Below are positions 1 through 64,000 of a stretch of DNA of 64,000 nucleotides, piece by piece (positions within the stretch are counted from its first letter, which is position 1; the number at the start of each line of letters is the position of its first letter). The stretch is taken from NCBI RefSeq assembly GCF_018459925.1, contig NZ_CP075371.1, positions 1-64,000 of the forward strand, given 5' to 3'. The translations under genes and the position numbers were made by a program. Under the pieces are notes generated by a model. It did no database searches, had not been told where the DNA came from, and saw only the letters and a list, made by a program, of their open reading frames with translations. This stretch comes from Nocardioides aquaticus. Lineage in GTDB: Bacteria; Actinomycetota; Actinomycetes; Propionibacteriales; Nocardioidaceae.

Positions 1-5
1 CAGCT

Positions 6-14
6 TGTGGACAA
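6..14. promoter_or_regulatory. DnaA box upstream of dnaA
   Basis: TGTGGACAA, the reverse complement of TTGTCCACA, the GC-adapted actinobacterial DnaA box. It lies about 90 bp before the dnaA start, where DnaA autoregulation is expected. The window begins here, so further boxes on the left cannot be seen. Confidence 0.55.
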
Positions 15-99
15 TGCTGTGGAAGGACGAGGGCCCCCACCGGACGGGACGGGCCGCAGGGCTCGCAGGAGCCCGACCGCAGACCAGGAGGGACGCGAC

Positions 100-1671
100 G
101 TGCAGCAAGGACCCGAGGACCTCGAGAGGGCCTGGCGACAGGTCGTCGAGGACGTCGCGCCGGAGAAGCAGGCCTGGCTGCGCAGCAGCGCGCTGGCCAC
201 GGTGCACGAGAACACCGCGATCATCGAGGTGCCGAACGAGTTCACCCGCACCCGGCTCGAGGGCCGCCAGCGCGGCCAGCTCGAGGACGCGCTCACCGAG
301 CTCCTCGGGCGCGAGATGCGGATCGCGGTGACGGTCAACCCCGCGCTCGAGCGCACCGACGCGGACGTGGCCACCGAGTCGGGCCCCGGCTCGCGGGGCG
401 TCGAGCACGCCGCCCGACGCGACCCCCGGGACCGGGACCACGACGATGACGAGTCGATGCGTCGACCCATCGACATGTCGACATATCGATCCGCCGGGGC
501 CCGCGGCCTCGAGGCGCACGACGGTCTCGGCGGTCCCCCCGTCGACGGGCTCGACCAGGGGGCGCCCTCACGACCCACCCCCGGTGGCGCCTCGCTGGGC
601 TCCTCCGACGGTGCCGCCCGCGCGGCCGAGACCCGGCTCAACCCCAAGTACGTCTTCGAGACCTTCGTCATCGGCTCCTCGAACCGCTTCCCCCACGCCG
701 CGGCCGTGGCCGTCGCCGAGGCGCCCGGCAAGGCGTACAACCCGCTCCTGGTCTACGGCGACTCGGGGCTGGGCAAGACCCACCTGCTCCACGCCATCGG
801 CAACTACGTCCGCAGCCTCTACACCGGCTCGAAGGTGCGCTACGTCTCCAGCGAGGAGTTCACCAACGAGTTCATCAACGCGATCCGTGACGACCGGCAG
901 GACCGCTTCAAGCGGCGCTACCGCGACGTCGACGTACTGCTGATCGACGACATCCAGTTCCTGGAGGGCAAGACCCAGACCCAGGAGGAGTTCTTCCACA
1001 CTTTCAACACCCTCCACAACGCCAACAAGCAGATCGTGCTGACCTCCGACCGCGCCCCCAAGCGGCTCGAGGCGCTCGAGGACCGGCTGCGCAACCGCTT
1101 CGAGTGGGGCCTGATCACCGACGTCCAGCCGCCCGACCTCGAGACGCGGATCGCGATCCTGCGCAAGAAGGCGGCGATGGACCGGCTCACCGCGCCGCCG
1201 GACGTGCTGGAGTTCATCGCCTCCAAGATCCAGACCAACATCCGTGAGCTGGAGGGTGCGCTGATCCGGGTCACCGCCTTCGCCAACCTGAACCGGCAGG
1301 ACGTCGACATGACGCTGGCCGAGATCGTGCTGAAGGACCTGATCCCCGAGGGCGGCGAGCCCGAGATCACCGCGCCGCTGATCATCGCGCAGACCTCGGC
1401 GTACTTCTCGCTGAGCATCGAGGAGCTCACCGGCCCGAGCCGTGGGCGGCACCTGGTGATGGCGCGCCAGATCGCGATGTACCTGTGCCGCGAGCTCACC
1501 GACCTCTCCCTGCCCAAGATCGGCGCCCAGTTCGGCAACCGCGACCACACGACGGTGATGTACGCCGACCGCAAGATCAACCAGCTGCTCGCCGAGCGCC
1601 GCCAGGTCTTCAACCAGGTCAGCGAGCTCACCAACCGGGTCAAGCTGCAGGCGCGCCAGCAGGGGTCCTGA
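100..1671 (+). CDS. dnaA: Chromosomal replication initiator DnaA
   Basis: AAA+ ATPase that binds DnaA boxes and opens oriC. Counting from the GTG at 100 (523 aa), Walker A GDSGLGKT is at residues 220-227, Walker B LLIDDIQF carries Asp283/Asp284, and the C-terminal helix-turn-helix has the DnaA signature NRDHTTVMY. The GTG at 100 is chosen because AGGAGGGA (86-93) precedes it; the frame is open back to position 7, but that stretch overlaps a DnaA box and has no ribosome-binding site. Domain II (roughly residues 100-185) is low-complexity, and its DNA at 452-490 is atypical (see findings). First gene of the classic origin block, followed by dnaN. Confidence 0.97.
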
Positions 1672-1682
1672 GCCGGCGAACT

Positions 1683-1709
1683 ACACGGCTGCAAGATGTG
1701 CAGCCGTGT
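1683..1709 (+). terminator. Hairpin after dnaA
   Basis: Perfect 11-bp inverted repeat ACACGGCTGCA / TGCAGCCGTGT with a 5-nt loop, 12 nt after the dnaA stop. There is no U-tract, so it is a hairpin-type terminator or a structural element at the edge of oriC. Confidence 0.5.
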
Positions 1710-2103
1710 CGTCCGAACCGGGGAGGGCCCCGGGAGAGGCTGTGGACACCCCGTGGTCGTGCCTCCACGACCGGGCCGGACCCACAGGCCGACGTGGTCC
1801 ACCGGGGTCGCGGTGCACAGGCCCTGTGGACGACGATTGCGGCGTGCGACCTGCGACGACGTCGTTCCTCCACAGACTCCACCGCTCCTACTACGACCAC
1901 TCACCTAGAGGGGGTCGGATGAACGGTGAACTCGGGAACGACGTCCTTCCTGTGGATGAGTCCCCCGCCGGCACCGGGCACGGAGCGGCGAGGTCGGGCA
2001 CGCGCCTCGTCCTCCTCGCAGCGACGTGGCAGGATCGCGTCTCCCACGTCCGGCTGCTCCCGGCCGGCGTGCCCACGACTCCTCGACCCGAAGGACCGCC
2101 ACT
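1710..2103. other. Candidate oriC, dnaA-dnaN intergenic region
   Basis: The dnaA-dnaN gap of 432 bp has no credible gene and holds degenerate DnaA-box-like 9-mers: TGTGGACAC (1741-1749), TGTGGACGA (1825-1833), TCCTCCACA (1866-1874) and TGTGGATGA (1951-1959). In many actinobacteria oriC lies in this gap. The boxes are weak matches and no clear AT-rich unwinding element is visible, so the origin call rests mainly on gene order. Confidence 0.55.
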
Positions 2104-3243
2104 GTGAAGTTCCGTGTCGAACGCGACGTCTTCGCCGACGCCGTCGCCTGGGCGGCGCGGAGCCTCCCGGTGCGGCCGAGCGTCCCGGTCCTCGCCGGTC
2201 TGCTGATCACCGCCGGGGACGAGGGCCTGGTGCTGTCGAGCTTCGACTACGAGACCTCCGCCCGGGCCAACCTCAACGCCGACGTCAGCGAGGACGGCAC
2301 CGTCCTGGTCAGCGGCCGGCTGCTCGCCGACATCTGCCGCAGCCTGCCCGCCAAGCCGGTCGAGGTCGCCCTGGACGGCTCCCGCGTCTCGCTGACCTGC
2401 GGCTCCGCGCGGTTCAGCCTGCAGACGATGCCGGTCGAGGACTACCCGGCCATCCCGGACATGCCGACCGCCACCGGCACCGTCGGCAGCGACGTCTTCG
2501 CCCACGCCGTCGCCCAGGCCGTCACCGCCGCCGGTCGCGACGACATGCTGCCGGTGCTCACCGGTGTCCGCCTCGAGATCGACGGCAGCACGATGTCGCT
2601 GCTGGCCACCGACCGGTTCCGGCTCTCCCAGCGTGAGCTCGACTGGTCCCCGCGCACCCCCGACGAGACCGTGGCGGCGCTGGTGCCGGCGAAGGTCCTG
2701 GCCGACACCGCCAAGTCGCTCACCGCCGGCAGCGAGGTGACCATCGCGCTGTCCTCCGGCGGCGCGGGCGAGGGACTCATCGGGTTCGAGGGCAACGCCC
2801 CCGGCGGGGTGCGCCGGACGACGACGCGCCTGCTCGACGGCGAGTTCCCCAAGGTCCGCAGCCTGTTCCCGAGCGAGAAGCTGACCGTCGCCTCGGTCGA
2901 CAAGGCCTCGCTGATCGAGTCGGTCAAGCGCGTCGCCCTCGTCGCCGAGCGCAACACCGCGGTGCAGATGGCCTTCTCCGACGGCACCCTGACCCTCGAC
3001 GCGGGCACGGGCGACGAGGCCCAGGCCTCGGAGTCGATCGAGGCCGCCATCCGGGGCGACGACCTGACCACCGGGTTCAACCCGCAGTTCCTGCTCGACG
3101 GCCTCGGTGCCATCGACCAGCCCACCGTCGAGCTCGCCTTCACCCAGGCGGCCAAGCCCGTGGTGATCTCGGGCTCGGTCGAGGACGGCGCACCGGACCC
3201 CGGCTTCCGCTACCTGCTGATGCCGCGCCGGCTGCTGTCCTGA
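2104..3243 (+). CDS. dnaN: DNA polymerase III beta subunit (sliding clamp)
   Basis: Ring-shaped processivity clamp that tethers DNA polymerase III to DNA. The protein begins MKFRVERDVFADAV and has the three-domain clamp length (379 aa); the C-terminus YLLMPRRLLS fits the conserved P-M-R end that lines the partner-binding pocket. The GTG at 2104 is chosen over the upstream in-frame ATG at 2026 because homology starts at KFRVERD and GAAGGA precedes it. It lies between oriC and gnd in the standard actinobacterial order. Confidence 0.97.
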   Translation: MKFRVERDVFADAVAWAARSLPVRPSVPVLAGLLITAGDEGLVLSSFDYETSARANLNADVSEDGTVLVSGRLLADICRSLPAKPVEVALDGSRVSLTCGSARFSLQTMPVEDYPAIPDMPTATGTVGSDVFAHAVAQAVTAAGRDDMLPVLTGVRLEIDGSTMSLLATDRFRLSQRELDWSPRTPDETVAALVPAKVLADTAKSLTAGSEVTIALSSGGAGEGLIGFEGNAPGGVRRTTTRLLDGEFPKVRSLFPSEKLTVASVDKASLIESVKRVALVAERNTAVQMAFSDGTLTLDAGTGDEAQASESIEAAIRGDDLTTGFNPQFLLDGLGAIDQPTVELAFTQAAKPVVISGSVEDGAPDPGFRYLLMPRRLLS

Positions 3244-3284
3244 CCGGCCGACCCACGCCCGTACCCGACCGCAGGGGGACCCCA

Positions 3285-4199
3285 GTGAGCGACACCATGA
3301 CCATCGGACTCGTCGGCCTCGGCAAGATGGGCGGCAACATGCGTACCCGCATGCGCAACGCCGGCCTCACCGTCGTGGGCTACGACCGCAACCCCGAGGT
3401 CGCCGACGTCGGCAGCCTCGAGGAGCTGGTCGCGCAGCTGCCCTCGCCCCGGGTGGTCTGGGTGATGGTGCCCTCGGGCGAGCCCACCCGCGCCACGGTC
3501 ACCGCGCTGGCCGACCTGCTCGCCGACGGCGACCTGGTCGTCGACGGCGGCAACTCGCGGTGGACCGACGACGAGGACCACGCCGCGATCCTGCGCGAGC
3601 GCGGTGTCGGGTTCGTCGACTGCGGCGTGTCCGGCGGGGTCTGGGGCCTGGAGAACGGGTACGCCCTGATGTGCGGCGGCTCGGTCGAGGACGTGGCGCT
3701 GGTGCAGCCGGCGTTCGACGCCCTGCGTCCCGAGGGCGACTCGGGCTTCGTCCACGCCGGTCCCCGGCCCGGCGCCGGCCACTTCTCCAAGATGGTCCAC
3801 AACGGCATCGAGTACGCCATGATGCAGGCCTACGCCGAGGGGTTCGAGCTGCTCGAGGCCGCCGACATGGTCGACAACGTGGTGGACGTGCTCGACTCCT
3901 GGCGCGGCGGAACGGTGGTCCGGTCCTGGCTGCTCGACCTGCTCGTCGCGGCCCTGCGTGACGACACCCACCTCGACGGCATCGCCGGCTGGGCCGACGA
4001 CTCGGGCGAGGGTCGGTGGACCGTGGAGGCCGCGATCGACCACGCCGTCCCGGTCCCCGCGATCGCGGCGTCCCTCTTCGCCCGGTTCTCCTCCCGCCAG
4101 GACGACAGCCCGGCGATGAAGGCGGTCGCTGCGATGCGCAACCAGTTCGGCGGACACGCCACCCACACCGAGCCGCCGTCCGGCGGCTCCGCCGGCTGA
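3285..4199 (+). CDS. gnd: 6-phosphogluconate dehydrogenase, decarboxylating (short type)
   Basis: Oxidises and decarboxylates 6-phosphogluconate to ribulose 5-phosphate in the pentose phosphate pathway. The N-terminal Rossmann motif [12 protein letters not shown], the substrate motif [10 protein letters not shown] and the catalytic-region [19 protein letters not shown] (near residue 170) are all visible. 304 aa is the length of the short, often NAD-linked form common in actinobacteria. The GTG at 3285 follows AGGGGG; the ATG at 3297 is an alternative. Its place between dnaN and recF is typical of the order Propionibacteriales and its relatives. Confidence 0.95.
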
Positions 4200-4260
4200 A
4201 CCGCTCCTAGACTGGCCCGGTCGTCCCGTCCGGGCGCGGCGCGGGAGGAGGACGCACCAG

Positions 4261-5439
4261 GTGTACGTCTCCCACCTGTCCCTGCACGACTTCCGCTCCT
4301 GGCCGAGCGCCGAGATCGCGCTCGACCCGGGCGTCACCGCCTTCACCGGCCGCAACGGCCAGGGCAAGACCAACCTGGTCGAGGCCGTCGACTACCTCTC
4401 GCGGCTCAGCTCGCACCGGGTCGCCACCGACGCGCCGCTGGTCCGTGCGGGCTGCGACCGGGCGGTGGTGCGCGCCTCGGTCGTGCGCGAGGGGCGGACG
4501 GCGCTGCTCGAGGTCGAGCTCGTCCCCGGCAAGGCCAACCGGGCGCGGGTCAACCGGTCCCCGCTGCCGCGCACCCGTGACCTGGTCGGGCTGGTGCGCA
4601 CCGTCGTCTTCGCCCCCGACGACCTCGCCCTGGTCAAGGGCGACCCCGGCGAGCGGCGGCGGTTCCTCGACGACCTGCTGGTCCTGCGCGCGCCGCGGCT
4701 GGCCGGGGTCCGCGCCGACTACGACCGGGTCCTGCGGCAGCGCAACACGCTGCTGAAGTCGCTGCGCCAGGCCCGCCGCGGGTCGTCGGCGGAGGGCGCG
4801 CTGGCCACGCTCGAGGTGTGGGACGACCACCTCACCCGCACCGGCGCCGAGCTGTGGGCCGAACGCGTCGCGCTGGTCACCGCGCTGGCGCCGTACGCCG
4901 GGGCCGCCTACGCCGCGGTCGCCCGCGGCGCCGTCCGTGACGACGTGGGGATGTCCTACCGCTCCGCCTGCCCGGCCCCCGATGGTCTCGACCCGGCCGC
5001 GCCCGACCTGGCGGCCCTCACCGACGCCCTGCGCGGCGAGCTCGCGGGCCGTCGCGGCGACGAGCTCGACCGCGGCGTGACGCTGGTCGGTCCGCACCGC
5101 GACGAGCTGCTGCTCACCCTCGCCGGCCCGGCCGGCCCGGCCGACCCCCTGCCGGTCAAGGGGTACGCCTCGCACGGGGAGAGCTGGTCGTTCGCGCTGG
5201 CGATGCGGCTGGCGTCCTACGACCTGCTGCGCGCGGACGGCGACGACCCGATCCTGGTGCTCGACGACGTGTTCGCCGAGCTCGACGCGCAGCGCCGCTC
5301 CCAGCTCGCCGAGCTCGTCGCGGGCGCCGAGCAGGTGCTGGTCACCGCGGCGGTGCCCGAGGACGTGCCGGCGGCGCTGGCGGGGGTGCGGTTCGCCGTC
5401 GCGGACGGCGCCGTGACGAGGGTCGACGACGATGGCTGA
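4261..5439 (+). CDS. recF: DNA replication and repair protein RecF
   Basis: SMC-like ATPase that helps load RecA at single-strand gaps and stalled forks. Walker A GRNGQGKT is at residues 30-37; the signature and Walker B region [11 protein letters not shown] is near the C-terminus. 392 aa, family length. The GTG start at 4261 follows GGGAGGAGG. The last 8 bases overlap the next gene, indicating translational coupling. Confidence 0.96.
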
Positions 5440-6040
5440 CCCCGACGGCGAGGCACCCGCCGAGGAGGTCCCGGCGGCGACCCCGGGGGCGGCGGAGCCG
5501 ACCGCCGAGGAGCCGCACCGCGACGACGGGCTCGACCTCGCGCGCACGATCGCCCGGGCCACGGTCGGCACGACCGGTCCCGCCCGGCGTCGCCGGGGCA
5601 AGGACGCGACGACCCGCGACGCCGCGGCCGCGGCCGCGGCCCGGTCCGGGCGACGTCGCAGCAGCGGCGCGCACCCCGACGACCGGGACCCGCAGCTGCT
5701 CGGCAGCAGCCTGTCCCGGCTGGTCGCCGACCACGGGTGGGAGCTCGACCTGCGCATCCGCAGCCTGTTCGCGCGGTGGGAGGAGCTGGTCGGCGCCGAG
5801 GTCGCCGAGCACAGCACGCCCGAGTCCTTCGCCGAGGGTCGCCTGGTGGTGCGCGCCCACTCCACCGCCTGGGGCACCCAGTTACGGCTGCTGGCCCCGA
5901 CGCTGCTGCGCCGGTTGGCCGAGGAGGTCGGCGACGGGGTCGTCACGGTGATCGACGTGCTCGGGCCGCACGCCCCGGGCTGGACCCGGGGGCGTCTGTC
6001 GACCCGCGACTCCCGCGGTCCCCGCGACACCTACGGCTGA
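5432..6040 (+). CDS. DUF721 / DciA-family protein
   Basis: Small protein of the DUF721 (DciA-like) family, always found between recF and gyrB in actinobacteria; DciA proteins help load the replicative helicase DnaB in bacteria lacking DnaC. The conserved domain is C-terminal (about residues 90-190): [16 protein letters not shown], then [17 protein letters not shown] and [15 protein letters not shown]. The first 90 residues are disordered, Ala/Arg-rich and without a recognisable fold. It overlaps recF by 8 bp. Helicase loading here is inferred from the family. Confidence 0.88.
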
Positions 6041-6322
6041 GGGATCCCCGGCGTCCGGCGTGGGTGCCGCGACGCCCGGCGGCCCGGGCACCAGGAGCCC
6101 CCTGTGAGCCCTTCGTGGCCCTCGCTGGCGTATCCGCCCCCGGCGACCCCCTGCTCGGCCCCGCAGGCAGGCTTCCCGGGGCGCCTGGGGCCCTTCCACG
6201 GCTCGCCGAGCCCTCCCGGCTGGGGACGATGCGTGGCCAGGAGCCGTACGCGCGGTATGCTGGGTCCGTTCCGGCCTCCGCCGGACCCTGCCTGTCTGAC
6301 TCCAGCTCGAAGAAGGTTGTGC
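6041..6322 (+). other. Intergenic leader of gyrB
   Basis: 282 bp without a convincing gene; the gyrB frame stays open upstream to 6104 but has no coding character. A -10-like TATGCT at 6256-6261 is the best promoter hint; no good -35 is seen. AGAAGG before the GTG at 6323 is the ribosome-binding site. Confidence 0.35.
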
Positions 6323-8482
<2,160 letters not shown>

Positions 8483-8533
8483 GTCTCTAGCACTCACCCT
8501 AGACAGTCGTAGAAGCAACCAGAGAGAGCGATC

Positions 8534-11281
8534 GTGACCGAGACCCCCACCGGCGGCACCCCGACCGGATCCCGGATCGAGCCGGTCGAGCTGCAGACCT
8601 CCATGCAGCGCGCCTACATCGACTACGCCATGGCCGTCATCGTCGGCCGGGCCCTGCCCGACGTGCGCGACGGCCTGAAGCCCGTGCACCGCCGCGTGCT
8701 CTACGCCATGTACGACGGTGGCTACCGCCCCGACCGCGGCTTCTCCAAGTGCAGCCGCGTCGTCGGCGACGTGATGGGGCAGTACCACCCGCACGGCGAC
8801 ACCGCGATCTACGACACCCTGGTCCGCCTGGCGCAGCCCTGGGTGATGCGGGCGCCGCTGATCAACGGCCAGGGCAACTTCGGCTCGCCGGGCAACGACT
8901 CCGCCGCGGCGATGCGGTACACCGAGTGCCGGATGGCGCCGCTGGCCATGGAGATGGTGCGCGACATCGAGAAGGAGACCGTCGACTTCCAGCCCAACTA
9001 CGACGGTCGCTCGCAGGAGCCCGTCGTCCTGCCGGCGCGGTTCCCGAACCTGCTGACCAACGGCTCCGCCGGCATCGCGGTCGGGATGGCCACCTCGATC
9101 CCGCCGCACAACCTGCGCGAGGTCGCCGAGGGCGCCCGCTGGGCGCTCGAGCACCCCGACGCCACCAAGCAGGAGCTGCAGGACGCGCTGATCGAGCGGA
9201 TCAAGGGCCCCGACTTCCCCAACGGCGCCACCATCGTGGGCCGCCAGGGCATCGAGCAGGCCTACCGCACCGGGCGCGGCTCGATCACGCAGCGGGCGAT
9301 CATCGACGTCGACGAGGACGCCAAGGGCCGTACCATGCTCGTGATCACCGAGCTGCCCTACATGGTCAACCCCGACAACCTCGCCCTGAAGATCGCCGAG
9401 CTGGCCGACTCCGGCCGGGTGCAGGGCATCGCCGACGTACGCGACGACACCTCCGACCGCACCGGTCAGCGCCTGGTGATCATCCTGCGCCGTGACGCCG
9501 TGGCCCGCGTGGTGCTCAACAACCTGCTCAAGCACACCGAGCTGCAGAGCAACTTCAGCGCCAACATGCTGGCCCTGGTCGACGGGGTGCCGCGCACCCT
9601 GTCGATCGACGCGTTCATCAGCAACTGGGTCGAGCACCAGATCGAGGTCATCCGGCGCCGCACCGAGTACCTCCTGCGCGAGGCCGAGAACCGGGCCCAC
9701 ATCCTGCGCGGCCTGGTCAAGGCCCTCGACATGCTCGACGAGGTGATCGCGCTGATCCGGCGCTCGCCCGAGGTCGAGGACGCGCGCGACGGCCTGATGT
9801 CGCTGCTCGAGATCGACGAGATCCAGGCCCGCGCGATCCTGGAGCTGCAGCTGCGCCGGCTCGCGGCGCTGGAGCGGCAGAAGATCATCGACGAGCTGGC
9901 CGAGATCGAGCGGACCATCGCCGACCTCGAGGACATCCTGGCCAACGTCACCCGCCAGCGCCAGATCGTGGCCGACGAGCTGGCCGAGGTCGTCGAGAAG
10001 TACGGCGACGACCGGCGTACCCAGATCGTGGCCGCCGAGGGCGACCTGTCGATGGAGGACCTGATCCCCGACGACGAGCTCGTCGTCTCCATCACCCGCG
10101 GCGGCTACGCCAAGCGCACCTCCCGCGCGCTGTACCGCACCCAGAAGCGCGGCGGCAAGGGCGTGCGGGGCGCGGCTCTGCGCGGCGACGACGTCGTCGA
10201 GCACCTGATGGCCACCACCAACCACCACTGGCTGCTGTTCTTCACCACGGCCGGACGCGTGTACCGCACCAAGGCCTACACGCTGCCCGAGGCCTCCCGG
10301 GACGCCAAGGGCGGGCACGTCGCCGGCCTGCTGTCGTTCCAGCCCGACGAGTCGATCGCGCAGGTCCTGGCGATCCGCGACTACGACCAGCTGCCGTACC
10401 TCGTGCTCGCGACCCGGCACGGCCTGGTCAAGAAGACCCGCCTGGCCGACTACAACAGCCCGCGCCAGGCCGGCATCATCGCGATCAACTTCCGCGAGGA
10501 GCACCCGACGCTGGGCCAGGACGAGCTGATCGGCGCCGAGCTGGTCAGCGCCGACGACGAGATCCTGCTGGTCTCGCGCCGCGGCCAGGCGATCCGCTTC
10601 CGCGCAGACGACGCCCAGCTGCGTCCGATGGGACGCGCCACCTCGGGCGTCTCCGGGATGAAGTTCCGCGAGGAGGACTCGCTGCTGTCCATGTCGGTCA
10701 TCCGCGCCGCCCAGGTCGCGGCCGAGGAGGCCGCGGGCCTCGCCGAGGGCACGGAGGACTCGCCGGACGTGGAGGCGTCGCCCGAGGAGGTCGCGGAGGT
10801 CAAGCCGCAGTACGTCTTCACGATCACCGACGGCGGGTTCGCCAAGCGCACCCGGATCAGCGAGTACCGCACCCAGTCGCGCGGCGGCCTGGGGATCAAG
10901 GCGATGGCCCTGGCCAACGAGGACCGCGGCGGCCTCGTCGGCGCGTTCATCGTCGAGGACGGCGACGAGGTGCTCTCGATCACCGCCACCGGCCAGGTCG
11001 TGCGCAGCCCCGTCAACGACGACTTCCGCGCCACCGGCCGCTCCACCATGGGGGTCCGGTTCGTGACCACCAAGTCCGGCGACAGCGTCGCCGTCGTGGC
11101 CCGCTCCGTCGAGGCCAAGGTCGAGGCCACGGTGGAGGGCGAGGTCGAGGGCGAGGGCGAGGTGGCCGGCGAGTCGTCCGATTCGCCCGCGGCTGACATG
11201 ATCGAGACGACCGGGGCGGCCGACGACGCCGCAGAGGTCGCCGGCGACCAGGGCGGCGACGACGCCGGGGAGGACACCTGA
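8534..11281 (+). CDS. gyrA: DNA gyrase subunit A
   Basis: Breakage-reunion subunit of gyrase. The catalytic tyrosine is Tyr129 in AAMRYTECR; the quinolone-determining region reads [10 protein letters not shown] with Thr90, Ala91 and Asp94. C-terminal beta-pinwheel repeats follow, including a GyrA-box-like QKRGGKG. A Glu/Asp-rich tail of about 55 residues ends the protein (915 aa, longer than the usual 830-860 because of an acidic insertion near residue 735-755 and this tail). GTG start after AGAGAGAG. One base separates it from the DUF3566 gene. Confidence 0.97.
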
Positions 11282-11282
11282 G

Positions 11283-11966
11283 ATGAGTGACGGATCGGGC
11301 CGCAGCGCCGGCACACGCGCCGACGGGCCGGGCGACGACGCCACCCGCAAGGTCCCCATCACCCCGGCGGCGACGCCGTCCGGGGGTGCGGGGAGGACGA
11401 AGGGCACCGGGAGCACGGCCGCCGAGGCCAAGGGCGGCGTCTCCGACGACACCGCGTCGCGACCGCCGCTGATCGAGCGGATCCAGGCCAAGCTGGCCTC
11501 GGCCACCGAGGAGCACCGGGCCAACGCGTCGGCGAAGTCGGAGCACACCACCTCGACGAGCAGCCAGGTCAAGACCGGCGGCGGGAGCCGTACGCCCCGA
11601 CGGGCGCGGCTCCGGCTGACCCGGATCGACCCGTGGACGGTCATGAAGACCTCGTTCCTGCTGGCCATCGCGTTCGGCGTGGTGACCGTGGTCGCGGTGG
11701 CGATGATCTGGTCGGTGCTCGACGCCGCGGGGGTCTGGGACTCGATCAACACCACGATCCAGGAGAGCGTCGGCGGACCCGACACCGCCGACCTCGACGT
11801 GGAGAACTACATCGGCACCTCCCGCGTGCTGGGCTTCACCGTGGTCGTCGCGGCGATCGACGTCGTGCTGATCACGGCGATCGCCACGCTGACCGCGTTC
11901 CTCTACAACATGTCCGCGGCGCTGCTCGGCGGCGTCGAGGTCACCCTGTCGGAGGACCAGAACTGA
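11283..11966 (+). CDS. DUF3566 membrane protein
   Basis: Conserved actinobacterial membrane protein of unknown function that almost always follows gyrA. Residues 1-110 are a disordered cytoplasmic tail rich in Gly, Ser and Thr. Two hydrophobic helices follow, one starting at MKTSFLLAIAFGVVTVVAV and one at VLGFTVVVAAIDVVLITAI; the end YNMSAALLGGVEVTLSED matches the family. The ATG sits one base after the gyrA stop, so the two are co-transcribed. A strong terminator follows. Confidence 0.88.
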   Translation: MSDGSGRSAGTRADGPGDDATRKVPITPAATPSGGAGRTKGTGSTAAEAKGGVSDDTASRPPLIERIQAKLASATEEHRANASAKSEHTTSTSSQVKTGGGSRTPRRARLRLTRIDPWTVMKTSFLLAIAFGVVTVVAVAMIWSVLDAAGVWDSINTTIQESVGGPDTADLDVENYIGTSRVLGFTVVVAAIDVVLITAIATLTAFLYNMSAALLGGVEVTLSEDQN

Positions 11967-12004
11967 TCGCCGCCGCACCCCTTCCGACCTGCGAACTCAG
12001 GTCG

Positions 12005-12030
12005 GCGGAGCCCGTTTTGTCGGGCTCCGC
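12005..12030 (+). terminator. Rho-independent terminator of the gyrBA operon
   Basis: 10-bp perfect stem GCGGAGCCCG / CGGGCTCCGC with loop TTTTGT. A smaller hairpin (GACCTG/CAGGTC) precedes it. The following bases are G-rich rather than a U-tract. Confidence 0.65.
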
Positions 12031-12046
12031 GGGGGTGGGGTAGTGT
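12017..12046 (+). promoter_or_regulatory. Putative tRNA-Ile promoter
   Basis: TTGTCG at 12017-12022, an 18-bp spacer, then TAGTGT at 12041-12046, about 45 bp before the tRNA. The -35 element lies in the loop and 3' arm of the preceding terminator, so termination and initiation signals share bases. Confidence 0.45.
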
Positions 12047-12089
12047 CACCCCTCGGCCGCAGGTCGGCCATGTCGGCCGCGGCCGGAGC

Positions 12090-12163
12090 GGGCCTATAGC
12101 TCAGACGGTTAGAGCGCTTCCCTGATAAGGAAGAGGTCACAGGTTCAAGTCCTGTTAGGCCCA
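12090..12163 (+). tRNA. tRNA-Ile (anticodon GAT)
   Basis: 74-nt cloverleaf: acceptor GGGCCTA pairs with TAGGCCC, D-loop TAGCTCAGACGG, anticodon loop CTGATAA with anticodon GAT, and T-loop GGTTCAAGTCC. CCA is encoded at 12164-12166. Confidence 0.97.
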
Positions 12164-12213
12164 CCAGCACCATCCCCGCAGCCCGGACCAGCCCCACCAC
12201 CGTTGGAGAGACC

Positions 12214-12339
12214 ATGAAGAAGGTCGTCCTCGCCGTGCTGGCCGCCGCCGGCGCCGTCGTCGTCAAGCGCCGGTTCGACGACGGTCGGGCCGAGCAGGCG
12301 CTCTGGGCCGAGGCCACCGACCCGGTCGAGCGGACCTGA
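12214..12339 (+). CDS. DLW-39 family micro-protein
   Basis: 41-residue protein starting [17 protein letters not shown] with a short hydrophobic N-terminus, a basic KRR, then an acidic/aromatic tail [13 protein letters not shown]. This fits the tiny DLW-39 family found beside gyrA/tRNA-Ile in actinobacteria; the usual DLW is ALW here. GGAGAG lies 8 bases upstream of the ATG. Function is unknown; the hydrophobic stretch suggests membrane association. Confidence 0.85.
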
Positions 12340-12393
12340 GCGGCCACCACCACCCGTACGACCCGCACCACCGGCCGCACCCGCGGCCGACCC

Positions 12394-12466
12394 GGGGCCT
12401 TGGCGCAATTGGTAGCGCACCTGCTTTGCAAGCAGGGGGTTAGGGGTTCGAGTCCCCTAGGCTCCA
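12394..12466 (+). tRNA. tRNA-Ala (anticodon TGC), island insertion site
   Basis: 73-nt cloverleaf: acceptor GGGGCCT pairs with AGGCTCC (one G-U pair), anticodon loop TTTGCAA with anticodon TGC, and T-arm AGGGGTTCGAGTCCCCT. The 3' 45 bases belong to the 48-bp att repeat, so the island integrated in the anticodon-to-T-arm half and restored an intact tRNA. CCA is not encoded. Confidence 0.97.
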
Positions 12467-12469
12467 CCG
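12422..12469. repeat. attL, 48-bp direct repeat
   Basis: Begins TGCTTTGCAAGCAGG and ends CTAGGCTCCACCG; identical in all 48 positions to 26996-27043. It covers the tRNA-Ala anticodon arm to its 3' end plus three bases. Such a duplication is the product of tyrosine-recombinase integration. Confidence 0.95.
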
Positions 12470-12471
12470 AG

Positions 12472-12499
12472 AGAAACCGCAGGTCAGCCTGCGGTTTCT
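12472..12499 (+). terminator. Terminator just inside the island left end
   Basis: Perfect 12-bp stem AGAAACCGCAGG / CCTGCGGTTTCT with loop TCAG, followed by TTACC. It lies 3 bp beyond attL, so tRNA-Ala transcription now ends in island DNA. Nothing similar follows attR. Confidence 0.75.
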
Positions 12500-12603
12500 T
12501 ACCATTTCCGGGCTAACCCCCTGCTGATTCTCTGCTCGCTATGGGGGACTGGCGGGGGAATGGGCCTAGCTGATGCAGGGGTTCCCGAATCTGCCTGACG
12601 GCC

Positions 12604-14727
12604 ATGAGCCAAGATGACGTCATGCCGATCCCGGACGACGTGTGGAACGACCTCATCGAGATGCAGCCGGGAGAGATGAAGAACAGAGGTCCGCTCGCGT
12701 CCAGGTGGCGCGACGAGGCGGTCGAGCAGCTCCTTACGTCTGGACACCTCGTTGCGGACGGTGGCCGCGTTACGCGCACGAAGGTGTCACTAGACGCGGA
12801 GGCCCTTTGGGAGGTTCTGCCGGAGGACGGGTCCACGATGGGCAACCAGAGGGCCCGCACCGAACTCGGGTGGAGGGACGAACGTCGGTACGAGAATGCC
12901 AAGGCCATCTTGCTCGCCACGAGCGAGATTGCTGTGGGCCGCGGGCGGGGAGGCTCGATCAAGCGGATCACGGACCCCAGCGGCTCGCTCGAGCAGGTGC
13001 CGAACTCGCCCGCACCTACATCCCGGGCAGCGGTGCCGCCGGAGGTTGAGAGCCGTGCTGACGTGCAGGCCCCCGTCGACGAAGAACGTCGGGTGACGAG
13101 GGCGCCCGCGAGCACAGAAACGGAACGGGCGGAGCTGCACAAGACCATCTGGCGGATCGCTAACAATCTTCGCGGCAGTGTCGACGGATGGGACTTCAAG
13201 ACATATGTCCTCGGGATGCTCTTCTACCGTTTCATCTCCGAGAACCTGACGGTCTACCTCAACGAGCAGGAGCGGCTGGCAGGTAACGAAGGCTTCGACT
13301 ACCGCAACCTGGCACGTGCTGACGCGGAGGTTGGCCGTGACGAGACGGTCAAGGAGAAGGGCTTCTACATCCTCCCGGAGGATCTGTTCGCTAATGTCCG
13401 CGCCAAGGCCAGGCACGACGAGAACCTCAACGAGACCCTGAGCCGTGTCTTCAAGAACATCGAGGGCTCGGCCGTCGGCGCGACCTCCGAGGATGACATC
13501 AAGGGTCTCTTCGACGACCTCGACGTCAACAGCAGCAAGCTCGGCCCCACGGTGGCCAAGCGCAACGAGAAGCTCGTCAAGCTCCTCGACGCCATCGGCG
13601 ACCTCCCGCTCGGTGGTGCCTTCAGGGAGAACAATAACGACCTGTTCGGCGACGCCTACGAGTACCTCATGCAGATGTACGCGTCCGCGGCCGGCAAGTC
13701 CGGTGGTGAGTACTACACGCCTCAGGAGGTTGCGGAGCTCCTGGCCAGGATCACCGTCGTCGGCAAGACCGAGGTCAATAAGGTCTACGACCCGGCCTGC
13801 GGCTCGGGCTCGATGCTGCTGAAGTACGAGAAGGTCCTCGGACACGGCAAGGTGCGGCAAGGCTACTTCGGCCAGGAGGTCAACCTGACCACCTACAACC
13901 TGTGCCGGATCAACATGTTCCTGCACGACATCCCGTACGAGAAGTTCGAGATCGCACACGGCGACACCCTGATCGATCCGGCCCATTGGGACGACGAGCC
14001 GTTCGAGGCGATCGTGTCCAACCCGCCCTACTCGATCAAATGGGAGGGCGACGCGAACCCGCTACTTATCAACGACCCGCGATACGCACCAGCCGGAGTC
14101 CTCGCGCCCAAGTCCAGGGCGGACCTCGCGTTCACCATGCACATCCTGAGCTGGCTTGCCGTCAACGGTACTGCTGCAATTGTCGAGTTCCCCGGAGTGC
14201 TATATCGCGGAGGAGCTGAGCAGAAGATCCGCAAATGGCTCGTAGACAACAACTACGTCGACACCGTCATCCAGCTCCCGCCGGACCTCTTCTTCGGCAC
14301 GACGATTGCGACCTGCGTTCTCGTGCTCAAGAAGTCCAAGCCTGACAACACGATCCTCTTCATCGACGCCTCGGCGGAGTTCACACGCCAGGGCAACAAG
14401 AACAGACTCACTGCCGACCACCAGGAGTCGATCCTCGAGGCCTTCAGCAAGCGGGACGACGTCCCCTACTTCGCCAAGCTCGTCGATCATGAGGTCATTG
14501 CCGACAACGGCTACAACATCGCGGTCAGTTCGTACGTCGAAGCCGAGGACACTAGCGTCGCGGTCGACATCCGTACTCTGAACGCTGAGATCGCCCGCAT
14601 CGTCGTGAGCCAGTCGACGCTCCGCGCGAAAATCGACGCAATCGTTGCTGACTTGGGGGAGAGTCGTGAGCGAGGACGAGGAGGCGGCGCGCGACTCTCT
14701 GACCACAGCCGTGGAGAGTTCGGTTGA
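12604..14727 (+). CDS. hsdM: Type I restriction-modification DNA methyltransferase HsdM with N-terminal extension
   Basis: Adenine-N6 methyltransferase subunit of a type I system. HsdM_N helical domain begins near residue 175 (ELHKTIWRIANNLRGSVDG); SAM-binding motif PACGSGSML starts at Pro397; catalytic motif NPPYS is at 473-477. The first 170 residues are extra compared with ordinary HsdM (about 500-540 aa) and resemble a winged-helix-like region (SRWRDEAVEQLL, a beta-wing region, then YENAKAILLATSEIAVG) plus a linker. ATG 12604 has no strong ribosome-binding site; ATG 12622 is an alternative. Its last 62 bases overlap the next gene in another frame, and the tail after about residue 680 looks unlike a normal HsdM end. 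Confidence 0.93.
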   Translation: MSQDDVMPIPDDVWNDLIEMQPGEMKNRGPLASRWRDEAVEQLLTSGHLVADGGRVTRTKVSLDAEALWEVLPEDGSTMGNQRARTELGWRDERRYENAKAILLATSEIAVGRGRGGSIKRITDPSGSLEQVPNSPAPTSRAAVPPEVESRADVQAPVDEERRVTRAPASTETERAELHKTIWRIANNLRGSVDGWDFKTYVLGMLFYRFISENLTVYLNEQERLAGNEGFDYRNLARADAEVGRDETVKEKGFYILPEDLFANVRAKARHDENLNETLSRVFKNIEGSAVGATSEDDIKGLFDDLDVNSSKLGPTVAKRNEKLVKLLDAIGDLPLGGAFRENNNDLFGDAYEYLMQMYASAAGKSGGEYYTPQEVAELLARITVVGKTEVNKVYDPACGSGSMLLKYEKVLGHGKVRQGYFGQEVNLTTYNLCRINMFLHDIPYEKFEIAHGDTLIDPAHWDDEPFEAIVSNPPYSIKWEGDANPLLINDPRYAPAGVLAPKSRADLAFTMHILSWLAVNGTAAIVEFPGVLYRGGAEQKIRKWLVDNNYVDTVIQLPPDLFFGTTIATCVLVLKKSKPDNTILFIDASAEFTRQGNKNRLTADHQESILEAFSKRDDVPYFAKLVDHEVIADNGYNIAVSSYVEAEDTSVAVDIRTLNAEIARIVVSQSTLRAKIDAIVADLGESRERGRGGGARLSDHSRGEFG

Positions 14728-15319
14728 GCGGTTCCTCGATGGGCACCTTTCGCCAGAAGAGGAGCGGCACGCCCGGAACATCGGGCGCATGTGCTTGGAG
14801 TTCGCGTGCCTCGAGGAAGAAATCGGCGAGCTCGTGGTGTCTCGAGGCGGCGGATCCCCAGATCGGGAGGCCTACATGGAGAGGGTCAAGACCGGTAAAG
14901 GCGTCCTCTCGGCCATTGCCGAGGTGGCCACAGGTGACCTGAGCGACCTCAAGGAGCGTTACAACGCTTTCAAGGCAGAGCGTGATCGCTACGCTCATGC
15001 GTCCCTGGGGGCGGTCCTCCAGGAGGAGCAGACGGAGGATGGCCGGAGGATCCTCCACCTCAAGACAGATCTGCAAAAGCATCCGAGAGGCGATCGCCAC
15101 CCGAGCGGTCGGGTGTCGTCGCTGCCAACTGACGAGGATACGGACGCGCTCATCCGCGACATGCGTTCGCTTCGGATGAGGCTAATGAACGAACGGATGC
15201 GCGCCACGGTCGAACGGGCCACAAAGAACATTGCCACGCAGATGCACGAGATGGTTAGCCGCAGTCTCCCGCCCATGCGTGAGCGCATGACCGACATGGT
15301 TCGGCGGATCGTCCCGTGA
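14666..15319 (+). CDS. HEPN-like helical protein embedded in the hsd operon
   Basis: 217-aa, all-helical-looking protein of no named family that I recognise. The segment LEEEIGELVVSRGG (about residues 38-51) and then ERYNAFKAERDRYAHASLG (99-117) contain an R-x4-H motif, Arg106 to His111, the catalytic signature of HEPN ribonucleases; the sequence around it (RDRYAHA) is HEPN-like. A C-terminal charged helix rich in Met and Arg follows. GTG 14666 is chosen (GGGGGAGAG upstream); TTG 14645 is in frame. It overlaps hsdM by 62 bp and hsdS by 4 bp (GTGA), so it is translated as part of the operon. A role as an RNase coupled to restriction is inference. Confidence 0.8.
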   Translation: MSEDEEAARDSLTTAVESSVERFLDGHLSPEEERHARNIGRMCLEFACLEEEIGELVVSRGGGSPDREAYMERVKTGKGVLSAIAEVATGDLSDLKERYNAFKAERDRYAHASLGAVLQEEQTEDGRRILHLKTDLQKHPRGDRHPSGRVSSLPTDEDTDALIRDMRSLRMRLMNERMRATVERATKNIATQMHEMVSRSLPPMRERMTDMVRRIVP

Positions 15320-16566
15320 GCCGTATCGTCGACCTTATCGCTGAGCACTGCCCGGAAGGTGTCGAGTTCAAGGCGCTCGGCGAGGTTGGCGAGTTCATTA
15401 GAGGCAACGGCCTTCAGAAGAAGGACTTCGTCGCCGCGGGCTTCCCGTGTATCCACTACGGGCAGGTGTTCACAACCTATGGGACGGCCACGAGTACAAC
15501 GAAAAGCTTCGTGACCCCTGAGTTGGCGATGCGCCTACGACGAGCCAAACCGGGCGATCTCGTCATCGCTACTACCAGCGAGAACGACGCGGACGTCTGC
15601 AAGGCCGTTGCGTGGCTCGGGGACACAGAAGTGGCAATCAGTGGCGACTCCTATATCTACTCGCACAGCCTGGACCCCCTCTATGCCGCCTTCTTCCTCC
15701 AAACGAGTGACTTCCGATCTCAGAAGATGCGATTCATCACGGGAACGAAGCTCAAGAGGGTCTCCAGTAGGCACCTTGCACGGATCAAGATCCCCGTGCC
15801 GCCCTTGGTGATCCAGCGCGAGATCGGCAAAGCCCTCCAAGAATTCGGAAGGCTGAGAGCCGAACTCGTTGTCGAGCTTGAAGCCGAACTTCGATACCGC
15901 TCTCGCCAGTTCTCGTATTACCGCGACTCCCTTCTCGCAGGGGGGGAGGCGGAGAGCGATCGTTGGGCAACAGTGGGCGAGTTGTATGAGTCGTCGTCCG
16001 GTCTTTCGAAAAGCGCGGATCAGTTCGGGTTCGGTCAACCGTTTCTGTCGTTCAGAACAGTGTTCAACAACCCCATCGTTCCCTCTGAACTTCGCAACCT
16101 CGTCAACTCGACAGAGTCGGAACAAGCCCGCTACTCGATCAACGCGGGCGACGTCTTCGTTACGCGAACGAGCGAAGATATTGAAGGTCTCGGCATGAGT
16201 TGCGCTGCGCTCAGGGGTTACCCCAAGGCTACTTTCAACGGCTTCACTAAACGACTCCGTCCCAGAGAGCCCGATGTCATTGATGCGCAATTCGCCGCAT
16301 ACTTCTTCCGCTCTTCACTCTTCAGAAGACAGATCGCCCGTATGGCTGTCCTGTCCACGCGGGTCAGTCTGAACGACGACATCCTGCTGAGGATCCGTAT
16401 CCCCGTTCCCCCGGTGGAAGAACAGCAGCGGATCGTCGCGATCCTCAACAAATTCGATGCGCTCGTGAGCGACTTGTCACGAGCGCTGCCAGCTGAGGTG
16501 GCCGCTCGCCGACAGCAGTATGAGTACTACAGGGACAAGCTGCTCACGTTCGAGGAAGCAGCGTGA
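15316..16566 (+). CDS. hsdS: Type I restriction-modification specificity subunit HsdS
   Basis: Sequence-recognition subunit of the HsdM/HsdR complex. Two target-recognition domains are visible: residues about 1-165 ending in IPVPPLVIQREIGKAL with the coiled-coil conserved region to about 215, and about 218-380 ending in IPVPPVEEQQRIVAIL with the second conserved helix ending YYRDKLLTF. 416 aa is the normal full length, so the subunit looks intact. GTG start overlaps the upstream stop by 4 bases; its own stop overlaps hsdR by 4. The two half-site specificities cannot be read from sequence. Confidence 0.93.
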   Translation: MSRIVDLIAEHCPEGVEFKALGEVGEFIRGNGLQKKDFVAAGFPCIHYGQVFTTYGTATSTTKSFVTPELAMRLRRAKPGDLVIATTSENDADVCKAVAWLGDTEVAISGDSYIYSHSLDPLYAAFFLQTSDFRSQKMRFITGTKLKRVSSRHLARIKIPVPPLVIQREIGKALQEFGRLRAELVVELEAELRYRSRQFSYYRDSLLAGGEAESDRWATVGELYESSSGLSKSADQFGFGQPFLSFRTVFNNPIVPSELRNLVNSTESEQARYSINAGDVFVTRTSEDIEGLGMSCAALRGYPKATFNGFTKRLRPREPDVIDAQFAAYFFRSSLFRRQIARMAVLSTRVSLNDDILLRIRIPVPPVEEQQRIVAILNKFDALVSDLSRALPAEVAARRQQYEYYRDKLLTFEEAA

Positions 16567-19500
16567 CCGAGTTCCCCGAGCTCGGCGTTGCGGGCAGTGC
16601 CACCCACTTCGAGCCGATCTCGGTCAGTGACGAGAGCACGGTCGTCGCAGAGTTCCCGCCCGAGGATTCGAAGGAGAGCGGCTACCAGAGCGAGGCCGAA
16701 CTGGAAGCTGCGTTCGTCAAGCTGCTCCAGGGGCAGGCCTACGAGTACCTACCGATCGTCAACGCTTCCGCGCTGGAGACCAACCTTCGCGCCCAACTCG
16801 AAACGCTGAATAAGTTCGAGTTCACCGACCCTGAGTGGCAGCGGTTCTTCAACGAGTCCGTCGCGGGCAAGAACGACGGGATCGTCGAGAAGACGGCCCG
16901 CATCCAGGAAGACCACATCCAGGTCCTCAAGCGCGACGACGGCACGGCCAAGAACATCTACCTGATCGACAAGACGAGCATCCACAACAACCGGCTCCAG
17001 GTCATCAATCAGTACGAGGTCGAGGGCCGAGCATCAGGTGTTCAGCGCTCGAACCGCTACGACGTCACCGTCCTCGTCAACGGGCTGCCGATGGTGCACA
17101 TCGAGCTCAAGCGCCGCGGGGTCGACATCCGGGAGGCCTTCAACCAGATCAACCGCTACCAGCGGGAGAGCTTCTGGGCCGACTCCGGCCTGTTCCAGTA
17201 CGTCCAGCTCTTTGTCATCAGCAATGGCACCCTGACGAAGTACTACTCCAACACCACCCGCGAGCGACACGTCAGCGAGACGGTCGGTAGCAAGCGCGGC
17301 AGGAAGCAGTCGTCCAACACGTTCGAGTTCACGAGCTGGTGGGCCGACGCGAGCAACCGGGCGATCGCCGACCTGACCGGGTTCACCAAGACGTTCTTCG
17401 CCAAACACACCCTGCTCAACATCCTGACGAAGTACTGCGTGTTCGATGTCGACCGCAACCTGCTGGTGATGCGTCCGTATCAGATCGTCGCGGCCGAGCG
17501 GATCCTTCAACGCATCGAGACCTCCACCAACTACAAGAAGCTCGGCACCATCGGAGCCGGCGGCTACGTGTGGCACACCACCGGGTCCGGGAAGACGCTC
17601 ACCAGCTTCAAGGCCGCCCAGCTGGCGAGCAAGCTGACCAGCGTCGACAAGGTACTTTTCGTCGTCGACCGCAAGGACCTCGACTACCAAACCCAGCGCG
17701 AGTACGACCGCTTCGAGAAGGGCGCGGTCGACGGCACCACCAACACCGCGCACCTCAAGCGAAGGCTCGAGGATCCGACGTCGCGGATCATCGTCACGAC
17801 GATCCAGAAGCTCGCCAGGTTCGTGAGCTATGAGCGAGGACACGACGTGTTCGGCTCGCATGTAGTGGTGATCTTTGATGAGTGCCATCGCAGCCAGTTC
17901 GGCGACATGCACATGGCCATCACGAACGTCTTCCGCCGCTACAACCTGTTCGGCTTCACGGGCACGCCGATCTTTGCCGAGAACGCTGGGGCAAGCGGGA
18001 ACCCGCAGTTACGCACCACCGAGCAGGCATTTGGCGACAAGCTCCATACGTACACGATCGTCGATGCGATCAGTGACAAGAACGTACTGCCGTTCCGCAT
18101 CGACTACGTCAACACACTGAAGCTCCCGGCGGCCCTGACCGACAAGCAGGTTGCCGCGATCAACACCGACGCAGCTCTGCTGAGTCCGGAGCGGGTCGGA
18201 GCGGTGACGTCGTACGTCCTCGACCACTTCGATCAGAAGACCCGCCGCAACTCGGCCTACCGGCTGGGGGAGAAGCGCGTCGCCGGGTTCAACTCGGTGT
18301 TCGCGACCGCGTCCATCGACGCAGCGAAGCGCTACTACAAGGCGTTCAAGGAAGCGCAGCGCGAGCGGGAGGAGACGGTCCCGGGATACCAGCCCCTCAA
18401 GGTCGGACTGATCTTCAGCTACGCCGCCAACGAGGACCTCGACGGCGGCATGCTGGGGGAAGAGGAGTTCGAGACCAGCGACCTCGATTCCAGCTCCCGC
18501 GACTTCCTCGAAGGCGCGATCCAGGACTACAACGTCATGTTTGGCACGAGCTTCGACACGTCGGCCGACCGGTTCCAGAACTATTACAAGGACCTGTCGC
18601 AGCGTCTCAAGAACCGTGAACTCGACCTCGCGATCGTCGTCAACATGTTCCTCACTGGCTTCGACGCCACGACCCTGAACACCCTGTGGGTCGACAAGAA
18701 CCTCCGCCAGCACGGCCTGATCCAGGCCTACTCGCGGACCAACCGGATACTCAACTCGATCAAGACCTACGGCAACATCGTCAGTTTCCGCGACTTGGAG
18801 CAGGCCACCAACGACGCGCTGTCGCTCTTCGGCAACAAGGACGCCAAGGGCATCGTCCTGCTCAAGCCCTACGCCGACTATTACGCCGAATACTCCAGGC
18901 TCGTCGCCGACCTCACGACCTTGTTCCCGCTCGGCCAGCCGATCGTCGGCGAGGCTGCGCAGAAGGCGTTCATCACGCTCTTCGGCGCCATCCTCCGGCT
19001 ACGCAACATCCTGGTCTCCTTCGACGACTTCGTCGGCCACGAGATCCTCAGCGAACGCGACTTCCAGGACTACCGAAGCATTTACCTCAACCTGTACGCC
19101 GACTTCCGCGGCCAGGACGCGGTCGAGAAGGAGTCGATCAACGACGACGTGGTCTTCGAGATCGAGCTCATCAAGCAGGTCGAGGTCAACGTCGACTACA
19201 TCCTGCTGCTGGTCGAGCAGTGGCGTGAAGCCCGAGGCAACGGCTCCGACGTCGAGATGGCCGCGCTGATGAACATCCAGCGCGCCATCGACTCCAGCAT
19301 CACCCTGCGCAACAAGCGCGACCTCATTCTTGCCTTCGTCGACTCCGTCAACGTCAGCGCGGACACTGGCGAAGACTGGCGCCGCTTCGTTGATGCCAAG
19401 ATGGCTGAGGAGCTCGAAGGGCTGATTGTCGCGGAGGCGCTCAAGCCTGATGAGACCCGCGCGTTTGTCGCCGACGCCTTTCGCGACGGCGCCATCCCCA

Positions 19501-19634
19501 CCGCCGGAACTGCTGTTACCAAGATCCTGCCGCCCGTCTCCAGGTTCGCGGCCGGGAACGACCACGCACTCAAAAAACAGACCGTTCTCGACAAGCTCGC
19601 CGCCTTCTTCGACCGGTATGCAGGACTCTCGTGA
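16563..19634 (+). CDS. hsdR: Type I restriction endonuclease subunit HsdR
   Basis: Motor and nuclease subunit. The N-terminal PD-(D/E)xK nuclease shows Asp167 and Glu181-x-Lys183 (HIELKRRG); helicase motif I HTTGSGKT ends at Thr345; motif II is DECH at 439-442; motif III FGFTGTP follows; motif VI is QAYSRTNRI. The C-terminal helical domain is complete. 1023 aa, family length, no break seen. GTG start overlaps hsdS stop by 4 bases. With hsdM, the HEPN gene and hsdS it forms one operon. Confidence 0.95.
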   Translation: MTEFPELGVAGSATHFEPISVSDESTVVAEFPPEDSKESGYQSEAELEAAFVKLLQGQAYEYLPIVNASALETNLRAQLETLNKFEFTDPEWQRFFNESVAGKNDGIVEKTARIQEDHIQVLKRDDGTAKNIYLIDKTSIHNNRLQVINQYEVEGRASGVQRSNRYDVTVLVNGLPMVHIELKRRGVDIREAFNQINRYQRESFWADSGLFQYVQLFVISNGTLTKYYSNTTRERHVSETVGSKRGRKQSSNTFEFTSWWADASNRAIADLTGFTKTFFAKHTLLNILTKYCVFDVDRNLLVMRPYQIVAAERILQRIETSTNYKKLGTIGAGGYVWHTTGSGKTLTSFKAAQLASKLTSVDKVLFVVDRKDLDYQTQREYDRFEKGAVDGTTNTAHLKRRLEDPTSRIIVTTIQKLARFVSYERGHDVFGSHVVVIFDECHRSQFGDMHMAITNVFRRYNLFGFTGTPIFAENAGASGNPQLRTTEQAFGDKLHTYTIVDAISDKNVLPFRIDYVNTLKLPAALTDKQVAAINTDAALLSPERVGAVTSYVLDHFDQKTRRNSAYRLGEKRVAGFNSVFATASIDAAKRYYKAFKEAQREREETVPGYQPLKVGLIFSYAANEDLDGGMLGEEEFETSDLDSSSRDFLEGAIQDYNVMFGTSFDTSADRFQNYYKDLSQRLKNRELDLAIVVNMFLTGFDATTLNTLWVDKNLRQHGLIQAYSRTNRILNSIKTYGNIVSFRDLEQATNDALSLFGNKDAKGIVLLKPYADYYAEYSRLVADLTTLFPLGQPIVGEAAQKAFITLFGAILRLRNILVSFDDFVGHEILSERDFQDYRSIYLNLYADFRGQDAVEKESINDDVVFEIELIKQVEVNVDYILLLVEQWREARGNGSDVEMAALMNIQRAIDSSITLRNKRDLILAFVDSVNVSADTGEDWRRFVDAKMAEELEGLIVAEALKPDETRAFVADAFRDGAIPTAGTAVTKILPPVSRFAAGNDHALKKQTVLDKLAAFFDRYAGLS

Positions 19635-19991
19635 CCCGGGCCGGCGTGCCGTGAGCATCGCTGCGTGCGAAAAGGTCTGACGGCGACTCGCACCTCTAGA
19701 AACGTGTCTGTCCTACCCGGGAGTGCAGAACTACCGCCCAGTCAACGTCGAGCCCCTCGCCCATCCGCCCGATGACTTGAAGCGCAGTTGCTCCGGCCAA
19801 CCACCCGCTGCCCTTGACGAACTTTGACGAGGACCGACGAGTCACGAAACCGTTGGACTCAGCAGCAGTTCGAAGCCTCCAGACCGAGCGGCACGCATGC
19901 TACGAAGGTCCGTAGATCGGTCCGCCCATGGGGCGGGCCGTGAGTCATTTCAAGGCTAAGTGACGACGGCTGACGGGCGGTGACGAGGGCG
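19635..19991. other. Intergenic region before the relaxase, candidate oriT
   Basis: 357 bp with no convincing gene. It holds a hairpin at 19919-19939 (GGTCCGCCC / GGGCGGGCC, 3-nt loop, one G-U pair), then short repeats of TGACG (19961-19985). A region with hairpin and repeats directly upstream of a MobF relaxase is where an origin of transfer would be expected; no nic site can be named. Confidence 0.35.
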
Positions 19992-22696
19992 ATGCGTGGT
20001 GGGGTCAAGTTCTACCGCGGCTCCGCGTCCGCAGCGCGCTCGTACGTAGAGGCGGACCGCTCACGGGTCGACGACTACTACCTCGCGGAGGGCACGGGCG
20101 TTGCCGAGCGGTATGTGGCCAGGACATCTCCCGCCGAGGGGGGACGCGGTGTTTTCGCAGTTCAGGGCGGGGGACGCTAGACGGTGACGCGTACGAGCGG
20201 TGGGTCGCCGGGTACGACGTCGAGACTGAGAGGCCGAAGGGCCGGTTGCGCCAGGACGCTCGGGGGCTTCGGTTCGTAGAGGTCGTGGTCAACGGGCCGA
20301 AGACCTGGTCGCTGGCTGCGGCGCTTCATCCCGACGTCGCTGCGGCGTACGACGCGGCGATGGATCGCGCGGCCGGCGAGGTGATCGGGTGGGTGGCTGA
20401 ACATGCCACCACGCGGGTCGGGCCGCGGGGCCGGCAGGTGCAGGTGCCGGTAAAGAGGCTCGAGGCGGCCGTGGTCCGGCACTACACCTCCCGAGCCGGC
20501 GACCCGCACCGGCATCTCCACGTGCAGATCAACGCCCGCGTCTTCGCGCAGGGGACATGGCGAGGACTGCACTCGGTCGGTGTCGTCGACAGCATCGAGG
20601 CGCTCAACGGGATCGGTCACGCCGCGGTGATGTGCGACCCCGAGTTCCGAGCCGCGCTCGCGGCACGCGGCTACAGCCTCGACGCTAACGGCGAGATTCA
20701 GCAGCTCGCGCCGTACGCCGGCGGGTTCAGCCAGCGCGCGGCGCAGATCAACCGCCATGTCGACCGGTACGAGGCCGCTTGGCGTGCCGAGCACCCTAGC
20801 CAGGAGCCCGGGCCGCGACTGCGCCGCACCTGGGACCGCCGGGCGTGGGCCGACGCGCGACCCGACAAGGTCGTGCCCCGCAGCGGCGCCGACCTCGTCG
20901 CCGCGTGGAATGAGGAGCTGCGCGACCTCGGCTTCACCCCACCAACCAGCCCGGTGAACGACGCCGGCGTCCCGGTCGGCCGGCTCAACCGGGATGTGGC
21001 CGCCGACCTGGTGCTCACCCGGCTCGGCGCGAAGCGGTCGGCGTGGAACGCAGCCGACATACGCGGCGAGGTCGAACGACTGATCGCCTCCGTCGACGTG
21101 ATCGCCGAGCGACCGGTGCGGCACGAGCTAGTTGAGGACATCGCCGACCGCGCTTTGACGCGGTGTGTGCCGCTGCTGGACCGCGACGACGTCCCCGAGC
21201 ACGTCCGCAGCCTGACATCGCAACGGGTCCTGGGCGTCGAGGCCGACCTGGTCGACAGCTTGGCTGCACGCTCCGCCCGGTCGGTCACTAACGCGGTGCG
21301 GCTCCGCGGCATCGACCACCTCGACCCCGCGCAACGAGATGTGGTCGCGGCGCTCGCCGGCGACGCCGAGCTGCTCGTCATCGAGGGCGCCGCCGGCACC
21401 GGCAAGACCACCACCCTGGCGGCCGCCCGCGACGTGCTCGACGACGCAGACCGTCGACTCGTGGTCGTCACCCCCACGCTCAAGGCAGCCCAAGCAGCGC
21501 AGCAGCAGGTCGGCACCGACGCCTTCTCCGCCGCCTGGCTGATCCACCAACACGGCTACCGCTGGGACGAGGACGGCCACTGGTCACAGACCGACGCCGC
21601 GCCAGAGGCACGCGCACGGCTGCTGCCCGGCGACGTCCTCCTCGTCGACGAGGCCGGCATGCTCGACCAGGACACCGCCCGCGCGCTGCTCGCCATCGCC
21701 GACCAAGCCCACGCAGCCGTCGCGCTCCTCGGCGACCGACACCAGCTCCCGGCCGTCGGCCGCGGCGGCGTCCTAGACCTCGCCGCACGCTGGGCGCCAC
21801 CTGAGGCGCACCACGAGCTCGAGTCGGTCCACCGGTTCAGCGATCGTGCGTACGCCGAACTCAGCCTCCTCATGCGAACCGGTGAGCGGTCTGGTGAGGT
21901 CTTCGACGCCCTCCTCGAACGCGGCCAGGTCGTCATCCACGCCAGCGAGGTCGGACGCACCGCAGCTCTGGCCGCCATCGGCGCCCGCGCCGCCGACGGT
22001 GACCAGCTCGTCATCGCCGACACCCGCGACCAGGTCGCCGCGCTCAACGCAGCCATCCGCGACCGCCGCCACGAGGAGCGCGCACCATCCGGTGAGCAAG
22101 ATGGTGAGCGCGGTCGTGGAGATGTTGTTGGGCCGATCACGGCCCGGGGTGAGCGGATCGGTCTCGGCGACCGGGTCGCCACCCGACGCAACGACCGCGA
22201 CCTCGAAGTCGCCAACCGCGACACCTGGACCGTGGCCGGCATCGGCGACGACGGCAGCCTCCTGATCACCGGCCGCCACGGCCAACGGACCTTGCCCGCC
22301 GGCTACGTCCACGACCACGTCGAGCTCGCCTTCACCACCACCGCCTACGGAGCACAAGGCGATACCAGCGACTGCGCACACCTCGCACTCGGCGAGACCA
22401 CCGGCGCCGCCTCGGCCTACGTCGCCATGACCCGCGGCCGCCACCACAACATCGTCCATCTCGTCGCCGAGTCCCTCGACGAGGCCCGCAGCCAATGGGT
22501 CGACGTCTTCCACCGCGACCGCGCCGACCTCGGCCCCAGCCACGCTGTTCAGCGAGCCGCCGACGACATCGACCGGTACGGGCCGAACGCTCAGCCGACC
22601 AATGCTGGAACGCGGCCGGTGCCGAGCAGCGGCCCACGTCGCCCACCGCCATCGCTGCCGGCTCCTCCATCCAGCTCCCGCGGGATCGGCCGCTGA
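19992..22696 (+). pseudogene. MobF (TrwC/TraA-type) relaxase-helicase, frameshifted near the start
   Basis: Conjugative relaxase that would nick oriT and unwind DNA. The N-terminus (MRGGVKFYRG, then DDYYLAEGTG with candidate catalytic tyrosines) is in one frame up to TAG 20178-20180; the rest continues in the -1 frame from about 20171 (GTLDGDAYERWVAGYD, FVEVVVNGPKTWSLAA, metal-binding HRHLH). One extra G in the G5 run at 20169-20173 joins the frames perfectly. C-terminal superfamily I helicase: Walker A GAAGTGKT (21385-21408), LLVDEAGML, and the C-terminal TAYGAQG / VAMTRGR motifs. About 901 codons in all. Either broken, or an assembly error; programmed -1 shifting is less likely. Confidence 0.85.
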
Positions 22697-22825
22697 CCAC
22701 CTTCCTCGCGCCGAGTGATCGCCCGCAGCAGCCCGGAGGACCTAGGTGACCAGGAGAGGCCCGGGTCTCGACAACAGCGGCCATTAGGGGTGTCCGAACC
22801 GTTGGACCCGATGTCGCTTCTCCAA

Positions 22826-22856
22826 GAAGGAGCCGCCGAATCCGTCGGCGGCCATG
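22826..22856 (+). promoter_or_regulatory. Hairpin between Shine-Dalgarno and start codon
   Basis: AAGGAG at 22827-22832 is followed at once by a perfect 8-bp stem GCCGCCGA / TCGGCGGC (22832-22852, 5-nt loop) and then ATG 22854. Folding would bring a distant ribosome-binding site next to the start or occlude it, so it may tune expression of the HTH gene. Confidence 0.4.
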
Positions 22857-23111
22857 GCGAAAGGCGACGTGATGGTGACACCCATCGGCATCCCCGACGA
22901 CTGGGACGACAACAACCTGATCCTGTTCGAGGAGTTCTGCGACCTCATCCGCACACCGCAGCGAACCGTCCGTGACTGGCGTCGTCGTGGCGTCGGGCCG
23001 CGGTGGACCCGCTTCCAGGGCGTGGGCCGGCTCTACATCACCGTCGCCGAGGCCCGACGCTTCCTCGGTTCCGCCACCGCCCCACGAGCGGAGGTGCGTT
23101 CCGATGGCTGA
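22854..23111 (+). CDS. Small helix-turn-helix protein
   Basis: 85-aa protein with a winged-helix/MerR-like core, residues about 25-75: LFEEFCDLIRTPQRTVRDWR then GRLYITVAEARRFLG. Proteins of this kind in actinobacterial integrative elements act as excision or copy-control factors. Start uncertain: ATG 22854 (behind the hairpin) or ATG 22872, which has AAAGGCG close upstream. Its stop overlaps the ATG of the next HTH gene by 8 bases. Specific DNA targets are unknown. Confidence 0.75.
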   Translation: MAKGDVMVTPIGIPDDWDDNNLILFEEFCDLIRTPQRTVRDWRRRGVGPRWTRFQGVGRLYITVAEARRFLGSATAPRAEVRSDG

Positions 23112-23301
23112 GCGACGCCCCATCCCCGTCTACCTCAGCCTGGAGGAAGCGGCCGACGCCATGTCGGTCTCGGTCAAGACCATCCGGCGCTGGATCGCCG
23201 CCGGCACCCTTCCGGCGTACCGGTGCGGCAAACGTGCCATCCGGATCAAACTCGAAGACCTCGAGGCCGCGCCCCGACAGATCCCGTCCGCTCGTTGGTG
23301 A
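23104..23301 (+). CDS. Excisionase-family HTH protein
   Basis: 65-aa protein of the helix_turn_helix_17 / excisionase type: LSLEEAADAMSVSVKTIRRW (residues 11-30) is the HTH, followed by the wing TLPAYRCGKRAIRIKLEDLE. Xis-like proteins bend att DNA and direct the integrase to excision. ATG 23104 overlaps the preceding gene by 8 bases; the longer frame to 22972 is rejected because it is antisense-like and without homology. It is the best Xis candidate of the island, although int is 2.3 kb away on the other strand. Confidence 0.85.
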   Translation: MAERRPIPVYLSLEEAADAMSVSVKTIRRWIAAGTLPAYRCGKRAIRIKLEDLEAAPRQIPSARW

Positions 23302-23326
23302 GACCGTCTGGCAATCGCGCCAGTAG

Positions 23327-23749
23327 CTAAGCCGACCGTGCCGTGAAGCCCACCCCCGCGGTCATTAGGGGACGGAGTGCCTGGACCAGCGCGGCGAGCT
23401 CACCCGCGGCGAGGTCGGCAGGCACGCCAACCTCCACCAAGGTCTCGGCCCGAGCAAAGGCCACGCGGGCGGAGGTCTCGAAGTGGCCGAGTTGCTCCGG
23501 GCTGAGCGCGTTGGCCTCTGCCTTGCGACCGTAGGAGGCGACTTCATGTTGGGAGCGGCGCAGGTACTCCTCAAACGTGTCGACGTGAGCCTTCGCCCTC
23601 TTGTAGTCGCGGTCCGCTCCTCGACGGCAGGTGTCCGAGCAGTACTCCTTGCGACGACCGGGCCCAAGTTCCTGAACAACGGGCTTCTTGCACGAGAGCC
23701 GCCCGCAAGGGGGAGCGATCTGGCCAATGCTCTGGTCGTCCGTATCCAT
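23327..23749 (-). CDS. Putative zinc-binding protein of unknown function
   Basis: 140-aa protein on the - strand. Residues 15-45 carry Cys pairs spaced as in a zinc ribbon: CGRLSC followed by YCSDTCRRGADRDYKRAK. The rest is an amphipathic helical region (VDTFEEYLRRSQHEVASYG) and a Leu/Ala-rich tail. No family name is recognised; such short Cys-rich proteins are common accessory genes of actinobacterial elements. It is the only island gene besides int on the - strand. Confidence 0.65.
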   Translation of the reverse strand: MDTDDQSIGQIAPPCGRLSCKKPVVQELGPGRRKEYCSDTCRRGADRDYKRAKAHVDTFEEYLRRSQHEVASYGRKAEANALSPEQLGHFETSARVAFARAETLVEVGVPADLAAGELAALVQALRPLMTAGVGFTARSA

Positions 23750-24110
23750 GATGTCCGCCTATCCGCGCGCTAAGGGGGTCCTGTAAGCCCCACTGTGGCG
23801 GCAAGGGGTCACCACAAGCCGCAGAAACGCCGAACTACACGGGTGTTTATTCGCGCGATTCACCAGCGAAATTGCCCCAGCTTCGTCGGCGTGTTGCGGC
23901 CCGGCGGGTCGGCGTCGCTGCTGGACTGGCGTCGCCACCTGAACCCAGGCGGCGCAAAAACCGCGCGAATGCCAAAGCGCCCGGCTGGGAGGCCGGGCGC
24001 TGAGGTGCACGGGACATGAGCTGTCGTCGTACGGATGGAACCGCAATGACATCACCGGTCCCGAGCTCGCGCAAGACACGCACTGACGTGCGAGACGGGA
24101 GGGATCGCCA
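23750..24110. other. Intergenic region with strong hairpin
   Basis: 361 bp without a credible gene. It contains a perfect 10-bp stem AGCGCCCGGC / GCCGGGCGCT with a 6-nt loop at 23976-24001; on the - strand the stem is followed by TTTGG. It probably holds the promoters of the flanking divergent genes and perhaps a terminator. Confidence 0.4.
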
Positions 24111-24434
24111 ATGTGGCGGTTCGTCGTAGCAAACAATCAGGCCGGCAACCCGACGTGGTGGCTCTACGCCGGCAACAACGAGATGGTGGCGTGGGCGGGT
24201 GAGACGTTCGCGTCGACCTCCAACGCCAGCCGGGCCGCGTCGGCCTTCAAGCAGGGAGCGAGGACCGCGCGGTACGACGTCTACCAGGACATCGGCGGCT
24301 CCTGGCGTTGGCGGGCGTGGCGCTCGTCCGACAAGGTCGCGGCCTCCGGCGAGTCCTTCTCCAGCAAGTACGCCGCCGACCAGGCGGCGGTCAGGGTCCG
24401 TGATCAGGCGAGTGGTGCCTCGGGTCCGGCCTGA
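24111..24434 (+). CDS. DUF1508 (YegP-like) two-repeat protein
   Basis: 107-aa protein made of two copies of the DUF1508 fold: WWLYAGNNEMVAWAGETFAS (residues 15-34) and WRWRAWRSSDKVAASGESFS (64-83), each followed by an Ala-rich helix with a K/R motif (NASRAASAFKQGA and KYAADQAAVRVRD). DUF1508 proteins are small beta-rich proteins of unknown role. GGGAGGGAT before ATG 24111 is a good ribosome-binding site. No transmembrane segment. Confidence 0.8.
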   Translation: MWRFVVANNQAGNPTWWLYAGNNEMVAWAGETFASTSNASRAASAFKQGARTARYDVYQDIGGSWRWRAWRSSDKVAASGESFSSKYAADQAAVRVRDQASGASGPA

Positions 24435-24550
24435 CCGTTGACGGTGGCGACACCTGGCTCGGGACAGGTGCCGACCGGCCGCAGCGGGCAGCGCGCGCCC
24501 ACAGGCCCAACGCGATCAGTTCTTATGTGTCGCTGCTCCGTGTTAGCGTG

Positions 24551-24610
24551 ACATCACTACATCCCCCTCGCCTCTCGTAGAAGCGCACTAGGGGGATTTT
24601 TATTTTGGTT
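24551..24610 (+). ncRNA. Candidate small RNA or attenuator upstream of the Abi_2 gene
   Basis: ATCCCCCT (24561-24568) pairs perfectly with AGGGGGAT (24590-24597) around a 21-nt loop and is followed by TTTTTATTTT, a textbook intrinsic terminator and one of the few real U-tracts in the window. A -10-like TAGCGT lies at 24544-24549, so a transcript of only about 55 nt would start near 24556. The Abi_2 start is 18 nt after the U-tract. It may be an independent ncRNA or a leader that attenuates abi transcription. Confidence 0.5.
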
Positions 24611-24627
24611 GGGCTGGAGATCGTCCC

Positions 24628-25623
24628 ATGGTGAAGGCTTCGCGTGCCCGAGGCACTGGCACCTACGACAAGCCTCCGCTCACGCTCGAGGAGCTGGTCG
24701 AACGCCTGCAGGATCGGGGCCTTGCGATACCCGACCGAGATCGGGCCATTCGCTACCTCCGACACCTTGGCTACTACCGACTGTCGCCCTACACGATCCC
24801 GTTCCAGGTCGCCGGGACCGACCACCAGTTCCGACCGAACGTCGAATTCGACGACGTCCTCGACCTCTATGTCTTCGACCGCGCGCTGCGACTGCTCATC
24901 CTCGACGCCGTCGAGCGGGTCGAGGTGGCCGTCAGGAGCTCACTCACCGACCACATGTCTATTACCTATGACGACCCGCACTGGTATGTCGATCCCAGCC
25001 ACTTCGCGGATGGTCGCGACCACAGCGGCCTGCTCAGGAGCATCGGGAAGACGTGCGACGAACAACTTGGGCGGGCAGCAGAGCATCCCGGAGACAATCT
25101 TGTGTTCCGTTCGGCGCTCGAGCACTACCTCACCACTTACGGCGCGCCGGCACTGCCGCCGTCATGGCTGATGGTGGAGACGCTGACGATCGGTTCCCTG
25201 GAGCGAGTCGTGCGCAACCTCAAGCGAAGGTCGGACAAGACCGCAGTCGCCAAGACAGTTGGCATCAACGCTGTGCTGTTGGACTCCTGGCTGCGCACCT
25301 ACGTCCGCGTGCGCAACATCTGCGCTCACCATGGACGCATGTGGAACGTCGGCATCGGCGTATACCCGGCGCTCCCTACTTCCAGCGCCATCTCCTGGCT
25401 CGAAGACAAGACCGTGCTCGCCGGTCGCAGGGCGAAGCAGCTCTACCCCGTGCTCGTATCTCTCCAGTCCGTACTGGACACGATCTCCCCACGCAGCACG
25501 TGGGCGCGACGACTCAGCGACCTCATCGCCGAGCACCCGCACCTACCCCTCGGCGGCATCGGAATGCCCGAGGACTGGCGCGACGACCCATTTTGGGCCC
25601 GGCACATCCAGGACCACGGGTAG
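24628..25623 (+). CDS. Abi_2 (AbiD/AbiF-type) abortive-infection HEPN protein
   Basis: 331-aa defence protein of the Abi_2 family, which aborts infection by phage through RNA cleavage. The family landmarks are present: YDKPPLTLEELVERLQDRGL at the N-terminus, RYLRHLGYYRLSPYT, then DRALRLLILDAVERVEVAVR, PPSWLMVETLTIGSLERV and, near the C-terminus, VRNICAHHGRMWN. Arg229-x4-His234 is the HEPN catalytic motif. ATG 24628 has GGAG upstream. It lies between the RNA-like element and the integrase. Full length, no frameshift seen. It is the second HEPN-type protein of the island. Confidence 0.9.
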   Translation: MVKASRARGTGTYDKPPLTLEELVERLQDRGLAIPDRDRAIRYLRHLGYYRLSPYTIPFQVAGTDHQFRPNVEFDDVLDLYVFDRALRLLILDAVERVEVAVRSSLTDHMSITYDDPHWYVDPSHFADGRDHSGLLRSIGKTCDEQLGRAAEHPGDNLVFRSALEHYLTTYGAPALPPSWLMVETLTIGSLERVVRNLKRRSDKTAVAKTVGINAVLLDSWLRTYVRVRNICAHHGRMWNVGIGVYPALPTSSAISWLEDKTVLAGRRAKQLYPVLVSLQSVLDTISPRSTWARRLSDLIAEHPHLPLGGIGMPEDWRDDPFWARHIQDHG

Positions 25624-25638
25624 CGCCCAGACGCCGAG

Positions 25639-26814
25639 TCAGCGGCTGCGTGCGCTCTCCCAATCGCTGTAGGCCACGCCGATCTTCTCGGCGAGTGACC
25701 TGTCCCGGTCGAGGGTGGCGTGTTGGTAGATCGCCATCGCCGCTTGAGACGCGTGGCCCGCACGAGCCTGCAGTTCTGCAGCGGTCGCGCCGTGCTGCCC
25801 GGCCAGCGTCAACGCCGTGTGGCGGAGGTGGTGGAGCGTCAGGTCCGGGCGTCCGGCGGCTTCCCGAGCCGGACGGTAACGGTCCATTAGGTAGCGGACG
25901 CTCATGTGGTCAGTGCGGTCGCCGGGGAACAGTAGGCCGTTCGGCCCCTCGGCGCTGTACTGAAGCAGGTGCTGCTGGAGCATCTTCAGGAAGGGAGGCG
26001 GCACGTGGACGGTGCGCACGCCGCTCCTCGTCTTTGGGGTGCTGATCGGCCGGCCGCACTTGGGACAGGCGCCGCGGGCTGATGGGTTCGCATCCTTATC
26101 GACCTTGCGCGTGACGTCGATCCGGCCGGTGACGCCGTCGACGTCGGAGCGCCGGAGTTCGAGCAGCTCGCCTTCGCGGAGGCCGACGAACGCGGCCAGG
26201 ACGATGAGCAGCTTGAGCCGCTCAGGCATGGCGTCGATGATGACCGCGAGCTCGTCGAAGGTGGCCGGCACGGCTGCCCTCTTGACCCGCGCGCCGCTCG
26301 CCCCGCGGATCTTCGGCGGCGCTCGGTCGATCAGCTCCTCCTCCTCCGCCGCCTGCAGGAGGGAGCGCAGGAGCCGGTACGCGGCCGCGTTGGTTGACTC
26401 TGTTGATGCATTGAGGGACGCGCGCCAAGCCTTGATCTCCGAGAGTGTCACGTCACGGAGCGGCAGCTCGCCGAAGTAGGGAAGGAGCCGCGAGGCGAGC
26501 AGCGTCTCGTAGCCGCGAACGGTGTTGGGCCGCAGCCCGCGCTCGGCGAGGTAGCGCTTCGAAAACGCGCGGACCGTGTTGGCCGCAGCCGCCCGCTCGC
26601 GCAGTTCGGCGGCCGCTTTGCGCGCGGCCGGCGGCGTCCACTCGTCGCGGTCGATCAGCGCCCGCTCGGACGAAAGCCAGCCCTCTGCGTCCATCTTCGA
26701 GCCGAAGCTCCGCGAGTAGCGCGTGCCGTCGGGCATGGCGTACCTCGCCCGATAGGAGACATCGCTCCGGCTGGTGCGCCGTTCGACCTCGCCGAAACCT
26801 CGTCTTCGTGCCAT
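25639..26814 (-). CDS. int: Tyrosine recombinase / phage-type integrase
   Basis: 391-aa site-specific recombinase that would integrate the island at tRNA-Ala. N-terminal SAM-like core-binding domain (about residues 75-165) and catalytic domain with Arg213 (GLREGELLEL), HHLR 328-331, His354 and nucleophile Tyr363. An unusual CPKCGRPISTPKTRSG (Cys250/Cys253) lies in the catalytic domain, with Lys261 just after, a small zinc-ribbon-like insert. ATG 26814 is chosen because GGGAGG precedes it; the frame stays open 40 codons further but runs toward the att site without homology. The gene reads away from attR, 182 bp from it. Confidence 0.95.
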   Translation of the reverse strand: MARRRGFGEVERRTSRSDVSYRARYAMPDGTRYSRSFGSKMDAEGWLSSERALIDRDEWTPPAARKAAAELRERAAAANTVRAFSKRYLAERGLRPNTVRGYETLLASRLLPYFGELPLRDVTLSEIKAWRASLNASTESTNAAAYRLLRSLLQAAEEEELIDRAPPKIRGASGARVKRAAVPATFDELAVIIDAMPERLKLLIVLAAFVGLREGELLELRRSDVDGVTGRIDVTRKVDKDANPSARGACPKCGRPISTPKTRSGVRTVHVPPPFLKMLQQHLLQYSAEGPNGLLFPGDRTDHMSVRYLMDRYRPAREAAGRPDLTLHHLRHTALTLAGQHGATAAELQARAGHASQAAMAIYQHATLDRDRSLAEKIGVAYSDWESARSR

Positions 26815-26995
26815 CGCGAGACCTCCCGCCCCGTCTGTGGGATAGGTTCCCCGAGCCCACCCCGGGTGGATCCCCATGCTTAACCAGCAGGGCGTGGGGG
26901 GCCCGTGGGGGAAAGGATGGCACAGTCCGTCCATTGTAGGCCACCTCTGAACTGGAACTTTAGCCGCTGGCCACAGTTTGCGAGGTGACCCGACA

Positions 26996-27043
26996 TGCTT
27001 TGCAAGCAGGGGGTTAGGGGTTCGAGTCCCCTAGGCTCCACCG
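26996..27043. repeat. attR, 48-bp direct repeat
   Basis: Perfect copy of 12422-12469, containing the 3' half of tRNA-Ala (anticodon arm onward) without the 5' half. It marks the right end of the island. The 22-bp repeat array begins only 3 bp further. Confidence 0.95.
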
Positions 27044-27045
27044 CC

Positions 27046-27110
27046 GAGATGACGCTCGCGGACAGCCGAGATGACGCCTCCGGCGCCTCGAGATGACGGT
27101 TCCGGCGCGG
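27046..27110 (+). repeat. Dispersed 22-bp repeat array, site A
   Basis: Three tandem units of 22 bp, each starting GAGATGACG: units at 27046, 27068 and 27090 (the last shortened). Related arrays occur at 28097-28141, 47643-47709 and 60568-60632. It lies between attR and the bestrophin-like gene. Confidence 0.8.
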
Positions 27111-27138
27111 ATCGCCGGCCGTACGACGTCCCGCCCAC

Positions 27139-28098
27139 GTGACGCGGCCCACGCCGCCGCGCGCCGTGTGGGCCGGTCTCGTGGGCGAGACTCTCGGAGT
27201 GATCGTCTCCTCCGTCCCCCCGCCCCTGACCGCCTGGCGCGGTCTGCTGCCGCCGCTGGCGCTGCTGCTGGTGTGGGACGTCGTGGTGACCCTGGCCTAC
27301 GTCCGGGGCTGGCTGGGCTTCGGCGAGATCACCATCCAGTACACGCTCTACGGCACGGCCGTCGCGCTGTTCCTGGGGTTCATGGTCAACGCCGCCTACG
27401 CCCGGTGGTGGGAGGCGCGGACGCTGTGGGGCACGATCACCAACCACTCCCGCAACCTGGCGCGGGAGAGCGTCACGCTGCTCGACACCGCCGCCGCGGA
27501 GGCCCGGCCGATGCTGGTCACCGAGGTCGTCCGGGCGCAGGCCGCGTACGTGCACGTCCTGCGGACCTCCCTGCGGGGCCAGGAGCCGCCCGAGGAGCTG
27601 ACCCGCTACACCACCGACGAGGTGGCGGCGCGCGTGCTCGAGGCGACCAACAAGCCGAACGCGGTCCTGAACGAGATCGGCACGCTGCTCACCGAGGCCC
27701 GGCGCCGGGGGATGGTCGACACGATCACCCGGGTGCAGCTCGAGACGACCCTGACCACGCTGGCCGACGCCCAGGGCGGCCTGGAGCGGATCAAGAACAC
27801 CCCGCTGCCGGTGCAGTACCGCTTCCTGCCGTCGTTCTTCGCCCGCACCTTCTGCGTCATCCTGCCGTTCGCGATGGCGCAGGACCTGAGGTGGCTGACG
27901 CCGGTCGGGTCCGGCCTGGTCGGGATGATGTTCCTGCTGGCGGTGCAGGTCGGCCGGGACCTCGCCGACCCGTTCCGGGACGAGATCCACGACGTGCCGA
28001 TGACCGCGATCACCCGCACGATCGAGATCGACCTGCTGGAGACGATCGGGGAGCGGTCCCCGGACCGGGTGGGTCCGCGGCACGAGGTGCTGTGGTGA
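27139..28098 (+). CDS. Bestrophin-like membrane channel protein
   Basis: 319-aa protein of the bestrophin / UPF0187 family (anion or cation channels). Typical features: two hydrophobic helices at the N-terminus (PPLALLLVWDVVVTLAYV and YTLYGTAVALFLGFMVN), AYARWWEARTLWG just after, a long helical middle, FLPSFFARTFCVILPF and the C-terminal motif DLADPFRDEIHDVPM. Start uncertain: GTG 27139 (open frame), 27169 or 27181, none with a strong ribosome-binding site. The gene is flanked by inverted copies of the 22-bp repeat, sharing 28 identical bases, and its stop codon lies in the right copy. Confidence 0.85.
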   Translation: MTRPTPPRAVWAGLVGETLGVIVSSVPPPLTAWRGLLPPLALLLVWDVVVTLAYVRGWLGFGEITIQYTLYGTAVALFLGFMVNAAYARWWEARTLWGTITNHSRNLARESVTLLDTAAAEARPMLVTEVVRAQAAYVHVLRTSLRGQEPPEELTRYTTDEVAARVLEATNKPNAVLNEIGTLLTEARRRGMVDTITRVQLETTLTTLADAQGGLERIKNTPLPVQYRFLPSFFARTFCVILPFAMAQDLRWLTPVGSGLVGMMFLLAVQVGRDLADPFRDEIHDVPMTAITRTIEIDLLETIGERSPDRVGPRHEVLW

Positions 28099-28141
28099 GG
28101 GCGCCGGAACCGTCATCTCGAGGCGCCGCGAGCGTCATCTC
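28097..28141 (-). repeat. Dispersed 22-bp repeat array, site B
   Basis: Two units in the orientation opposite to site A (reading GAGATGACG on the - strand at 28141 and 28119). With site A it forms inverted repeats around the bestrophin gene, 28 bp of which are identical. It overlaps that gene's stop codon. Confidence 0.8.
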
Positions 28142-28159
28142 GGCGACTAGGGTGCGCGG

Positions 28160-29635
28160 GTGCAGGCCCTCCCCCCGTTCGCCCGGGCACCCGTGCTGGG
28201 CGCGATGGCGGCGGTGGCGCTCGCGCTGACCCTGGCCAGCCCGGCGTACGGGTACCACCGCGACGAGCTGTACTTCCGGATGCTCCCGCCGCAGTGGGGG
28301 TACGTCGACCAGCCGCCGCTGACCCCGCTGATCGCGCGGGCCACGACGCTGCTGGCCGACGAGACGTGGGCGCTGCACGTGCCGGCGACGCTGCTGATGG
28401 CGGTCTCGGTCGCCGTGGTCGCCCTGATCACCCGGGAGCTCGGCGGGGACCGCACGGCGCAGACGCTGTGCGCCTGGGCCTACGCCACCTCGCTGCTGCC
28501 GCTGGAGTTCGCCCGGGTCCTGCTGACCGCCACCGTCGACCTGGTGGTCTGGCCGCTCGTCGTGCTGCTCGTCCTGCGCGCGGTACGCCGCGACGAGCCC
28601 CGGTGGTGGCTGGCCGTCGGGCTGGTCGTGGGCCTGAGCACCTACAACAAGTGGCTGGTCTCGCTGCTGGTGCTCTCCCTGGCCGCCGGGATCGCGATGC
28701 TCGGGCCGCGCCGGCTCCTCCGCTCGCCCTGGGTGTGGGGGGCGGGCCTGCTGGCCCTGGCGCTGGCCGCGCCGAACCTGGCCTACCAGGCCACGAACGG
28801 CTGGCCACAGCTCGACATGGGCCGGGCCCTGGCCCGGCACAACGCCACCGAGGTGCGGCTGCTGGCCCTGCCCATCCTGCTGGTGATGCTCGGCCTGCCG
28901 CTGGTCCCGGTCTGGGTCGTGGGGCTGGTCGCGCTCTGGCGCGGGCGCCACGGCTGGGGCGACGTGCGGTTCCTCGCGGCGGCGCTCCCGGTGCTGCTGG
29001 TCCTGGTCGTGACGGGCGGCTCGCAGTTCTACTACTCGCTGGGCCTGCTCACCGCCGTCCTCGCGGCCGGGTGCGTCGTGGTGGTCCGGTGGTGGCGCGA
29101 CGGGCCGCGCAGCCGGGCCCGGTGGGTCGCCGCCGGCGTGGTCGTCAACGCCGCGACCTCGGCGGTGATCGCGCTCCCGCTCATCCCGGTCGAGCACCTC
29201 GGCTCGACCCCGGTGCCGCTGTTCAACCAGATCGCCCAGGACCAGGTCGGCTGGGAGGAGTACGTCGCCGACGTCGCCCGCGTCCGGGACGCGCTGCCGG
29301 TCGAGGACCGGGCACGGGCGGTCGTGGTCACCGACAACTACGGGGAGGCCGGGGCGATCGACCGGTACGGCGCGGCCCACGGCATCGACGAGGTGTACAG
29401 CGCGCAGAACGAGCTCTACCTCCAGGGCCGGCCGCCGGAGGAGGCCACGCTCGCCGTCGTGGTCGGTACCCGGATCGGCATCCTGCGGCGGATCTTCAGG
29501 GACTGCCGGATCGGCGGTCGCCTCGACCACGGGCTGGGCGTGGACAGCCAGGAGCAGGGCCGGCCGGTCACGGTGTGCGACCTGCCGCGCGGCGGGTGGG
29601 AGGCCGTCTGGCCCCGGTTGCAGCACTACGACTGA
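28160..29635 (+). CDS. GT39/ArnT-type membrane glycosyltransferase
   Basis: 491-aa polytopic membrane protein of the PMT_2 (GT-C) family, which moves sugars from a polyprenyl-phosphate donor to lipids or proteins outside the membrane. The first loop has the catalytic-type motif YHRDELYFRMLPPQWGYVDQ (residues 30-49, Asp33-Glu34) followed by PPLTPLI; about ten hydrophobic helices follow, then a C-terminal extracytoplasmic domain with GEAGAIDRYG. GTG 28160 is used; the ATG at 28204 is less likely because it would cut the first helix. Starts 19 bp after repeat site B. Acceptor unknown. Confidence 0.85.
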   Translation: MQALPPFARAPVLGAMAAVALALTLASPAYGYHRDELYFRMLPPQWGYVDQPPLTPLIARATTLLADETWALHVPATLLMAVSVAVVALITRELGGDRTAQTLCAWAYATSLLPLEFARVLLTATVDLVVWPLVVLLVLRAVRRDEPRWWLAVGLVVGLSTYNKWLVSLLVLSLAAGIAMLGPRRLLRSPWVWGAGLLALALAAPNLAYQATNGWPQLDMGRALARHNATEVRLLALPILLVMLGLPLVPVWVVGLVALWRGRHGWGDVRFLAAALPVLLVLVVTGGSQFYYSLGLLTAVLAAGCVVVVRWWRDGPRSRARWVAAGVVVNAATSAVIALPLIPVEHLGSTPVPLFNQIAQDQVGWEEYVADVARVRDALPVEDRARAVVVTDNYGEAGAIDRYGAAHGIDEVYSAQNELYLQGRPPEEATLAVVVGTRIGILRRIFRDCRIGGRLDHGLGVDSQEQGRPVTVCDLPRGGWEAVWPRLQHYD

Positions 29636-29665
29636 GGCTCGGGCACGGCCTCGTACGCTGAGGGG

Positions 29666-30491
29666 GTGCGCGCGTTCCTGACCCCCCGGATGCTGGGGGC
29701 GCACCTGCTCGCCCTGGTGCTGGTGACGGTCGCGCTGCTGCTCGCCGCCTGGCAGTTCGCCGCCTGGGACGCCCGGCGCGACGCCGAGGCCCGTGACCTG
29801 AGCCGGATCGAGCCGCTCGCGATCACCGAGGCGCTGGGCCCCGACGACCCCTTCCTGGGTGACCTCGTCGGCCAGCCCGTGGTGCTCGAGGGCCGGTGGC
29901 TCGACGACGCGACGGTGCTGGTCTCCGGGCGGGAGAGCGAGGGCCGCGAGGGCTTCTGGGTGGTCACGCCCCTGCAGGAGGACGCCACCGGGTCGGCCCT
30001 GCCGGTGGTGCGCGGGTGGACCGCCGACGAGTCCGACGTGCCCCCGGCCCCCACCGGGGAGGCCGAGATGGTCGCCTACCTGCAGCCCCCGAGGGCCGGG
30101 TCATCACCGACGCCGACCCCACCGACGACGTCGTGCCCCAGCTGCGCACCGCCGACCTCCAGCAGCGCGTCGAGGTCGACCTCTACGGCGCGTACGCGGT
30201 GGTCCCGCCGCCCGCGGCCGACGCCATCGCCCCGGTGACTGGCCGCACGGGCGGACGGCGGTCAACGACGGGACAGACGGCCTGGACCCGGCCACGGTCG
30301 AGCAGCTGCCCCCGGTCGGGCAGACCACCGCGCTGCGCAACCTGCTCTACGGCATCGAGTGGGTCGTCTTCGGCGGGTTCGCCGGCTTCATCTGGTGGCA
30401 GTTCGTGCGTGACTCACGTCGCGCCGAGTCCGCCGACGGCGCCGACCCGGAGCCGTCCCCGCAGCCCGACCCGGTAGGTTCGGAGCCGTGA
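29666..30491 (+). pseudogene. SURF1-family cytochrome oxidase assembly protein, two frameshifts
   Basis: SURF1 proteins help assemble haem-copper oxidases in the membrane. The N-terminal helix (LLALVLVTVALLLAAWQF), then PVVLEGRWLDDATVLVSGRE and GFWVVTPL are in the first frame; from about 30090 the match moves to the -1 frame (GRVITDADPTDDVVPQLRTA, LYGAYAVVPP), and from about 30242 to the next -1 frame (TALRNLLYGIEWVVFGGFAG, second helix). One C added at the C5 run 30086-30090 and one base at 30241-30244 restore a complete protein of about 275 aa. GTG 29666 start; its stop overlaps the next gene by 4 bases. Inactive gene or assembly error. Confidence 0.85.
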
Positions 30492-30901
30492 GGGGCGCGC
30501 TGACGAGGTACCGGGTGATGGCCACGATCGTCGGCGTCCTGCTGGTCGTGCTGATCCTGGTCGGCACCCCGCTGGCCAACTTCGACGGCACCGGCATGTG
30601 GTACGTCATCCCGTCCACGCCGGAGGTCTTCCCGGCCGGGTCGACGGCCCACGAGGTCGGCCTCGCGATCACCGAGTACCTCGGCGTGGCGCACGGCTGG
30701 CTCTACATGATCTTCCTGGTCACCGCCTTCTGGCTGAGCCGCAAGGCCGACTGGGACCTCGGCTTCACCGTCGTCACCCTGCTCTGCGGGACCGTGCCGC
30801 TGCTGTCCTTCTGGGCCGAGCGCCGGGCCACGCGCCGGGTGCGGGCCGAGCACGGCGCCGAGCTGGCCGCGCCCGCCGCGCCGGCCGCCGCCACCCGTTG
30901 A
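30488..30901 (+). CDS. DUF3817 integral membrane protein
   Basis: 137-aa protein with three to four hydrophobic helices: MATIVGVLLVVLILVGTPLA at the N-terminus, YLGVAHGWLYMIFLVTAFWL in the middle and FTVVTLLCGTVPLLSFWAE at the end. The pattern AHGWLYM...F matches DUF3817, a small membrane family linked to SURF1 genes in actinobacteria. GTG 30488 overlaps the SURF1 stop (GTGA), so both are translated together. Ala/Arg-rich tail. Confidence 0.85.
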   Translation: MRGALTRYRVMATIVGVLLVVLILVGTPLANFDGTGMWYVIPSTPEVFPAGSTAHEVGLAITEYLGVAHGWLYMIFLVTAFWLSRKADWDLGFTVVTLLCGTVPLLSFWAERRATRRVRAEHGAELAAPAAPAAATR

Positions 30902-30905
30902 GCGC

Positions 30906-31760
30906 ATGACCACCGCCTTCGTCCTCGGCGGCGGCGGCGTCCTGGGCGCGGTCGAGGTCGGGATGCTGCGGGCCCTGCTGGAGCGGGGTGTGACCCCCGA
31001 CCTGGTGCTCGGCACCAGCGTCGGCGCCCTGAACGGCGCCCTGGTCGCCAGCGACCCGACCCCGGACGTGGTCGACCGGCTGACCTCGCTGTGGCGCTCG
31101 GTCGCGGAGTCCGGTGAGGAGCTCTACGGCGACCGCCGCCTGCGCACGCTGCGCCGCGCCCTGACCACCGGGACGCACCTCTACTCCGCGGCACCCCTGC
31201 GCCGCCGGGTCGAGGCCGAGCTCGGCGGCGCCCGCTTCGAGGACCTCCCGGTGCGCCTCGAGGTGTGCGCGGCCAGCATCGAGCGGGCGGCGGAGCACTG
31301 GTTCACCCGCGGCCCGGTCGCGCCGGCGGTGATGGCCAGCGCGGCCGTCCCCGGCCTGCTGCCGCCCGCCGAGGTGGACGGGCAGCACTACCTCGACGGC
31401 GGCATCGTGAACTCGATCCCGCTCGGGCGGGCCGTGGAGCTCGGGGCGACCCGGGTCTTCGTGCTGCAGGTCGGCCGGGTCGACCGGCCGCTCGCGGTCC
31501 CGCAGCGCCCGTGGCAGGTCGCCCGGGTCGCCTTCGAGATCGCGCGCCGCCACCGGTTCGCGCGCGAGCTCGAGCTGGTCGCCGGCGCCCGCCCCGAGGT
31601 CGAGTGCCACGTGCTGCCGGCCCGCGGCACGTCGGCGCGCGACGACTCGCTGACCGCCTTCCGCGACACCTCCGGCGTCACGCGGCGGATCGAGGCGACG
31701 TACGACGCCACGCGGGCCTACCTCGCCGAGCACGACGTCGCCGCCACGGGCACCTCGTGA
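30906..31760 (+). CDS. Patatin-like phospholipase
   Basis: 284-aa serine lipase-like protein with the patatin fold. The oxyanion glycine motif GGGGVLGAVEVG is at residues 8-19, the nucleophile elbow is GTSVG (Ser at residue 39) and the catalytic aspartate is in DGGIVNSIPL (about 164-173). It would release fatty acids from membrane lipids. ATG 30906, four bases after the DUF3817 stop; the stop overlaps the acyltransferase gene by 4 bases. Pairing with an acyltransferase suggests lipid remodelling. Confidence 0.93.
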   Translation: MTTAFVLGGGGVLGAVEVGMLRALLERGVTPDLVLGTSVGALNGALVASDPTPDVVDRLTSLWRSVAESGEELYGDRRLRTLRRALTTGTHLYSAAPLRRRVEAELGGARFEDLPVRLEVCAASIERAAEHWFTRGPVAPAVMASAAVPGLLPPAEVDGQHYLDGGIVNSIPLGRAVELGATRVFVLQVGRVDRPLAVPQRPWQVARVAFEIARRHRFARELELVAGARPEVECHVLPARGTSARDDSLTAFRDTSGVTRRIEATYDATRAYLAEHDVAATGTS

Positions 31761-32848
31761 GCTGGACCAGCGCGACCGCGCGACGCACCTGGGTGGTGCG
31801 CCGGTTCGTGCTGGCCCCGGCGGTGGTCGCGCTGACCGCGCTGGTCTGGGCCCTGCTGCCGGTCGGCATCGTCGTGAGCGCGCTGGTGTCGCCGCTGATG
31901 AGCGGGCGGTGGCGGGCCCTGCGGCTGTTCTGGCTGCTCGTGGTGTGGCTCAGCATCGAGACCGTCTGCCTGGCGGTGCTGCTGGGCTGGTGGGTGGCCA
32001 GCGGGTTCGGGCGGCGGATCCGGACGCCGTACTGGGAGGGCGTGCACTACGACCTGGCCCAGGGCATGACCTGGGTGCTCTTCGGACGCGCCGAGCGGGT
32101 GCTGAACCTCCGGGTGGTCACCGAGGGCCCCGACCCCGACGCCCATCCCGGCCACCCGCTGGTGGTGGTCAGCCGGCACGCCGGGCCCGGCGACTCGCTG
32201 GTGCTCGTGCACGCCCTGCTGCACTGGTACCGCCGCGAGCCGCGGATCGTGCTGAAGGACACGATCGCCTGGGACCCGCTCGCCGGGGTGCTCCTGGGAC
32301 GGATACCGTCCCGGTTCGTGACCCCGGGCGGGGACGCCGGCGACACGCTGGAGGGGCAGGTGGCCGCGCTGGCCACCGGCCTCGACGACGACGACGCGTT
32401 CGTGATCTTCCCCGAGGGCGGCAACTTCACCCCCGGCCGCCGCCAGCGCGGCATCGACCGGTTGCGTGAGCGCGGTCTCGAGCCGATGGCGCGGCGCGCG
32501 GAGGCGCTCACGAACGTCCTCGCGCCCCGCCCCGGGGGCCTCCTGGCCGCCCTGGACGCCGCCCCGGAGGCCGACGTCGTGCTGGTCGCCCACACCGGGC
32601 TCGACCACCTGCTGACCGCGGCCGACCTCTGGCGGGAGGTGCCGATGGACAAGCAGCTGATCATGCGGTGGTGGCGGGTGCCCCGCGAGGAGGTCCCGCT
32701 CGACCGGGACGCCCGGATCGAGTGGCTCTACGACTGGTGGGCCCACATCGACGCCTGGGTCGACGAGCACCGTCCCGAGCCGCTGGCCCCGGGCGCCGTC
32801 CGTCGCCGGGCCGCACCGGCCGCACGTCCGGACGCACCGACGGCCTGA
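31757..32848 (+). CDS. PlsC-like acyltransferase
   Basis: 363-aa membrane-bound glycerolipid acyltransferase. Two hydrophobic segments at the N-terminus (VVALTALVWALLPVGIVVSAL and LFWLLVVWLSIETVCLAVLL; 20-residue parts shown) precede the HX4D motif SRHAGPGDS and the FPEGGNFTP motif. GTG 31757 is chosen because it gives a 4-base GTGA overlap with the patatin stop; the frame runs open far upstream but that part is antisense-like. The Arg/Ala tail is low-complexity. It probably transfers acyl groups to lysophospholipid, acceptor not certain. Confidence 0.88.
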   Translation: MSWTSATARRTWVVRRFVLAPAVVALTALVWALLPVGIVVSALVSPLMSGRWRALRLFWLLVVWLSIETVCLAVLLGWWVASGFGRRIRTPYWEGVHYDLAQGMTWVLFGRAERVLNLRVVTEGPDPDAHPGHPLVVVSRHAGPGDSLVLVHALLHWYRREPRIVLKDTIAWDPLAGVLLGRIPSRFVTPGGDAGDTLEGQVAALATGLDDDDAFVIFPEGGNFTPGRRQRGIDRLRERGLEPMARRAEALTNVLAPRPGGLLAALDAAPEADVVLVAHTGLDHLLTAADLWREVPMDKQLIMRWWRVPREEVPLDRDARIEWLYDWWAHIDAWVDEHRPEPLAPGAVRRRAAPAARPDAPTA

Positions 32849-32870
32849 CCCCCGGAGGGGCCAGGCCGTC
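32839..32870. terminator. Bidirectional terminator hairpin
   Basis: Perfect 9-bp stem GACGGCCTG / CAGGCCGTC between the acyltransferase and the convergent gene on the - strand; it includes the acyltransferase stop codon. No U-tract. Confidence 0.6.
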
Positions 32871-32899
32871 AGCTGGTGCGGGGTGGTGCGGGGTCGTGC

Positions 32900-33717
32900 T
32901 CAGGCCTTGTGCTGGCCGTCCACGTCGATGACCTCGGCCGGGTCGTCCGGCGTCGTGGCCGTGTGCGGGGTGCCCGCGGCGTCGGCGAGGGCCTCGTCGG
33001 GCGAGGAGCCGGCCGAGTCGTCGAGTCCGGCGCCCTCGGCGGCGACCGGCGACGGGGGCGTCGTGGTCGAGGCCGGGGCGGGCGGCGGGGTCGGGGTGTA
33101 GGAGGACTGCCACGGGTCCTCCTGGGACCCCTGCAGCTTCTTGGCCACGAGGGCCGCGGCGCCGGCGACGCCGGCCACGACGAGCAGCGTCTTGAGCTTG
33201 CTCCGCTTCTTCTTCTGCGGCTGGCCGCTCAGCTCGGCGACCTTCGCGTCGGCGAGCTCCTTGACGGCTGCGGCCTTCGAACCGGCAGCGGCAGCGCCGG
33301 CGGCGACCACGGGGGCGGCCTTCACCTTGGCCTCGTGGACCAGGGGGCGGTGCGGTCGCGCACGGTCGCGAGGTGCGGCGCGGCCTTGCTGCGGACGTCG
33401 GCCACGTAGGGCGCGGAGAGGTCGCGGGCCTGGGCGACGTACGGCGTACCGACCTCGCGGGCCTTGTCGCGGGCGTCGGCGACGTACGGCGCGGCCTTGT
33501 CGCGGGCGTCGGCCACGTAGGGCGCGGCCTTGTCGCGGGCGTCGGCCAGCGCGGGGCCGGCCTTCTCCCGGGCGTCGTTCAGCGCGGGGATCGCGGTGTG
33601 GGTCACGAAGTCGCCCGCGGAGGTGAGGGCGGACTCGACGTGAGGCTTCGCCTTGGCTGCCAGGCCGACGCCGCCCGCCTGGGCGAGCAGGGTCTTCTTC
33701 TTCTTGCGCAGTGCCAT
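32900..33717 (-). pseudogene. Amphipathic 11-mer-repeat membrane protein, frameshifted
   Basis: Two adjacent frames form one protein of about 272 aa. The first begins MALRKKKKTLLAQAGG (ATG 33717, after AGAGGGAC) and carries 11-residue repeats of the type APYVADARDKA, as in apolipoprotein- or LEA-like amphipathic helices; the second continues VKAAPVVAAGAAAAG, then a basic patch QKKKRSKLK, one transmembrane helix (TLLVVAGVAGAAALVA) and a Pro/Thr tail. One base added to the G5 run at 33343-33347 fuses them. The helices could coat a lipid droplet or membrane; this is inference. Convergent with plsC. Confidence 0.7.
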
Positions 33718-33948
33718 GCGAACGTCCCTCTGCAGTGGTGGTCTGGGGGTCTCACCCAATCATGAACGGGCCGGACCGACCACGCTCCGGGGGCGGGCGG
33801 CACACGCTCCGCTTGATGATCATGGCAGGATCGCCGGGGACGACCTCCACCCGCACGGGTGGCGGAACCGGCCGCGGGCGCGGGGCGATGACCCCGCGGG
33901 ACCTGCGACGACGCCGACGACAGACCGACCGGAAAGGCACCCCCACCC

Positions 33949-34458
33949 ATGCCGAAGCAGGCGATCCTCCACACCAACCGCGGCGCCATCTCCGTGGACC
34001 TCTTCCCCGACCACGCGCCGGAGACCGTCGCCAACTTCACCGGTCTGGCGACCGGCGAGAAGTCCTACGACGACGGCCGCGGCCGCAGCGGCCCGTTCTA
34101 CGACGGCCTCGTGTTCCACCGGATCATCGACGGCTTCATGGTCCAGGGCGGCTGCCCGACCGGCACCGGCACCGGCGGCCCCGGCTACACGTTCAAGGAC
34201 GAGCCGCACCCCGAGCTGACCTTTGACAAGCCCTACCTGCTCGCGATGGCCAACGCCGGGCCGGGCACGAACGGCTCGCAGTTCTTCATCACCCTCGGCA
34301 AGACCCCGTGGCTGAACTTCAAGCACACCATCTTCGGCGAGGTCGCCGACCAGGCCGGGCGCGAGGTCGTCGACGCCATCGGCAAGGCCCCGACCGGCCC
34401 CGGTGACCGTCCCCTCGAGGACGTCGTCATCGAGCGTGTCGAGGTCGTGGACAACTGA
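33949..34458 (+). CDS. Cyclophilin-type peptidyl-prolyl isomerase
   Basis: 169-aa cytoplasmic cyclophilin; catalyses cis-trans isomerisation at proline. The signature FHRIIDGFMVQGGCPTGTG (about residues 48-66), ANAGPGTNGSQFFITL and the closing HTIFGEV are all present, with the conserved active-site Arg in FHRII. AAAGG is upstream of ATG 33949. It is normally found at this position (ppiA) between the origin region and the rhomboid gene in actinobacteria. Confidence 0.95.
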   Translation: MPKQAILHTNRGAISVDLFPDHAPETVANFTGLATGEKSYDDGRGRSGPFYDGLVFHRIIDGFMVQGGCPTGTGTGGPGYTFKDEPHPELTFDKPYLLAMANAGPGTNGSQFFITLGKTPWLNFKHTIFGEVADQAGREVVDAIGKAPTGPGDRPLEDVVIERVEVVDN

Positions 34459-34487
34459 CGCAGCAGCCCGCTCCGGGCACCGGAGGG

Positions 34488-35372
34488 GTGCCGGTCTGCT
34501 ACCGGCACCCCGACCGGGAGAGCCACATCCGCTGCCAGCGGTGCAGCCGCCCGATCTGCCCCGACTGCATGAACGACGCCGCGGTCGGCTTCCAGTGCCC
34601 CGCGTGCCTGGCGGAGGGTCGCAAGCAGACCCGCCAGGGACGCACCCCGTACGGCGGCCGTCGCTCGGCGAACCCCCAGGCGACCTCCCTGACGCTGATC
34701 GCGGTCAACGTCGGGGTCTGGCTGGCGACCGTGCTGGCCGGTGGCGCCTCCTCCGGCCTGGTGCGCACCCTCGTGCTGCGCCCGGACGGTGGCTGCGTCG
34801 GGCTCGGCGCGCCGGACGCCGGCTCGTGCACCTCCTCGGGCGGGCTGTGGCTGCCGGGCGTCGCCGACGGCGCGCTGTGGCAGCTGGTCACCAACGCGTT
34901 CCTCCACGTCGACGTGCTCCACCTGCTGCTGAACATGGTGGCCGTCTACGTGCTCGGCCCCCAGCTCGAGGGTCTCCTCGGCCGGGCGCGCTTCCTCGCC
35001 CTCTACCTGGTCTCGGCGCTCTCCGCCTCGGCCCTGGTGATGTGGGCCGCCCCGCAGTTCCAGGCCACCCTCGGTGCCTCGGGCGCCGTCTTCGGCCTGT
35101 TCGCGGCCTACCTCGTCGTCGCGCTGAAGGTGAAGGCGCCGCTCCAGCCGATCCTGGTGATCCTCGGCATCAACCTGCTGATCACCGTCGTGGGTCGCGG
35201 GTTCATCTCCTGGCAGGGCCACCTCGGCGGCTTCGTCGGCGGCATCCTGCTGGCGTTGGCCTTGGTCTACGCGCCGAAGCAGCAGCGGGCCCGGTGGCAG
35301 TGGGCCGGTGTGGCCGCGGTCGCGGTCCTGGTCCTGGTGGTCATCGCCGCCCGGGTCGCCGTCCTCGCCTGA
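34488..35372 (+). CDS. Rhomboid family intramembrane serine protease with N-terminal B-box zinc finger
   Basis: 294-aa membrane protease. An N-terminal zinc-binding module (CYRHPDRESHIRCQRCSRP, CPDCMND, CPAC) precedes six to seven hydrophobic helices. The rhomboid catalytic dyad is visible: serine in GASGAVFG and histidine in WQGHLGGFVGG; the NxxxH helix reads HVDVLHLLLNMVA. GTG 34488 is conventional, but SD-like GGAGG abuts it; a CTG at 34455 (CTGA overlap with the ppi stop, GAGGTCG upstream) would add MTQQPAPGTGG, so the true start may be non-canonical. Substrates unknown. Confidence 0.92.
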   Translation: MPVCYRHPDRESHIRCQRCSRPICPDCMNDAAVGFQCPACLAEGRKQTRQGRTPYGGRRSANPQATSLTLIAVNVGVWLATVLAGGASSGLVRTLVLRPDGGCVGLGAPDAGSCTSSGGLWLPGVADGALWQLVTNAFLHVDVLHLLLNMVAVYVLGPQLEGLLGRARFLALYLVSALSASALVMWAAPQFQATLGASGAVFGLFAAYLVVALKVKAPLQPILVILGINLLITVVGRGFISWQGHLGGFVGGILLALALVYAPKQQRARWQWAGVAAVAVLVLVVIAARVAVLA

Positions 35373-35432
35373 CCGGCCCCGTCGCCGTCGGCCGTCCCGG
35401 CCCGCCACGGCCGTCCCGACCCGGCCACGGCA

Positions 35433-35506
35433 GCTGTAACGCTGTGTTACTTCATCTGGTGCACCGTCATGACGGTGCAGGAGACCGAGTAACACAGCGA
35501 TACAGC
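35433..35506. repeat. 74-bp near-symmetrical palindrome
   Basis: Outer arms GCTGTAACGCTGTGTTAC (35433-35450) and GTAACACAGCGATACAGC (35489-35506) match in 17 of 18 positions; the centre is a perfect 18-bp palindrome GCACCGTCATGACGGTGC (35461-35478); both spacers are exactly 10 bp. Each outer arm also contains GTAAC-N5-GTTAC-like half-sites. It lies in the 334-bp gap between the rhomboid gene and crgA. Confidence 0.85.
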
Positions 35507-35527
35507 CGCGCCCGGCCGCGGGGTCGA

Positions 35528-35597
35528 GTTTCCACACCTGTGGAGCACCCGGTGGATAACTACACGCATGTTATTCACAGGGAGTTCCACAGGTGTG
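35528..35597. promoter_or_regulatory. DnaA-box-like cluster
   Basis: Within 70 bp: GTTTCCACA (35528-35536), GGTGGATAA (35551-35559, 8/9 to a box), TTATTCACA (35571-35579, 8/9) and TTCCACAGG near 35585. CACACCTGTGGA (35533-35544) and TCCACAGGTGTG (35586-35597) are perfect inverted repeats. These are better DnaA-box matches than those in the dnaA-dnaN gap. Confidence 0.55.
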
Positions 35598-35625
35598 AGT
35601 AACCGTGTCCGGGGCCCGGACGCAG

Positions 35626-35655
35626 ACAGTCCCCGACGATCTCGTCGGGGACTGT
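35626..35655 (-). terminator. Terminator of crgA
   Basis: Perfect 14-bp inverted repeat ACAGTCCCCGACGA / TCGTCGGGGACTGT with a 2-nt centre, 50 bp downstream of the crgA stop on the - strand. Confidence 0.7.
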
Positions 35656-35706
35656 GCGTGCGGGGGTACGGGCGGGCGGCCCGCGCGGGTCAGCGCGGCG
35701 GCGCGC

Positions 35707-36174
35707 TCACTCCCACTTGGTGGCGAAGACGAAGCCGACCGCCATCGCCGCCACGCCGACGAAGAGGTTGCGCTGGCCGAGGTCGTCGAAGACCGGCAGC
35801 ACGGAGACATCGTCGCTGATGATGTAGAAGACGCAGATCCAGACCAGGCCGAACAGGAACGAGCCGAGCATCCCGACCACGACGCCGCGGCCGCGGCCGA
35901 GGGGGGTCGAGGGGTGGGCGGCGACGACCAGGCCGAGGAACAGCAGGCCGAAGCCGATGAGGTAGTTCCAGTCGCCGAGGTCGGCCATGAAGGCCGGGCT
36001 GCCGGCCTCGGGGGCCGGCTCGCCGACCACGGGGCTGCCGGCACGGACCGCGACGTAGTAGAAGGCGATCCACGCGACGCCGACCACCATCATCAGCACG
36101 GCCACGACGAACCGGGCCGTCACCACGCGGCCCCGGTCGGGGTCGGTGTAGGTCTGGGGCTTGGTCTTGGCCAC
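35707..36174 (-). CDS. crgA: Cell division protein CrgA, duplicated-domain form
   Basis: CrgA is a small two-helix membrane protein that links FtsZ, PBPs and other divisome parts in actinobacteria. Here 155 aa instead of about 85-95. The C-terminal half (FLFGLVWICVFYIISDD, DDLGQRNLFVGVAAMAVGFVFATKW) is CrgA; the N-terminal half has the same pattern (VVGVAWIAFYYVAV, ADLGDWNYLIGFGLLFLGLVVA), so the gene looks like a tandem duplication with four helices. GTG 36174 has GAGGAG upstream. Divergent from the DUF881 gene. Confidence 0.85.
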   Translation of the reverse strand: MAKTKPQTYTDPDRGRVVTARFVVAVLMMVVGVAWIAFYYVAVRAGSPVVGEPAPEAGSPAFMADLGDWNYLIGFGLLFLGLVVAAHPSTPLGRGRGVVVGMLGSFLFGLVWICVFYIISDDVSVLPVFDDLGQRNLFVGVAAMAVGFVFATKWE

Positions 36175-36255
36175 GAAGGGGCTCCTCGTCGGGCGCGCGT
36201 CGCCGCCGGGGGCGGCGTGGGGGCAGATGATGGTCCGGCGGTTACCTTAGTCGTC

Positions 36256-37035
36256 GTGAGCCAGACCGATCCGGAGGACCCCGCCCAGGCGCCGCGCCGT
36301 GCGCTGCGTCCCGGGTGGAGGGTGGCGACTCCCGCCGTGGTCGTGGTGAGCGGCCTGCTGTTCGCGGTCAGCGCCACCAACAGCGACGGCACCGACCTGC
36401 GCCCGGGCCGCTACCGCGACATGGTCAGCGTGGTCGAGGGGGAGTCCCGTGCCTACGACGCGCTGGCCGCCCGTGCCTCCCAGCTCACCACCGAGGTGGA
36501 CGACCTCACGGCCTCGGTCGGCTCCGCCGAGGTCGACGAGGTGCGCGGCGAGGCGGCCGCGCTGCGGGCCTCCGCCGGGCTCGAGCCCGAGGTGGGCCCC
36601 GGCGTCAGCGTGGTGCTGGCCGACGCCTCGTCCGAGACGATCGACGACGCCGTCTCCGCCGGGGTGCAGGACATCAACGAGCTCGTGGTGCACCAGCAGG
36701 ACATCCAGGCCGTGGTCAACGCCCTGTGGGCCGGCGGCGCCAGCGCGGTGACGGTCGAGGGCCAGCGGATCGTGTCGACCACCGGCATCAAGTGCGAGGG
36801 CAACGCGGTGCAGCTGCAGGGCATCCCGTACCCCCAGCCGTACGAGATCGCCGCGGTGGGCGACCCGGCCGACCTCGTCGACGCCCTCGACACCGACCCG
36901 TACGTCGCGGGCTACCGCGCCGACGCCGCCGACCCGTCCGGGGGCGTCGGGTGGGGCCTGGACCTGGAGGCCGAGGTGGTCGCCCCGGCCTACGACGGCC
37001 TGCTCGACCTCAGCTACGCCGAGCCGCAGGCCTGA
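36256..37035 (+). CDS. DUF881 family protein
   Basis: 259-aa protein of the DUF881 family, found beside crgA and pknB in actinobacteria. One membrane anchor near residues 20-42 (VATPAVVVVSGLLFAVSATN), then a coiled-coil (YDALAARASQLTTEVDDL) and the extracytoplasmic domain with GPGVSVVLADAS, VHQQDIQAVVNALWAGGA and GQRIVSTTGIKCEGN. The last phrase is diagnostic. GTG 36256 is likely leaderless or nearly so (TTACCTTAG just upstream). Its 3' end overlaps pknB on the other strand by 26 bp. Role at the division site is inferred. Confidence 0.9.
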   Translation: MSQTDPEDPAQAPRRALRPGWRVATPAVVVVSGLLFAVSATNSDGTDLRPGRYRDMVSVVEGESRAYDALAARASQLTTEVDDLTASVGSAEVDEVRGEAAALRASAGLEPEVGPGVSVVLADASSETIDDAVSAGVQDINELVVHQQDIQAVVNALWAGGASAVTVEGQRIVSTTGIKCEGNAVQLQGIPYPQPYEIAAVGDPADLVDALDTDPYVAGYRADAADPSGGVGWGLDLEAEVVAPAYDGLLDLSYAEPQA

Positions 37036-38950
37036 GCCCACCCGGCCGGGTCGTGGCGCCAGGGCCGCCCGCCTGCCCGCGCGCCGGGCCGGCGGCCTCG
37101 CCGCGCGGGCCGTCCTCGCCCCGCTCGGGCTGGTCGTCGGACGGGTCGTCGGACGACTCGTCGTCGGAGGGCCCGTCGGTGGGGTCGTCGCTCGGTCCGT
37201 CCGTCGGGTCGTCGGACGGGTCGTCGGTGGGATCGTCGGTGGGCTCGGGCTCGCCCTGCGAGACGAAGATGTTGACGTCGCCGCCCTCGGCCAGCGGGGT
37301 GCCGGCGTCGGGGATCTGGTCGACGACGGTGCCGGCCGGCGCCACGCTGGTCGGGTCCTCACGCACCACCGGGTTGAAGCCGGCCGCCTGGAGCTGGCGC
37401 ACGGCCTCGCCCTGCTGCAGGTCCTCGACCGAGGGCACCTCCTCGGGGCCGTCGGAGTAGGTCACCGTGACCCGGGTGCCGACGTCGACGCTCGTGCCGG
37501 CGCCCGGGTCGGTCGACAGCACCTCGCCCGCGGGCTCGTCGGACTCGGCGGAGACGGGGTCGACCCCGAGGCCCTCGTCGCGGAGAACGGCGACCGCGGC
37601 CGCACGCTGCTGCCCGACGACGGTGGGGACCTCCACCTGCTCGGGTCCCTCGGAGACGACGAGGTCGATCTCGGTGGCCGCGACGACCAGGGTCTCGGGG
37701 TCCGGGGTCTGCTCGACGACGCGACCCGCGGCGACCCGGGCGTCGGGTCGGAACTCGACCTCGCCGACGCTGAGGCCGGCCTCGCCGATCGCCGTGCGGG
37801 CGTCCTCCTCGCTCAGCCGGACCAGGTCCGGGACGGGTTCCCTGGCCGGCGGGGACTCCATCAGCCGGGGCAGCAGGAACGCGGCGCCGGCCAGCAGGAG
37901 GACCGCCAGCAGGATCAGCAGCCACAGCAGGCTCCGACCGCGACGGCGGCCGGCCTCGGGGTCCGGTGGCGGCGCCGGCACGACCGTGGTCGCACCCGAG
38001 CCGCCACCGGCGCCGTACGCCGCCCCGGCGCCCGCAGCCCCCGCCGCGCCGAGCGCGGCGGCCCCGGCGACCGGCATGGCCGGCACCCGGGCGTGCACCT
38101 GCTCCCCGGCCAGGTAGCGCTCGATGTCGGCGCGCATCTCGGCCGCCGACTGGTAGCGGTCCTCGACCCGCTTGGCCAGGGACCGCATCACGATCGCGTC
38201 GACCTCCGGCGGCAGGTCGGTGTCGTGGTCCGACGGCGGCTGGGCCGGCTCGCGCACGTGCTGGTAGGCCACCGCGACCGGGCTGTCGCCGACGAACGGC
38301 GGCCGCGAGGTGAGCAGCTCGTAGAGCAGGCAGCCGGCGGAGTAGACGTCGGAGCGGCTGTCGACGGTCTCGCCGCGGGCCTGCTCGGGGGACAGGTACT
38401 GGGCGGTCCCGACCACGGCGGCGGTCTGCGTCATCGTCGACTGGGCGTCGCTGATCGCCCGTGCGATGCCGAAGTCCATCACCTTGACGTCGCCCGCCGG
38501 CGTCAGCATGACGTTGCCGGGCTTGATGTCGCGGTGGATGATGCCGGCGCGGTGGCTGTAGTCCAGCGCCGCGAGCACGCCGCTGGTGATCTCGAGCGCC
38601 CGTTCCGGCAGGATCTTGCGACCCTCGCGCAGGATGTCGCGCAGGGTGCGCCCGGACACGAGCTCCATCACGATGTACGGCTGGGCGACGCCGTCGGCGG
38701 CGATCTCCTCGCCGGTGTCGTAGACCGCCACGATCGAGGGGTGGTTCAGCGACGCGGACGACTGCGCCTCACGCCGGAACCGGGCCTGGAAGGTGTCGTC
38801 GCTGGCCAGGTCGGTGCGCAGCCGCTTGACCGCGACCGTGCGGCCCAGCCGGGAGTCGGTGCCCTTGCGGACCTCGGCCATGCCGCCCCGGCCGAGGAGC
38901 TCGCCGAGCTGGTAGCGCCCGCCGATCAGCGGTCCGGAGTCGCCGCTCAT
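37010..38950 (-). CDS. pknB: Serine/threonine protein kinase PknB with three PASTA domains
   Basis: Master cell-wall growth kinase; senses muropeptides or lipid II outside through PASTA domains. Kinase: glycine loop LGRGGMAEV, Lys42, HRD 139-141, DFG 159-161, activation loop threonines in STMTQTAAVVGTAQY. One transmembrane helix (LLWLLILLAVLLLAGAAF) then three PASTA repeats (start VPDLVRL, VPTVVGQ, VPSVEDL) rather than the four of M. tuberculosis. The tail carries DDPTDGPSDD repeats and an Arg-rich end. ATGA overlap with pknA. Last gene of the operon; convergent overlap with DUF881 by 26 bp. Confidence 0.95.
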   Translation of the reverse strand: MSGDSGPLIGGRYQLGELLGRGGMAEVRKGTDSRLGRTVAVKRLRTDLASDDTFQARFRREAQSSASLNHPSIVAVYDTGEEIAADGVAQPYIVMELVSGRTLRDILREGRKILPERALEITSGVLAALDYSHRAGIIHRDIKPGNVMLTPAGDVKVMDFGIARAISDAQSTMTQTAAVVGTAQYLSPEQARGETVDSRSDVYSAGCLLYELLTSRPPFVGDSPVAVAYQHVREPAQPPSDHDTDLPPEVDAIVMRSLAKRVEDRYQSAAEMRADIERYLAGEQVHARVPAMPVAGAAALGAAGAAGAGAAYGAGGGSGATTVVPAPPPDPEAGRRRGRSLLWLLILLAVLLLAGAAFLLPRLMESPPAREPVPDLVRLSEEDARTAIGEAGLSVGEVEFRPDARVAAGRVVEQTPDPETLVVAATEIDLVVSEGPEQVEVPTVVGQQRAAAVAVLRDEGLGVDPVSAESDEPAGEVLSTDPGAGTSVDVGTRVTVTYSDGPEEVPSVEDLQQGEAVRQLQAAGFNPVVREDPTSVAPAGTVVDQIPDAGTPLAEGGDVNIFVSQGEPEPTDDPTDDPSDDPTDGPSDDPTDGPSDDESSDDPSDDQPERGEDGPRGEAAGPARGQAGGPGATTRPGGLRPAARRS

Positions 38951-40809
38951 CCCTCGGTGCCCTGGGTGGCCTCGGCTCCGGCCTCGGCGTCGGCGTCGTC
39001 GGTGGCCGTCGGCGTCGGCGTCGGCGTCGGCGTGGTCTCGGGCGCCGGTGCCTCCTCCCGCGACGCCTGGCCGGCGTCCTCGGAGGTCCCCGGAGCGTCG
39101 TCGGCGGACTGCCCGGACGGGGTCGGCGTCGGCGCCGGTGCGGTGTCGGGCGCCGGCGGGTCCTCCCGCGAGGCCTGGCCGGGGGCGTCCTCGGAGCTGC
39201 CGGGGGCGCTCTCGGTGGACTCCTCGGACGGGGTGGGCGTCGGTGTCGGGGTGGGCGTCGGAGTCGGAGTCGGCGTGGGGGTCTCCTCCGGAGGCGCGCC
39301 CAGGTAGGTGACGGTGACGCTGGCGCCCTCGGGCAGCTCGCCGTCCGGGGCGACGCCGGTGACGGCACCCTCCTCACCGGAGCCGTCGTTGGTCTGCTCC
39401 GAGGGCTGCGGGCTCAGCCCGAGGTCCGAGAGCTCGGCGACCACGGAGTCGATGTCGTCGCCGAGGTAGTCCTCCGCGGAGATGGTCACGGTCGTCGGGG
39501 CGGCCGAGGTCGGCGGTGCCTCGGTGGTGGGGGCGGCGCTCGTCGGCTCCTGGGTGGGCGAGCGGGTCGGCTCGGAGGTCGCCGAGGTCTCGCCCGAGCC
39601 GGGCTCGGTCGTGCCCGTCTCGTCGCCGCCGAGGAAGGCGAAGTAGGCGACCAGCAGGAGCAGCACCAGCAGCAGTCCGACGACCACCGGCAGGAGCACC
39701 TTGGCGCGGCCGTCGCTCTCCTCGGCCCGACCGACCCGGACCGGCTCGAGGGGTTCTGCCGGGGTGTCCGCGGCGGCGGGCACGGCGCCTGTGCGCATCA
39801 CCCGCGTGCTGTCGGCGTCCGCGGCGGACGCGCCCGCCAGACCTGCGCCGGCGAGCCCGGCAGCGCCGAGGCCGGCGGCCGCGGCGGCCAGCCCGCCCGG
39901 CAGGACGGCGGTGGCCGGCTCGCGCAGCGCCGCGGCGAAGGCGTTGCCGTCGGGGAAGCGGTCGGCGGGGTCCTTGGCCAGCGCGGTGCGGACCACGGCG
40001 GCGAGGTCGTCCGGGACGTCGGAGGGCAGGTCCGGCACCGGCTGCTGCAGGTGGGCCAGCGCGGTGGCCACGGGGGAGTCGGCCTCGAACGGCCGACGCC
40101 CGGCCAGGCACTCGAAGGCGACGACACCGAGGGCGTACACGTCGGAGGCCGGGGTGGCCTGCTCGCCGCGGGCCTGCTCGGGGGAGAGGTACTGCGGGGT
40201 GCCCATGACCTGTCCGGTCTGGGTGATCCCGGCGGCGTCCGCGGCGCGGGCGATGCCGAAGTCGGTGATCTTGATCCGGCGGTCACGGGTGACCAGCAGG
40301 TTGGCCGGCTTCACGTCACGGTGGATGATCCCCGCGACGTGCGCGGCGCCGATCGCGGTCGCGGCCTGGGCGAGCAGGTCGCGCAGCACCTCGCGGTCCA
40401 CGGTCCGCCCGGCCTGCTGGCCCTGGCGCAGGATGTCGGAGAGCGGCTCGCCGTCGACGAGCTCCATGACCAGGAACGGCTGGGGGTGGCCGGAGCCGTC
40501 GCGCGAGGGGCCCTCGCCCACGTCGTAGACCTGGGCCACGCCGGGGTGGTCGAGGGCGGCGGCGTGCCGGGCCTCGGTGGCGAAGCGCGCGCGGAAGTCG
40601 GGGTCGTCGGAGTACTCGTGCTTGAGCACCTTCACCGCGACGGTGCGCCCGAGCATGGTGTCGGTCGCCCGCCACACCTCGCCCATCCCGCCGGTGGCGA
40701 TCCGGGAGTCGAGGCGGTAGCGGCCGCGGTCGTCGACGAACCGCTCGGGTCCGCCGTCGCCGCCGCCGACCGGCTGCGTGGGGCGCGTGGGGGGCTGCTG
40801 GTCGCTCAC
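38947..40809 (-). CDS. pknA: Serine/threonine protein kinase PknA-like
   Basis: 620-aa membrane kinase preceding pknB. Kinase domain residues 31-290: IATGGMGEVW, Lys60, IIHRDVKPANLL, ITDFGIARA and GTPQYLSPEQARG. One transmembrane helix (VLLPVVVGLLLVLLLLVAYF). Outside, a Ser/Thr/Pro linker, one degenerate PASTA-like segment (ISAEDYLGDDIDSVVAELSD to SVTVTYLGAP) and then long Thr-Pro repeats. PknA of M. tuberculosis lacks PASTA domains, so the extracytoplasmic part differs. GTGA overlap with pbpA. Phosphorylates division proteins by analogy. Confidence 0.93.
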   Translation of the reverse strand: MSDQQPPTRPTQPVGGGDGGPERFVDDRGRYRLDSRIATGGMGEVWRATDTMLGRTVAVKVLKHEYSDDPDFRARFATEARHAAALDHPGVAQVYDVGEGPSRDGSGHPQPFLVMELVDGEPLSDILRQGQQAGRTVDREVLRDLLAQAATAIGAAHVAGIIHRDVKPANLLVTRDRRIKITDFGIARAADAAGITQTGQVMGTPQYLSPEQARGEQATPASDVYALGVVAFECLAGRRPFEADSPVATALAHLQQPVPDLPSDVPDDLAAVVRTALAKDPADRFPDGNAFAAALREPATAVLPGGLAAAAAGLGAAGLAGAGLAGASAADADSTRVMRTGAVPAAADTPAEPLEPVRVGRAEESDGRAKVLLPVVVGLLLVLLLLVAYFAFLGGDETGTTEPGSGETSATSEPTRSPTQEPTSAAPTTEAPPTSAAPTTVTISAEDYLGDDIDSVVAELSDLGLSPQPSEQTNDGSGEEGAVTGVAPDGELPEGASVTVTYLGAPPEETPTPTPTPTPTPTPTPTPSEESTESAPGSSEDAPGQASREDPPAPDTAPAPTPTPSGQSADDAPGTSEDAGQASREEAPAPETTPTPTPTPTATDDADAEAGAEATQGTEG

Positions 40810-42275
40810 TGGTTGATCACCGCCTCCATGACCGCCTTCGCGATCGGTCCGCCGAGCTGTCCGCCGGCGATCTCGCCGCGCGGGATGTCCGCGCTCTCGA
40901 TCATGACGGCCACGGCCACCTCGGGGTTCTCCGCGGGGGCGAAGGAGGTGAACCAGGCGTACGGCGGGACGTCGTCCTGGCCGCTCTGCGCCGTGCCGGT
41001 CTTGCCGGCCACGGAGATCCCCGGGATCGCGGCCGGGCTGGCCGTGCCGTTGTCGACCGTGGCGACCATCAGCTGGGTGAGGTCCTCGGCGGTCTCGGAG
41101 GACACCGCGCGGGAGAAGTCGTCGTCCTCGGTCTGCTCGAGCACGTCGTACTCGGCGGACTGGATCTCGTCGACGACGTAGGGACGCTTCACGACGCCGT
41201 CGTTGGCGATCCCGGCCGCGACCATCGCCATCTGCAGCGGGGTGGCCCGGACCTCGAACTGCCCGATGCCGGTCTGGCCGGTCTGCGGGGCGTTCGCCTC
41301 CTCGGGGAAGTCCGAGATGGCCTGCGGCCCCCAGTCCTCGAGGTAGCGCTGGTTGAACCCGAACGCCTCGGCCTGCTCCAGCATCGCCTCCGCGCCGACC
41401 TCCACCGCGAGGGCGGCGAAGGTGGTGTTGCAGGACTGCTCCATGGCCTGCTCGAACGGGATCGTGGTCGTGCCGCAGTCGCGGCCCTCGTTGTCGATCA
41501 GGCCGGTGTCGCCGGTCGTCTCGGGCAGCTGGTAGGTCGCCCCGCCGGGGACCTGGTCGTCGGCGGTGTAGGCGCCGCTCTCGATCGCGGCGGCCGCGGT
41601 GACCAGCTTGAAGGTCGAGCCGGGCGGCAGCGTCTGCTGGATCGAGCGGTTCAGCAGCGGCTGGCTGTCGCGCTCGGAGAGGTCCTCGTAGGTGCGGCGC
41701 ACCGACGTCAGGTCGTGCGAGGCGAGGTTGTTCGGGTCGTAGGTCGGCAGCGACACCGCGGCCAGGATCTTGCCGGTGGCCGGTTCGACGGCGACCACCG
41801 AGCCGCGCACGTCCTCGCCCAGCGCCGACAACCCGTCGTACGCCGCCCGCTGCGCCGCGGCGTCGATGGTCAGCTGCACGTTGCCGCCGGCGTCGGACTT
41901 GTTGGAGAGCAGGTCGACGAGCTGGCGCACGAAGAGCCGGTCGTCCTCGCCCGAGAGCACCGGGTTCATCGACTGCTCGACACCGGTCTGGGAGAAGAAG
42001 CTGAAGTAGCCGGTGAGGTGGGAGTACATCAGCGGCATCGGGTACGTGCGCAGGTACTCGTACTTGTCGTCGACGGGCTCGCTCTCGGCCACGGCGTCGC
42101 GGCCGACCAGGATCGCGCCGCGCTCGACGGAGTAGGCCGCCTCGATCACGCGGCGGTTGAGGGGGTCCTCGTCGAGGTTCGAGGCGTTGAAGAACTGCAG
42201 GTACGTCGCGTTGGCCATCAGCGCCACGAAGAGGATCAGGCAGAAGACCGAGATGGTGCGGATCGGCTTGTTCAT
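40806..42275 (-). CDS. pbpA: Penicillin-binding protein PbpA (class B transpeptidase)
   Basis: 489-aa D,D-transpeptidase that crosslinks peptidoglycan, working with RodA. N-terminal membrane helix (ISVFCLILFVALMANA), dimerisation region, and the catalytic triad motifs STFK (Ser220-Lys223), SCN (281-283) and KTGTA (from Lys425). ATG 42275 overlaps the rodA stop (ATGA). The large open frame further upstream is a shadow of rodA and is left out. Confidence 0.96.
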   Translation of the reverse strand: MNKPIRTISVFCLILFVALMANATYLQFFNASNLDEDPLNRRVIEAAYSVERGAILVGRDAVAESEPVDDKYEYLRTYPMPLMYSHLTGYFSFFSQTGVEQSMNPVLSGEDDRLFVRQLVDLLSNKSDAGGNVQLTIDAAAQRAAYDGLSALGEDVRGSVVAVEPATGKILAAVSLPTYDPNNLASHDLTSVRRTYEDLSERDSQPLLNRSIQQTLPPGSTFKLVTAAAAIESGAYTADDQVPGGATYQLPETTGDTGLIDNEGRDCGTTTIPFEQAMEQSCNTTFAALAVEVGAEAMLEQAEAFGFNQRYLEDWGPQAISDFPEEANAPQTGQTGIGQFEVRATPLQMAMVAAGIANDGVVKRPYVVDEIQSAEYDVLEQTEDDDFSRAVSSETAEDLTQLMVATVDNGTASPAAIPGISVAGKTGTAQSGQDDVPPYAWFTSFAPAENPEVAVAVMIESADIPRGEIAGGQLGGPIAKAVMEAVINQ

Positions 42276-43672
42276 CGCGGGATCTTCACCACCTGGGTCG
42301 CCTCCTCGTCGGGGCTCTCGTCGGTCGCGGACAGGTCGGGCACGGGGCGGCGGGCCTGGTCGGAGATGCGCAGGAGCAGGGCGATGATCACCCAGTTGGC
42401 CACCAGGGAGGACCCACCGTAGGACAGGAAGGGGGTGGTCAGACCGGTCAGGGGGATCAGCCGGGTGACGCCGCCGATGACCACGAACACCTGGAGGGCC
42501 AGCACCCCCGCGAGGCCGGTGGCCATCAGCTTGCCGAAGGCGTCGCGGGAGATGACGGCCGAGCGCAGCGCGCGCTCGACGATCAGGCCGTAGAGCAGGA
42601 TCACCGCGAGCACGCCGGTCAGGCCGAGCTCCTCGCCGATGGCGCCGATGATGAAGTCGGACTCGGCGTACGGCACCCGCTCGGGGCTGCCCTGGCCCAG
42701 GCCGCGGCCGATCAGGCCGCCCCAGGCCATCCCGAACAGGCCCTCGACGAGCTGGAAGGAACCGGGCGACTGGTCGTAGAAGGGCAGGGGGTCGAGCCAG
42801 ATGTTGACCCGGTTCTGGACGTGGCCGAAGAGCTCGTAGGCCACCGCCGCGCCGCCGAAGAACAGCGCGCTGCCGACGACCAGCCAGCCCGGCCGTTCGG
42901 TGGCGACGTAGAGCATCACCAGGAACAGGCCGAAGAACAGCAGGCTGGAGCCGAGGTCGCGCTGGAAGACCAGGATGCCCAGGCTGACCGCCCACATCGC
43001 CAGGATCGGGCCGAGGTCGCGGCCGCGGGGGAGGTCGACGAACAGCAGCCGGCGCCCGGCCAGGGCCAGGGCGTCGCGGTGGACGACCAGGTAGCCGGAG
43101 AACGCGATGACGAGCAGGACCTTGGCGACCTCGCCGGGCTGCAGGCCGAACGGGCCGAGACGGACCCAGATCCTGGCCCCGTTGACCTCGTAGCCCAGGC
43201 CGGGCACCAGGGGCCCGAGCAGCAGCAGGATCGCGCCGAGGCCGGCGGTGTAGGTGAACCGCGCCAGCACCCGGTGGTCGCGCAGGACCAGCAGGGTGAT
43301 CGCGAACAGCACGACGCCGACGGTCATCCAGGTCAGCTGCTGCTGGGCGAAGGTGGTGCCGTCGGCCAGGTCGAGACGGCGGATGACGGCCAGGCCGAGG
43401 CCGTTGAGGGCCGCCACGACGGGGAGCAGGACGGGGTCGGCGTACGGCGCGACGAGGCGGACGACGACGTGGGCGCCGATGATCAGCGCGGCGAGGCCGC
43501 CGCCGTAGCCGAGGATGTCGGCCGGAACGGCGCCCTCGACGCCGAGACCGACCGCGGCGTAGGCGCCGATGCCGACGGCGAGCGCGAGCACGAGCAGGAA
43601 CAGCTCGGCCCCGCGGCGGCGGCGGTGGACGAAGCCCATCAGGGCCCCGGGCTGGGTCGAGGACATCCTCAT
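42272..43672 (-). CDS. rodA: SEDS-family peptidoglycan glycosyltransferase RodA/FtsW-type
   Basis: 466-aa polytopic protein that polymerises lipid II. The SEDS signatures are present: NGARIWVRLGPFGLQPGEVAK (20-residue core shown without the first N), FQRDLGSSLLFFGLFL with the catalytic-type Asp, and FIIGAIGEELGLTGV; the C-terminal FLSYGGSSLVANW completes the set. About ten membrane helices. ATG 43672 overlaps the pstP stop (ATGA); the second ATG at 43666 is also possible. Cognate transpeptidase is PbpA, next in the operon. Confidence 0.95.
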   Translation of the reverse strand: MRMSSTQPGALMGFVHRRRRGAELFLLVLALAVGIGAYAAVGLGVEGAVPADILGYGGGLAALIIGAHVVVRLVAPYADPVLLPVVAALNGLGLAVIRRLDLADGTTFAQQQLTWMTVGVVLFAITLLVLRDHRVLARFTYTAGLGAILLLLGPLVPGLGYEVNGARIWVRLGPFGLQPGEVAKVLLVIAFSGYLVVHRDALALAGRRLLFVDLPRGRDLGPILAMWAVSLGILVFQRDLGSSLLFFGLFLVMLYVATERPGWLVVGSALFFGGAAVAYELFGHVQNRVNIWLDPLPFYDQSPGSFQLVEGLFGMAWGGLIGRGLGQGSPERVPYAESDFIIGAIGEELGLTGVLAVILLYGLIVERALRSAVISRDAFGKLMATGLAGVLALQVFVVIGGVTRLIPLTGLTTPFLSYGGSSLVANWVIIALLLRISDQARRPVPDLSATDESPDEEATQVVKIPR

Positions 43673-44997
43673 CCCTCCCCGGTGGTGGCGCCGGTGGTGG
43701 GCTCGGTGCTGGCGCCGGCGGTGGGCTCGGTGCGCTGCTGCTCGGCGAGGCGCTGGACGGTCTCGCGGGCGGACTCGAGGTCGCCGGCGTCGATGCCCTC
43801 GGTGACCTCGTTCGCGTCGAAGCCCGAGAGCAGGTCGACGTCGACGTCGCTGGTCTCGTAGGGCTCGGACAGGGCGATCCCGGGCAGCTCGGCGTCGAGC
43901 CCACGGAAGATCGTGACCTGGCCGTCGCTCTCGCCGACGTAGTACTGGCGCTGGCTCCACGCCCAGGCTGCGGCGGTGGCCACCCAGAGCAGGCCGACGA
44001 CGACGGCCAGGACCAGCAGCCGGCTGAGCCAGGCGAAGCGTCGCGGCGGGCGGGGGGCGTAGCGCTGCGCCTCGGGGTCGGTGGCGATCGCGAACGGCAC
44101 GCCCTCGGGGATCTCGGCGTCGACCGGCTCGAGCTCGCCGGTGTCGCCGGAGCGGTGGCCGCGGAAGATGCCCATCCCGCCGGAGACCCCGCGGCCGCGG
44201 CGTCGCAGCTCGGAGGCGGCGCCGACCAGGAGCGGCTCCAGGTCGGAGAAGGAGGGGTCGTCGGCCGTCGCGGTCTCGTCGAGGACGTCGGCGACCACGC
44301 AGGTCACGTTGTCGGTGCTGCCGGCCTCGAGGCTGGCGCGGACCAGCTCGACGGCGGCGTAGTCGGGCGTACCGGTGGCCAGGATGTCGGCGAGGCGGTC
44401 CGGGCGCAGCGACCCGCTGGCGCCGTCGCTGCACAGCAGCAGCCGGTCGCCGGGCACGACCTCCAGGACGAAGAGGTCGGGCTCGAGGTCGTGGTTGCCG
44501 TCGAGCGCGCGCAGGATGACGTGGCGGTGGGGGTGGGTCTCGGCCTCCTCGGGACTGATCCGTCCCTCGTCGACCAGCGTCTGCACGAAGGTGTGGTCGG
44601 TGGTGAGCTGCGAGAGCTCGCCGGAGCGGTACAGGTAGGCCCGGCTGTCGCCGACGTGGCCGATGCCGACCCGGCTGCCATCGAAGAGCGCGACCGTGGC
44701 GGTGGTGCTGGTGCCGTTGAGCGCGGGCTCCTCGTCGACCAGCCGGCCGATCGCGAGGTGCGCGGCGTCCAGGCCGGCGGCGACCCGGTCGAGCAGGTCG
44801 CCGCGGTCGGCCGGCGCGTCGTCGAGCTCGCGGAGCGCCTTCACGGCCGTGGAGGACGCGATGTCGCCCCGCGCGGCGCCGCCGACGCCGTCGCAGACGG
44901 TGAGCAGCCACGGCCCGGCGTACCCGGAGTCCTGGTTGTCCTTGCGGACCCGACCGACGTCCGAGATGGCGGAGTAGTGCAGGACGAGGGACGTCAC
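43669..44997 (-). CDS. pstP: PP2C-type Ser/Thr phosphatase PstP
   Basis: 442-aa membrane phosphatase that reverses PknA/PknB phosphorylation. Metal-binding motifs: SDVGRVRKDNQDS, CDGVGGAARGD, GHVGDSRAYL, LLCSDGAS and DNVTCVVAD. One transmembrane helix (LLVLAVVVGLLWVATAAAW) and an extracytoplasmic tail that is Thr/Glu-rich. GTG 44997 overlaps the fhaB stop (GTGA). The operon order fhaA-fhaB-pstP-rodA-pbpA-pknA-pknB is exactly that of M. tuberculosis. Confidence 0.95.
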   Translation of the reverse strand: MTSLVLHYSAISDVGRVRKDNQDSGYAGPWLLTVCDGVGGAARGDIASSTAVKALRELDDAPADRGDLLDRVAAGLDAAHLAIGRLVDEEPALNGTSTTATVALFDGSRVGIGHVGDSRAYLYRSGELSQLTTDHTFVQTLVDEGRISPEEAETHPHRHVILRALDGNHDLEPDLFVLEVVPGDRLLLCSDGASGSLRPDRLADILATGTPDYAAVELVRASLEAGSTDNVTCVVADVLDETATADDPSFSDLEPLLVGAASELRRRGRGVSGGMGIFRGHRSGDTGELEPVDAEIPEGVPFAIATDPEAQRYAPRPPRRFAWLSRLLVLAVVVGLLWVATAAAWAWSQRQYYVGESDGQVTIFRGLDAELPGIALSEPYETSDVDVDLLSGFDANEVTEGIDAGDLESARETVQRLAEQQRTEPTAGASTEPTTGATTGEG

Positions 44998-45479
44998 TTG
45001 CGCAGCTCCAGGACGGTCTTGCCGATCCTGACCTGGGTGCCGAGGACGAGCGTGGTGGGCTGGGTGATGCGCACCGAGCCGATGTAGGTGCCGTTGGTGG
45101 AGCCGAGGTCCTCGACGTACCACTGGTCGCCGGAGGCGGCGATGCGCGCGTGGCGGGTGGAGGCGTAGTCGTCGTCGAGCCGGATCGCGGCGTCGGTGCC
45201 GCGGCCGATGAGGATCGGGGCCTGTTCGAGCGGGACGGTGACGCCCTCGTTGGCGCCGGAGGTGACCGCGACGTGGGTGGGCTGCCCGCGACGCGGCTTG
45301 GCCGGCTTCTTGTTCTTCGACTTCTTCTGCTTCGGCGCGGCGGGGCCGCCGGTGCGGGCGGCCTCGGGCACGCGGGCGCCGAACATGTCGGAGCGGATGA
45401 CCGAGATCGCCGACAGCACGAAGATCCAGAGGATGGCGAGGTAGGCGGCGCGCACCAGGAACAGGGTCAGCTCAGACAT
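44994..45479 (-). CDS. fhaB: FHA-domain protein FhaB
   Basis: 161-aa protein with an N-terminal transmembrane helix (LFLVRAAYLAILWIFVLSAI), a basic KKSKNKKPAKPRR linker and a C-terminal FHA domain (PILIGRGTDAAIRL, ASTRHARI, YVEDLGSTNGTYIG) that binds phosphothreonine on kinases or their targets. ATG 45479 overlaps the fhaA end by 8 bases. Its partner is probably PknB or PbpA, by analogy with mycobacteria. Confidence 0.95.
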   Translation of the reverse strand: MSELTLFLVRAAYLAILWIFVLSAISVIRSDMFGARVPEAARTGGPAAPKQKKSKNKKPAKPRRGQPTHVAVTSGANEGVTVPLEQAPILIGRGTDAAIRLDDDYASTRHARIAASGDQWYVEDLGSTNGTYIGSVRITQPTTLVLGTQVRIGKTVLELRK

Positions 45480-46179
45480 CGGACTGCTCCTCGACGAGCG
45501 CGACGGTCATGGTCGTGTTGCCGGCCTGCACCCGCGAGCCGTCGTGCAGCGTGGCGCGGCTGACCCGGTGGCCGTCGACGGTGATGCCGTTGGTGGAGCC
45601 GAGGTCGTGGACCTCGACCGCCGGGCCGCGCGCACCGTCGGTGACCACGAACTCCGCGTGCCGGCGGCTCATGCCGGGGTCGTTGACCCGCAGGTCGGCG
45701 TCGCTGCCCCGTCCGACCACCAGGCCGGGGGCCTGGAGCGGGTGGCGGGTGCCGTTGACGACCAGCAGCGCGCGGGCGCGGCCGACCTGGGTCTGGGAGG
45801 CGTGGTGGATGACGCGGCCCTGGGCCTCGCTGCGCACCCGGAACCGGCCGGTGGTCAGCTCCTCGGCGACGGCGAAGTCGATGCTGATCGGCCCGGGGAA
45901 GGCGTACCCCTGCTGGTGGGCGTGGACGTCGAGCTCCTCGGCGAAGGTGACCTCGAGGTCGTAGGGCGCCAGCCGGTCGTGGTCGGCGCCGGACAGCTCC
46001 ACGTGGAAGACGTTGGGCACGACGCGGCGGGTGCGCGAGACGATCTGGGCGTTGTTGTCGACCTCGCGCTGGAGCGCGGCGGAGATCTCGACCGGCTGGA
46101 CCGCGGAGCGGAAGGTCTTGGCGAACGCGCTCGACACCGCCTGCTCGAGCTTGCTCTCGAAGCGTTGCAGCCTGCCCAT
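45472..46179 (-). CDS. fhaA: DUF3662 + FHA-domain protein FhaA
   Basis: 235-aa cytoplasmic protein. N-terminal DUF3662 (MGRLQRFESKLEQAV, then NVFHVELSGADHDRL) and a C-terminal FHA domain (LVVGRGSDADLRV, SRRHAEFVV, HDLGSTNGITVDG). It binds phosphorylated MviN in mycobacteria and controls peptidoglycan synthesis. The linker between the two domains is much shorter than in M. tuberculosis FhaA (527 aa). ATG 46179 follows AGGAGGAGG. First gene of the operon. Confidence 0.95.
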   Translation of the reverse strand: MGRLQRFESKLEQAVSSAFAKTFRSAVQPVEISAALQREVDNNAQIVSRTRRVVPNVFHVELSGADHDRLAPYDLEVTFAEELDVHAHQQGYAFPGPISIDFAVAEELTTGRFRVRSEAQGRVIHHASQTQVGRARALLVVNGTRHPLQAPGLVVGRGSDADLRVNDPGMSRRHAEFVVTDGARGPAVEVHDLGSTNGITVDGHRVSRATLHDGSRVQAGNTTMTVALVEEQSDV

Positions 46180-46280
46180 GACTCCACCTCCTCCTGGCCT
46201 GCGTCTCGTGTGGTCGCCCACGCCGGGGGAGCGTACGGATAACTGGTGGCGCGGCGTACCGACCCGGCGGTCGGCCGGGG

Positions 46281-46293
46281 TCGCTCGATCGTA
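46281..46293 (-). promoter_or_regulatory. Possible -10 region of the fhaA operon
   Basis: TACGAT on the - strand at 46293-46288, about 105 bases before the fhaA start. No clear -35 partner. Offered as the best candidate in the 230-bp gap between fhaA and tRNA-Leu. Confidence 0.3.
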
Positions 46294-46366
46294 TCGGGGT
46301 CAACCATCCGGAGGGCGAACCCTGGGCGGCTCGGCGGGGGCGCGACCGGGCCTGGACAGGGGCGGA

Positions 46367-46396
46367 TTGGGCACGACCACGGGGTCGGGGTAACGT
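46367..46396 (+). promoter_or_regulatory. Putative tRNA-Leu promoter
   Basis: TTGGGC (46367-46372), 18-bp spacer, TAACGT (46391-46396), with the tRNA starting 15 bp later. Confidence 0.45.
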
Positions 46397-46410
46397 TACG
46401 CCCGCTTCAC

Positions 46411-46494
46411 GCGCGAGTGGCGGAATAGGCAGACGCGCACGGTTCAGGTCCGTGTGTCCGAAAGGACGTGGGGGTTCAACTCCCCCCTCGCGCA
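46411..46494 (+). tRNA. tRNA-Leu (anticodon CAG)
   Basis: 84-nt type II tRNA: acceptor GCGCGAG / CTCGCGC, anticodon loop TTCAGGT with CAG, long variable arm, T-arm GGGGGTTCAACTCCCCC. CCA not encoded. Confidence 0.95.
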
Positions 46495-46504
46495 CGTGTG
46501 AGCA

Positions 46505-46540
46505 GGTCCCGGATCCACCTCGGTGGGTCCGGGACCTTTC
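46505..46540 (+). terminator. Terminator after tRNA-Leu
   Basis: GGTCCCGGA (46505-46513) pairs with TCCGGGACC (46528-46536), with inner TCCACC/GGTGGG pairing, followed by TTTCTCGTT. Confidence 0.8.
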
Positions 46541-46722
46541 TCGTTCCCGGGGCGGCGTCGGGCAGGTGCCCCGCGCGTCCCGCCCGCCGGGACACGCCCA
46601 CCCCGTACGCCGACCGGGACGTCCCGCCCTGGCGTGCGACCCCCGGACACATGACCGTGGCCCCTGTCCGCCTGCCGCCCCGGTGCCTAGCGTCCGGTCC
46701 GGGGCGAGCAGAGGGGGACCGC

Positions 46723-47034
46723 GTGGACGGTGCAGCGGGCGGCGGAGCCGCCCCGGTGGTGCACGAGGGCAGCTGGTGGCTGCTCGGCCTCGGCCTGCTC
46801 GCCTTCGCGCTGCTGGTCGTCGTGCTCGCCGGCGCGCTGACCAGGCTCTACCTCGACGACGAGATCGGGGAGCACCGGGCGGCCAAGGCCACCAGGGCCA
46901 CCAGGGCCACCAGGGACCCCGGGGCGGCGCGGCGGTCGACGGGGTCGTCACGGCCGGTGCGCCCCCGGCCGGCGGCGGCCCACCGGCTGGGCCGGGGCGG
47001 TCGGTGGCGGCGACCGGCGCCGGGTGCGGCGTGA
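46723..47034 (+). CDS. Small single-span membrane protein
   Basis: 103-aa protein of no recognised family. A hydrophobic helix at about residues 17-40 (WWLLGLGLLAFALLVVVLAG) is followed by a charged stretch (RLYLDDEIGEHRAAK) and an Arg/Thr/Ala-rich low-complexity tail (ATRATRATRD). GTG 46723 is chosen because AGAGGGGGA precedes it; the frame is open upstream to the tRNA but without coding features. Convergent with the next gene. Confidence 0.55.
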   Translation: MDGAAGGGAAPVVHEGSWWLLGLGLLAFALLVVVLAGALTRLYLDDEIGEHRAAKATRATRATRDPGAARRSTGSSRPVRPRPAAAHRLGRGGRWRRPAPGAA

Positions 47035-47055
47035 ACGGGCCCCGGCCAGGACCGG

Positions 47056-47607
47056 CTACCGGGTCGCGGAGGTCAGCTCGACGCTCACCAAGGTGTCGCG
47101 CAGGCGTACGGCGTTCGTGCCGCGCCGCGGGGCGCTCGAGCTCACCGACGGGGTGACGCGGTAGGTCGTGCCGGGGTCGAGGCCGCGCACCAGCCAGCGC
47201 GCCGTCGCCGGTCCGTCGGCGCGGGGATCGATGGTGGCGGGGCCGGCGGGGCGGGTCCGGAGGTCGTCGGTGGTGGGGTCGTCCTGACCGTCGGCCCCGC
47301 CGGTGTCGACGGTCAGCTTGAGGACGAACGGTCCGGGGCCGCGGGTGCGCGCGTCGTAGGAGACCTCGACCACGGCGTCGTACGCCGCGGCGTCCGCGGG
47401 CGTCCCCAGCTGCAGCGAGGCGACCTCGCCGATGCCCCCGATGTCGGCGGAGTACGACGCGCTGGGTCCGCTGCCGTAGAAGATCGCCGCGCGCGTCACG
47501 GGCTGCGGGTCCCGGGCACCGCCCCCGGCGAGAGCCGCGACCGCCCCGCCCGTCCCGGCGACCAGGGTCGCGACCACCACCGGCAGCACCCAGCGCCTTG
47601 ACGTCAC
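47056..47607 (-). CDS. Putative secreted protein
   Basis: 183-aa protein with a signal-peptide-like or anchor N-terminus (SRRWVLPVVVATLVAGTGGA, then VAALAGGG) and a mature part rich in Thr, Gly and Asp (DAVVEVSYDAR, FVLKLTVDTGG, LVRGLDPGTTYRVTPSV), reminiscent of a beta-sandwich or Fn3-like fold. GTG 47607 is used; the frame continues upstream into Arg-rich sequence. No family recognised. Confidence 0.6.
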   Translation of the reverse strand: MTSRRWVLPVVVATLVAGTGGAVAALAGGGARDPQPVTRAAIFYGSGPSASYSADIGGIGEVASLQLGTPADAAAYDAVVEVSYDARTRGPGPFVLKLTVDTGGADGQDDPTTDDLRTRPAGPATIDPRADGPATARWLVRGLDPGTTYRVTPSVSSSAPRRGTNAVRLRDTLVSVELTSATR

Positions 47608-47642
47608 GCGCCGAGGGTAGGCGCGTCCGCCGCGGACCGCGG

Positions 47643-47709
47643 GAGGTGTCCGCAAGCGTCACCTCGGGTGTCCGCGAGCGTCATCTGGGCTGTCCGCGAG
47701 CGCCATCTC
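47643..47709 (-). repeat. Dispersed 22-bp repeat array, site C
   Basis: Three units on the - strand (starting at 47709, 47687 and 47665), each resembling GAGATGACGCTCGCGGACA. Two units carry GAGATGGCG and GAGGTGACG variants. The stop codon of the ferredoxin reductase gene is the TGA of the middle unit, so the array extends into the CDS. Confidence 0.8.
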
Positions 47710-49216
47710 GGCGGGCGCGGCGGAAGGAGCGGGCGGAGCCGCGGCCGCTGCTGATCACCCGGGCGTTCGCGTCGTCCACGATCGAGCCGACGGTCTCGGC
47801 GGCGTCGGCGCGGTTGGAGCCGATGCCGCCGCGCGGACCGCGCTTGATCCAGCCGACCACGTAGGTCGCGGGCACGGCGGCCCCGGTCGTCGGGTCGACG
47901 ACGCGGCCCTCGCGGTGCGGGACGGTGCTGGTGGCGTGGTCGAAGGGCAGGCCCGGCACCGGCTCGCTGCGGTAGCCCACCGAGCGGAGGACCAGGCCGG
48001 TGCGGACCTCGCTCCTGGCCCTCTCGGGGTCGCCGGCCGCGGGGGCCAGACAGACCGCCCGCACGCGGTCCTCCCCGACCAGCCGCTCGACGACGGCGTG
48101 GAAGCGGAGCACGAGGCGGCGGCGTACGGGGGGCCCGCCGGCGTGGTCGAGCGGCGCGACCTCGAGGCCCTGCAGGGCGGCCGCCTTGCTGCCGGGGGCG
48201 GCGGCCGCGATCGCCTCGGCGACCTCCGGCCCGCCGTCGACGACCACGTCGAGGTCCTCGCGGGCCAGCAGGGGGCGCAGCTCGGAGAGCGAGTACGCCG
48301 CCTCCGCCGGGCCGCGCCTGCCCACCAGCACCACCTCGGTGACGGCGCTCGCCCCCAGCGCCGCCCTCGCGTGGGGGGCCACGGGGGTGCCGGTCAGGTC
48401 GGCTGCGTCGGTGAGCAGCAGGCGGGCCATGTCGAGCGCGACGTTGCCGTTGCCGACCACGACCACCCGGCCCGTACGTCCGTCGCCGTCGGCGGTCAGG
48501 TCGACCACGTCGGCGGGGACCTCGGGGTGGCCGTTGTACCAGCCGACGAACGTGCGCGCGGGCAGGCTGCCGGCCAGGTCCTCGCCCGGCACGTCCAGCG
48601 CCCGGTCGGCCGAGGCGCCGACGGCGTAGACCACGGCGTCGTGGTGGGCCAGCAGCTGCTCGTGGGTCACGTCGCGGCCGACCTCGGTGCCGAGCACCAG
48701 CTCGACCCGGGGGTGGCGGCGGACGGTGTCGAACCGCGCGCCGATCTTGCGGGTGTCGACGTGGTCGGGCGCGACGCCGAAGCGGACCAGGCCCCCGGGC
48801 TGCTCGAGCCGGTCGAGCATGGTCACCTCGGCGCTCGTGGTGAGCAGGGCCGAGGCGGTGTAGCTGGCCGCCGGCCCGGTGCCCACCACGGCCACCCGCA
48901 GGCCGGCGGCGTGCCCGGCCAGCGCGGCCGGGAAGTCCGGCGCCCCCCAGGCGGGCGCCGGGCCGTCCTCGAAGTGCGCGGCGTTGAGCGCGGCGTACGC
49001 CTGCTCGTCGCCCACCAGGGCGTCGACCGGCTTGATCGCGTCCACGGGGCACGCGTCGGCGCAGGCGCCGCAGTCGATGCAGCTGCGGGGGTCGATGAAC
49101 ACCATCTCGGTGGTCCCGAAGCCGGGCTCGCCGGGCGCGGGGTGGATGCAGTTGACCGGGCAGACGGACACGCAGGACGCGTCGTTGCAGCAGGACTGCG
49201 TGACGGCGAAGGCCAC
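47681..49216 (-). CDS. FprB-type ferredoxin-NADP+ reductase with N-terminal ferredoxin
   Basis: 511-aa flavoprotein that moves electrons between NADPH and Fe-S proteins. An N-terminal 7Fe/8Fe ferredoxin domain (CCNDASCVSVCPVNC and CIDCGACADACPVDA) is fused to an adrenodoxin-reductase-like FAD/NADPH domain (VVGTGPAASYTASAL, GGLVRFGVAPDH, VVVGNGNVALDMAR, GWIKRGPRGGIGSNRADA). GTG 49216, three bases after the AurF-like gene stop. The C-terminal residues RDGARGQPR are encoded by repeat site C. It probably supplies electrons to the diiron oxygenase. Confidence 0.93.
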   Translation of the reverse strand: MAFAVTQSCCNDASCVSVCPVNCIHPAPGEPGFGTTEMVFIDPRSCIDCGACADACPVDAIKPVDALVGDEQAYAALNAAHFEDGPAPAWGAPDFPAALAGHAAGLRVAVVGTGPAASYTASALLTTSAEVTMLDRLEQPGGLVRFGVAPDHVDTRKIGARFDTVRRHPRVELVLGTEVGRDVTHEQLLAHHDAVVYAVGASADRALDVPGEDLAGSLPARTFVGWYNGHPEVPADVVDLTADGDGRTGRVVVVGNGNVALDMARLLLTDAADLTGTPVAPHARAALGASAVTEVVLVGRRGPAEAAYSLSELRPLLAREDLDVVVDGGPEVAEAIAAAAPGSKAAALQGLEVAPLDHAGGPPVRRRLVLRFHAVVERLVGEDRVRAVCLAPAAGDPERARSEVRTGLVLRSVGYRSEPVPGLPFDHATSTVPHREGRVVDPTTGAAVPATYVVGWIKRGPRGGIGSNRADAAETVGSIVDDANARVISSGRGSARSFRRARRDGARGQPR

Positions 49217-49219
49217 GGC

Positions 49220-50116
49220 TCAGACCATGCTCACGCGCTGGTAGATCCTCAGCGCGGGACGGGTCAGCAGGCCGAGCTCGTCGAGGAACTCCATCAGGTG
49301 CGCACAGCTCGAGCGCATCAGCGTGTGGTGGTGCTCGTTGGCCCGCGCCGCGGCCACCGCGCGCTGCGGGTCGAGCCCCGCCGCGGCGTAGACACCCTCG
49401 TTGACCATGTTGGACACGATCTGCTGGGCGGCGATCGCGATCACCAGCGCCGACAGCCTCCGCCGGCGCGGGCTGGCGCCCTCGATCCGCTCGCGCATCT
49501 CCTGCCGCGCGAACTTCATGTGCCGGGACTCCTCGACCACGTGGATCCTGCTGGTCGTCCGCACGATCGGCAGCACCTGCTCGCCGCGCATCCAGTCGCG
49601 CTGCATCACGTCGAGCACCTCCTCGGCCACGAGGATCCCGCCGTAGGCGACCTCGGCGGCGGCGAGGCTCTTGAAACCGCGGCCGAGGGCGATGCTGGCC
49701 CGGCGCGGGAAGTAGGCACCGATCCCCATCGTCGAGCAGGCCCGGGCGAACATGATGGAGTGCCGGCACTCGTCGGCGATCTCGGTCAGCGCGAACTGGA
49801 AGTCCGGCTCCGCGTAGTCGCTGCAGTACTGGTCGCGCAGCACCATCTGCTGGAGGATCATCTCGAACCAGATCCCGGTGCTCATGATCGAGGCGACCTC
49901 GTGCCGGGTCAGCGTGACGCGCTGTGCGTGGGTCATCTCCTCCCACAGGTCCGTGCCGTAGAGCGTGCTCCACTCCGGGTTCAGCCCGAAGTGGTCGGGG
50001 TCCAGCGGGGTGTCCCAGTCGACCTCGGTGGTCGGGTCGTAGGACAGCGCCGCGGCGGAGTCGAGCAGTCGCTGCGAGGAGTCGCGGGTGCCGGGCTGGG
50101 GAGCGGTCGTGGTCAT
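49220..50116 (-). CDS. AurF-like diiron oxygenase
   Basis: 298-aa diiron protein of the AurF (p-aminobenzoate N-oxygenase) family. Iron-binding helices are seen as TEIADECRHSIMFAR (E-x6-E-x2-H) and HVVEESRHMKFARQEM (EExRH); an earlier helix with ALTEI and RHEVASI supports the four-helix bundle. ATG 50116 with GGAGG upstream. In one operon with the ferredoxin reductase, divergent from a TetR gene with a shared operator. Substrate unknown: AurF relatives oxidise aryl amines, but mycobacterial members are often linked to lipids. Confidence 0.88.
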   Translation of the reverse strand: MTTTAPQPGTRDSSQRLLDSAAALSYDPTTEVDWDTPLDPDHFGLNPEWSTLYGTDLWEEMTHAQRVTLTRHEVASIMSTGIWFEMILQQMVLRDQYCSDYAEPDFQFALTEIADECRHSIMFARACSTMGIGAYFPRRASIALGRGFKSLAAAEVAYGGILVAEEVLDVMQRDWMRGEQVLPIVRTTSRIHVVEESRHMKFARQEMRERIEGASPRRRRLSALVIAIAAQQIVSNMVNEGVYAAAGLDPQRAVAAARANEHHHTLMRSSCAHLMEFLDELGLLTRPALRIYQRVSMV

Positions 50117-50180
50117 CGGGAGGACCTCCAGGAGCTGGTGGGTGCCGGTCGGGAGCAGTTGGTGCGACGCCGTGTCCGGT

Positions 50181-50230
50181 AGGGGGTACGACGCGTATCG
50201 ACTACCTAGACGGTACAGCGCGTACCCCCT
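50181..50230. promoter_or_regulatory. Inverted-repeat operator between AurF-like and TetR genes
   Basis: AGGGGGTACG (50181-50190) and CGTACCCCCT (50221-50230) form a perfect 10-bp inverted repeat with 30 bp between; the centre has GTAC-rich half-sites. Located in the divergent promoter region, hence a probable operator for the adjacent TetR protein. Confidence 0.55.
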
Positions 50231-50275
50231 GTCCGGGCAAGCGTTTGCACGAGTGAGCCGGGTAACCTCGCGAAG

Positions 50276-50974
50276 GTGTCGACCCCGCCCGCCGAGCCCG
50301 CGTCCCCGGCGCTGGCCGACGGCCGGGCCGTGCGCTGGAGCGGGCAGCAGCAGCGGCGCCGCGAGGAGTTCGTCGAGGCCGCGCTGGTGGCGATCGCCGA
50401 GCACGGCGCGGACGTCTCGACCGAGCAGATCGCGGCGCAGGCGGGGGTCGCGCGGACCCGGCTCTACCGCCACTTCGCGGGCGCCGGCGAGCTCAACCAG
50501 GCCATCGCCGCGCGCGCGGAGGCGATGATCCTGGAGGGCCTCGCCCCGTCCTGGGACGCCTCGACGAGCCCGATGACGATCATCCGCTCCGCGGTGACCA
50601 CCCACCTGCAGTGGCTGACCGAGCACCACGGCCTCTACCGCTACCTCGTGCGGCACTCGGTCACGACGGCAGCCGGGGAGAACGTCGTCACCGACGTCAA
50701 GCGGCTCATCTCGGACCTGCTGATCCGCCTGCTCGACCACTTCGTCGACCTGCTGGGGCTCGACGTCAAGGTCACCCAGCCGCTGTCCTTCGGCCTGGTC
50801 GGGTTCGTCGACGCCGCGGCCGGGCGCTGGGTCGAGGACCCGCGCGGGGTCTCCCTCGAGGAGATGGTCGACCTGCTGGCCGGGTGGATCTGGTCCCTGC
50901 TCGACGCCGTGCTGGGCGACGTCGGCCTCGACATCGACCCGTCGGTCCCGCTGGAGCTCGACCCGGTCGACTGA
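50276..50974 (+). CDS. TetR/AcrR family regulator
   Basis: 232-aa DNA-binding repressor. N-terminal TetR HTH at about residues 30-72 (FVEAALVAIAEHGADVSTEQ, then AGVARTRLYRHFAGAGEL) and a helical ligand-binding domain. GTG 50276; a -10-like TAACCT (50263-50268) lies just before it, so the mRNA may be leaderless. Divergent from the diiron oxygenase operon. A conserved tail includes WVEDPRGVSLEEMVDLLAGW, found in regulators of lipid-linked genes. The ligand is unknown. Confidence 0.92.
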   Translation: MSTPPAEPASPALADGRAVRWSGQQQRRREEFVEAALVAIAEHGADVSTEQIAAQAGVARTRLYRHFAGAGELNQAIAARAEAMILEGLAPSWDASTSPMTIIRSAVTTHLQWLTEHHGLYRYLVRHSVTTAAGENVVTDVKRLISDLLIRLLDHFVDLLGLDVKVTQPLSFGLVGFVDAAAGRWVEDPRGVSLEEMVDLLAGWIWSLLDAVLGDVGLDIDPSVPLELDPVD

Positions 50975-50975
50975 G

Positions 50976-50994
50976 GGCGGGCCCGGGGCCCGCC
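50976..50994. terminator. Convergent terminator hairpin
   Basis: GGCGGGC / GCCCGCC hairpin between the TetR gene and the glycosyltransferase gene on the other strand. Confidence 0.5.
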
Positions 50995-51007
50995 GCCCGG
51001 CGCGGCG

Positions 51008-51727
51008 TCACTCGCCGAGCGTGGTCTCCAGGTCGCGGAGGTAGCCCGCGAACCCGCGCCCGACCCGGCCGTACCGGCGCCCCGAGGTGACCGCGGGCAG
51101 GCCGGCGGCCTCGTGGACGCCGTGGGCGCGGAGCGCGTCCACGAGCAGGACGTCCTCGTGCTCGGCGACCGGCGGGAACCCGCCGACGGCGTCGTGGGCG
51201 GCCAGCCGGACCCCGAGGTTGGCCCCGTGCACGGCGACCGGTGCGGCGGGTCCGTGCCTCAGGAGCCAGGCGGCGTACGTCGTGGGGTCGAGGTCGCGCT
51301 CGTCCGGCACGACGGCGCCGAGGACCAGCCCGGCACCCGCGTCCGCGGCGGCCACCTGCTGCACCAGCCAGCCCGGGGGCACCACGGTGTCGGCGTCGGT
51401 GGAGGCGACCCACACCGCCCCGGGCGGCAGCGGCCCCAGGGCGTCGACGGCGGCGCGGACGCCCTCGCGCCGCGCGGTCCCGACGCTGCGGGCGGTCACG
51501 ACCAGGGTCGCCACCCCGGCCCGCGCGGCGACCTCGGCCGTGCCGTCTGTGCACGAGTCGAGCACGACCAGCGTCGTGGCGGTCAGGTGCGGGCACGCCT
51601 CCCGCAGGGCCGTGACCGACGCCGCGACCGCGTCCAGGCAGCGTCCGACCAGCTCCTCCTCGTCGTGGGCCGGGACGACCACGACGACGGCCCGCACCGG
51701 GGTCGGCAGGGTGACGGCCTCAGTCAT
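51008..51727 (-). CDS. Family 2 glycosyltransferase
   Basis: 239-aa GT-A type glycosyltransferase. Motifs: VVPAHDEEELVGRCLDAV (nucleotide-sugar site), VVLDSCTDGTAEVA and the DxD-containing ASTDADTVVPPGWL, then acceptor-side GGFPPVAEHEDVLLVDAL. ATG 51727 overlaps the end of the PIG-L/methyltransferase gene by 8 bases, so it is the last gene of a three-gene operon. No membrane segment is seen. Sugar donor and acceptor unknown. Confidence 0.92.
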   Translation of the reverse strand: MTEAVTLPTPVRAVVVVVPAHDEEELVGRCLDAVAASVTALREACPHLTATTLVVLDSCTDGTAEVAARAGVATLVVTARSVGTARREGVRAAVDALGPLPPGAVWVASTDADTVVPPGWLVQQVAAADAGAGLVLGAVVPDERDLDPTTYAAWLLRHGPAAPVAVHGANLGVRLAAHDAVGGFPPVAEHEDVLLVDALRAHGVHEAAGLPAVTSGRRYGRVGRGFAGYLRDLETTLGE

Positions 51728-53054
51728 GCGGGTCGGGCAGGACGTCGTGGCCGAGGACCAGCATCGCGACGTCGCGGTCGGCGTAGGTCGCGGCCACCGG
51801 CAGGACGGCGGTGAAGGCGGCGTGGACGTCCGCGCCGTCCAGGGGCCAGCCCTCGACGGGGTGCCGCCAGTGCGCCAGGACGACGACGCCCCCGGGCGCC
51901 AGGTCGGCGGCGACCCGGGCGACCAGGCCCTCGAGCGCGGCGGGGGAGAGGAAGTAGCCCACCTCGGAGACCACGACGAGGTCCCACGGCCCGGGGGGCT
52001 GGTCGTCGGGGACCGCCCCGGCCAGCAGGCGCACCCCGGTGCCGGCGGGGTCGGTGTCGAGGCGGGTGCGCGCCAGCGCCAGCGCGTGCGGGCTGGGGTC
52101 GAGCGCGGTGAGGTGGTCGCAGCGGGTGGCCAGGGCGAGGGTCGTCGCGCCGGTGGAGCAGCCGACCTCGAGCGCGGAGGCGTACCGGCGGTGCGGCAGC
52201 AGGGCCAGCAGCAGGGCGCGCTTGCGCTGCTCGTACCACCGTCGGTCGACTCCCCAGGGGTCGTCGGCCGCGGCGTGCAGCCGGTCCAGGTCGGGGTCGG
52301 CGGCCGGCTCCCGGACGAGGACCTCCACCTCGCCCGCGGAGTGCGCCAGCAGGGCCGGGCCGAGCAGCACCTCGTCGCCGGGCTGGTCCGAGAGGGGCTC
52401 GACCTGGGTGCGGTGCGCGCGGACGGCGAGGGTCTTGGCCGCGACCGCGGCGGGGTCGAGGCGGAGCGCGGTGAACCGGTGCCAGGGGGCGTCGTCGGGG
52501 GCGGCCCAGTGCCAGAACCAGACGGCGTACTCCAGCAGGTCGGCCCCGCAGCGGACGGCCGCGGCGGCGCCGGCGCGGCCGACGGCCTCGTGGTCGGGGT
52601 GGCCGTCGCTGCGCCACGGCGCGACCACCAGCGTCCGCCGCCCGTCCCCGACGACGTCGACCACCGCGGCGGCCACGGTGCCCTCGTGGTCCGCGACCCC
52701 GCCGTCGGGCAGCCCGAGCAGGAGGGGCACGCAGCCGGGCGCCAGCGCGTCGACGGCGGCGTGCGACTCCTCGGTACGGCGCGCCGCGAGCCGGTCGGCG
52801 GTGTGGGTCGGCGAGTGCGGGTGGCTGGCCTCGCCGGAGGTGGCCACGACGACGGCGACGTCGAGGCCGCGGGCGTGCGCGGTGGACAGCAGGCCTCCGG
52901 CGCCGAGGGTCTCGTCGTCGGGGTGCGCGGCCAGCACGACCACCCGGTCCGCCCCGGCGAGCGGGTCGTCGGCGTCCTCGAGGAGAGCGGCCCAGCGGGG
53001 GTCGGCGCGCCAGGCGGCGGCCGGGGTGCCCTCCCGGTCGTGGGTGAAGGTCAC
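51720..53054 (-). CDS. Bifunctional PIG-L deacetylase / SAM methyltransferase
   Basis: 444-aa fusion. N-terminal PIG-L/LmbE domain: zinc motif VLAAHPDDETLGAGG (residues about 38-52) and a later SDGHPDHEAVG; it would remove an acetyl group from an N-acetylglucosamine-type moiety. C-terminal methyltransferase: SALEVGCSTGATTLALA (SAM motif I), TALDPSPHALALA, DLVVVSEVGYFL. GTG 53054 gives a GTGA overlap with the acyl-CoA dehydrogenase stop. Flanked by a GT2 gene, so it probably modifies one sugar- or lipid-linked metabolite. Confidence 0.92.
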   Translation of the reverse strand: MTFTHDREGTPAAAWRADPRWAALLEDADDPLAGADRVVVLAAHPDDETLGAGGLLSTAHARGLDVAVVVATSGEASHPHSPTHTADRLAARRTEESHAAVDALAPGCVPLLLGLPDGGVADHEGTVAAAVVDVVGDGRRTLVVAPWRSDGHPDHEAVGRAGAAAAVRCGADLLEYAVWFWHWAAPDDAPWHRFTALRLDPAAVAAKTLAVRAHRTQVEPLSDQPGDEVLLGPALLAHSAGEVEVLVREPAADPDLDRLHAAADDPWGVDRRWYEQRKRALLLALLPHRRYASALEVGCSTGATTLALATRCDHLTALDPSPHALALARTRLDTDPAGTGVRLLAGAVPDDQPPGPWDLVVVSEVGYFLSPAALEGLVARVAADLAPGGVVVLAHWRHPVEGWPLDGADVHAAFTAVLPVAATYADRDVAMLVLGHDVLPDPHD

Positions 53055-54190
53055 CACGGCGGGGAGGAGGGGTCGCGCTCGAGCAGGGCGGCGCCCAGGG
53101 CGGCCTGGTCCCGCTCGGCGTGGTGCTGGCGGAGGTAGAGCGCGAGGTCCGCGACCCGCCGCGCGTGCCGGGCCTCGTGGGCCAGCGGGCCGGGGCCGAG
53201 CGCGTGGGCCAGGCGACGGGAGACCTCCTCGCAGGTGTCGGCGACCACCTGGCGCACCCGCGCGGCGAGCAGCGCCCCGTCGGCTCCGGTCGCCCGGCCG
53301 GCGTCGATCTCGGCGGCCGCGGTGACGAGCACCGACCGGGCGCCGGCCAGGGCGGCGTCGACCGCGCCGAGGTGCACCAGCGCCACCTGGTCGGGCTGCC
53401 GGGTGCGGCACTGGTCGTGCAGCCGACGGGCAAGGGCGACCGCCCCGCCGTACCAGACCGCGGCCACGCCGGCGCCGCCCCAGGCGAAGCCCGGGCGGTC
53501 GAGGTACCAGCCGACCGGCCCGACCGGGGTGGCCGGCACGGCGTCGAGGGCCAGGGTCGAGGTCGTCACCTCGGCCAGGGCGTAGGCCGACCAGGCGCCG
53601 TCCTCCACCACCACGCCGGGCTGCCGGGTCGCCACCGAGAACATCGCCCGGTCGTGCTCGCCCACCCAGGCGGTGACCAGGCCGTGGCTCACCTCGCCGG
53701 CCAGCGAGCACCACGGCTTGCGGCCCGACAGGCGCCACCCGCCGGGGGCGTCGTGGTCGGGCACGGCGTCGAGGCGGGCGTGCGGCGCCTCGGCGGCCCA
53801 CACCCCGTACGACGCGCCCTCCTCGATCGCCGTCGGCCGGTCGGGGGCCTGGTCCAGCACGGCAAGCGCGTCGAGGTGCGGCTCGAGGACCCGGCCCAGG
53901 GCGAGGTCCACCGCGGCGACCGTCGCCAGCTGCTCCCAGTGCTCGAGGGTCCGCCCGCCGCCGGGCAGGGGCGCGTGGCGGCCGACCCCGACCGCCCAGG
54001 CGACCGCCTCGGCGACGGGTGCGCGCACGAGGGCCTCGGCGCCGGCGGCGAGGTCGATCAGGTCGGTCAGGTCGGCGAGGTCGCTCGGGTCGGGCGTCGT
54101 GGCGGCGAGCCGGACGGGCACGGGCGCGGCGGGGGGCGCGGAGGAGGGCACGCTCCCCACTGTGGTCGCTGGCGGCGGGACCGACCCCAT
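53051..54190 (-). CDS. Acyl-CoA dehydrogenase family protein
   Basis: 379-aa protein with an acyl-CoA dehydrogenase-like fold; the middle domain has GGWRLSGRKPWCSLAGEVSH (FAD/substrate region) and the C-terminal helical domain AHEARHARRVADLALYLRQH. The usual catalytic Glu region (YGG-type) is not clear, so it may be a non-canonical member. ATG 54190. First gene of the operon with PIG-L/methyltransferase and GT2. Such clusters recur in actinobacteria without an assigned product. Confidence 0.85.
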   Translation of the reverse strand: MGSVPPPATTVGSVPSSAPPAAPVPVRLAATTPDPSDLADLTDLIDLAAGAEALVRAPVAEAVAWAVGVGRHAPLPGGGRTLEHWEQLATVAAVDLALGRVLEPHLDALAVLDQAPDRPTAIEEGASYGVWAAEAPHARLDAVPDHDAPGGWRLSGRKPWCSLAGEVSHGLVTAWVGEHDRAMFSVATRQPGVVVEDGAWSAYALAEVTTSTLALDAVPATPVGPVGWYLDRPGFAWGGAGVAAVWYGGAVALARRLHDQCRTRQPDQVALVHLGAVDAALAGARSVLVTAAAEIDAGRATGADGALLAARVRQVVADTCEEVSRRLAHALGPGPLAHEARHARRVADLALYLRQHHAERDQAALGAALLERDPSSPPW

Positions 54191-54242
54191 CCCTGGGTAC
54201 CCGACCGGGCGGAGTGGGTGGGCGTGTCCTGGGGCGGGTGGG

Positions 54243-55184
54243 TCAGTGGGTCGCGGCAGCGCCCCGGCGCGAGGTGACGAGCGTCTTCACCGCGACGATC
54301 AGCGCGCCCAGCAGCGCGCCGACGAGGGCGGACGCGGCGGTGTTGACCAGCCAGCCGAGCACGCCGCCGAGGACCGGGACGGCGTCGTGGACCGCGACCT
54401 CGAGGTGGTGGACCAGGTCGTACGGACCGCTGACCCCCAGGTCCTTGAGGCCGACCAGCTCGATGTGGCCGCCCACCCACAGCATCGCGGCCGTGCCGAC
54501 CACGGAGATGACCGACAGCACCTTCGGCATCGCGCGGACCAGCCCGGAGCCGAACCGGCCGGCGGCGCTGTCGGCGCCGCGGCGCTCGACCAGGGCCAGG
54601 CCCAGGTCGTCCATCTTCACGATCGCCGCGACCGCGCCGTAGACGACGACGGTGATGAAGAGCGCCACCACGACCAGGATCACCAGGCGGGAGAGGAACC
54701 CCTCCGAGGCGATCTCGTTCAGCGCGATCACCATGATCTCGGCCGACAGGATCAGGTCGGTGCGGACCGCGCCGGAGACCACCTCGTCCTCGGACTTCTC
54801 CCGCGGGTCCTCGGCGTGGTGGGCGCCGTGGCCCAGTGCGTGCCAGACCTTCTCGGCGCCCTCGTAGCAGAGGTAGGCGCCGCCGAGCATCAGGATCGGG
54901 GTCAGCGCCCACGGCAGGAACTCGCTCAGCAGCAGCGCCGCCGGGAGGATGAACAGCAGCTTGTTGCGGATCGACCCGATCGCGATCCGCTTGATGATCG
55001 GCACCTCGCGCGCCGCGGCGAGCCCGCGGACGTACTGCGGGGTGACCGCCGCGTCGTCGACCACGACACCGGCCGCCTTCGCCGACGCGCGCGCCGCGGC
55101 GGCCCCCACGTCGTCGACCGACGCCGCGGCGAGACGGGCCAGCGCGGCCACGTCGTCGAGCAGGCCGAAGAGCCCGGCGCTCAT
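54243..55184 (-). CDS. DUF808 (YedI-like) membrane protein
   Basis: 313-aa protein of the DUF808 family. N-terminus GLFGLLDDVAALARLAAASV and DDAAVTPQYVRGL are diagnostic, followed by several hydrophobic helices: LLFILPAALLLSEFLPWALT, ILVVVALFITVVVYGAVAAI, VLSVISVVGTAAMLWVGGHI, and a Gly-rich C-terminal segment (GALLGALIVAVKTL). Role unknown; a transporter- or channel-like function has been guessed. Alone in its transcription unit, next to the marR gene. Confidence 0.88.
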   Translation of the reverse strand: MSAGLFGLLDDVAALARLAAASVDDVGAAAARASAKAAGVVVDDAAVTPQYVRGLAAAREVPIIKRIAIGSIRNKLLFILPAALLLSEFLPWALTPILMLGGAYLCYEGAEKVWHALGHGAHHAEDPREKSEDEVVSGAVRTDLILSAEIMVIALNEIASEGFLSRLVILVVVALFITVVVYGAVAAIVKMDDLGLALVERRGADSAAGRFGSGLVRAMPKVLSVISVVGTAAMLWVGGHIELVGLKDLGVSGPYDLVHHLEVAVHDAVPVLGGVLGWLVNTAASALVGALLGALIVAVKTLVTSRRGAAATH

Positions 55185-55277
55185 CGTGCGGTCCGTCGGG
55201 CGGTGGGGGCGGGGTGCGGGGAGGTCACGGCACCATCATGGCCCGAAGAGCCGAGACCGTGTGGCCCTCCACGGGGG

Positions 55278-55734
55278 TCAGTCGCGTCGTGCCGCCTCGT
55301 CGAAGGCGGCGGCCGCACCCCGCAGGAAGCGGTGGACCACGGCGCGGTCGTGGTCGTCGAGGTCGGCGTCCAGCGTGGCCAGGTGGCCGAGCATCGGACC
55401 GAGGTGGGTCAGCACGTCGGCGCGACCGTCGTCGGTGAGCTCCACGACCGTGCGCCGCCGGTCGGCCGGGTGCGGGTGGCGCGCCACGTGGCCCTTGGCG
55501 CTGAGCCGGTCCACGACACCGGTCGAGGCCGCCGTGCTCACCTCGAGCAGCCGGGCCAGCTCGGCCGGCCCCGCCGCCTCGCGGGCGAGGTGCTCCAGGG
55601 CCTGCATCTCGTGGTCGTTGACGCCGAGCCTGCGGGCCAGCTCGTGGCGGTAGCGCGCGGAGGCGTCGACGAGGTCGCGGACCAGCTGGGCGGTCGGCGG
55701 GGGCTCGGGAGGGCGGGTGCCGATTTTGTTTCAC
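55278..55734 (-). pseudogene. MarR family regulator with start-region frameshift
   Basis: MarR winged-helix repressor divergent from the MMPL exporter. From ATG 55607 only 109 aa would be made, but MarR-like helix-1 sequence extends upstream in the same frame (AQLVRDLVDASARYRHELAR) to a stop, with no normal start codon. The GTG at 55734 (MKQNRHPPSRAP, then the second frame) would open it if one C were removed at the C5 run (G5 on +, 55699-55703). The wing RRTVVELTDDGR and DRLSAKGHVAR recognition region are intact. Broken start, unusual start codon, or assembly error. The repressor probably controls the divergent exporter. Confidence 0.7.
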
Positions 55735-55790
55735 CAACTTAACTACTAGGCTGCTGAACGACATCGTACCGCCGCACCCAGGAGCCACCC

Positions 55791-57860
55791 GTGCCCGCAC
55801 GCACCGAACCCACCTCCCGACGCGCGACCGGTCCCGTCATCGGTCTGGTCACCGGGCGACGGACGGCCGCGGTGGTCGCCCTCGTCCCGCTCCTGCTCGC
55901 GGTCCTCGCGATCGTGTTCCTCGGCGAGGGCGAGCGGACCCCGAGCTCGACCGACAACGTGCCGGCCGGCCTCGACTCGACCCTCGGGACGGAGCTGCGC
56001 GACGAGCTCCCCGCCGGTGACACCAGCGCGGCCGTGGTGGTGCTGACCGCCGACGAGGGCACCTTCGACCGGGCTGCCGTCCGCGCGCTCACGGGACTCG
56101 CCGACGACCTCGGCGCGGTGCCCGCCGGACCGGACGGGTCGTTGCAGGTGGCCGAGGACGGCACGGCGGCCCTGGCCGTGGTGCCGCTCGACAGCGGCTC
56201 GGCCACCGAGACCGCCACGGCGGTGGGCGACCTTCGCGACCGGATCGACGGGGCCGTCCCGGACGGCGTCACCGGGCAGGTCACCGGACCGGCGGCGGTG
56301 CAGGCCGACCTGGCCGCGGTGTTCGACGGGGCGGACTTCCGGCTGCTCGGCGCGACCGCCCTGGTGGTGGCGATCCTGCTGATCCTCACCTACCGCAGCC
56401 CGATCCTCTGGGTGATCCCGCTCGCGGTGGTCGGCGTGGCCGACCGGCTCGCCGCGGTGCTCTCGACCCAGGCCATGGAGGTCCTGGGCGTGGCCTGGGA
56501 CGAGTCGACGGTGGGCATCCTCTCGGTGCTGGTGTTCGGCGCCGGCACCGACTACGCCTTGCTGCTGATCTCGCGCTACCGCGACGAGCTCAAGGTCGAG
56601 GAGTCGCGGCACCGCGCGATGGCGACCGCGGTGCGGCGCACGGCCGAGGCGGTGGTCGCCAGCTCGGTGACCGTGCTGCTCGGGCTGCTGACCCTGCTGC
56701 TCTCCCTCGTGCCGACGACCCGCGGCCTCGGACTGGCGTGCGCCATCGGCATCGTGATCGCCGCGACGTTCGCGCTCGTGGTGCTGCCGGCCGCCCTGGT
56801 GTGCTTCGGTCGGTGGGTGTTCTGGCCGCGCGTGCCGCGGGTGGGGCAGGCCGCGCTCGCCGACACCGACACCGTCTGGCACCGCGTGGGCGACCGGGTC
56901 GCCCGCCGACCGGGCGCCTTCGTGGCCGGCACGCTGGTCGTGCTCGCGATCCTGGCCGCCGGGGTCCTGCGCATCGACACCGGCCTCGGCACCGACGAGC
57001 AGTTCCTGCAGGAGCCGGAGGCGATCAGTGCCGCCACCCGGCTGGCGGAGTCGTTCCCGGCCGGCGTCTCCGACCCGGCGCAGGTGCTCACCCGGGCCCC
57101 CGCCGAGCAGGTGCTGGCGGCGGTCGAGGGCGTGCCCGGCGTCGGTGCGGCCGAGGTCGCCCAGGAGGGCGCCGGCGTCGCCCAGCTCGACGTCGTCCTC
57201 GAGGGCGAGCCCGGCAGCGAGGAGACGGCCGCGACCGTGGCCGGGCTGCGCGAGGCCCTGTCCGGCTTCGACGACACCCACGTGACCGGCACCGAGGCCG
57301 AGGCCGTCGACGCGAAGGACGGGGCCGCCCGGGACCGGTGGGTGATCTTCCCGCTGATCCTGGTGCTGGTCCTGGGCGCGCTGCTGCTCCTGCTGCGCTC
57401 GGTGGTCGCCCCGGTGCTGCTGGTGCTGACGGTCGTGGCCACCTACGCCGCCGCGCTCGGGGCGTCCTGGTGGGTCTTCACCGGGCTGCTGGGCTTCAGC
57501 GCGATCGACACCGGGGTGCCGTTGTTCGCGTTCCTGTTCCTCGTCGCGCTCGGCGTCGACTACAACATCTTCCTGGTCACCCGGGCGCGCGAGGAGGCGG
57601 CGACGCACGGCTCGCGCCAGGGCATGCTGCGAGCGCTGGCGGCGACCGGCGGCGTGATCACCAGCGCCGGGATCCTGCTGGCCGCGGTCTTCGCGGTGCT
57701 GGGGGTGCTGCCCCTGGTGCTGCTGGCGCAGCTCGGCACGATCATCGGTCTCGGGGTCCTGCTGGACACCCTGGTCGTCAGGACCGTCCTGGTGCCGGCC
57801 CTGGCGGTGCGGCTCGGCGACCGGTTCTGGTGGCCGGCCCGTCCGGGACCGGTCGGCTGA
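55791..57860 (+). CDS. MMPL/RND-superfamily transporter
   Basis: 689-aa membrane transporter of the MMPL family, exporting lipids or drugs by proton motive force. Two repeats each with GxDY motifs: GAGTDYALLLISRYRDEL and GVDYNIFLVTRAREE. About 12 hydrophobic helices with two periplasmic loops (residues 45-185 and 390-510). GTG 55791 follows AGGAG. No lipid-biosynthesis gene is beside it; the divergent MarR gene suggests it is inducible and probably a drug or lipid efflux pump. Confidence 0.93.
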   Translation: MPARTEPTSRRATGPVIGLVTGRRTAAVVALVPLLLAVLAIVFLGEGERTPSSTDNVPAGLDSTLGTELRDELPAGDTSAAVVVLTADEGTFDRAAVRALTGLADDLGAVPAGPDGSLQVAEDGTAALAVVPLDSGSATETATAVGDLRDRIDGAVPDGVTGQVTGPAAVQADLAAVFDGADFRLLGATALVVAILLILTYRSPILWVIPLAVVGVADRLAAVLSTQAMEVLGVAWDESTVGILSVLVFGAGTDYALLLISRYRDELKVEESRHRAMATAVRRTAEAVVASSVTVLLGLLTLLLSLVPTTRGLGLACAIGIVIAATFALVVLPAALVCFGRWVFWPRVPRVGQAALADTDTVWHRVGDRVARRPGAFVAGTLVVLAILAAGVLRIDTGLGTDEQFLQEPEAISAATRLAESFPAGVSDPAQVLTRAPAEQVLAAVEGVPGVGAAEVAQEGAGVAQLDVVLEGEPGSEETAATVAGLREALSGFDDTHVTGTEAEAVDAKDGAARDRWVIFPLILVLVLGALLLLLRSVVAPVLLVLTVVATYAAALGASWWVFTGLLGFSAIDTGVPLFAFLFLVALGVDYNIFLVTRAREEAATHGSRQGMLRALAATGGVITSAGILLAAVFAVLGVLPLVLLAQLGTIIGLGVLLDTLVVRTVLVPALAVRLGDRFWWPARPGPVG

Positions 57861-57900
57861 CGGCGACGCGGTCCGGCAGCTCGGCCGCCCCGGCCGGGCC

Positions 57901-58170
57901 TCAGTAGTCCTGGTCGCTCTCGTGCCGGTGGTCCGGGGCCACCCGCTGCAGGTGCACCCGCCGGGTCAGCCGGATCGCCGGACGCACGGCGAGCTGGATG
58001 CTGCCGATCAGGAAGCACCAGGTGCCGACGTCGGTGGTCTCGGGTGAGAAGAACAGCACGCTGCCGACGATGAACCAGGCCGCCACGAGCAGGTCGTTCA
58101 GGATGGAGACGACCTCGTAGCGCTGGCGCAGCACGAGCTCGTCGCGGGTGAAGGGCAGGGGTACGTCCAC
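57901..58170 (-). CDS. YrhK-domain small membrane protein
   Basis: 89-aa protein with two hydrophobic helices: RYEVVSILNDLLVAAWFIVG and TDVGTWCFLIGSIQLAVRPA, matching the YrhK family (small membrane proteins of unknown role). Basic segment RLTRRVHLQRVAPDHRHE at the end. GTG 58170. Alone between MMPL and AI-2E genes. Confidence 0.85.
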   Translation of the reverse strand: MDVPLPFTRDELVLRQRYEVVSILNDLLVAAWFIVGSVLFFSPETTDVGTWCFLIGSIQLAVRPAIRLTRRVHLQRVAPDHRHESDQDY

Positions 58171-58257
58171 CGCGCGAGGCTACGGCCCCCGGTCCCGAGC
58201 GACCTGCGGGACCCGTGATCGCCGGGGTGCCGGGGGGTGGGGCCGGTTCAGGGCACG

Positions 58258-59511
58258 ATGAGCACCATGACCTCTGCCGACCACCCCCGCGGACCGTCCC
58301 CGGACGACGACGCAGCTCCTGACCCGCAGCGGCCGCGCGGCACGCCGCAGGAGCGTCAGGACGACGCCGACCCGACCGGTGACGTCGACAGCGTCACGGC
58401 CTCGGCCCGGGCGCTCGACCCCCGCGCGATGGCCTCCGGCGTACGCCGCCTCTCGACGTGGACGCTGCGTCTGCTCGTCCTCGTGGTCGGCGCGATCGTG
58501 CTGGGCATGCTGGTCGGCAAGCTGTGGAGCATCCTGCTCCCGCTGGTGCTGGCCCTGGTGCTGACCACCGTCCTCGAGCCGCCGGTCCGGCTGCTCGAGC
58601 GGCGGTTCCGGGTCCCGCGGACCCTGGCCTCGGCCGCCGTGGTGGTCCTGTTCGTGGCGGTCTTCGGCGGGATCATCTCGCTGCTGGCCCCGACGGCCAG
58701 CGACGAGGTGGTCGAGCTGTCGCTGAGCGCGTCGAAGGGGCTCAGCGACCTGGAGTCCTTCGTGGCCGACCTGGGCGTGGGCGTGACCGACGCGCAGATC
58801 GAGTCGGTCGTGACCGCCGCCCAGGAGCGGCTGCAGGCCAGCGCCGCGACGATCGCGTCGGGCGTCCTGGTCGGCCTCGGGGCGATCGCCAACCTGCTGA
58901 TCAACGCGGTGGTGACGTTGGTGCTGACGTTCTTCTTCCTCAAGGACGGCGGACGCTTCCTGCCGTTCCTGCGGCGCTGGACCAGCCCCACGGCCGGTCA
59001 CCACCTGATCGAGGTGACGACCCGGTCGTGGATCACGCTCGGCAGCTTCGTGCGCACCCAGGCGCTGGTCGGTCTGATCGACGCCTTCTTCATCGGCGCC
59101 GGGCTGCTGGTGCTCGGCGTGCCGCTCGCGCTGCCGCTGGCCGTGATCACGTTCCTGGCCGCCTTCGCGCCGATCGTCGGGGCCGTGACGGTCGGCGCAC
59201 TGGCCGTGCTGGTCGCCCTCGCGGCCAACGGGTGGGTCACCGCGCTGATCGTGCTGGGGATCGTGCTGGCGGTCCAGCAGCTCGAGGGCAACGTGCTGCT
59301 CCCGTGGCTCCAGGGCCGGAGCCTGGACCTCCACGCCGGCGTGGTGCTGCTCGCGATCGTGCTGGGCTCCACGCTCTTCGGCGTGATCGGGGCCTTCTTG
59401 GCCGTGCCGGCCGCCGCCGTGGCGGTCGTGGTCGCGCGCTACCTGCACGAACAGGCCAGCGCCGAGCCGGTCGCCGACATCGTGCGGCGTGAGGAAGCCG
59501 CGCGGGAGTGA
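58258..59511 (+). CDS. AI-2E family transporter
   Basis: 417-aa polytopic protein of the AI-2E/TqsA-YdiK-like family. Disordered acidic N-terminus (50 residues) then helices LLVLVVGAIVLGMLVGKLWS and ILLPLVLALVLTTVLEPPVR, a coiled periplasmic-type region, and four to five C-terminal helices ending in VIGAFLAVPAAAVAVVVARY; the family motif LFGVIGAFLAVP is present. ATG 58258 with CAGGG upstream; ATG 58267 is also possible. Its stop codon lies in the first 15-bp tandem repeat. Substrate unknown. Confidence 0.9.
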   Translation: MSTMTSADHPRGPSPDDDAAPDPQRPRGTPQERQDDADPTGDVDSVTASARALDPRAMASGVRRLSTWTLRLLVLVVGAIVLGMLVGKLWSILLPLVLALVLTTVLEPPVRLLERRFRVPRTLASAAVVVLFVAVFGGIISLLAPTASDEVVELSLSASKGLSDLESFVADLGVGVTDAQIESVVTAAQERLQASAATIASGVLVGLGAIANLLINAVVTLVLTFFFLKDGGRFLPFLRRWTSPTAGHHLIEVTTRSWITLGSFVRTQALVGLIDAFFIGAGLLVLGVPLALPLAVITFLAAFAPIVGAVTVGALAVLVALAANGWVTALIVLGIVLAVQQLEGNVLLPWLQGRSLDLHAGVVLLAIVLGSTLFGVIGAFLAVPAAAVAVVVARYLHEQASAEPVADIVRREEAARE

Positions 59512-59563
59512 GCCGCCTGGGAGTGAGCCGCCCGGGAGTGAGCCGCCCGGGAGTGAGCTGCGG
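59504..59563 (+). repeat. Four 15-bp tandem repeats at a stop codon
   Basis: Units GGGAGTGAGCCGCCT, then two of GGGAGTGAGCCGCCC, then GGGAGTGAGCTGCGG, at 59504, 59519, 59534 and 59549. Each unit is in phase with the AI-2E gene and carries TGA, so the gene ends in the first copy and three more in-frame stops follow. Confidence 0.85.
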
Positions 59564-59592
59564 GCCGGCCCGGCGACCCCGGGAACGAGGAA

Positions 59593-59633
59593 GACCTCCC
59601 CTTCCGGCGCCGTGGCGTCGGGAGTGGGAGGTC
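59593..59633. terminator. Strong bidirectional terminator hairpin
   Basis: GACCTCCC (59593-59600) and GGGAGGTC (59626-59633) flank an inner 11-bp stem (CTTCCGGCGCC/GGCGTCGGGAG, two wobble pairs). It lies between the AI-2E gene and the convergent small gene. Confidence 0.75.
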
Positions 59634-59668
59634 CGGGTGCTCGGTCGAGCGCCGCGAACGGCGCCGGA

Positions 59669-59827
59669 TCAGCGCTGGGTCAGGCCGAGGCCGACCGAGA
59701 GCGTCTCGGTGAGCGAGGTGCGTCGGGGGGAGCGCGCGAGGTTTGCGACGCGGGCGAAGCGGGTGCTGCGGGCCCGCGACTGCGTGCCGGAGGAGTGGCG
59801 CGAGACGACGGGGGTGGAGTCGAACAT
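59669..59827 (-). CDS. Small basic hypothetical protein
   Basis: 52-aa ORF starting MFDSTPVVSRHSSGTQSRAR and ending TSLTETLSVGLGLTQR, Arg/Ser-rich and without a family I recognise. AAGGA lies 11 bases before ATG 59827. It is divergent from the tetR gene, with the two candidate operators between them, so it may be the regulated target. The longer frame to 59866 is possible. Confidence 0.4.
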   Translation of the reverse strand: MFDSTPVVSRHSSGTQSRARSTRFARVANLARSPRRTSLTETLSVGLGLTQR

Positions 59828-59845
59828 GGTTCTCAGATCCTTAGG

Positions 59846-59887
59846 TTCACTGGTCGGTGTAGACATGACTGTACACAGGTCGGTGTA
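59846..59887. promoter_or_regulatory. Two tandem TetR-type operators
   Basis: TACAC-AGGTCG-GTGTA (59872-59887) is a perfect inverted repeat with a 6-bp spacer; TTCAC-TGGTCG-GTGTA (59846-59861) is a one-mismatch copy. Starts are 26 bp apart. They sit directly before the tetR start. Confidence 0.65.
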
Positions 59888-59889
59888 GC

Positions 59890-60561
59890 GTGGACAAGAT
59901 GACGGACCACGACACGCCGGGTGATCTCGACCACGTCGTCACCGAAACCCCTGCCGAGGGTGTCCCGGAGGCGGACCCGACCACCCCCGAGCGGATCGTC
60001 GCGGCCGCGGCCCGTTGCTTCTACCGCGACGGGATCTACTCCACGGGGGTCGACGCCCTGGCCGCCGAGGCTGGGATCTCCAAGCGCACGCTCTACAACC
60101 ACTTCCCCAGCAAGGACGGCGTGATCGCGGCCTACCTGCGCCAGCGCGAGGAGCAGTGGCAGGACAAGCTGCACGGGATCTGGGAGGAGGTCGGCGACGA
60201 CCCGGCCCTGCAGGTCGTGGCCTACGTCCGCGGCTACGCCCACCCGGTCGAGGACGAGGTGTTCCGGGGCAGCGCCTTCATCAACGCCGCCGCCGAGCTC
60301 TCCGACAGCGAGCACGAGGCGCTGGGGGTGATCCAGGAGTCGATGAAGCACATGGAGGACGGCCTGGAGCGCATCCTGGCCACCGCCGGGGTCCGGGACG
60401 CGGCCGCGGTCGCCACCCGGATCCTCTACCTGGTCGAGGGGGCCGTCGCCGTCGGCGGCGTCCGTCGCGACGAGAGCTGCCTGCGCGACGCGGAGTACTT
60501 CATCGAGCTGCTCCTCGAGGAGTGCGGCCTGTCGGTCGAGGCCGTGCGCGCCGCCAGCTGA
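59890..60561 (+). CDS. TetR family regulator
   Basis: 223-aa repressor. TetR HTH at about residues 35-80 (RIVAAAARCFYRDGIYSTGV, then GISKRTLYNHFPSKDGVIAA), followed by a helical ligand domain with TetR_C features (WEEVGDDPALQVVAYVRGYA). GTG 59890; ATG 59899 is an alternative. Operators overlap the 5' end, indicating autoregulation. The small divergent gene and the AI-2E or symporter genes are possible targets; none is proven. Confidence 0.92.
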   Translation: MDKMTDHDTPGDLDHVVTETPAEGVPEADPTTPERIVAAAARCFYRDGIYSTGVDALAAEAGISKRTLYNHFPSKDGVIAAYLRQREEQWQDKLHGIWEEVGDDPALQVVAYVRGYAHPVEDEVFRGSAFINAAAELSDSEHEALGVIQESMKHMEDGLERILATAGVRDAAAVATRILYLVEGAVAVGGVRRDESCLRDAEYFIELLLEECGLSVEAVRAAS

Positions 60562-60567
60562 CCCGCC

Positions 60568-60632
60568 GAGATGACCCTCGCGGACAGCCGAGATGACGCT
60601 CGCGGCGCCTCGAGGTGACGCTTGCGGCGCGG
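60568..60632 (+). repeat. Dispersed 22-bp repeat array, site D
   Basis: Three units on the + strand starting at 60568, 60590 and 60612, resembling site A. It fills the gap between the convergent tetR and symporter genes and touches the symporter stop codon. Confidence 0.8.
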
Positions 60633-61610
60633 TCAGCCGACCCGGTCGCGCTCGGCCACGGCCCGTTCGACCGGCCGCCGCGACCACCAGCCGGCCAGCA
60701 GCGAGCCCGACACGTTGTGCCACACCGAGAAGATCGCGGCCGGAAGGGCGGCGGCCGGTGAGAAGTGCACCGTGGCCAGCGTGGCGGCGAGCCCGGAGTT
60801 CTGCATGCCCACCTCGATGCTCACCGCGCGGCGGGCGGGGACGTCCAGCCCGGTGAGGCGGGCCAGGCCGTAGCCCACGCCCAGGCCGACCCCGTTGTGC
60901 AGCACGACCGCGAGCACCAGCAGCGGCCCCACGGTGAGCACGGTGTCGGCGCTGCCCGCGACCACGATCGCGACCACGGCGGCGATGCCGGCCACCGAGA
61001 CCAGGGGGAGCGCGTCGAGGACCCGCTCGACCAGGGCCGGGACGACCGTGCGGAGCAGCAGCCCGAGCAGCACCGGGGCGAGCACCACCTGGACGATCGA
61101 GACGAAGAGCGCCCCGGCGTCGACCGGCAGGAACTCCCCGGCCAGCCACAGCACCAGCAGCGGCGTCAGCACCGGGGCGAGCAGGGTGGAGAAGGTCGTC
61201 ATCGCCACCGACAGCGCGGTGTCGCCCTTGGCGAGGAAGACCATGACGTTGCTCGCCGTCCCGCCCGGGGACGCGCCGACCAGCACCATCCCGGCGGCCT
61301 GGGTCGGGGAGAGGTCGAGCAGCCGGGCGAGGGCGAAGCCGGTCAGCGGCATCACGAGGTACTGCGCGGCGACCCCGACGCCGAGCGCCCACGGCGTACG
61401 GACGACCACGGCGAAGTCGACCGGGCGCAGCGTCATCCCCATCCCGAGCATGATCAGCGCGAGCAGCCAGGGCACCGCGGGCGCGGCCTGGGCGAGGGTG
61501 TCGGGGAGGAGCAGCCCGAGCCCGCCCGCGGCGAGCACGAGCACGGCGAACCAGCGACCGGTGAAGGCGCTGGCGCGCTGGAGGACGGGGGTGGAGGACG
61601 ACGGGCTCAC
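60633..61610 (-). CDS. Bile acid:sodium symporter (BASS) family transporter
   Basis: 325-aa polytopic protein of the BASS/SBF family. About nine to ten helices; conserved features include WLLALIMLGMGMTLRPVDF, LVGASPGGTASNVMVFLAKG (the sodium-site region), VLHNGVGLGVGYGLARL and VSIEVGMQNSGLAATLA. GTG 61610 is chosen; the frame is open upstream but with low-complexity Arg/Ser-rich sequence. It would import an organic anion such as pantoate-, pyruvate- or bile-acid-like compounds. Ends next to repeat site D. Confidence 0.9.
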   Translation of the reverse strand: MSPSSSTPVLQRASAFTGRWFAVLVLAAGGLGLLLPDTLAQAAPAVPWLLALIMLGMGMTLRPVDFAVVVRTPWALGVGVAAQYLVMPLTGFALARLLDLSPTQAAGMVLVGASPGGTASNVMVFLAKGDTALSVAMTTFSTLLAPVLTPLLVLWLAGEFLPVDAGALFVSIVQVVLAPVLLGLLLRTVVPALVERVLDALPLVSVAGIAAVVAIVVAGSADTVLTVGPLLVLAVVLHNGVGLGVGYGLARLTGLDVPARRAVSIEVGMQNSGLAATLATVHFSPAAALPAAIFSVWHNVSGSLLAGWWSRRPVERAVAERDRVG

Positions 61611-61640
61611 CGGCCCAGGTGACCACACCGCGGGGACGAC

Positions 61641-61675
61641 GACGGGCCACCGCCACATGCTGGCGGTGGCCCGTC
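61641..61675 (-). terminator. Terminator of the dehydrogenase/monooxygenase operon
   Basis: Perfect 15-bp stem GACGGGCCACCGCCA / TGGCGGTGGCCCGTC with 5-nt loop, directly after the small monooxygenase gene on the - strand. Confidence 0.8.
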
Positions 61676-61689
61676 GCCGGGTGGTCGGG

Positions 61690-62013
61690 TCAGCCGACCT
61701 GCATCTCGCCGAGCTCGGACCACTCCGTCCCGGGCACCTCGGCGTTGACGATCCGCGGGGTCGCGGCGAGGTACGCCGGCAGCTCGCTGGTCGCCTTCTT
61801 GAAGTGGTCGGACTGCACGTGGGCGCCGCCGGCGTCACCGTCGCGGAACGCCTCCACGAGCACGTACTCGTTCGGGTCGGTGACGCTGCGGGACCAGAAG
61901 AACCACAGGCAGCCGTCCTCGGCGTTGCAGGCCTCGGTGAACTCGCGGGAGATCTCGGGCCAGTCGTCGGCGTGCTCGGCCTTCACCGAGAAGACGGCGG
62001 TGATGAAGATCAA
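61690..62013 (-). CDS. Antibiotic biosynthesis monooxygenase (ABM/YgiN-like) protein
   Basis: 107-aa dimeric ferredoxin-like fold protein of the ABM superfamily, often quinol monooxygenases. FSVKAEHADDWPEISREFTE, CLWFFWSRSVTDPNEYVLVE and DHFKKATSELPAYL match the family core. TTG start at 62013, with AGGAGG at a suitable distance, gives the best start and fits a TTG-initiated gene. 27 bp after the alcohol dehydrogenase stop, in the same operon. Confidence 0.85.
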   Translation of the reverse strand: MIFITAVFSVKAEHADDWPEISREFTEACNAEDGCLWFFWSRSVTDPNEYVLVEAFRDGDAGGAHVQSDHFKKATSELPAYLAATPRIVNAEVPGTEWSELGEMQVG

Positions 62014-62040
62014 GGGTTTCCTCCTGCTGGGTGGTGGGGG

Positions 62041-63075
62041 TCAGGGGACCAGGATGGCGCGCCCGCGGACGCGGCCGTGGTCGAGGTCGTCGACGGCGGT
62101 CGCGAAGTCGTCCAGGGCGTACTTCTGGGTGTGCAGCGTGACCTGGCCGCGGGCCGCGAGGACCATCAGGTCGCACAGGTCGTTGTAGGAGCCGACCAGG
62201 TTGCCGACGATGTTGATCTCGGCGCTGACGATGTCGATGGTCGGGACGTCGATGTTCTCGCCGTACCCGACCACGTGGTAGTCGCCGGCCCGGCGCAGCA
62301 TCGCCACGCCCTCGGCCGTCGCCCCGCCCTCGCCCACGAAGTCCACGAGCACCTCGGCGCCGTGGCCATCGGTCAGCTCGAGGACCTGCTCGACGTGGGT
62401 GCTGTCGGCGACGACACCGTGGTCCGCGCCGATCGACAGCGCCAGCTTCACCGCGTCCGGGTTGCGGTCGACCACGACGATCTCGGCCGGGGTCAGCGCC
62501 TTGAGGACCTGGATCCCGATGTGGCCCAGACCGCCGGCGCCGATCACCACGCACCGGTCGCGCGGGGTCAGCCGCTTCGCGGCCTTGGCGGCGGCGTGGT
62601 ACGCCGTGAGGCCGGCGTCGGCCAGCGCCGCGACGTCCGACGGCTCGAGGGAGTCGTCGATCTTCACCACGCTGCGTGCGGTGGTGCGCAGGTAGTCGGC
62701 GTACCCGCCGTTCGTGTCGATGCCGGGGAAGTCGCTGACCTCGCAGTGCACGTCGTCGCCGGAGCGGCAGGCGCGGCACAGGCCGCAGGTGACCAGCGGG
62801 TGCAGGATCACCTTGTCCCCCTCGCGCAGGTGGGTCACCGCCGAGCCGACCGCGTGCACCCAGCCGGCGTTCTCGTGCCCGATCGTGTACGGCAACGTGA
62901 CCTGGGACTTCTCGGCCCACTGCCCCTCCAGGATGTGGAGGTCGGTGCGGCAGACGCCGGCGCCGCCGATCCTGACGACGACGTCGAGGGGGCCGGTGGC
63001 CTCGGGGACGTCGACCTCGGCCATCTGCAGGCCCTGGTGGTAGCCGACGACCTGGACGGCGCGCATGGTGCTCAT
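62041..63075 (-). CDS. Zinc-dependent alcohol dehydrogenase (MDR family)
   Basis: 344-aa NAD(P)-dependent MDR alcohol dehydrogenase. Catalytic zinc site GVCRTDLH and GHENAG (residues about 40-71); structural zinc Cys residues in CGLCRACRSGDDVHC; Rossmann motif VVIGAGGLGHIGIQVLK with Asp in VVVDRNP, suggesting NAD. The ATG at 63075 gives a 4-base ATGA overlap with the DUF59 gene. In propane-type monooxygenase clusters such an enzyme oxidises the resulting alcohol; substrate here is inferred. Confidence 0.93.
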   Translation of the reverse strand: MSTMRAVQVVGYHQGLQMAEVDVPEATGPLDVVVRIGGAGVCRTDLHILEGQWAEKSQVTLPYTIGHENAGWVHAVGSAVTHLREGDKVILHPLVTCGLCRACRSGDDVHCEVSDFPGIDTNGGYADYLRTTARSVVKIDDSLEPSDVAALADAGLTAYHAAAKAAKRLTPRDRCVVIGAGGLGHIGIQVLKALTPAEIVVVDRNPDAVKLALSIGADHGVVADSTHVEQVLELTDGHGAEVLVDFVGEGGATAEGVAMLRRAGDYHVVGYGENIDVPTIDIVSAEINIVGNLVGSYNDLCDLMVLAARGQVTLHTQKYALDDFATAVDDLDHGRVRGRAILVP

Positions 63076-63899
63076 CGGTGCTGCTCCTTCGCGGGGTGGG
63101 GACGGGTGGTGAGCGAGGCCAGCGGCACGAACGCCTCCTCGGCGCGGGGGGCCTGGTCGCCCTCCGAGCCGGGGTAGCGGGTGGCGAGCAGGCCGCGGCA
63201 GAAGTGGGCGTTGCCGTCGATCGAGATCCGCGTCGAGCGGGCCCGGCGCAGCGCCATCGGGACGTCGTCGGGACGCCGGCCCTCGGCGTCGACCAGGACC
63301 ACGGCGTCACCGTCGACGGGCAGGCCGAGGGCGGCGCGGCGGCGTACGAGCGCCTCCCGGTCGTGACCCTCGGGCAGGTCGCCCAGGCGGACCTCCCCGA
63401 GCGTGTCGACCGCGCGCTCCGGGTCCAGGCGCAGGAGCCCGGTCAGGCAGCGCTCGGCGGCGGCCGTGTGCGCCTTGCGACGGAAGACCATCCGCAGCTC
63501 GTCGAGGCTGTCCTCGGCCTCGTCGCCGAAGGTGCCGCGGTAGCCGGCGTCGGCGGCCAGGCCGGCGTTGATCCTCGGTGAGTCGTGGTGGTCGTCGAGC
63601 TCGACCACCAGCGCCCGCGGGTCGTCGCGCCGGGCGAGCAGGGCGGTGACCTCGTCGCGGCTGTCGGAGGCCATCAGGTAGGCGAAGCTCGGCGAGCAGA
63701 ACGACGTCGGCAGGCGCAGGTGCACCTCGACCGCCGCCTCGGTGACCGTCACCGAGGTGACGAAGCCGAGGTCGGTGATCGGCTCGTCGAGCTCGGGGTC
63801 GAGCACGACGTCGAGCACCCCGCGCACGTGGGCCTCGGTCAGCGGTGGTCCGGGGACGCTCGCCGGCGCGCGCTCCTCGACCTCCGACAGGAGCGTCAT
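63072..63899 (-). CDS. DUF59 (MIP18-like) Fe-S assembly-type protein
   Basis: 275-aa protein. N-terminal DUF59 domain (residues 23-95: VRGVLDVVLDPELDEPITDL, then FVTSVTVTEAAVEVHLRLPT) followed by SFCSPSFAYLMASDSRDEV and a helical C-terminal part (RRKAHTAAAERCLTGLLRLD). DUF59 proteins help mature iron centres. Homologous genes sit between the monooxygenase genes and the alcohol dehydrogenase in actinobacterial soluble diiron monooxygenase (prm/mim) clusters, as I recall them. ATG 63899 overlaps the upstream stop (ATGA). Confidence 0.85.
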   Translation of the reverse strand: MTLLSEVEERAPASVPGPPLTEAHVRGVLDVVLDPELDEPITDLGFVTSVTVTEAAVEVHLRLPTSFCSPSFAYLMASDSRDEVTALLARRDDPRALVVELDDHHDSPRINAGLAADAGYRGTFGDEAEDSLDELRMVFRRKAHTAAAERCLTGLLRLDPERAVDTLGEVRLGDLPEGHDREALVRRRAALGLPVDGDAVVLVDAEGRRPDDVPMALRRARSTRISIDGNAHFCRGLLATRYPGSEGDQAPRAEEAFVPLASLTTRPHPAKEQHR

Positions 63900-64000
63900 C
63901 GGGCGCCCACCAGGTCCGGGTCGGCGGCCGAGGGGTCGCGGGGACCGGTGGCGGTCTCGTCGGCCTCGGGCAGGCGCAGGGCCTGCGGCACGTCGAGGTC
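63896..64000 (-). CDS. Partial CDS, C-terminal 34 residues, product unknown
   Basis: Only the 3' end is in the window: 34 codons plus TGA at 63898-63896. The residues start DLDVPQALRLPEADETATGP and end ADPDLVGAR. Acidic and Pro-rich, no domain. Upstream in the operon order it may be an amidohydrolase or regulatory component of a monooxygenase cluster, but that cannot be judged from here. Confidence 0.6.
   Translation of the reverse strand, partial: DLDVPQALRLPEADETATGPRDPSAADPDLVGAR

Follow-up and report, generated by a model that had tools for sequence, protein, structure and literature searches.

The window, i.e. the whole stretch of 64,000 nucleotides of Nocardioides aquaticus DNA analyzed here, contains a type I restriction-modification (R-M) operon in which a small gene lies between hsdM and hsdS. 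The best explanation, to which we give a probability of roughly 55%, is that this gene is cargo encoding a self-contained HEPN-type RNase, which is translated together with the products of the restriction genes and serves as a second line of defence. It would be an accessory gene for defence, housed between hsdM and hsdS in an EcoR124-like operon on a 14.6-kb island. The product, most likely a small HEPN-type RNase with an active site formed by R106 and H111, together with D107 and possibly E50, would be translated along with HsdM and HsdS and would then stay latent. Once a phage gets past restriction, it would cut RNA and stop translation in the infected cell. The protein would bring along its own latency and trigger, with no reliance on HsdM or HsdS for restraint, which is why its homologues could sit beside other defence systems.

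The features of the operon and of the surrounding island are the following.

12394..12468, + strand, tRNA-Ala, integration site of the island (ARAGORN)
12419..12469, + strand, 51-bp direct repeat, left copy, att-like, within the 3' portion of the tRNA-Ala
12604..14727, + strand, hsdM, type I methylation subunit, 707 aa (PF02384 1.8e-110; PF12161 6.9e-20; TIGR00497 705 bits)
14655..14662, + strand, Shine-Dalgarno-like run GGGGGAGA, upstream of the GTG start of the HEPN-type gene (from sequence)
14666..15319, + strand, candidate HEPN-type gene, open ORF with GTG start, 217 aa
14981..14998, + strand, codons of R106-D-R-Y-A-H111, the R-x4-H motif (residues 106-111)
15316..16566, + strand, hsdS, specificity subunit, 416 aa (PF01420 3e-24)
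16563..19634, + strand, hsdR, restriction subunit, 1023 aa, EcoR124-like (PF12008 4.1e-65; PF04313 1.4e-46; TIGR00348 558 bits)
20246-22696, TrwC-type relaxase ORF on the island (PF08751 4.2e-44)
22854-23111, HTH-like ORF on the island, below Pfam's cut-off
24628..25623, + strand, Abi_2/AbiD gene, second HEPN-type candidate (PF07751 7.5e-49; AbiD 2.9e-61)
25639..26934, - strand, tyrosine integrase of the island (PF00589 1.9e-15)
26993..27043, + strand, 51-bp direct repeat, right copy (98%)

The type I operon is complete: the domains of HsdM, HsdS and HsdR are all recognized by Pfam, and HsdM and HsdR also exceed the NCBIfam cut-off. HsdR has an EcoR124-like C-terminus (PF12008) and HsdM belongs to TIGR00497. 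The ORF coordinates confirm that the HEPN-type gene is placed between hsdM and hsdS, with a 62-bp overlap with the former and a 4-bp overlap between its own stop and the hsdS start, as a reading made from sequence only had described; the overlap between hsdS and hsdR is likewise 4 bp. These overlaps suggest that hsdM, the HEPN-type gene and hsdS are co-translated. HsdM carries about 175 aa before its HsdM_N domain, and its C-terminal tail extends into the overlap with the HEPN-type gene. The tail exceeds that of the 10 relatives compared by about 20 aa, as would be expected if an old stop codon was lost when the junction formed. The N-terminal extension (12604-13125) resembles by eye a winged-helix region followed by a linker and is absent from the HsdM of Kribbella (504 aa). 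A programmed frameshift at a G run, fusing HsdM to the HEPN-type ORF, was also considered and found no support.

The operon is located on an integrative island of 14.57 kb inserted in tRNA-Ala (window 12419-27043). The GC content of the hsd genes and of the HEPN-type gene is 0.58-0.63, versus 0.71 for the neighbouring ORF 8534-11281, which we take to be gyrA. On the same island, the Abi_2/AbiD gene adjoins the integrase gene and contains the sequence RVRNICAHH. The same genome holds another type I-like locus, in which two HsdM-like stretches follow each other in tandem (G000:C1:1652500-1660500, L048).

Protein searches, whose lists held 6, 14 and 10 entries (the first contained in the second, and both including the window protein itself), returned 23 other database proteins or fragments homologous to the window protein. 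Two clades were distinguished: clade 1, with 11 database rows used (177-249 aa, 37-88% identical to the window protein), and clade 2, with 10 rows (138-169 aa, 21-28% identical to it in the alignment). The two are joined by hhalign with a probability of 98.3% and an E-value of 1.7e-14 over 133 columns. The rows dropped from the motif count were P0002, which is the window protein itself, P0014, of 194 aa, with a divergent C-terminus and the motif present, and P0015, a fragment of 101 aa that does not extend as far as the motif.

The sequence Arg106-His111 (RDRYAH), on which the HEPN assignment was originally based, is indeed present in the 217-aa protein. In a single sequence such an R-x4-H is weak evidence, because at least one occurs in 61% of 20,000 composition-preserving shuffles (R-[NDH]-x3-H in 10%); the real evidence is its invariance in the family. 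The window protein has a second R-x4-H, RFLDGH at residue 22, within a stretch absent from clade 2. Across all 22 aligned sequences, with identities as low as 21%, R106, A110 and H111 never vary, while residue 107 is D in 12 of them and N in 10. Hence the HEPN signature, R-x4-6-H with a polar residue (N, D or H) following the R (PMC3710099), is found in the whole alignment, and homologues lacking R-x4-H, which would have spoken against a HEPN protein, are absent from it. Of the 146 columns filled in at least 20 of the 22 rows, 15 are invariant (R34, H35, N38, G40, R41, A47, E50, F102, R106, A110, H111, G148, P154, M166 and R170). Two further genome copies, in G279 and G1261, lie outside the alignment and both keep the motif. 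Moreover, the clade-2 genes of Kribbella shirazensis and G279 are under purifying selection, since dN is 0.20 versus a dS of 1.39 (dN/dS about 0.14).

The family is rare. Accepted copies were counted in 3 of 293 genomes for the order (tool count 6), in 1 of 396 for the phylum, in 1 of 394 for the class and in 2 of 215 for the genus; the genus to which G040 belongs gave 1 of 38, and another family 1 of 149. These samples overlap, those of the order, phylum, class and genus include the window genome, and the first-pass search can miss copies. The order search gave 7 places in 6 genomes, namely the window, the clade-2 copies of G279 and G040, and four matches that were rejected (G208, G189, G269 and a second one in G279). 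The latter lie in open frames of 637-1724 aa and align only to residues 123-209, probably through helical or coiled-coil similarity. The sole genome-contig match (L008) was likewise rejected, as it spans only 34 residues and is read from another frame within an ORF that resembles a transporter gene. No match came from plasmids, queried with both the window protein and P0018, from phages, queried with P0018, or from two viral-contig scans.

HEPN proteins are characterized by an up-down fold of four helices, in which the motif lies where helix 3 ends, and by a metal-independent RNase activity. Two confident AlphaFold2 models (pLDDT 87.5 for the window protein) place the motif at a helix end within a helical bundle; the last helix has 60 residues in clade 1 (156-215) versus 27 in clade 2. 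The fold matches to HEPN structures are no more than suggestive, with an MntA-HpeT entry among the structural neighbours, and Foldseek gave no significant match. In a HepT profile comparison clade 2 matched in the motif only, and the score was reached by 1 of 60 shuffles for clade 1 and by 2 of 60 for the combined set, which is not significant. The 217-aa protein matched no Pfam, NCBIfam or PADLOC family, and none of the 22 members matched a Pfam HEPN model at E<=5. A PDB profile search (E<=10) retrieved 3caz, a BAR protein (E 0.0012), and Cas12f; neither is HEPN, and both were taken as helical similarity. The search for PF18734 (AbiU2) found none in 58 genomes and none in its own controls, and is thus uninformative. 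On the whole, the conserved R-[DN]-x-x-A-H and the predicted position of the motif at a helix end support a HEPN-like protein; the original assignment holds as to motif and helix-end position, but profile or fold proof did not follow.

The site that hosts the gene was compared among relatives of the operon. HsdM searches gave 20 of 117 genomes at E<=1e-50 and 8 of 296 at E<=1e-120, with the window genome in both. Fifteen close HsdM relatives were considered, 69-84% identical, with the 69% line set after the results and relatives at 35-40% left out; G019 and G023 were also left out, as no hsdS or hsdR was found beside their partial hsdM. Among the 14 readable close systems, window included, hsdM and hsdS overlap directly in eight (G086, G056, G113, G071, G763, G782, G854 and G792), a Mrr-type nuclease occupies the junction in four (G068, G110, G900 and G548), an ORF without family in one and the HEPN-type gene in one. 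Cargo is therefore present in 6 of 14 systems, and all 13 of the readable systems whose HsdM is close to that of the window lack the HEPN-type gene. In G068 (L042:2453-3786) hsdM, mrr, a short rhuM-like gene and hsdS are chained by 4-bp overlaps. Two loci are damaged with the junction still readable: the two parts of the G110 hsdM lie about 13 kb apart, and in G900 the beginning of hsdS is fused by a deletion to the end of hsdR. The junction of G777 (L062:2003-2947) holds a cysteine-rich ORF of up to 314 aa, which looks like DUF4145 by eye; since it matches no family of Pfam or PADLOC, it was not counted as HEPN.

A clade-2 homologue of 157 aa, with R82 and H87 as its motif residues, is found at the same hsdM|hsdS junction in Kribbella shirazensis (L011), where it overlaps each neighbour by 8 bp. 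The identity between the two systems is 33% for HsdM, 23% for HsdR and 25% for the HEPN-type protein. Another Kribbella genome, G031, has HsdM and HsdR 86% and 89% identical to those of K. shirazensis and is without the HEPN-type gene; its hsdM runs directly into a different hsdS (36% over 178 aa). The gene thus shows the behaviour of an embedded gene, taking up one particular site of a defence operon which relatives leave empty or fill otherwise. Within one type I family, the content of the hsdM|hsdS junction is exchangeable: the site can be empty or can hold Mrr, Mrr together with RhuM, an ORF without family, or the HEPN-type gene.

Homologues are also found away from hsd genes. In G279, a genome of the window's genus, the clade-2 copy lies upstream of the GajA (1.5e-220) and GajB (7.9e-212) genes. 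A Methylase_S (PF01420) search of this single-contig genome found no specificity subunit, although divergent ones can be missed. The same search was positive in the window genome, the Kribbella genome and 9 of 14 controls; a divergent S subunit could escape it because the Kribbella matches were weak (best 2.8e-6). Upstream of this Gabija-side gene, a 393-aa protein (L010:9729-10910) has RGRLIH in its C-terminal half and matches neither Pfam (E<=0.01) nor PADLOC. The clade-1 copy of G1261, 35% identical, begins 24 bp downstream of a HmaC-like gene (1.7e-264), with GmrSD/HEC-05-like and HEC-07-like genes upstream and an integrase downstream. The association with hsd genes expected from the sequence-only reading is therefore partial: it holds in the window and Kribbella, 2 of 4 readable contexts, and not in the Gabija and HmaC-like contexts, in a count that covers these 4 loci and leaves the other 22 database homologues outside.

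The closest precedent is PrrC, which has an N-terminal ABC-type ATPase domain, cleaves the anticodon loop of tRNA-Lys and is silenced by the R-M complex. The prrC gene lies between hsdS and hsdR. Since EcoR124 is a type IC enzyme and the operon of the window is EcoR124-like, the candidate and PrrC are alike in being encoded within an hsd operon of type IC. For PrrC this operon is that of EcoprrI, a type IC system that includes the anticodon nuclease (PMC2610378; PMC3874165). The candidate also resembles PrrC in its HEPN-type motif and in its presumed role as second defence line (PMC2610378; PMC3874165; PMC12707154; PMC3710099). It differs in its size of 217 aa, in the absence of a matched ATPase domain, in its hsdM|hsdS position, all as originally noted, and in having homologues away from hsd genes.

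It is conceivable, yet rather doubtful, that the protein is a guard of the same type, bound and held inactive by HsdM and HsdS (possibly with HsdR) and released when a phage inhibitor disables restriction. The EcoR124-like host operon (PF12008, TIGR00497), comparable to the type IC host of PrrC, and the same position in two systems as divergent as those of the window and Kribbella fit such a guard, and the long C-terminal helix of clade 1 (156-215) could dock onto the complex. This helix is, however, far shorter in clade 2, the gene is absent from all the readable close relatives of the window HsdM, and a clade-1 homologue follows a HmaC-like gene. PrrC-style restraint by the Hsd complex, as proposed from the sequence, is left unsupported because the G279 homologue occurs without a detected PF01420 subunit (a search that can miss divergent ones); this copy, together with that behind the HmaC-like gene, disfavours an obligatory Hsd role. 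A non-catalytic helical subunit that tunes how the type I complex is assembled or expressed seems quite improbable, even if the overlaps with hsdM and hsdS suggest co-translation and the long helix of clade 1 would suit it, because the gene is absent from related systems and present away from hsd genes, and invariant R, H and D/N are not expected of a scaffold.

Slightly less improbable, but still unlikely, is a catalytic protein other than an RNase toxin, with a site acting on a nucleotide or small ligand or on DNA, in restriction or signalling. Invariant polar residues beyond the motif (R34, H35, N38, R41 and E50) and the lack of a HEPN profile match are in its favour; nevertheless, the HEPN signature R-polar-x-x-x-H (PMC3710099) is among the few invariant elements and lies where it would be expected in the predicted fold. 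A chance motif in a functionless reading frame would agree with the frequency of R-x4-H in shuffles and with the rarity of the gene, but hardly deserves consideration given the 23 other database proteins or fragments and the G279 and G1261 copies, the 15 invariant columns at identities down to 21%, and the dN/dS of about 0.14 between two clade-2 genes.

With regard to novelty, R-M-linked HEPN proteins and genes embedded in type I operons are already published (PMC3710099; PMC11411939; PMC2610378; PMC3874165; PMC12707154). At least 16 R-M-linked HEPN clades have been reported, including AbiU2, AbiJ solos, DUF4145, Abi2 and Ymh fusions (PMC3710099). The present protein resembles them as a candidate HEPN-superfamily member in an R-M neighbourhood and differs in that its 22 members match no Pfam HEPN model, a comparison that concerns the article apart from its additional files. 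The initial description as an "undescribed" system holds as far as the libraries searched, in which the family is unassigned, but is too broad as to R-M-linked HEPN proteins. TgvAB and RloF are embedded in type I operons, and TgvAB protects without HsdR restriction activity (PMC11411939); they share with our gene the position of a candidate defence gene inside an hsd operon, while they are described there as GmrSD-type DNA restriction located between hsdR and hsdS, and thus differ from a HEPN-type protein encoded between hsdM and hsdS. Genes embedded in defence systems are also the subject of the preprint of Payne et al. (2024), as cited in PMC11411939. They recall the G1261 homologue, which follows a HmaC-like gene in a locus with HEC-07-like and HEC-05-like genes; the HEPN-type gene itself has no PADLOC model, and its family was set against that work only through this citation. 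HepT of MntA-HepT is similar in the RN-x3-H motif of the HepT-like proteins compared, and differs in that the profile similarity is not significant and no nucleotidyltransferase is among the neighbour genes identified. A literature search over titles and abstract starts of open-licence papers gave none on a HEPN gene between hsdM and hsdS.

As a tentative and rather speculative extension, the family could represent a portable effector that inserts itself into defence hosts unrelated to one another and detects when its own host system has failed. Its hosts might then comprise, with the same reserve, two divergent type I R-M systems, the HmaC-like gene locus and the Gabija vicinity, and one effector would be paired with several first-line defences. 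The finding adds a candidate HEPN-type family without existing family assignment to the proteins paired with restriction systems, and the junction, empty or differently filled in relatives, suggests a plug-in second line of anti-phage defence. Furthermore, related natural operons exist with and without the gene, so that whether the restriction enzyme is needed to keep the putative RNase silent is a directly testable question.
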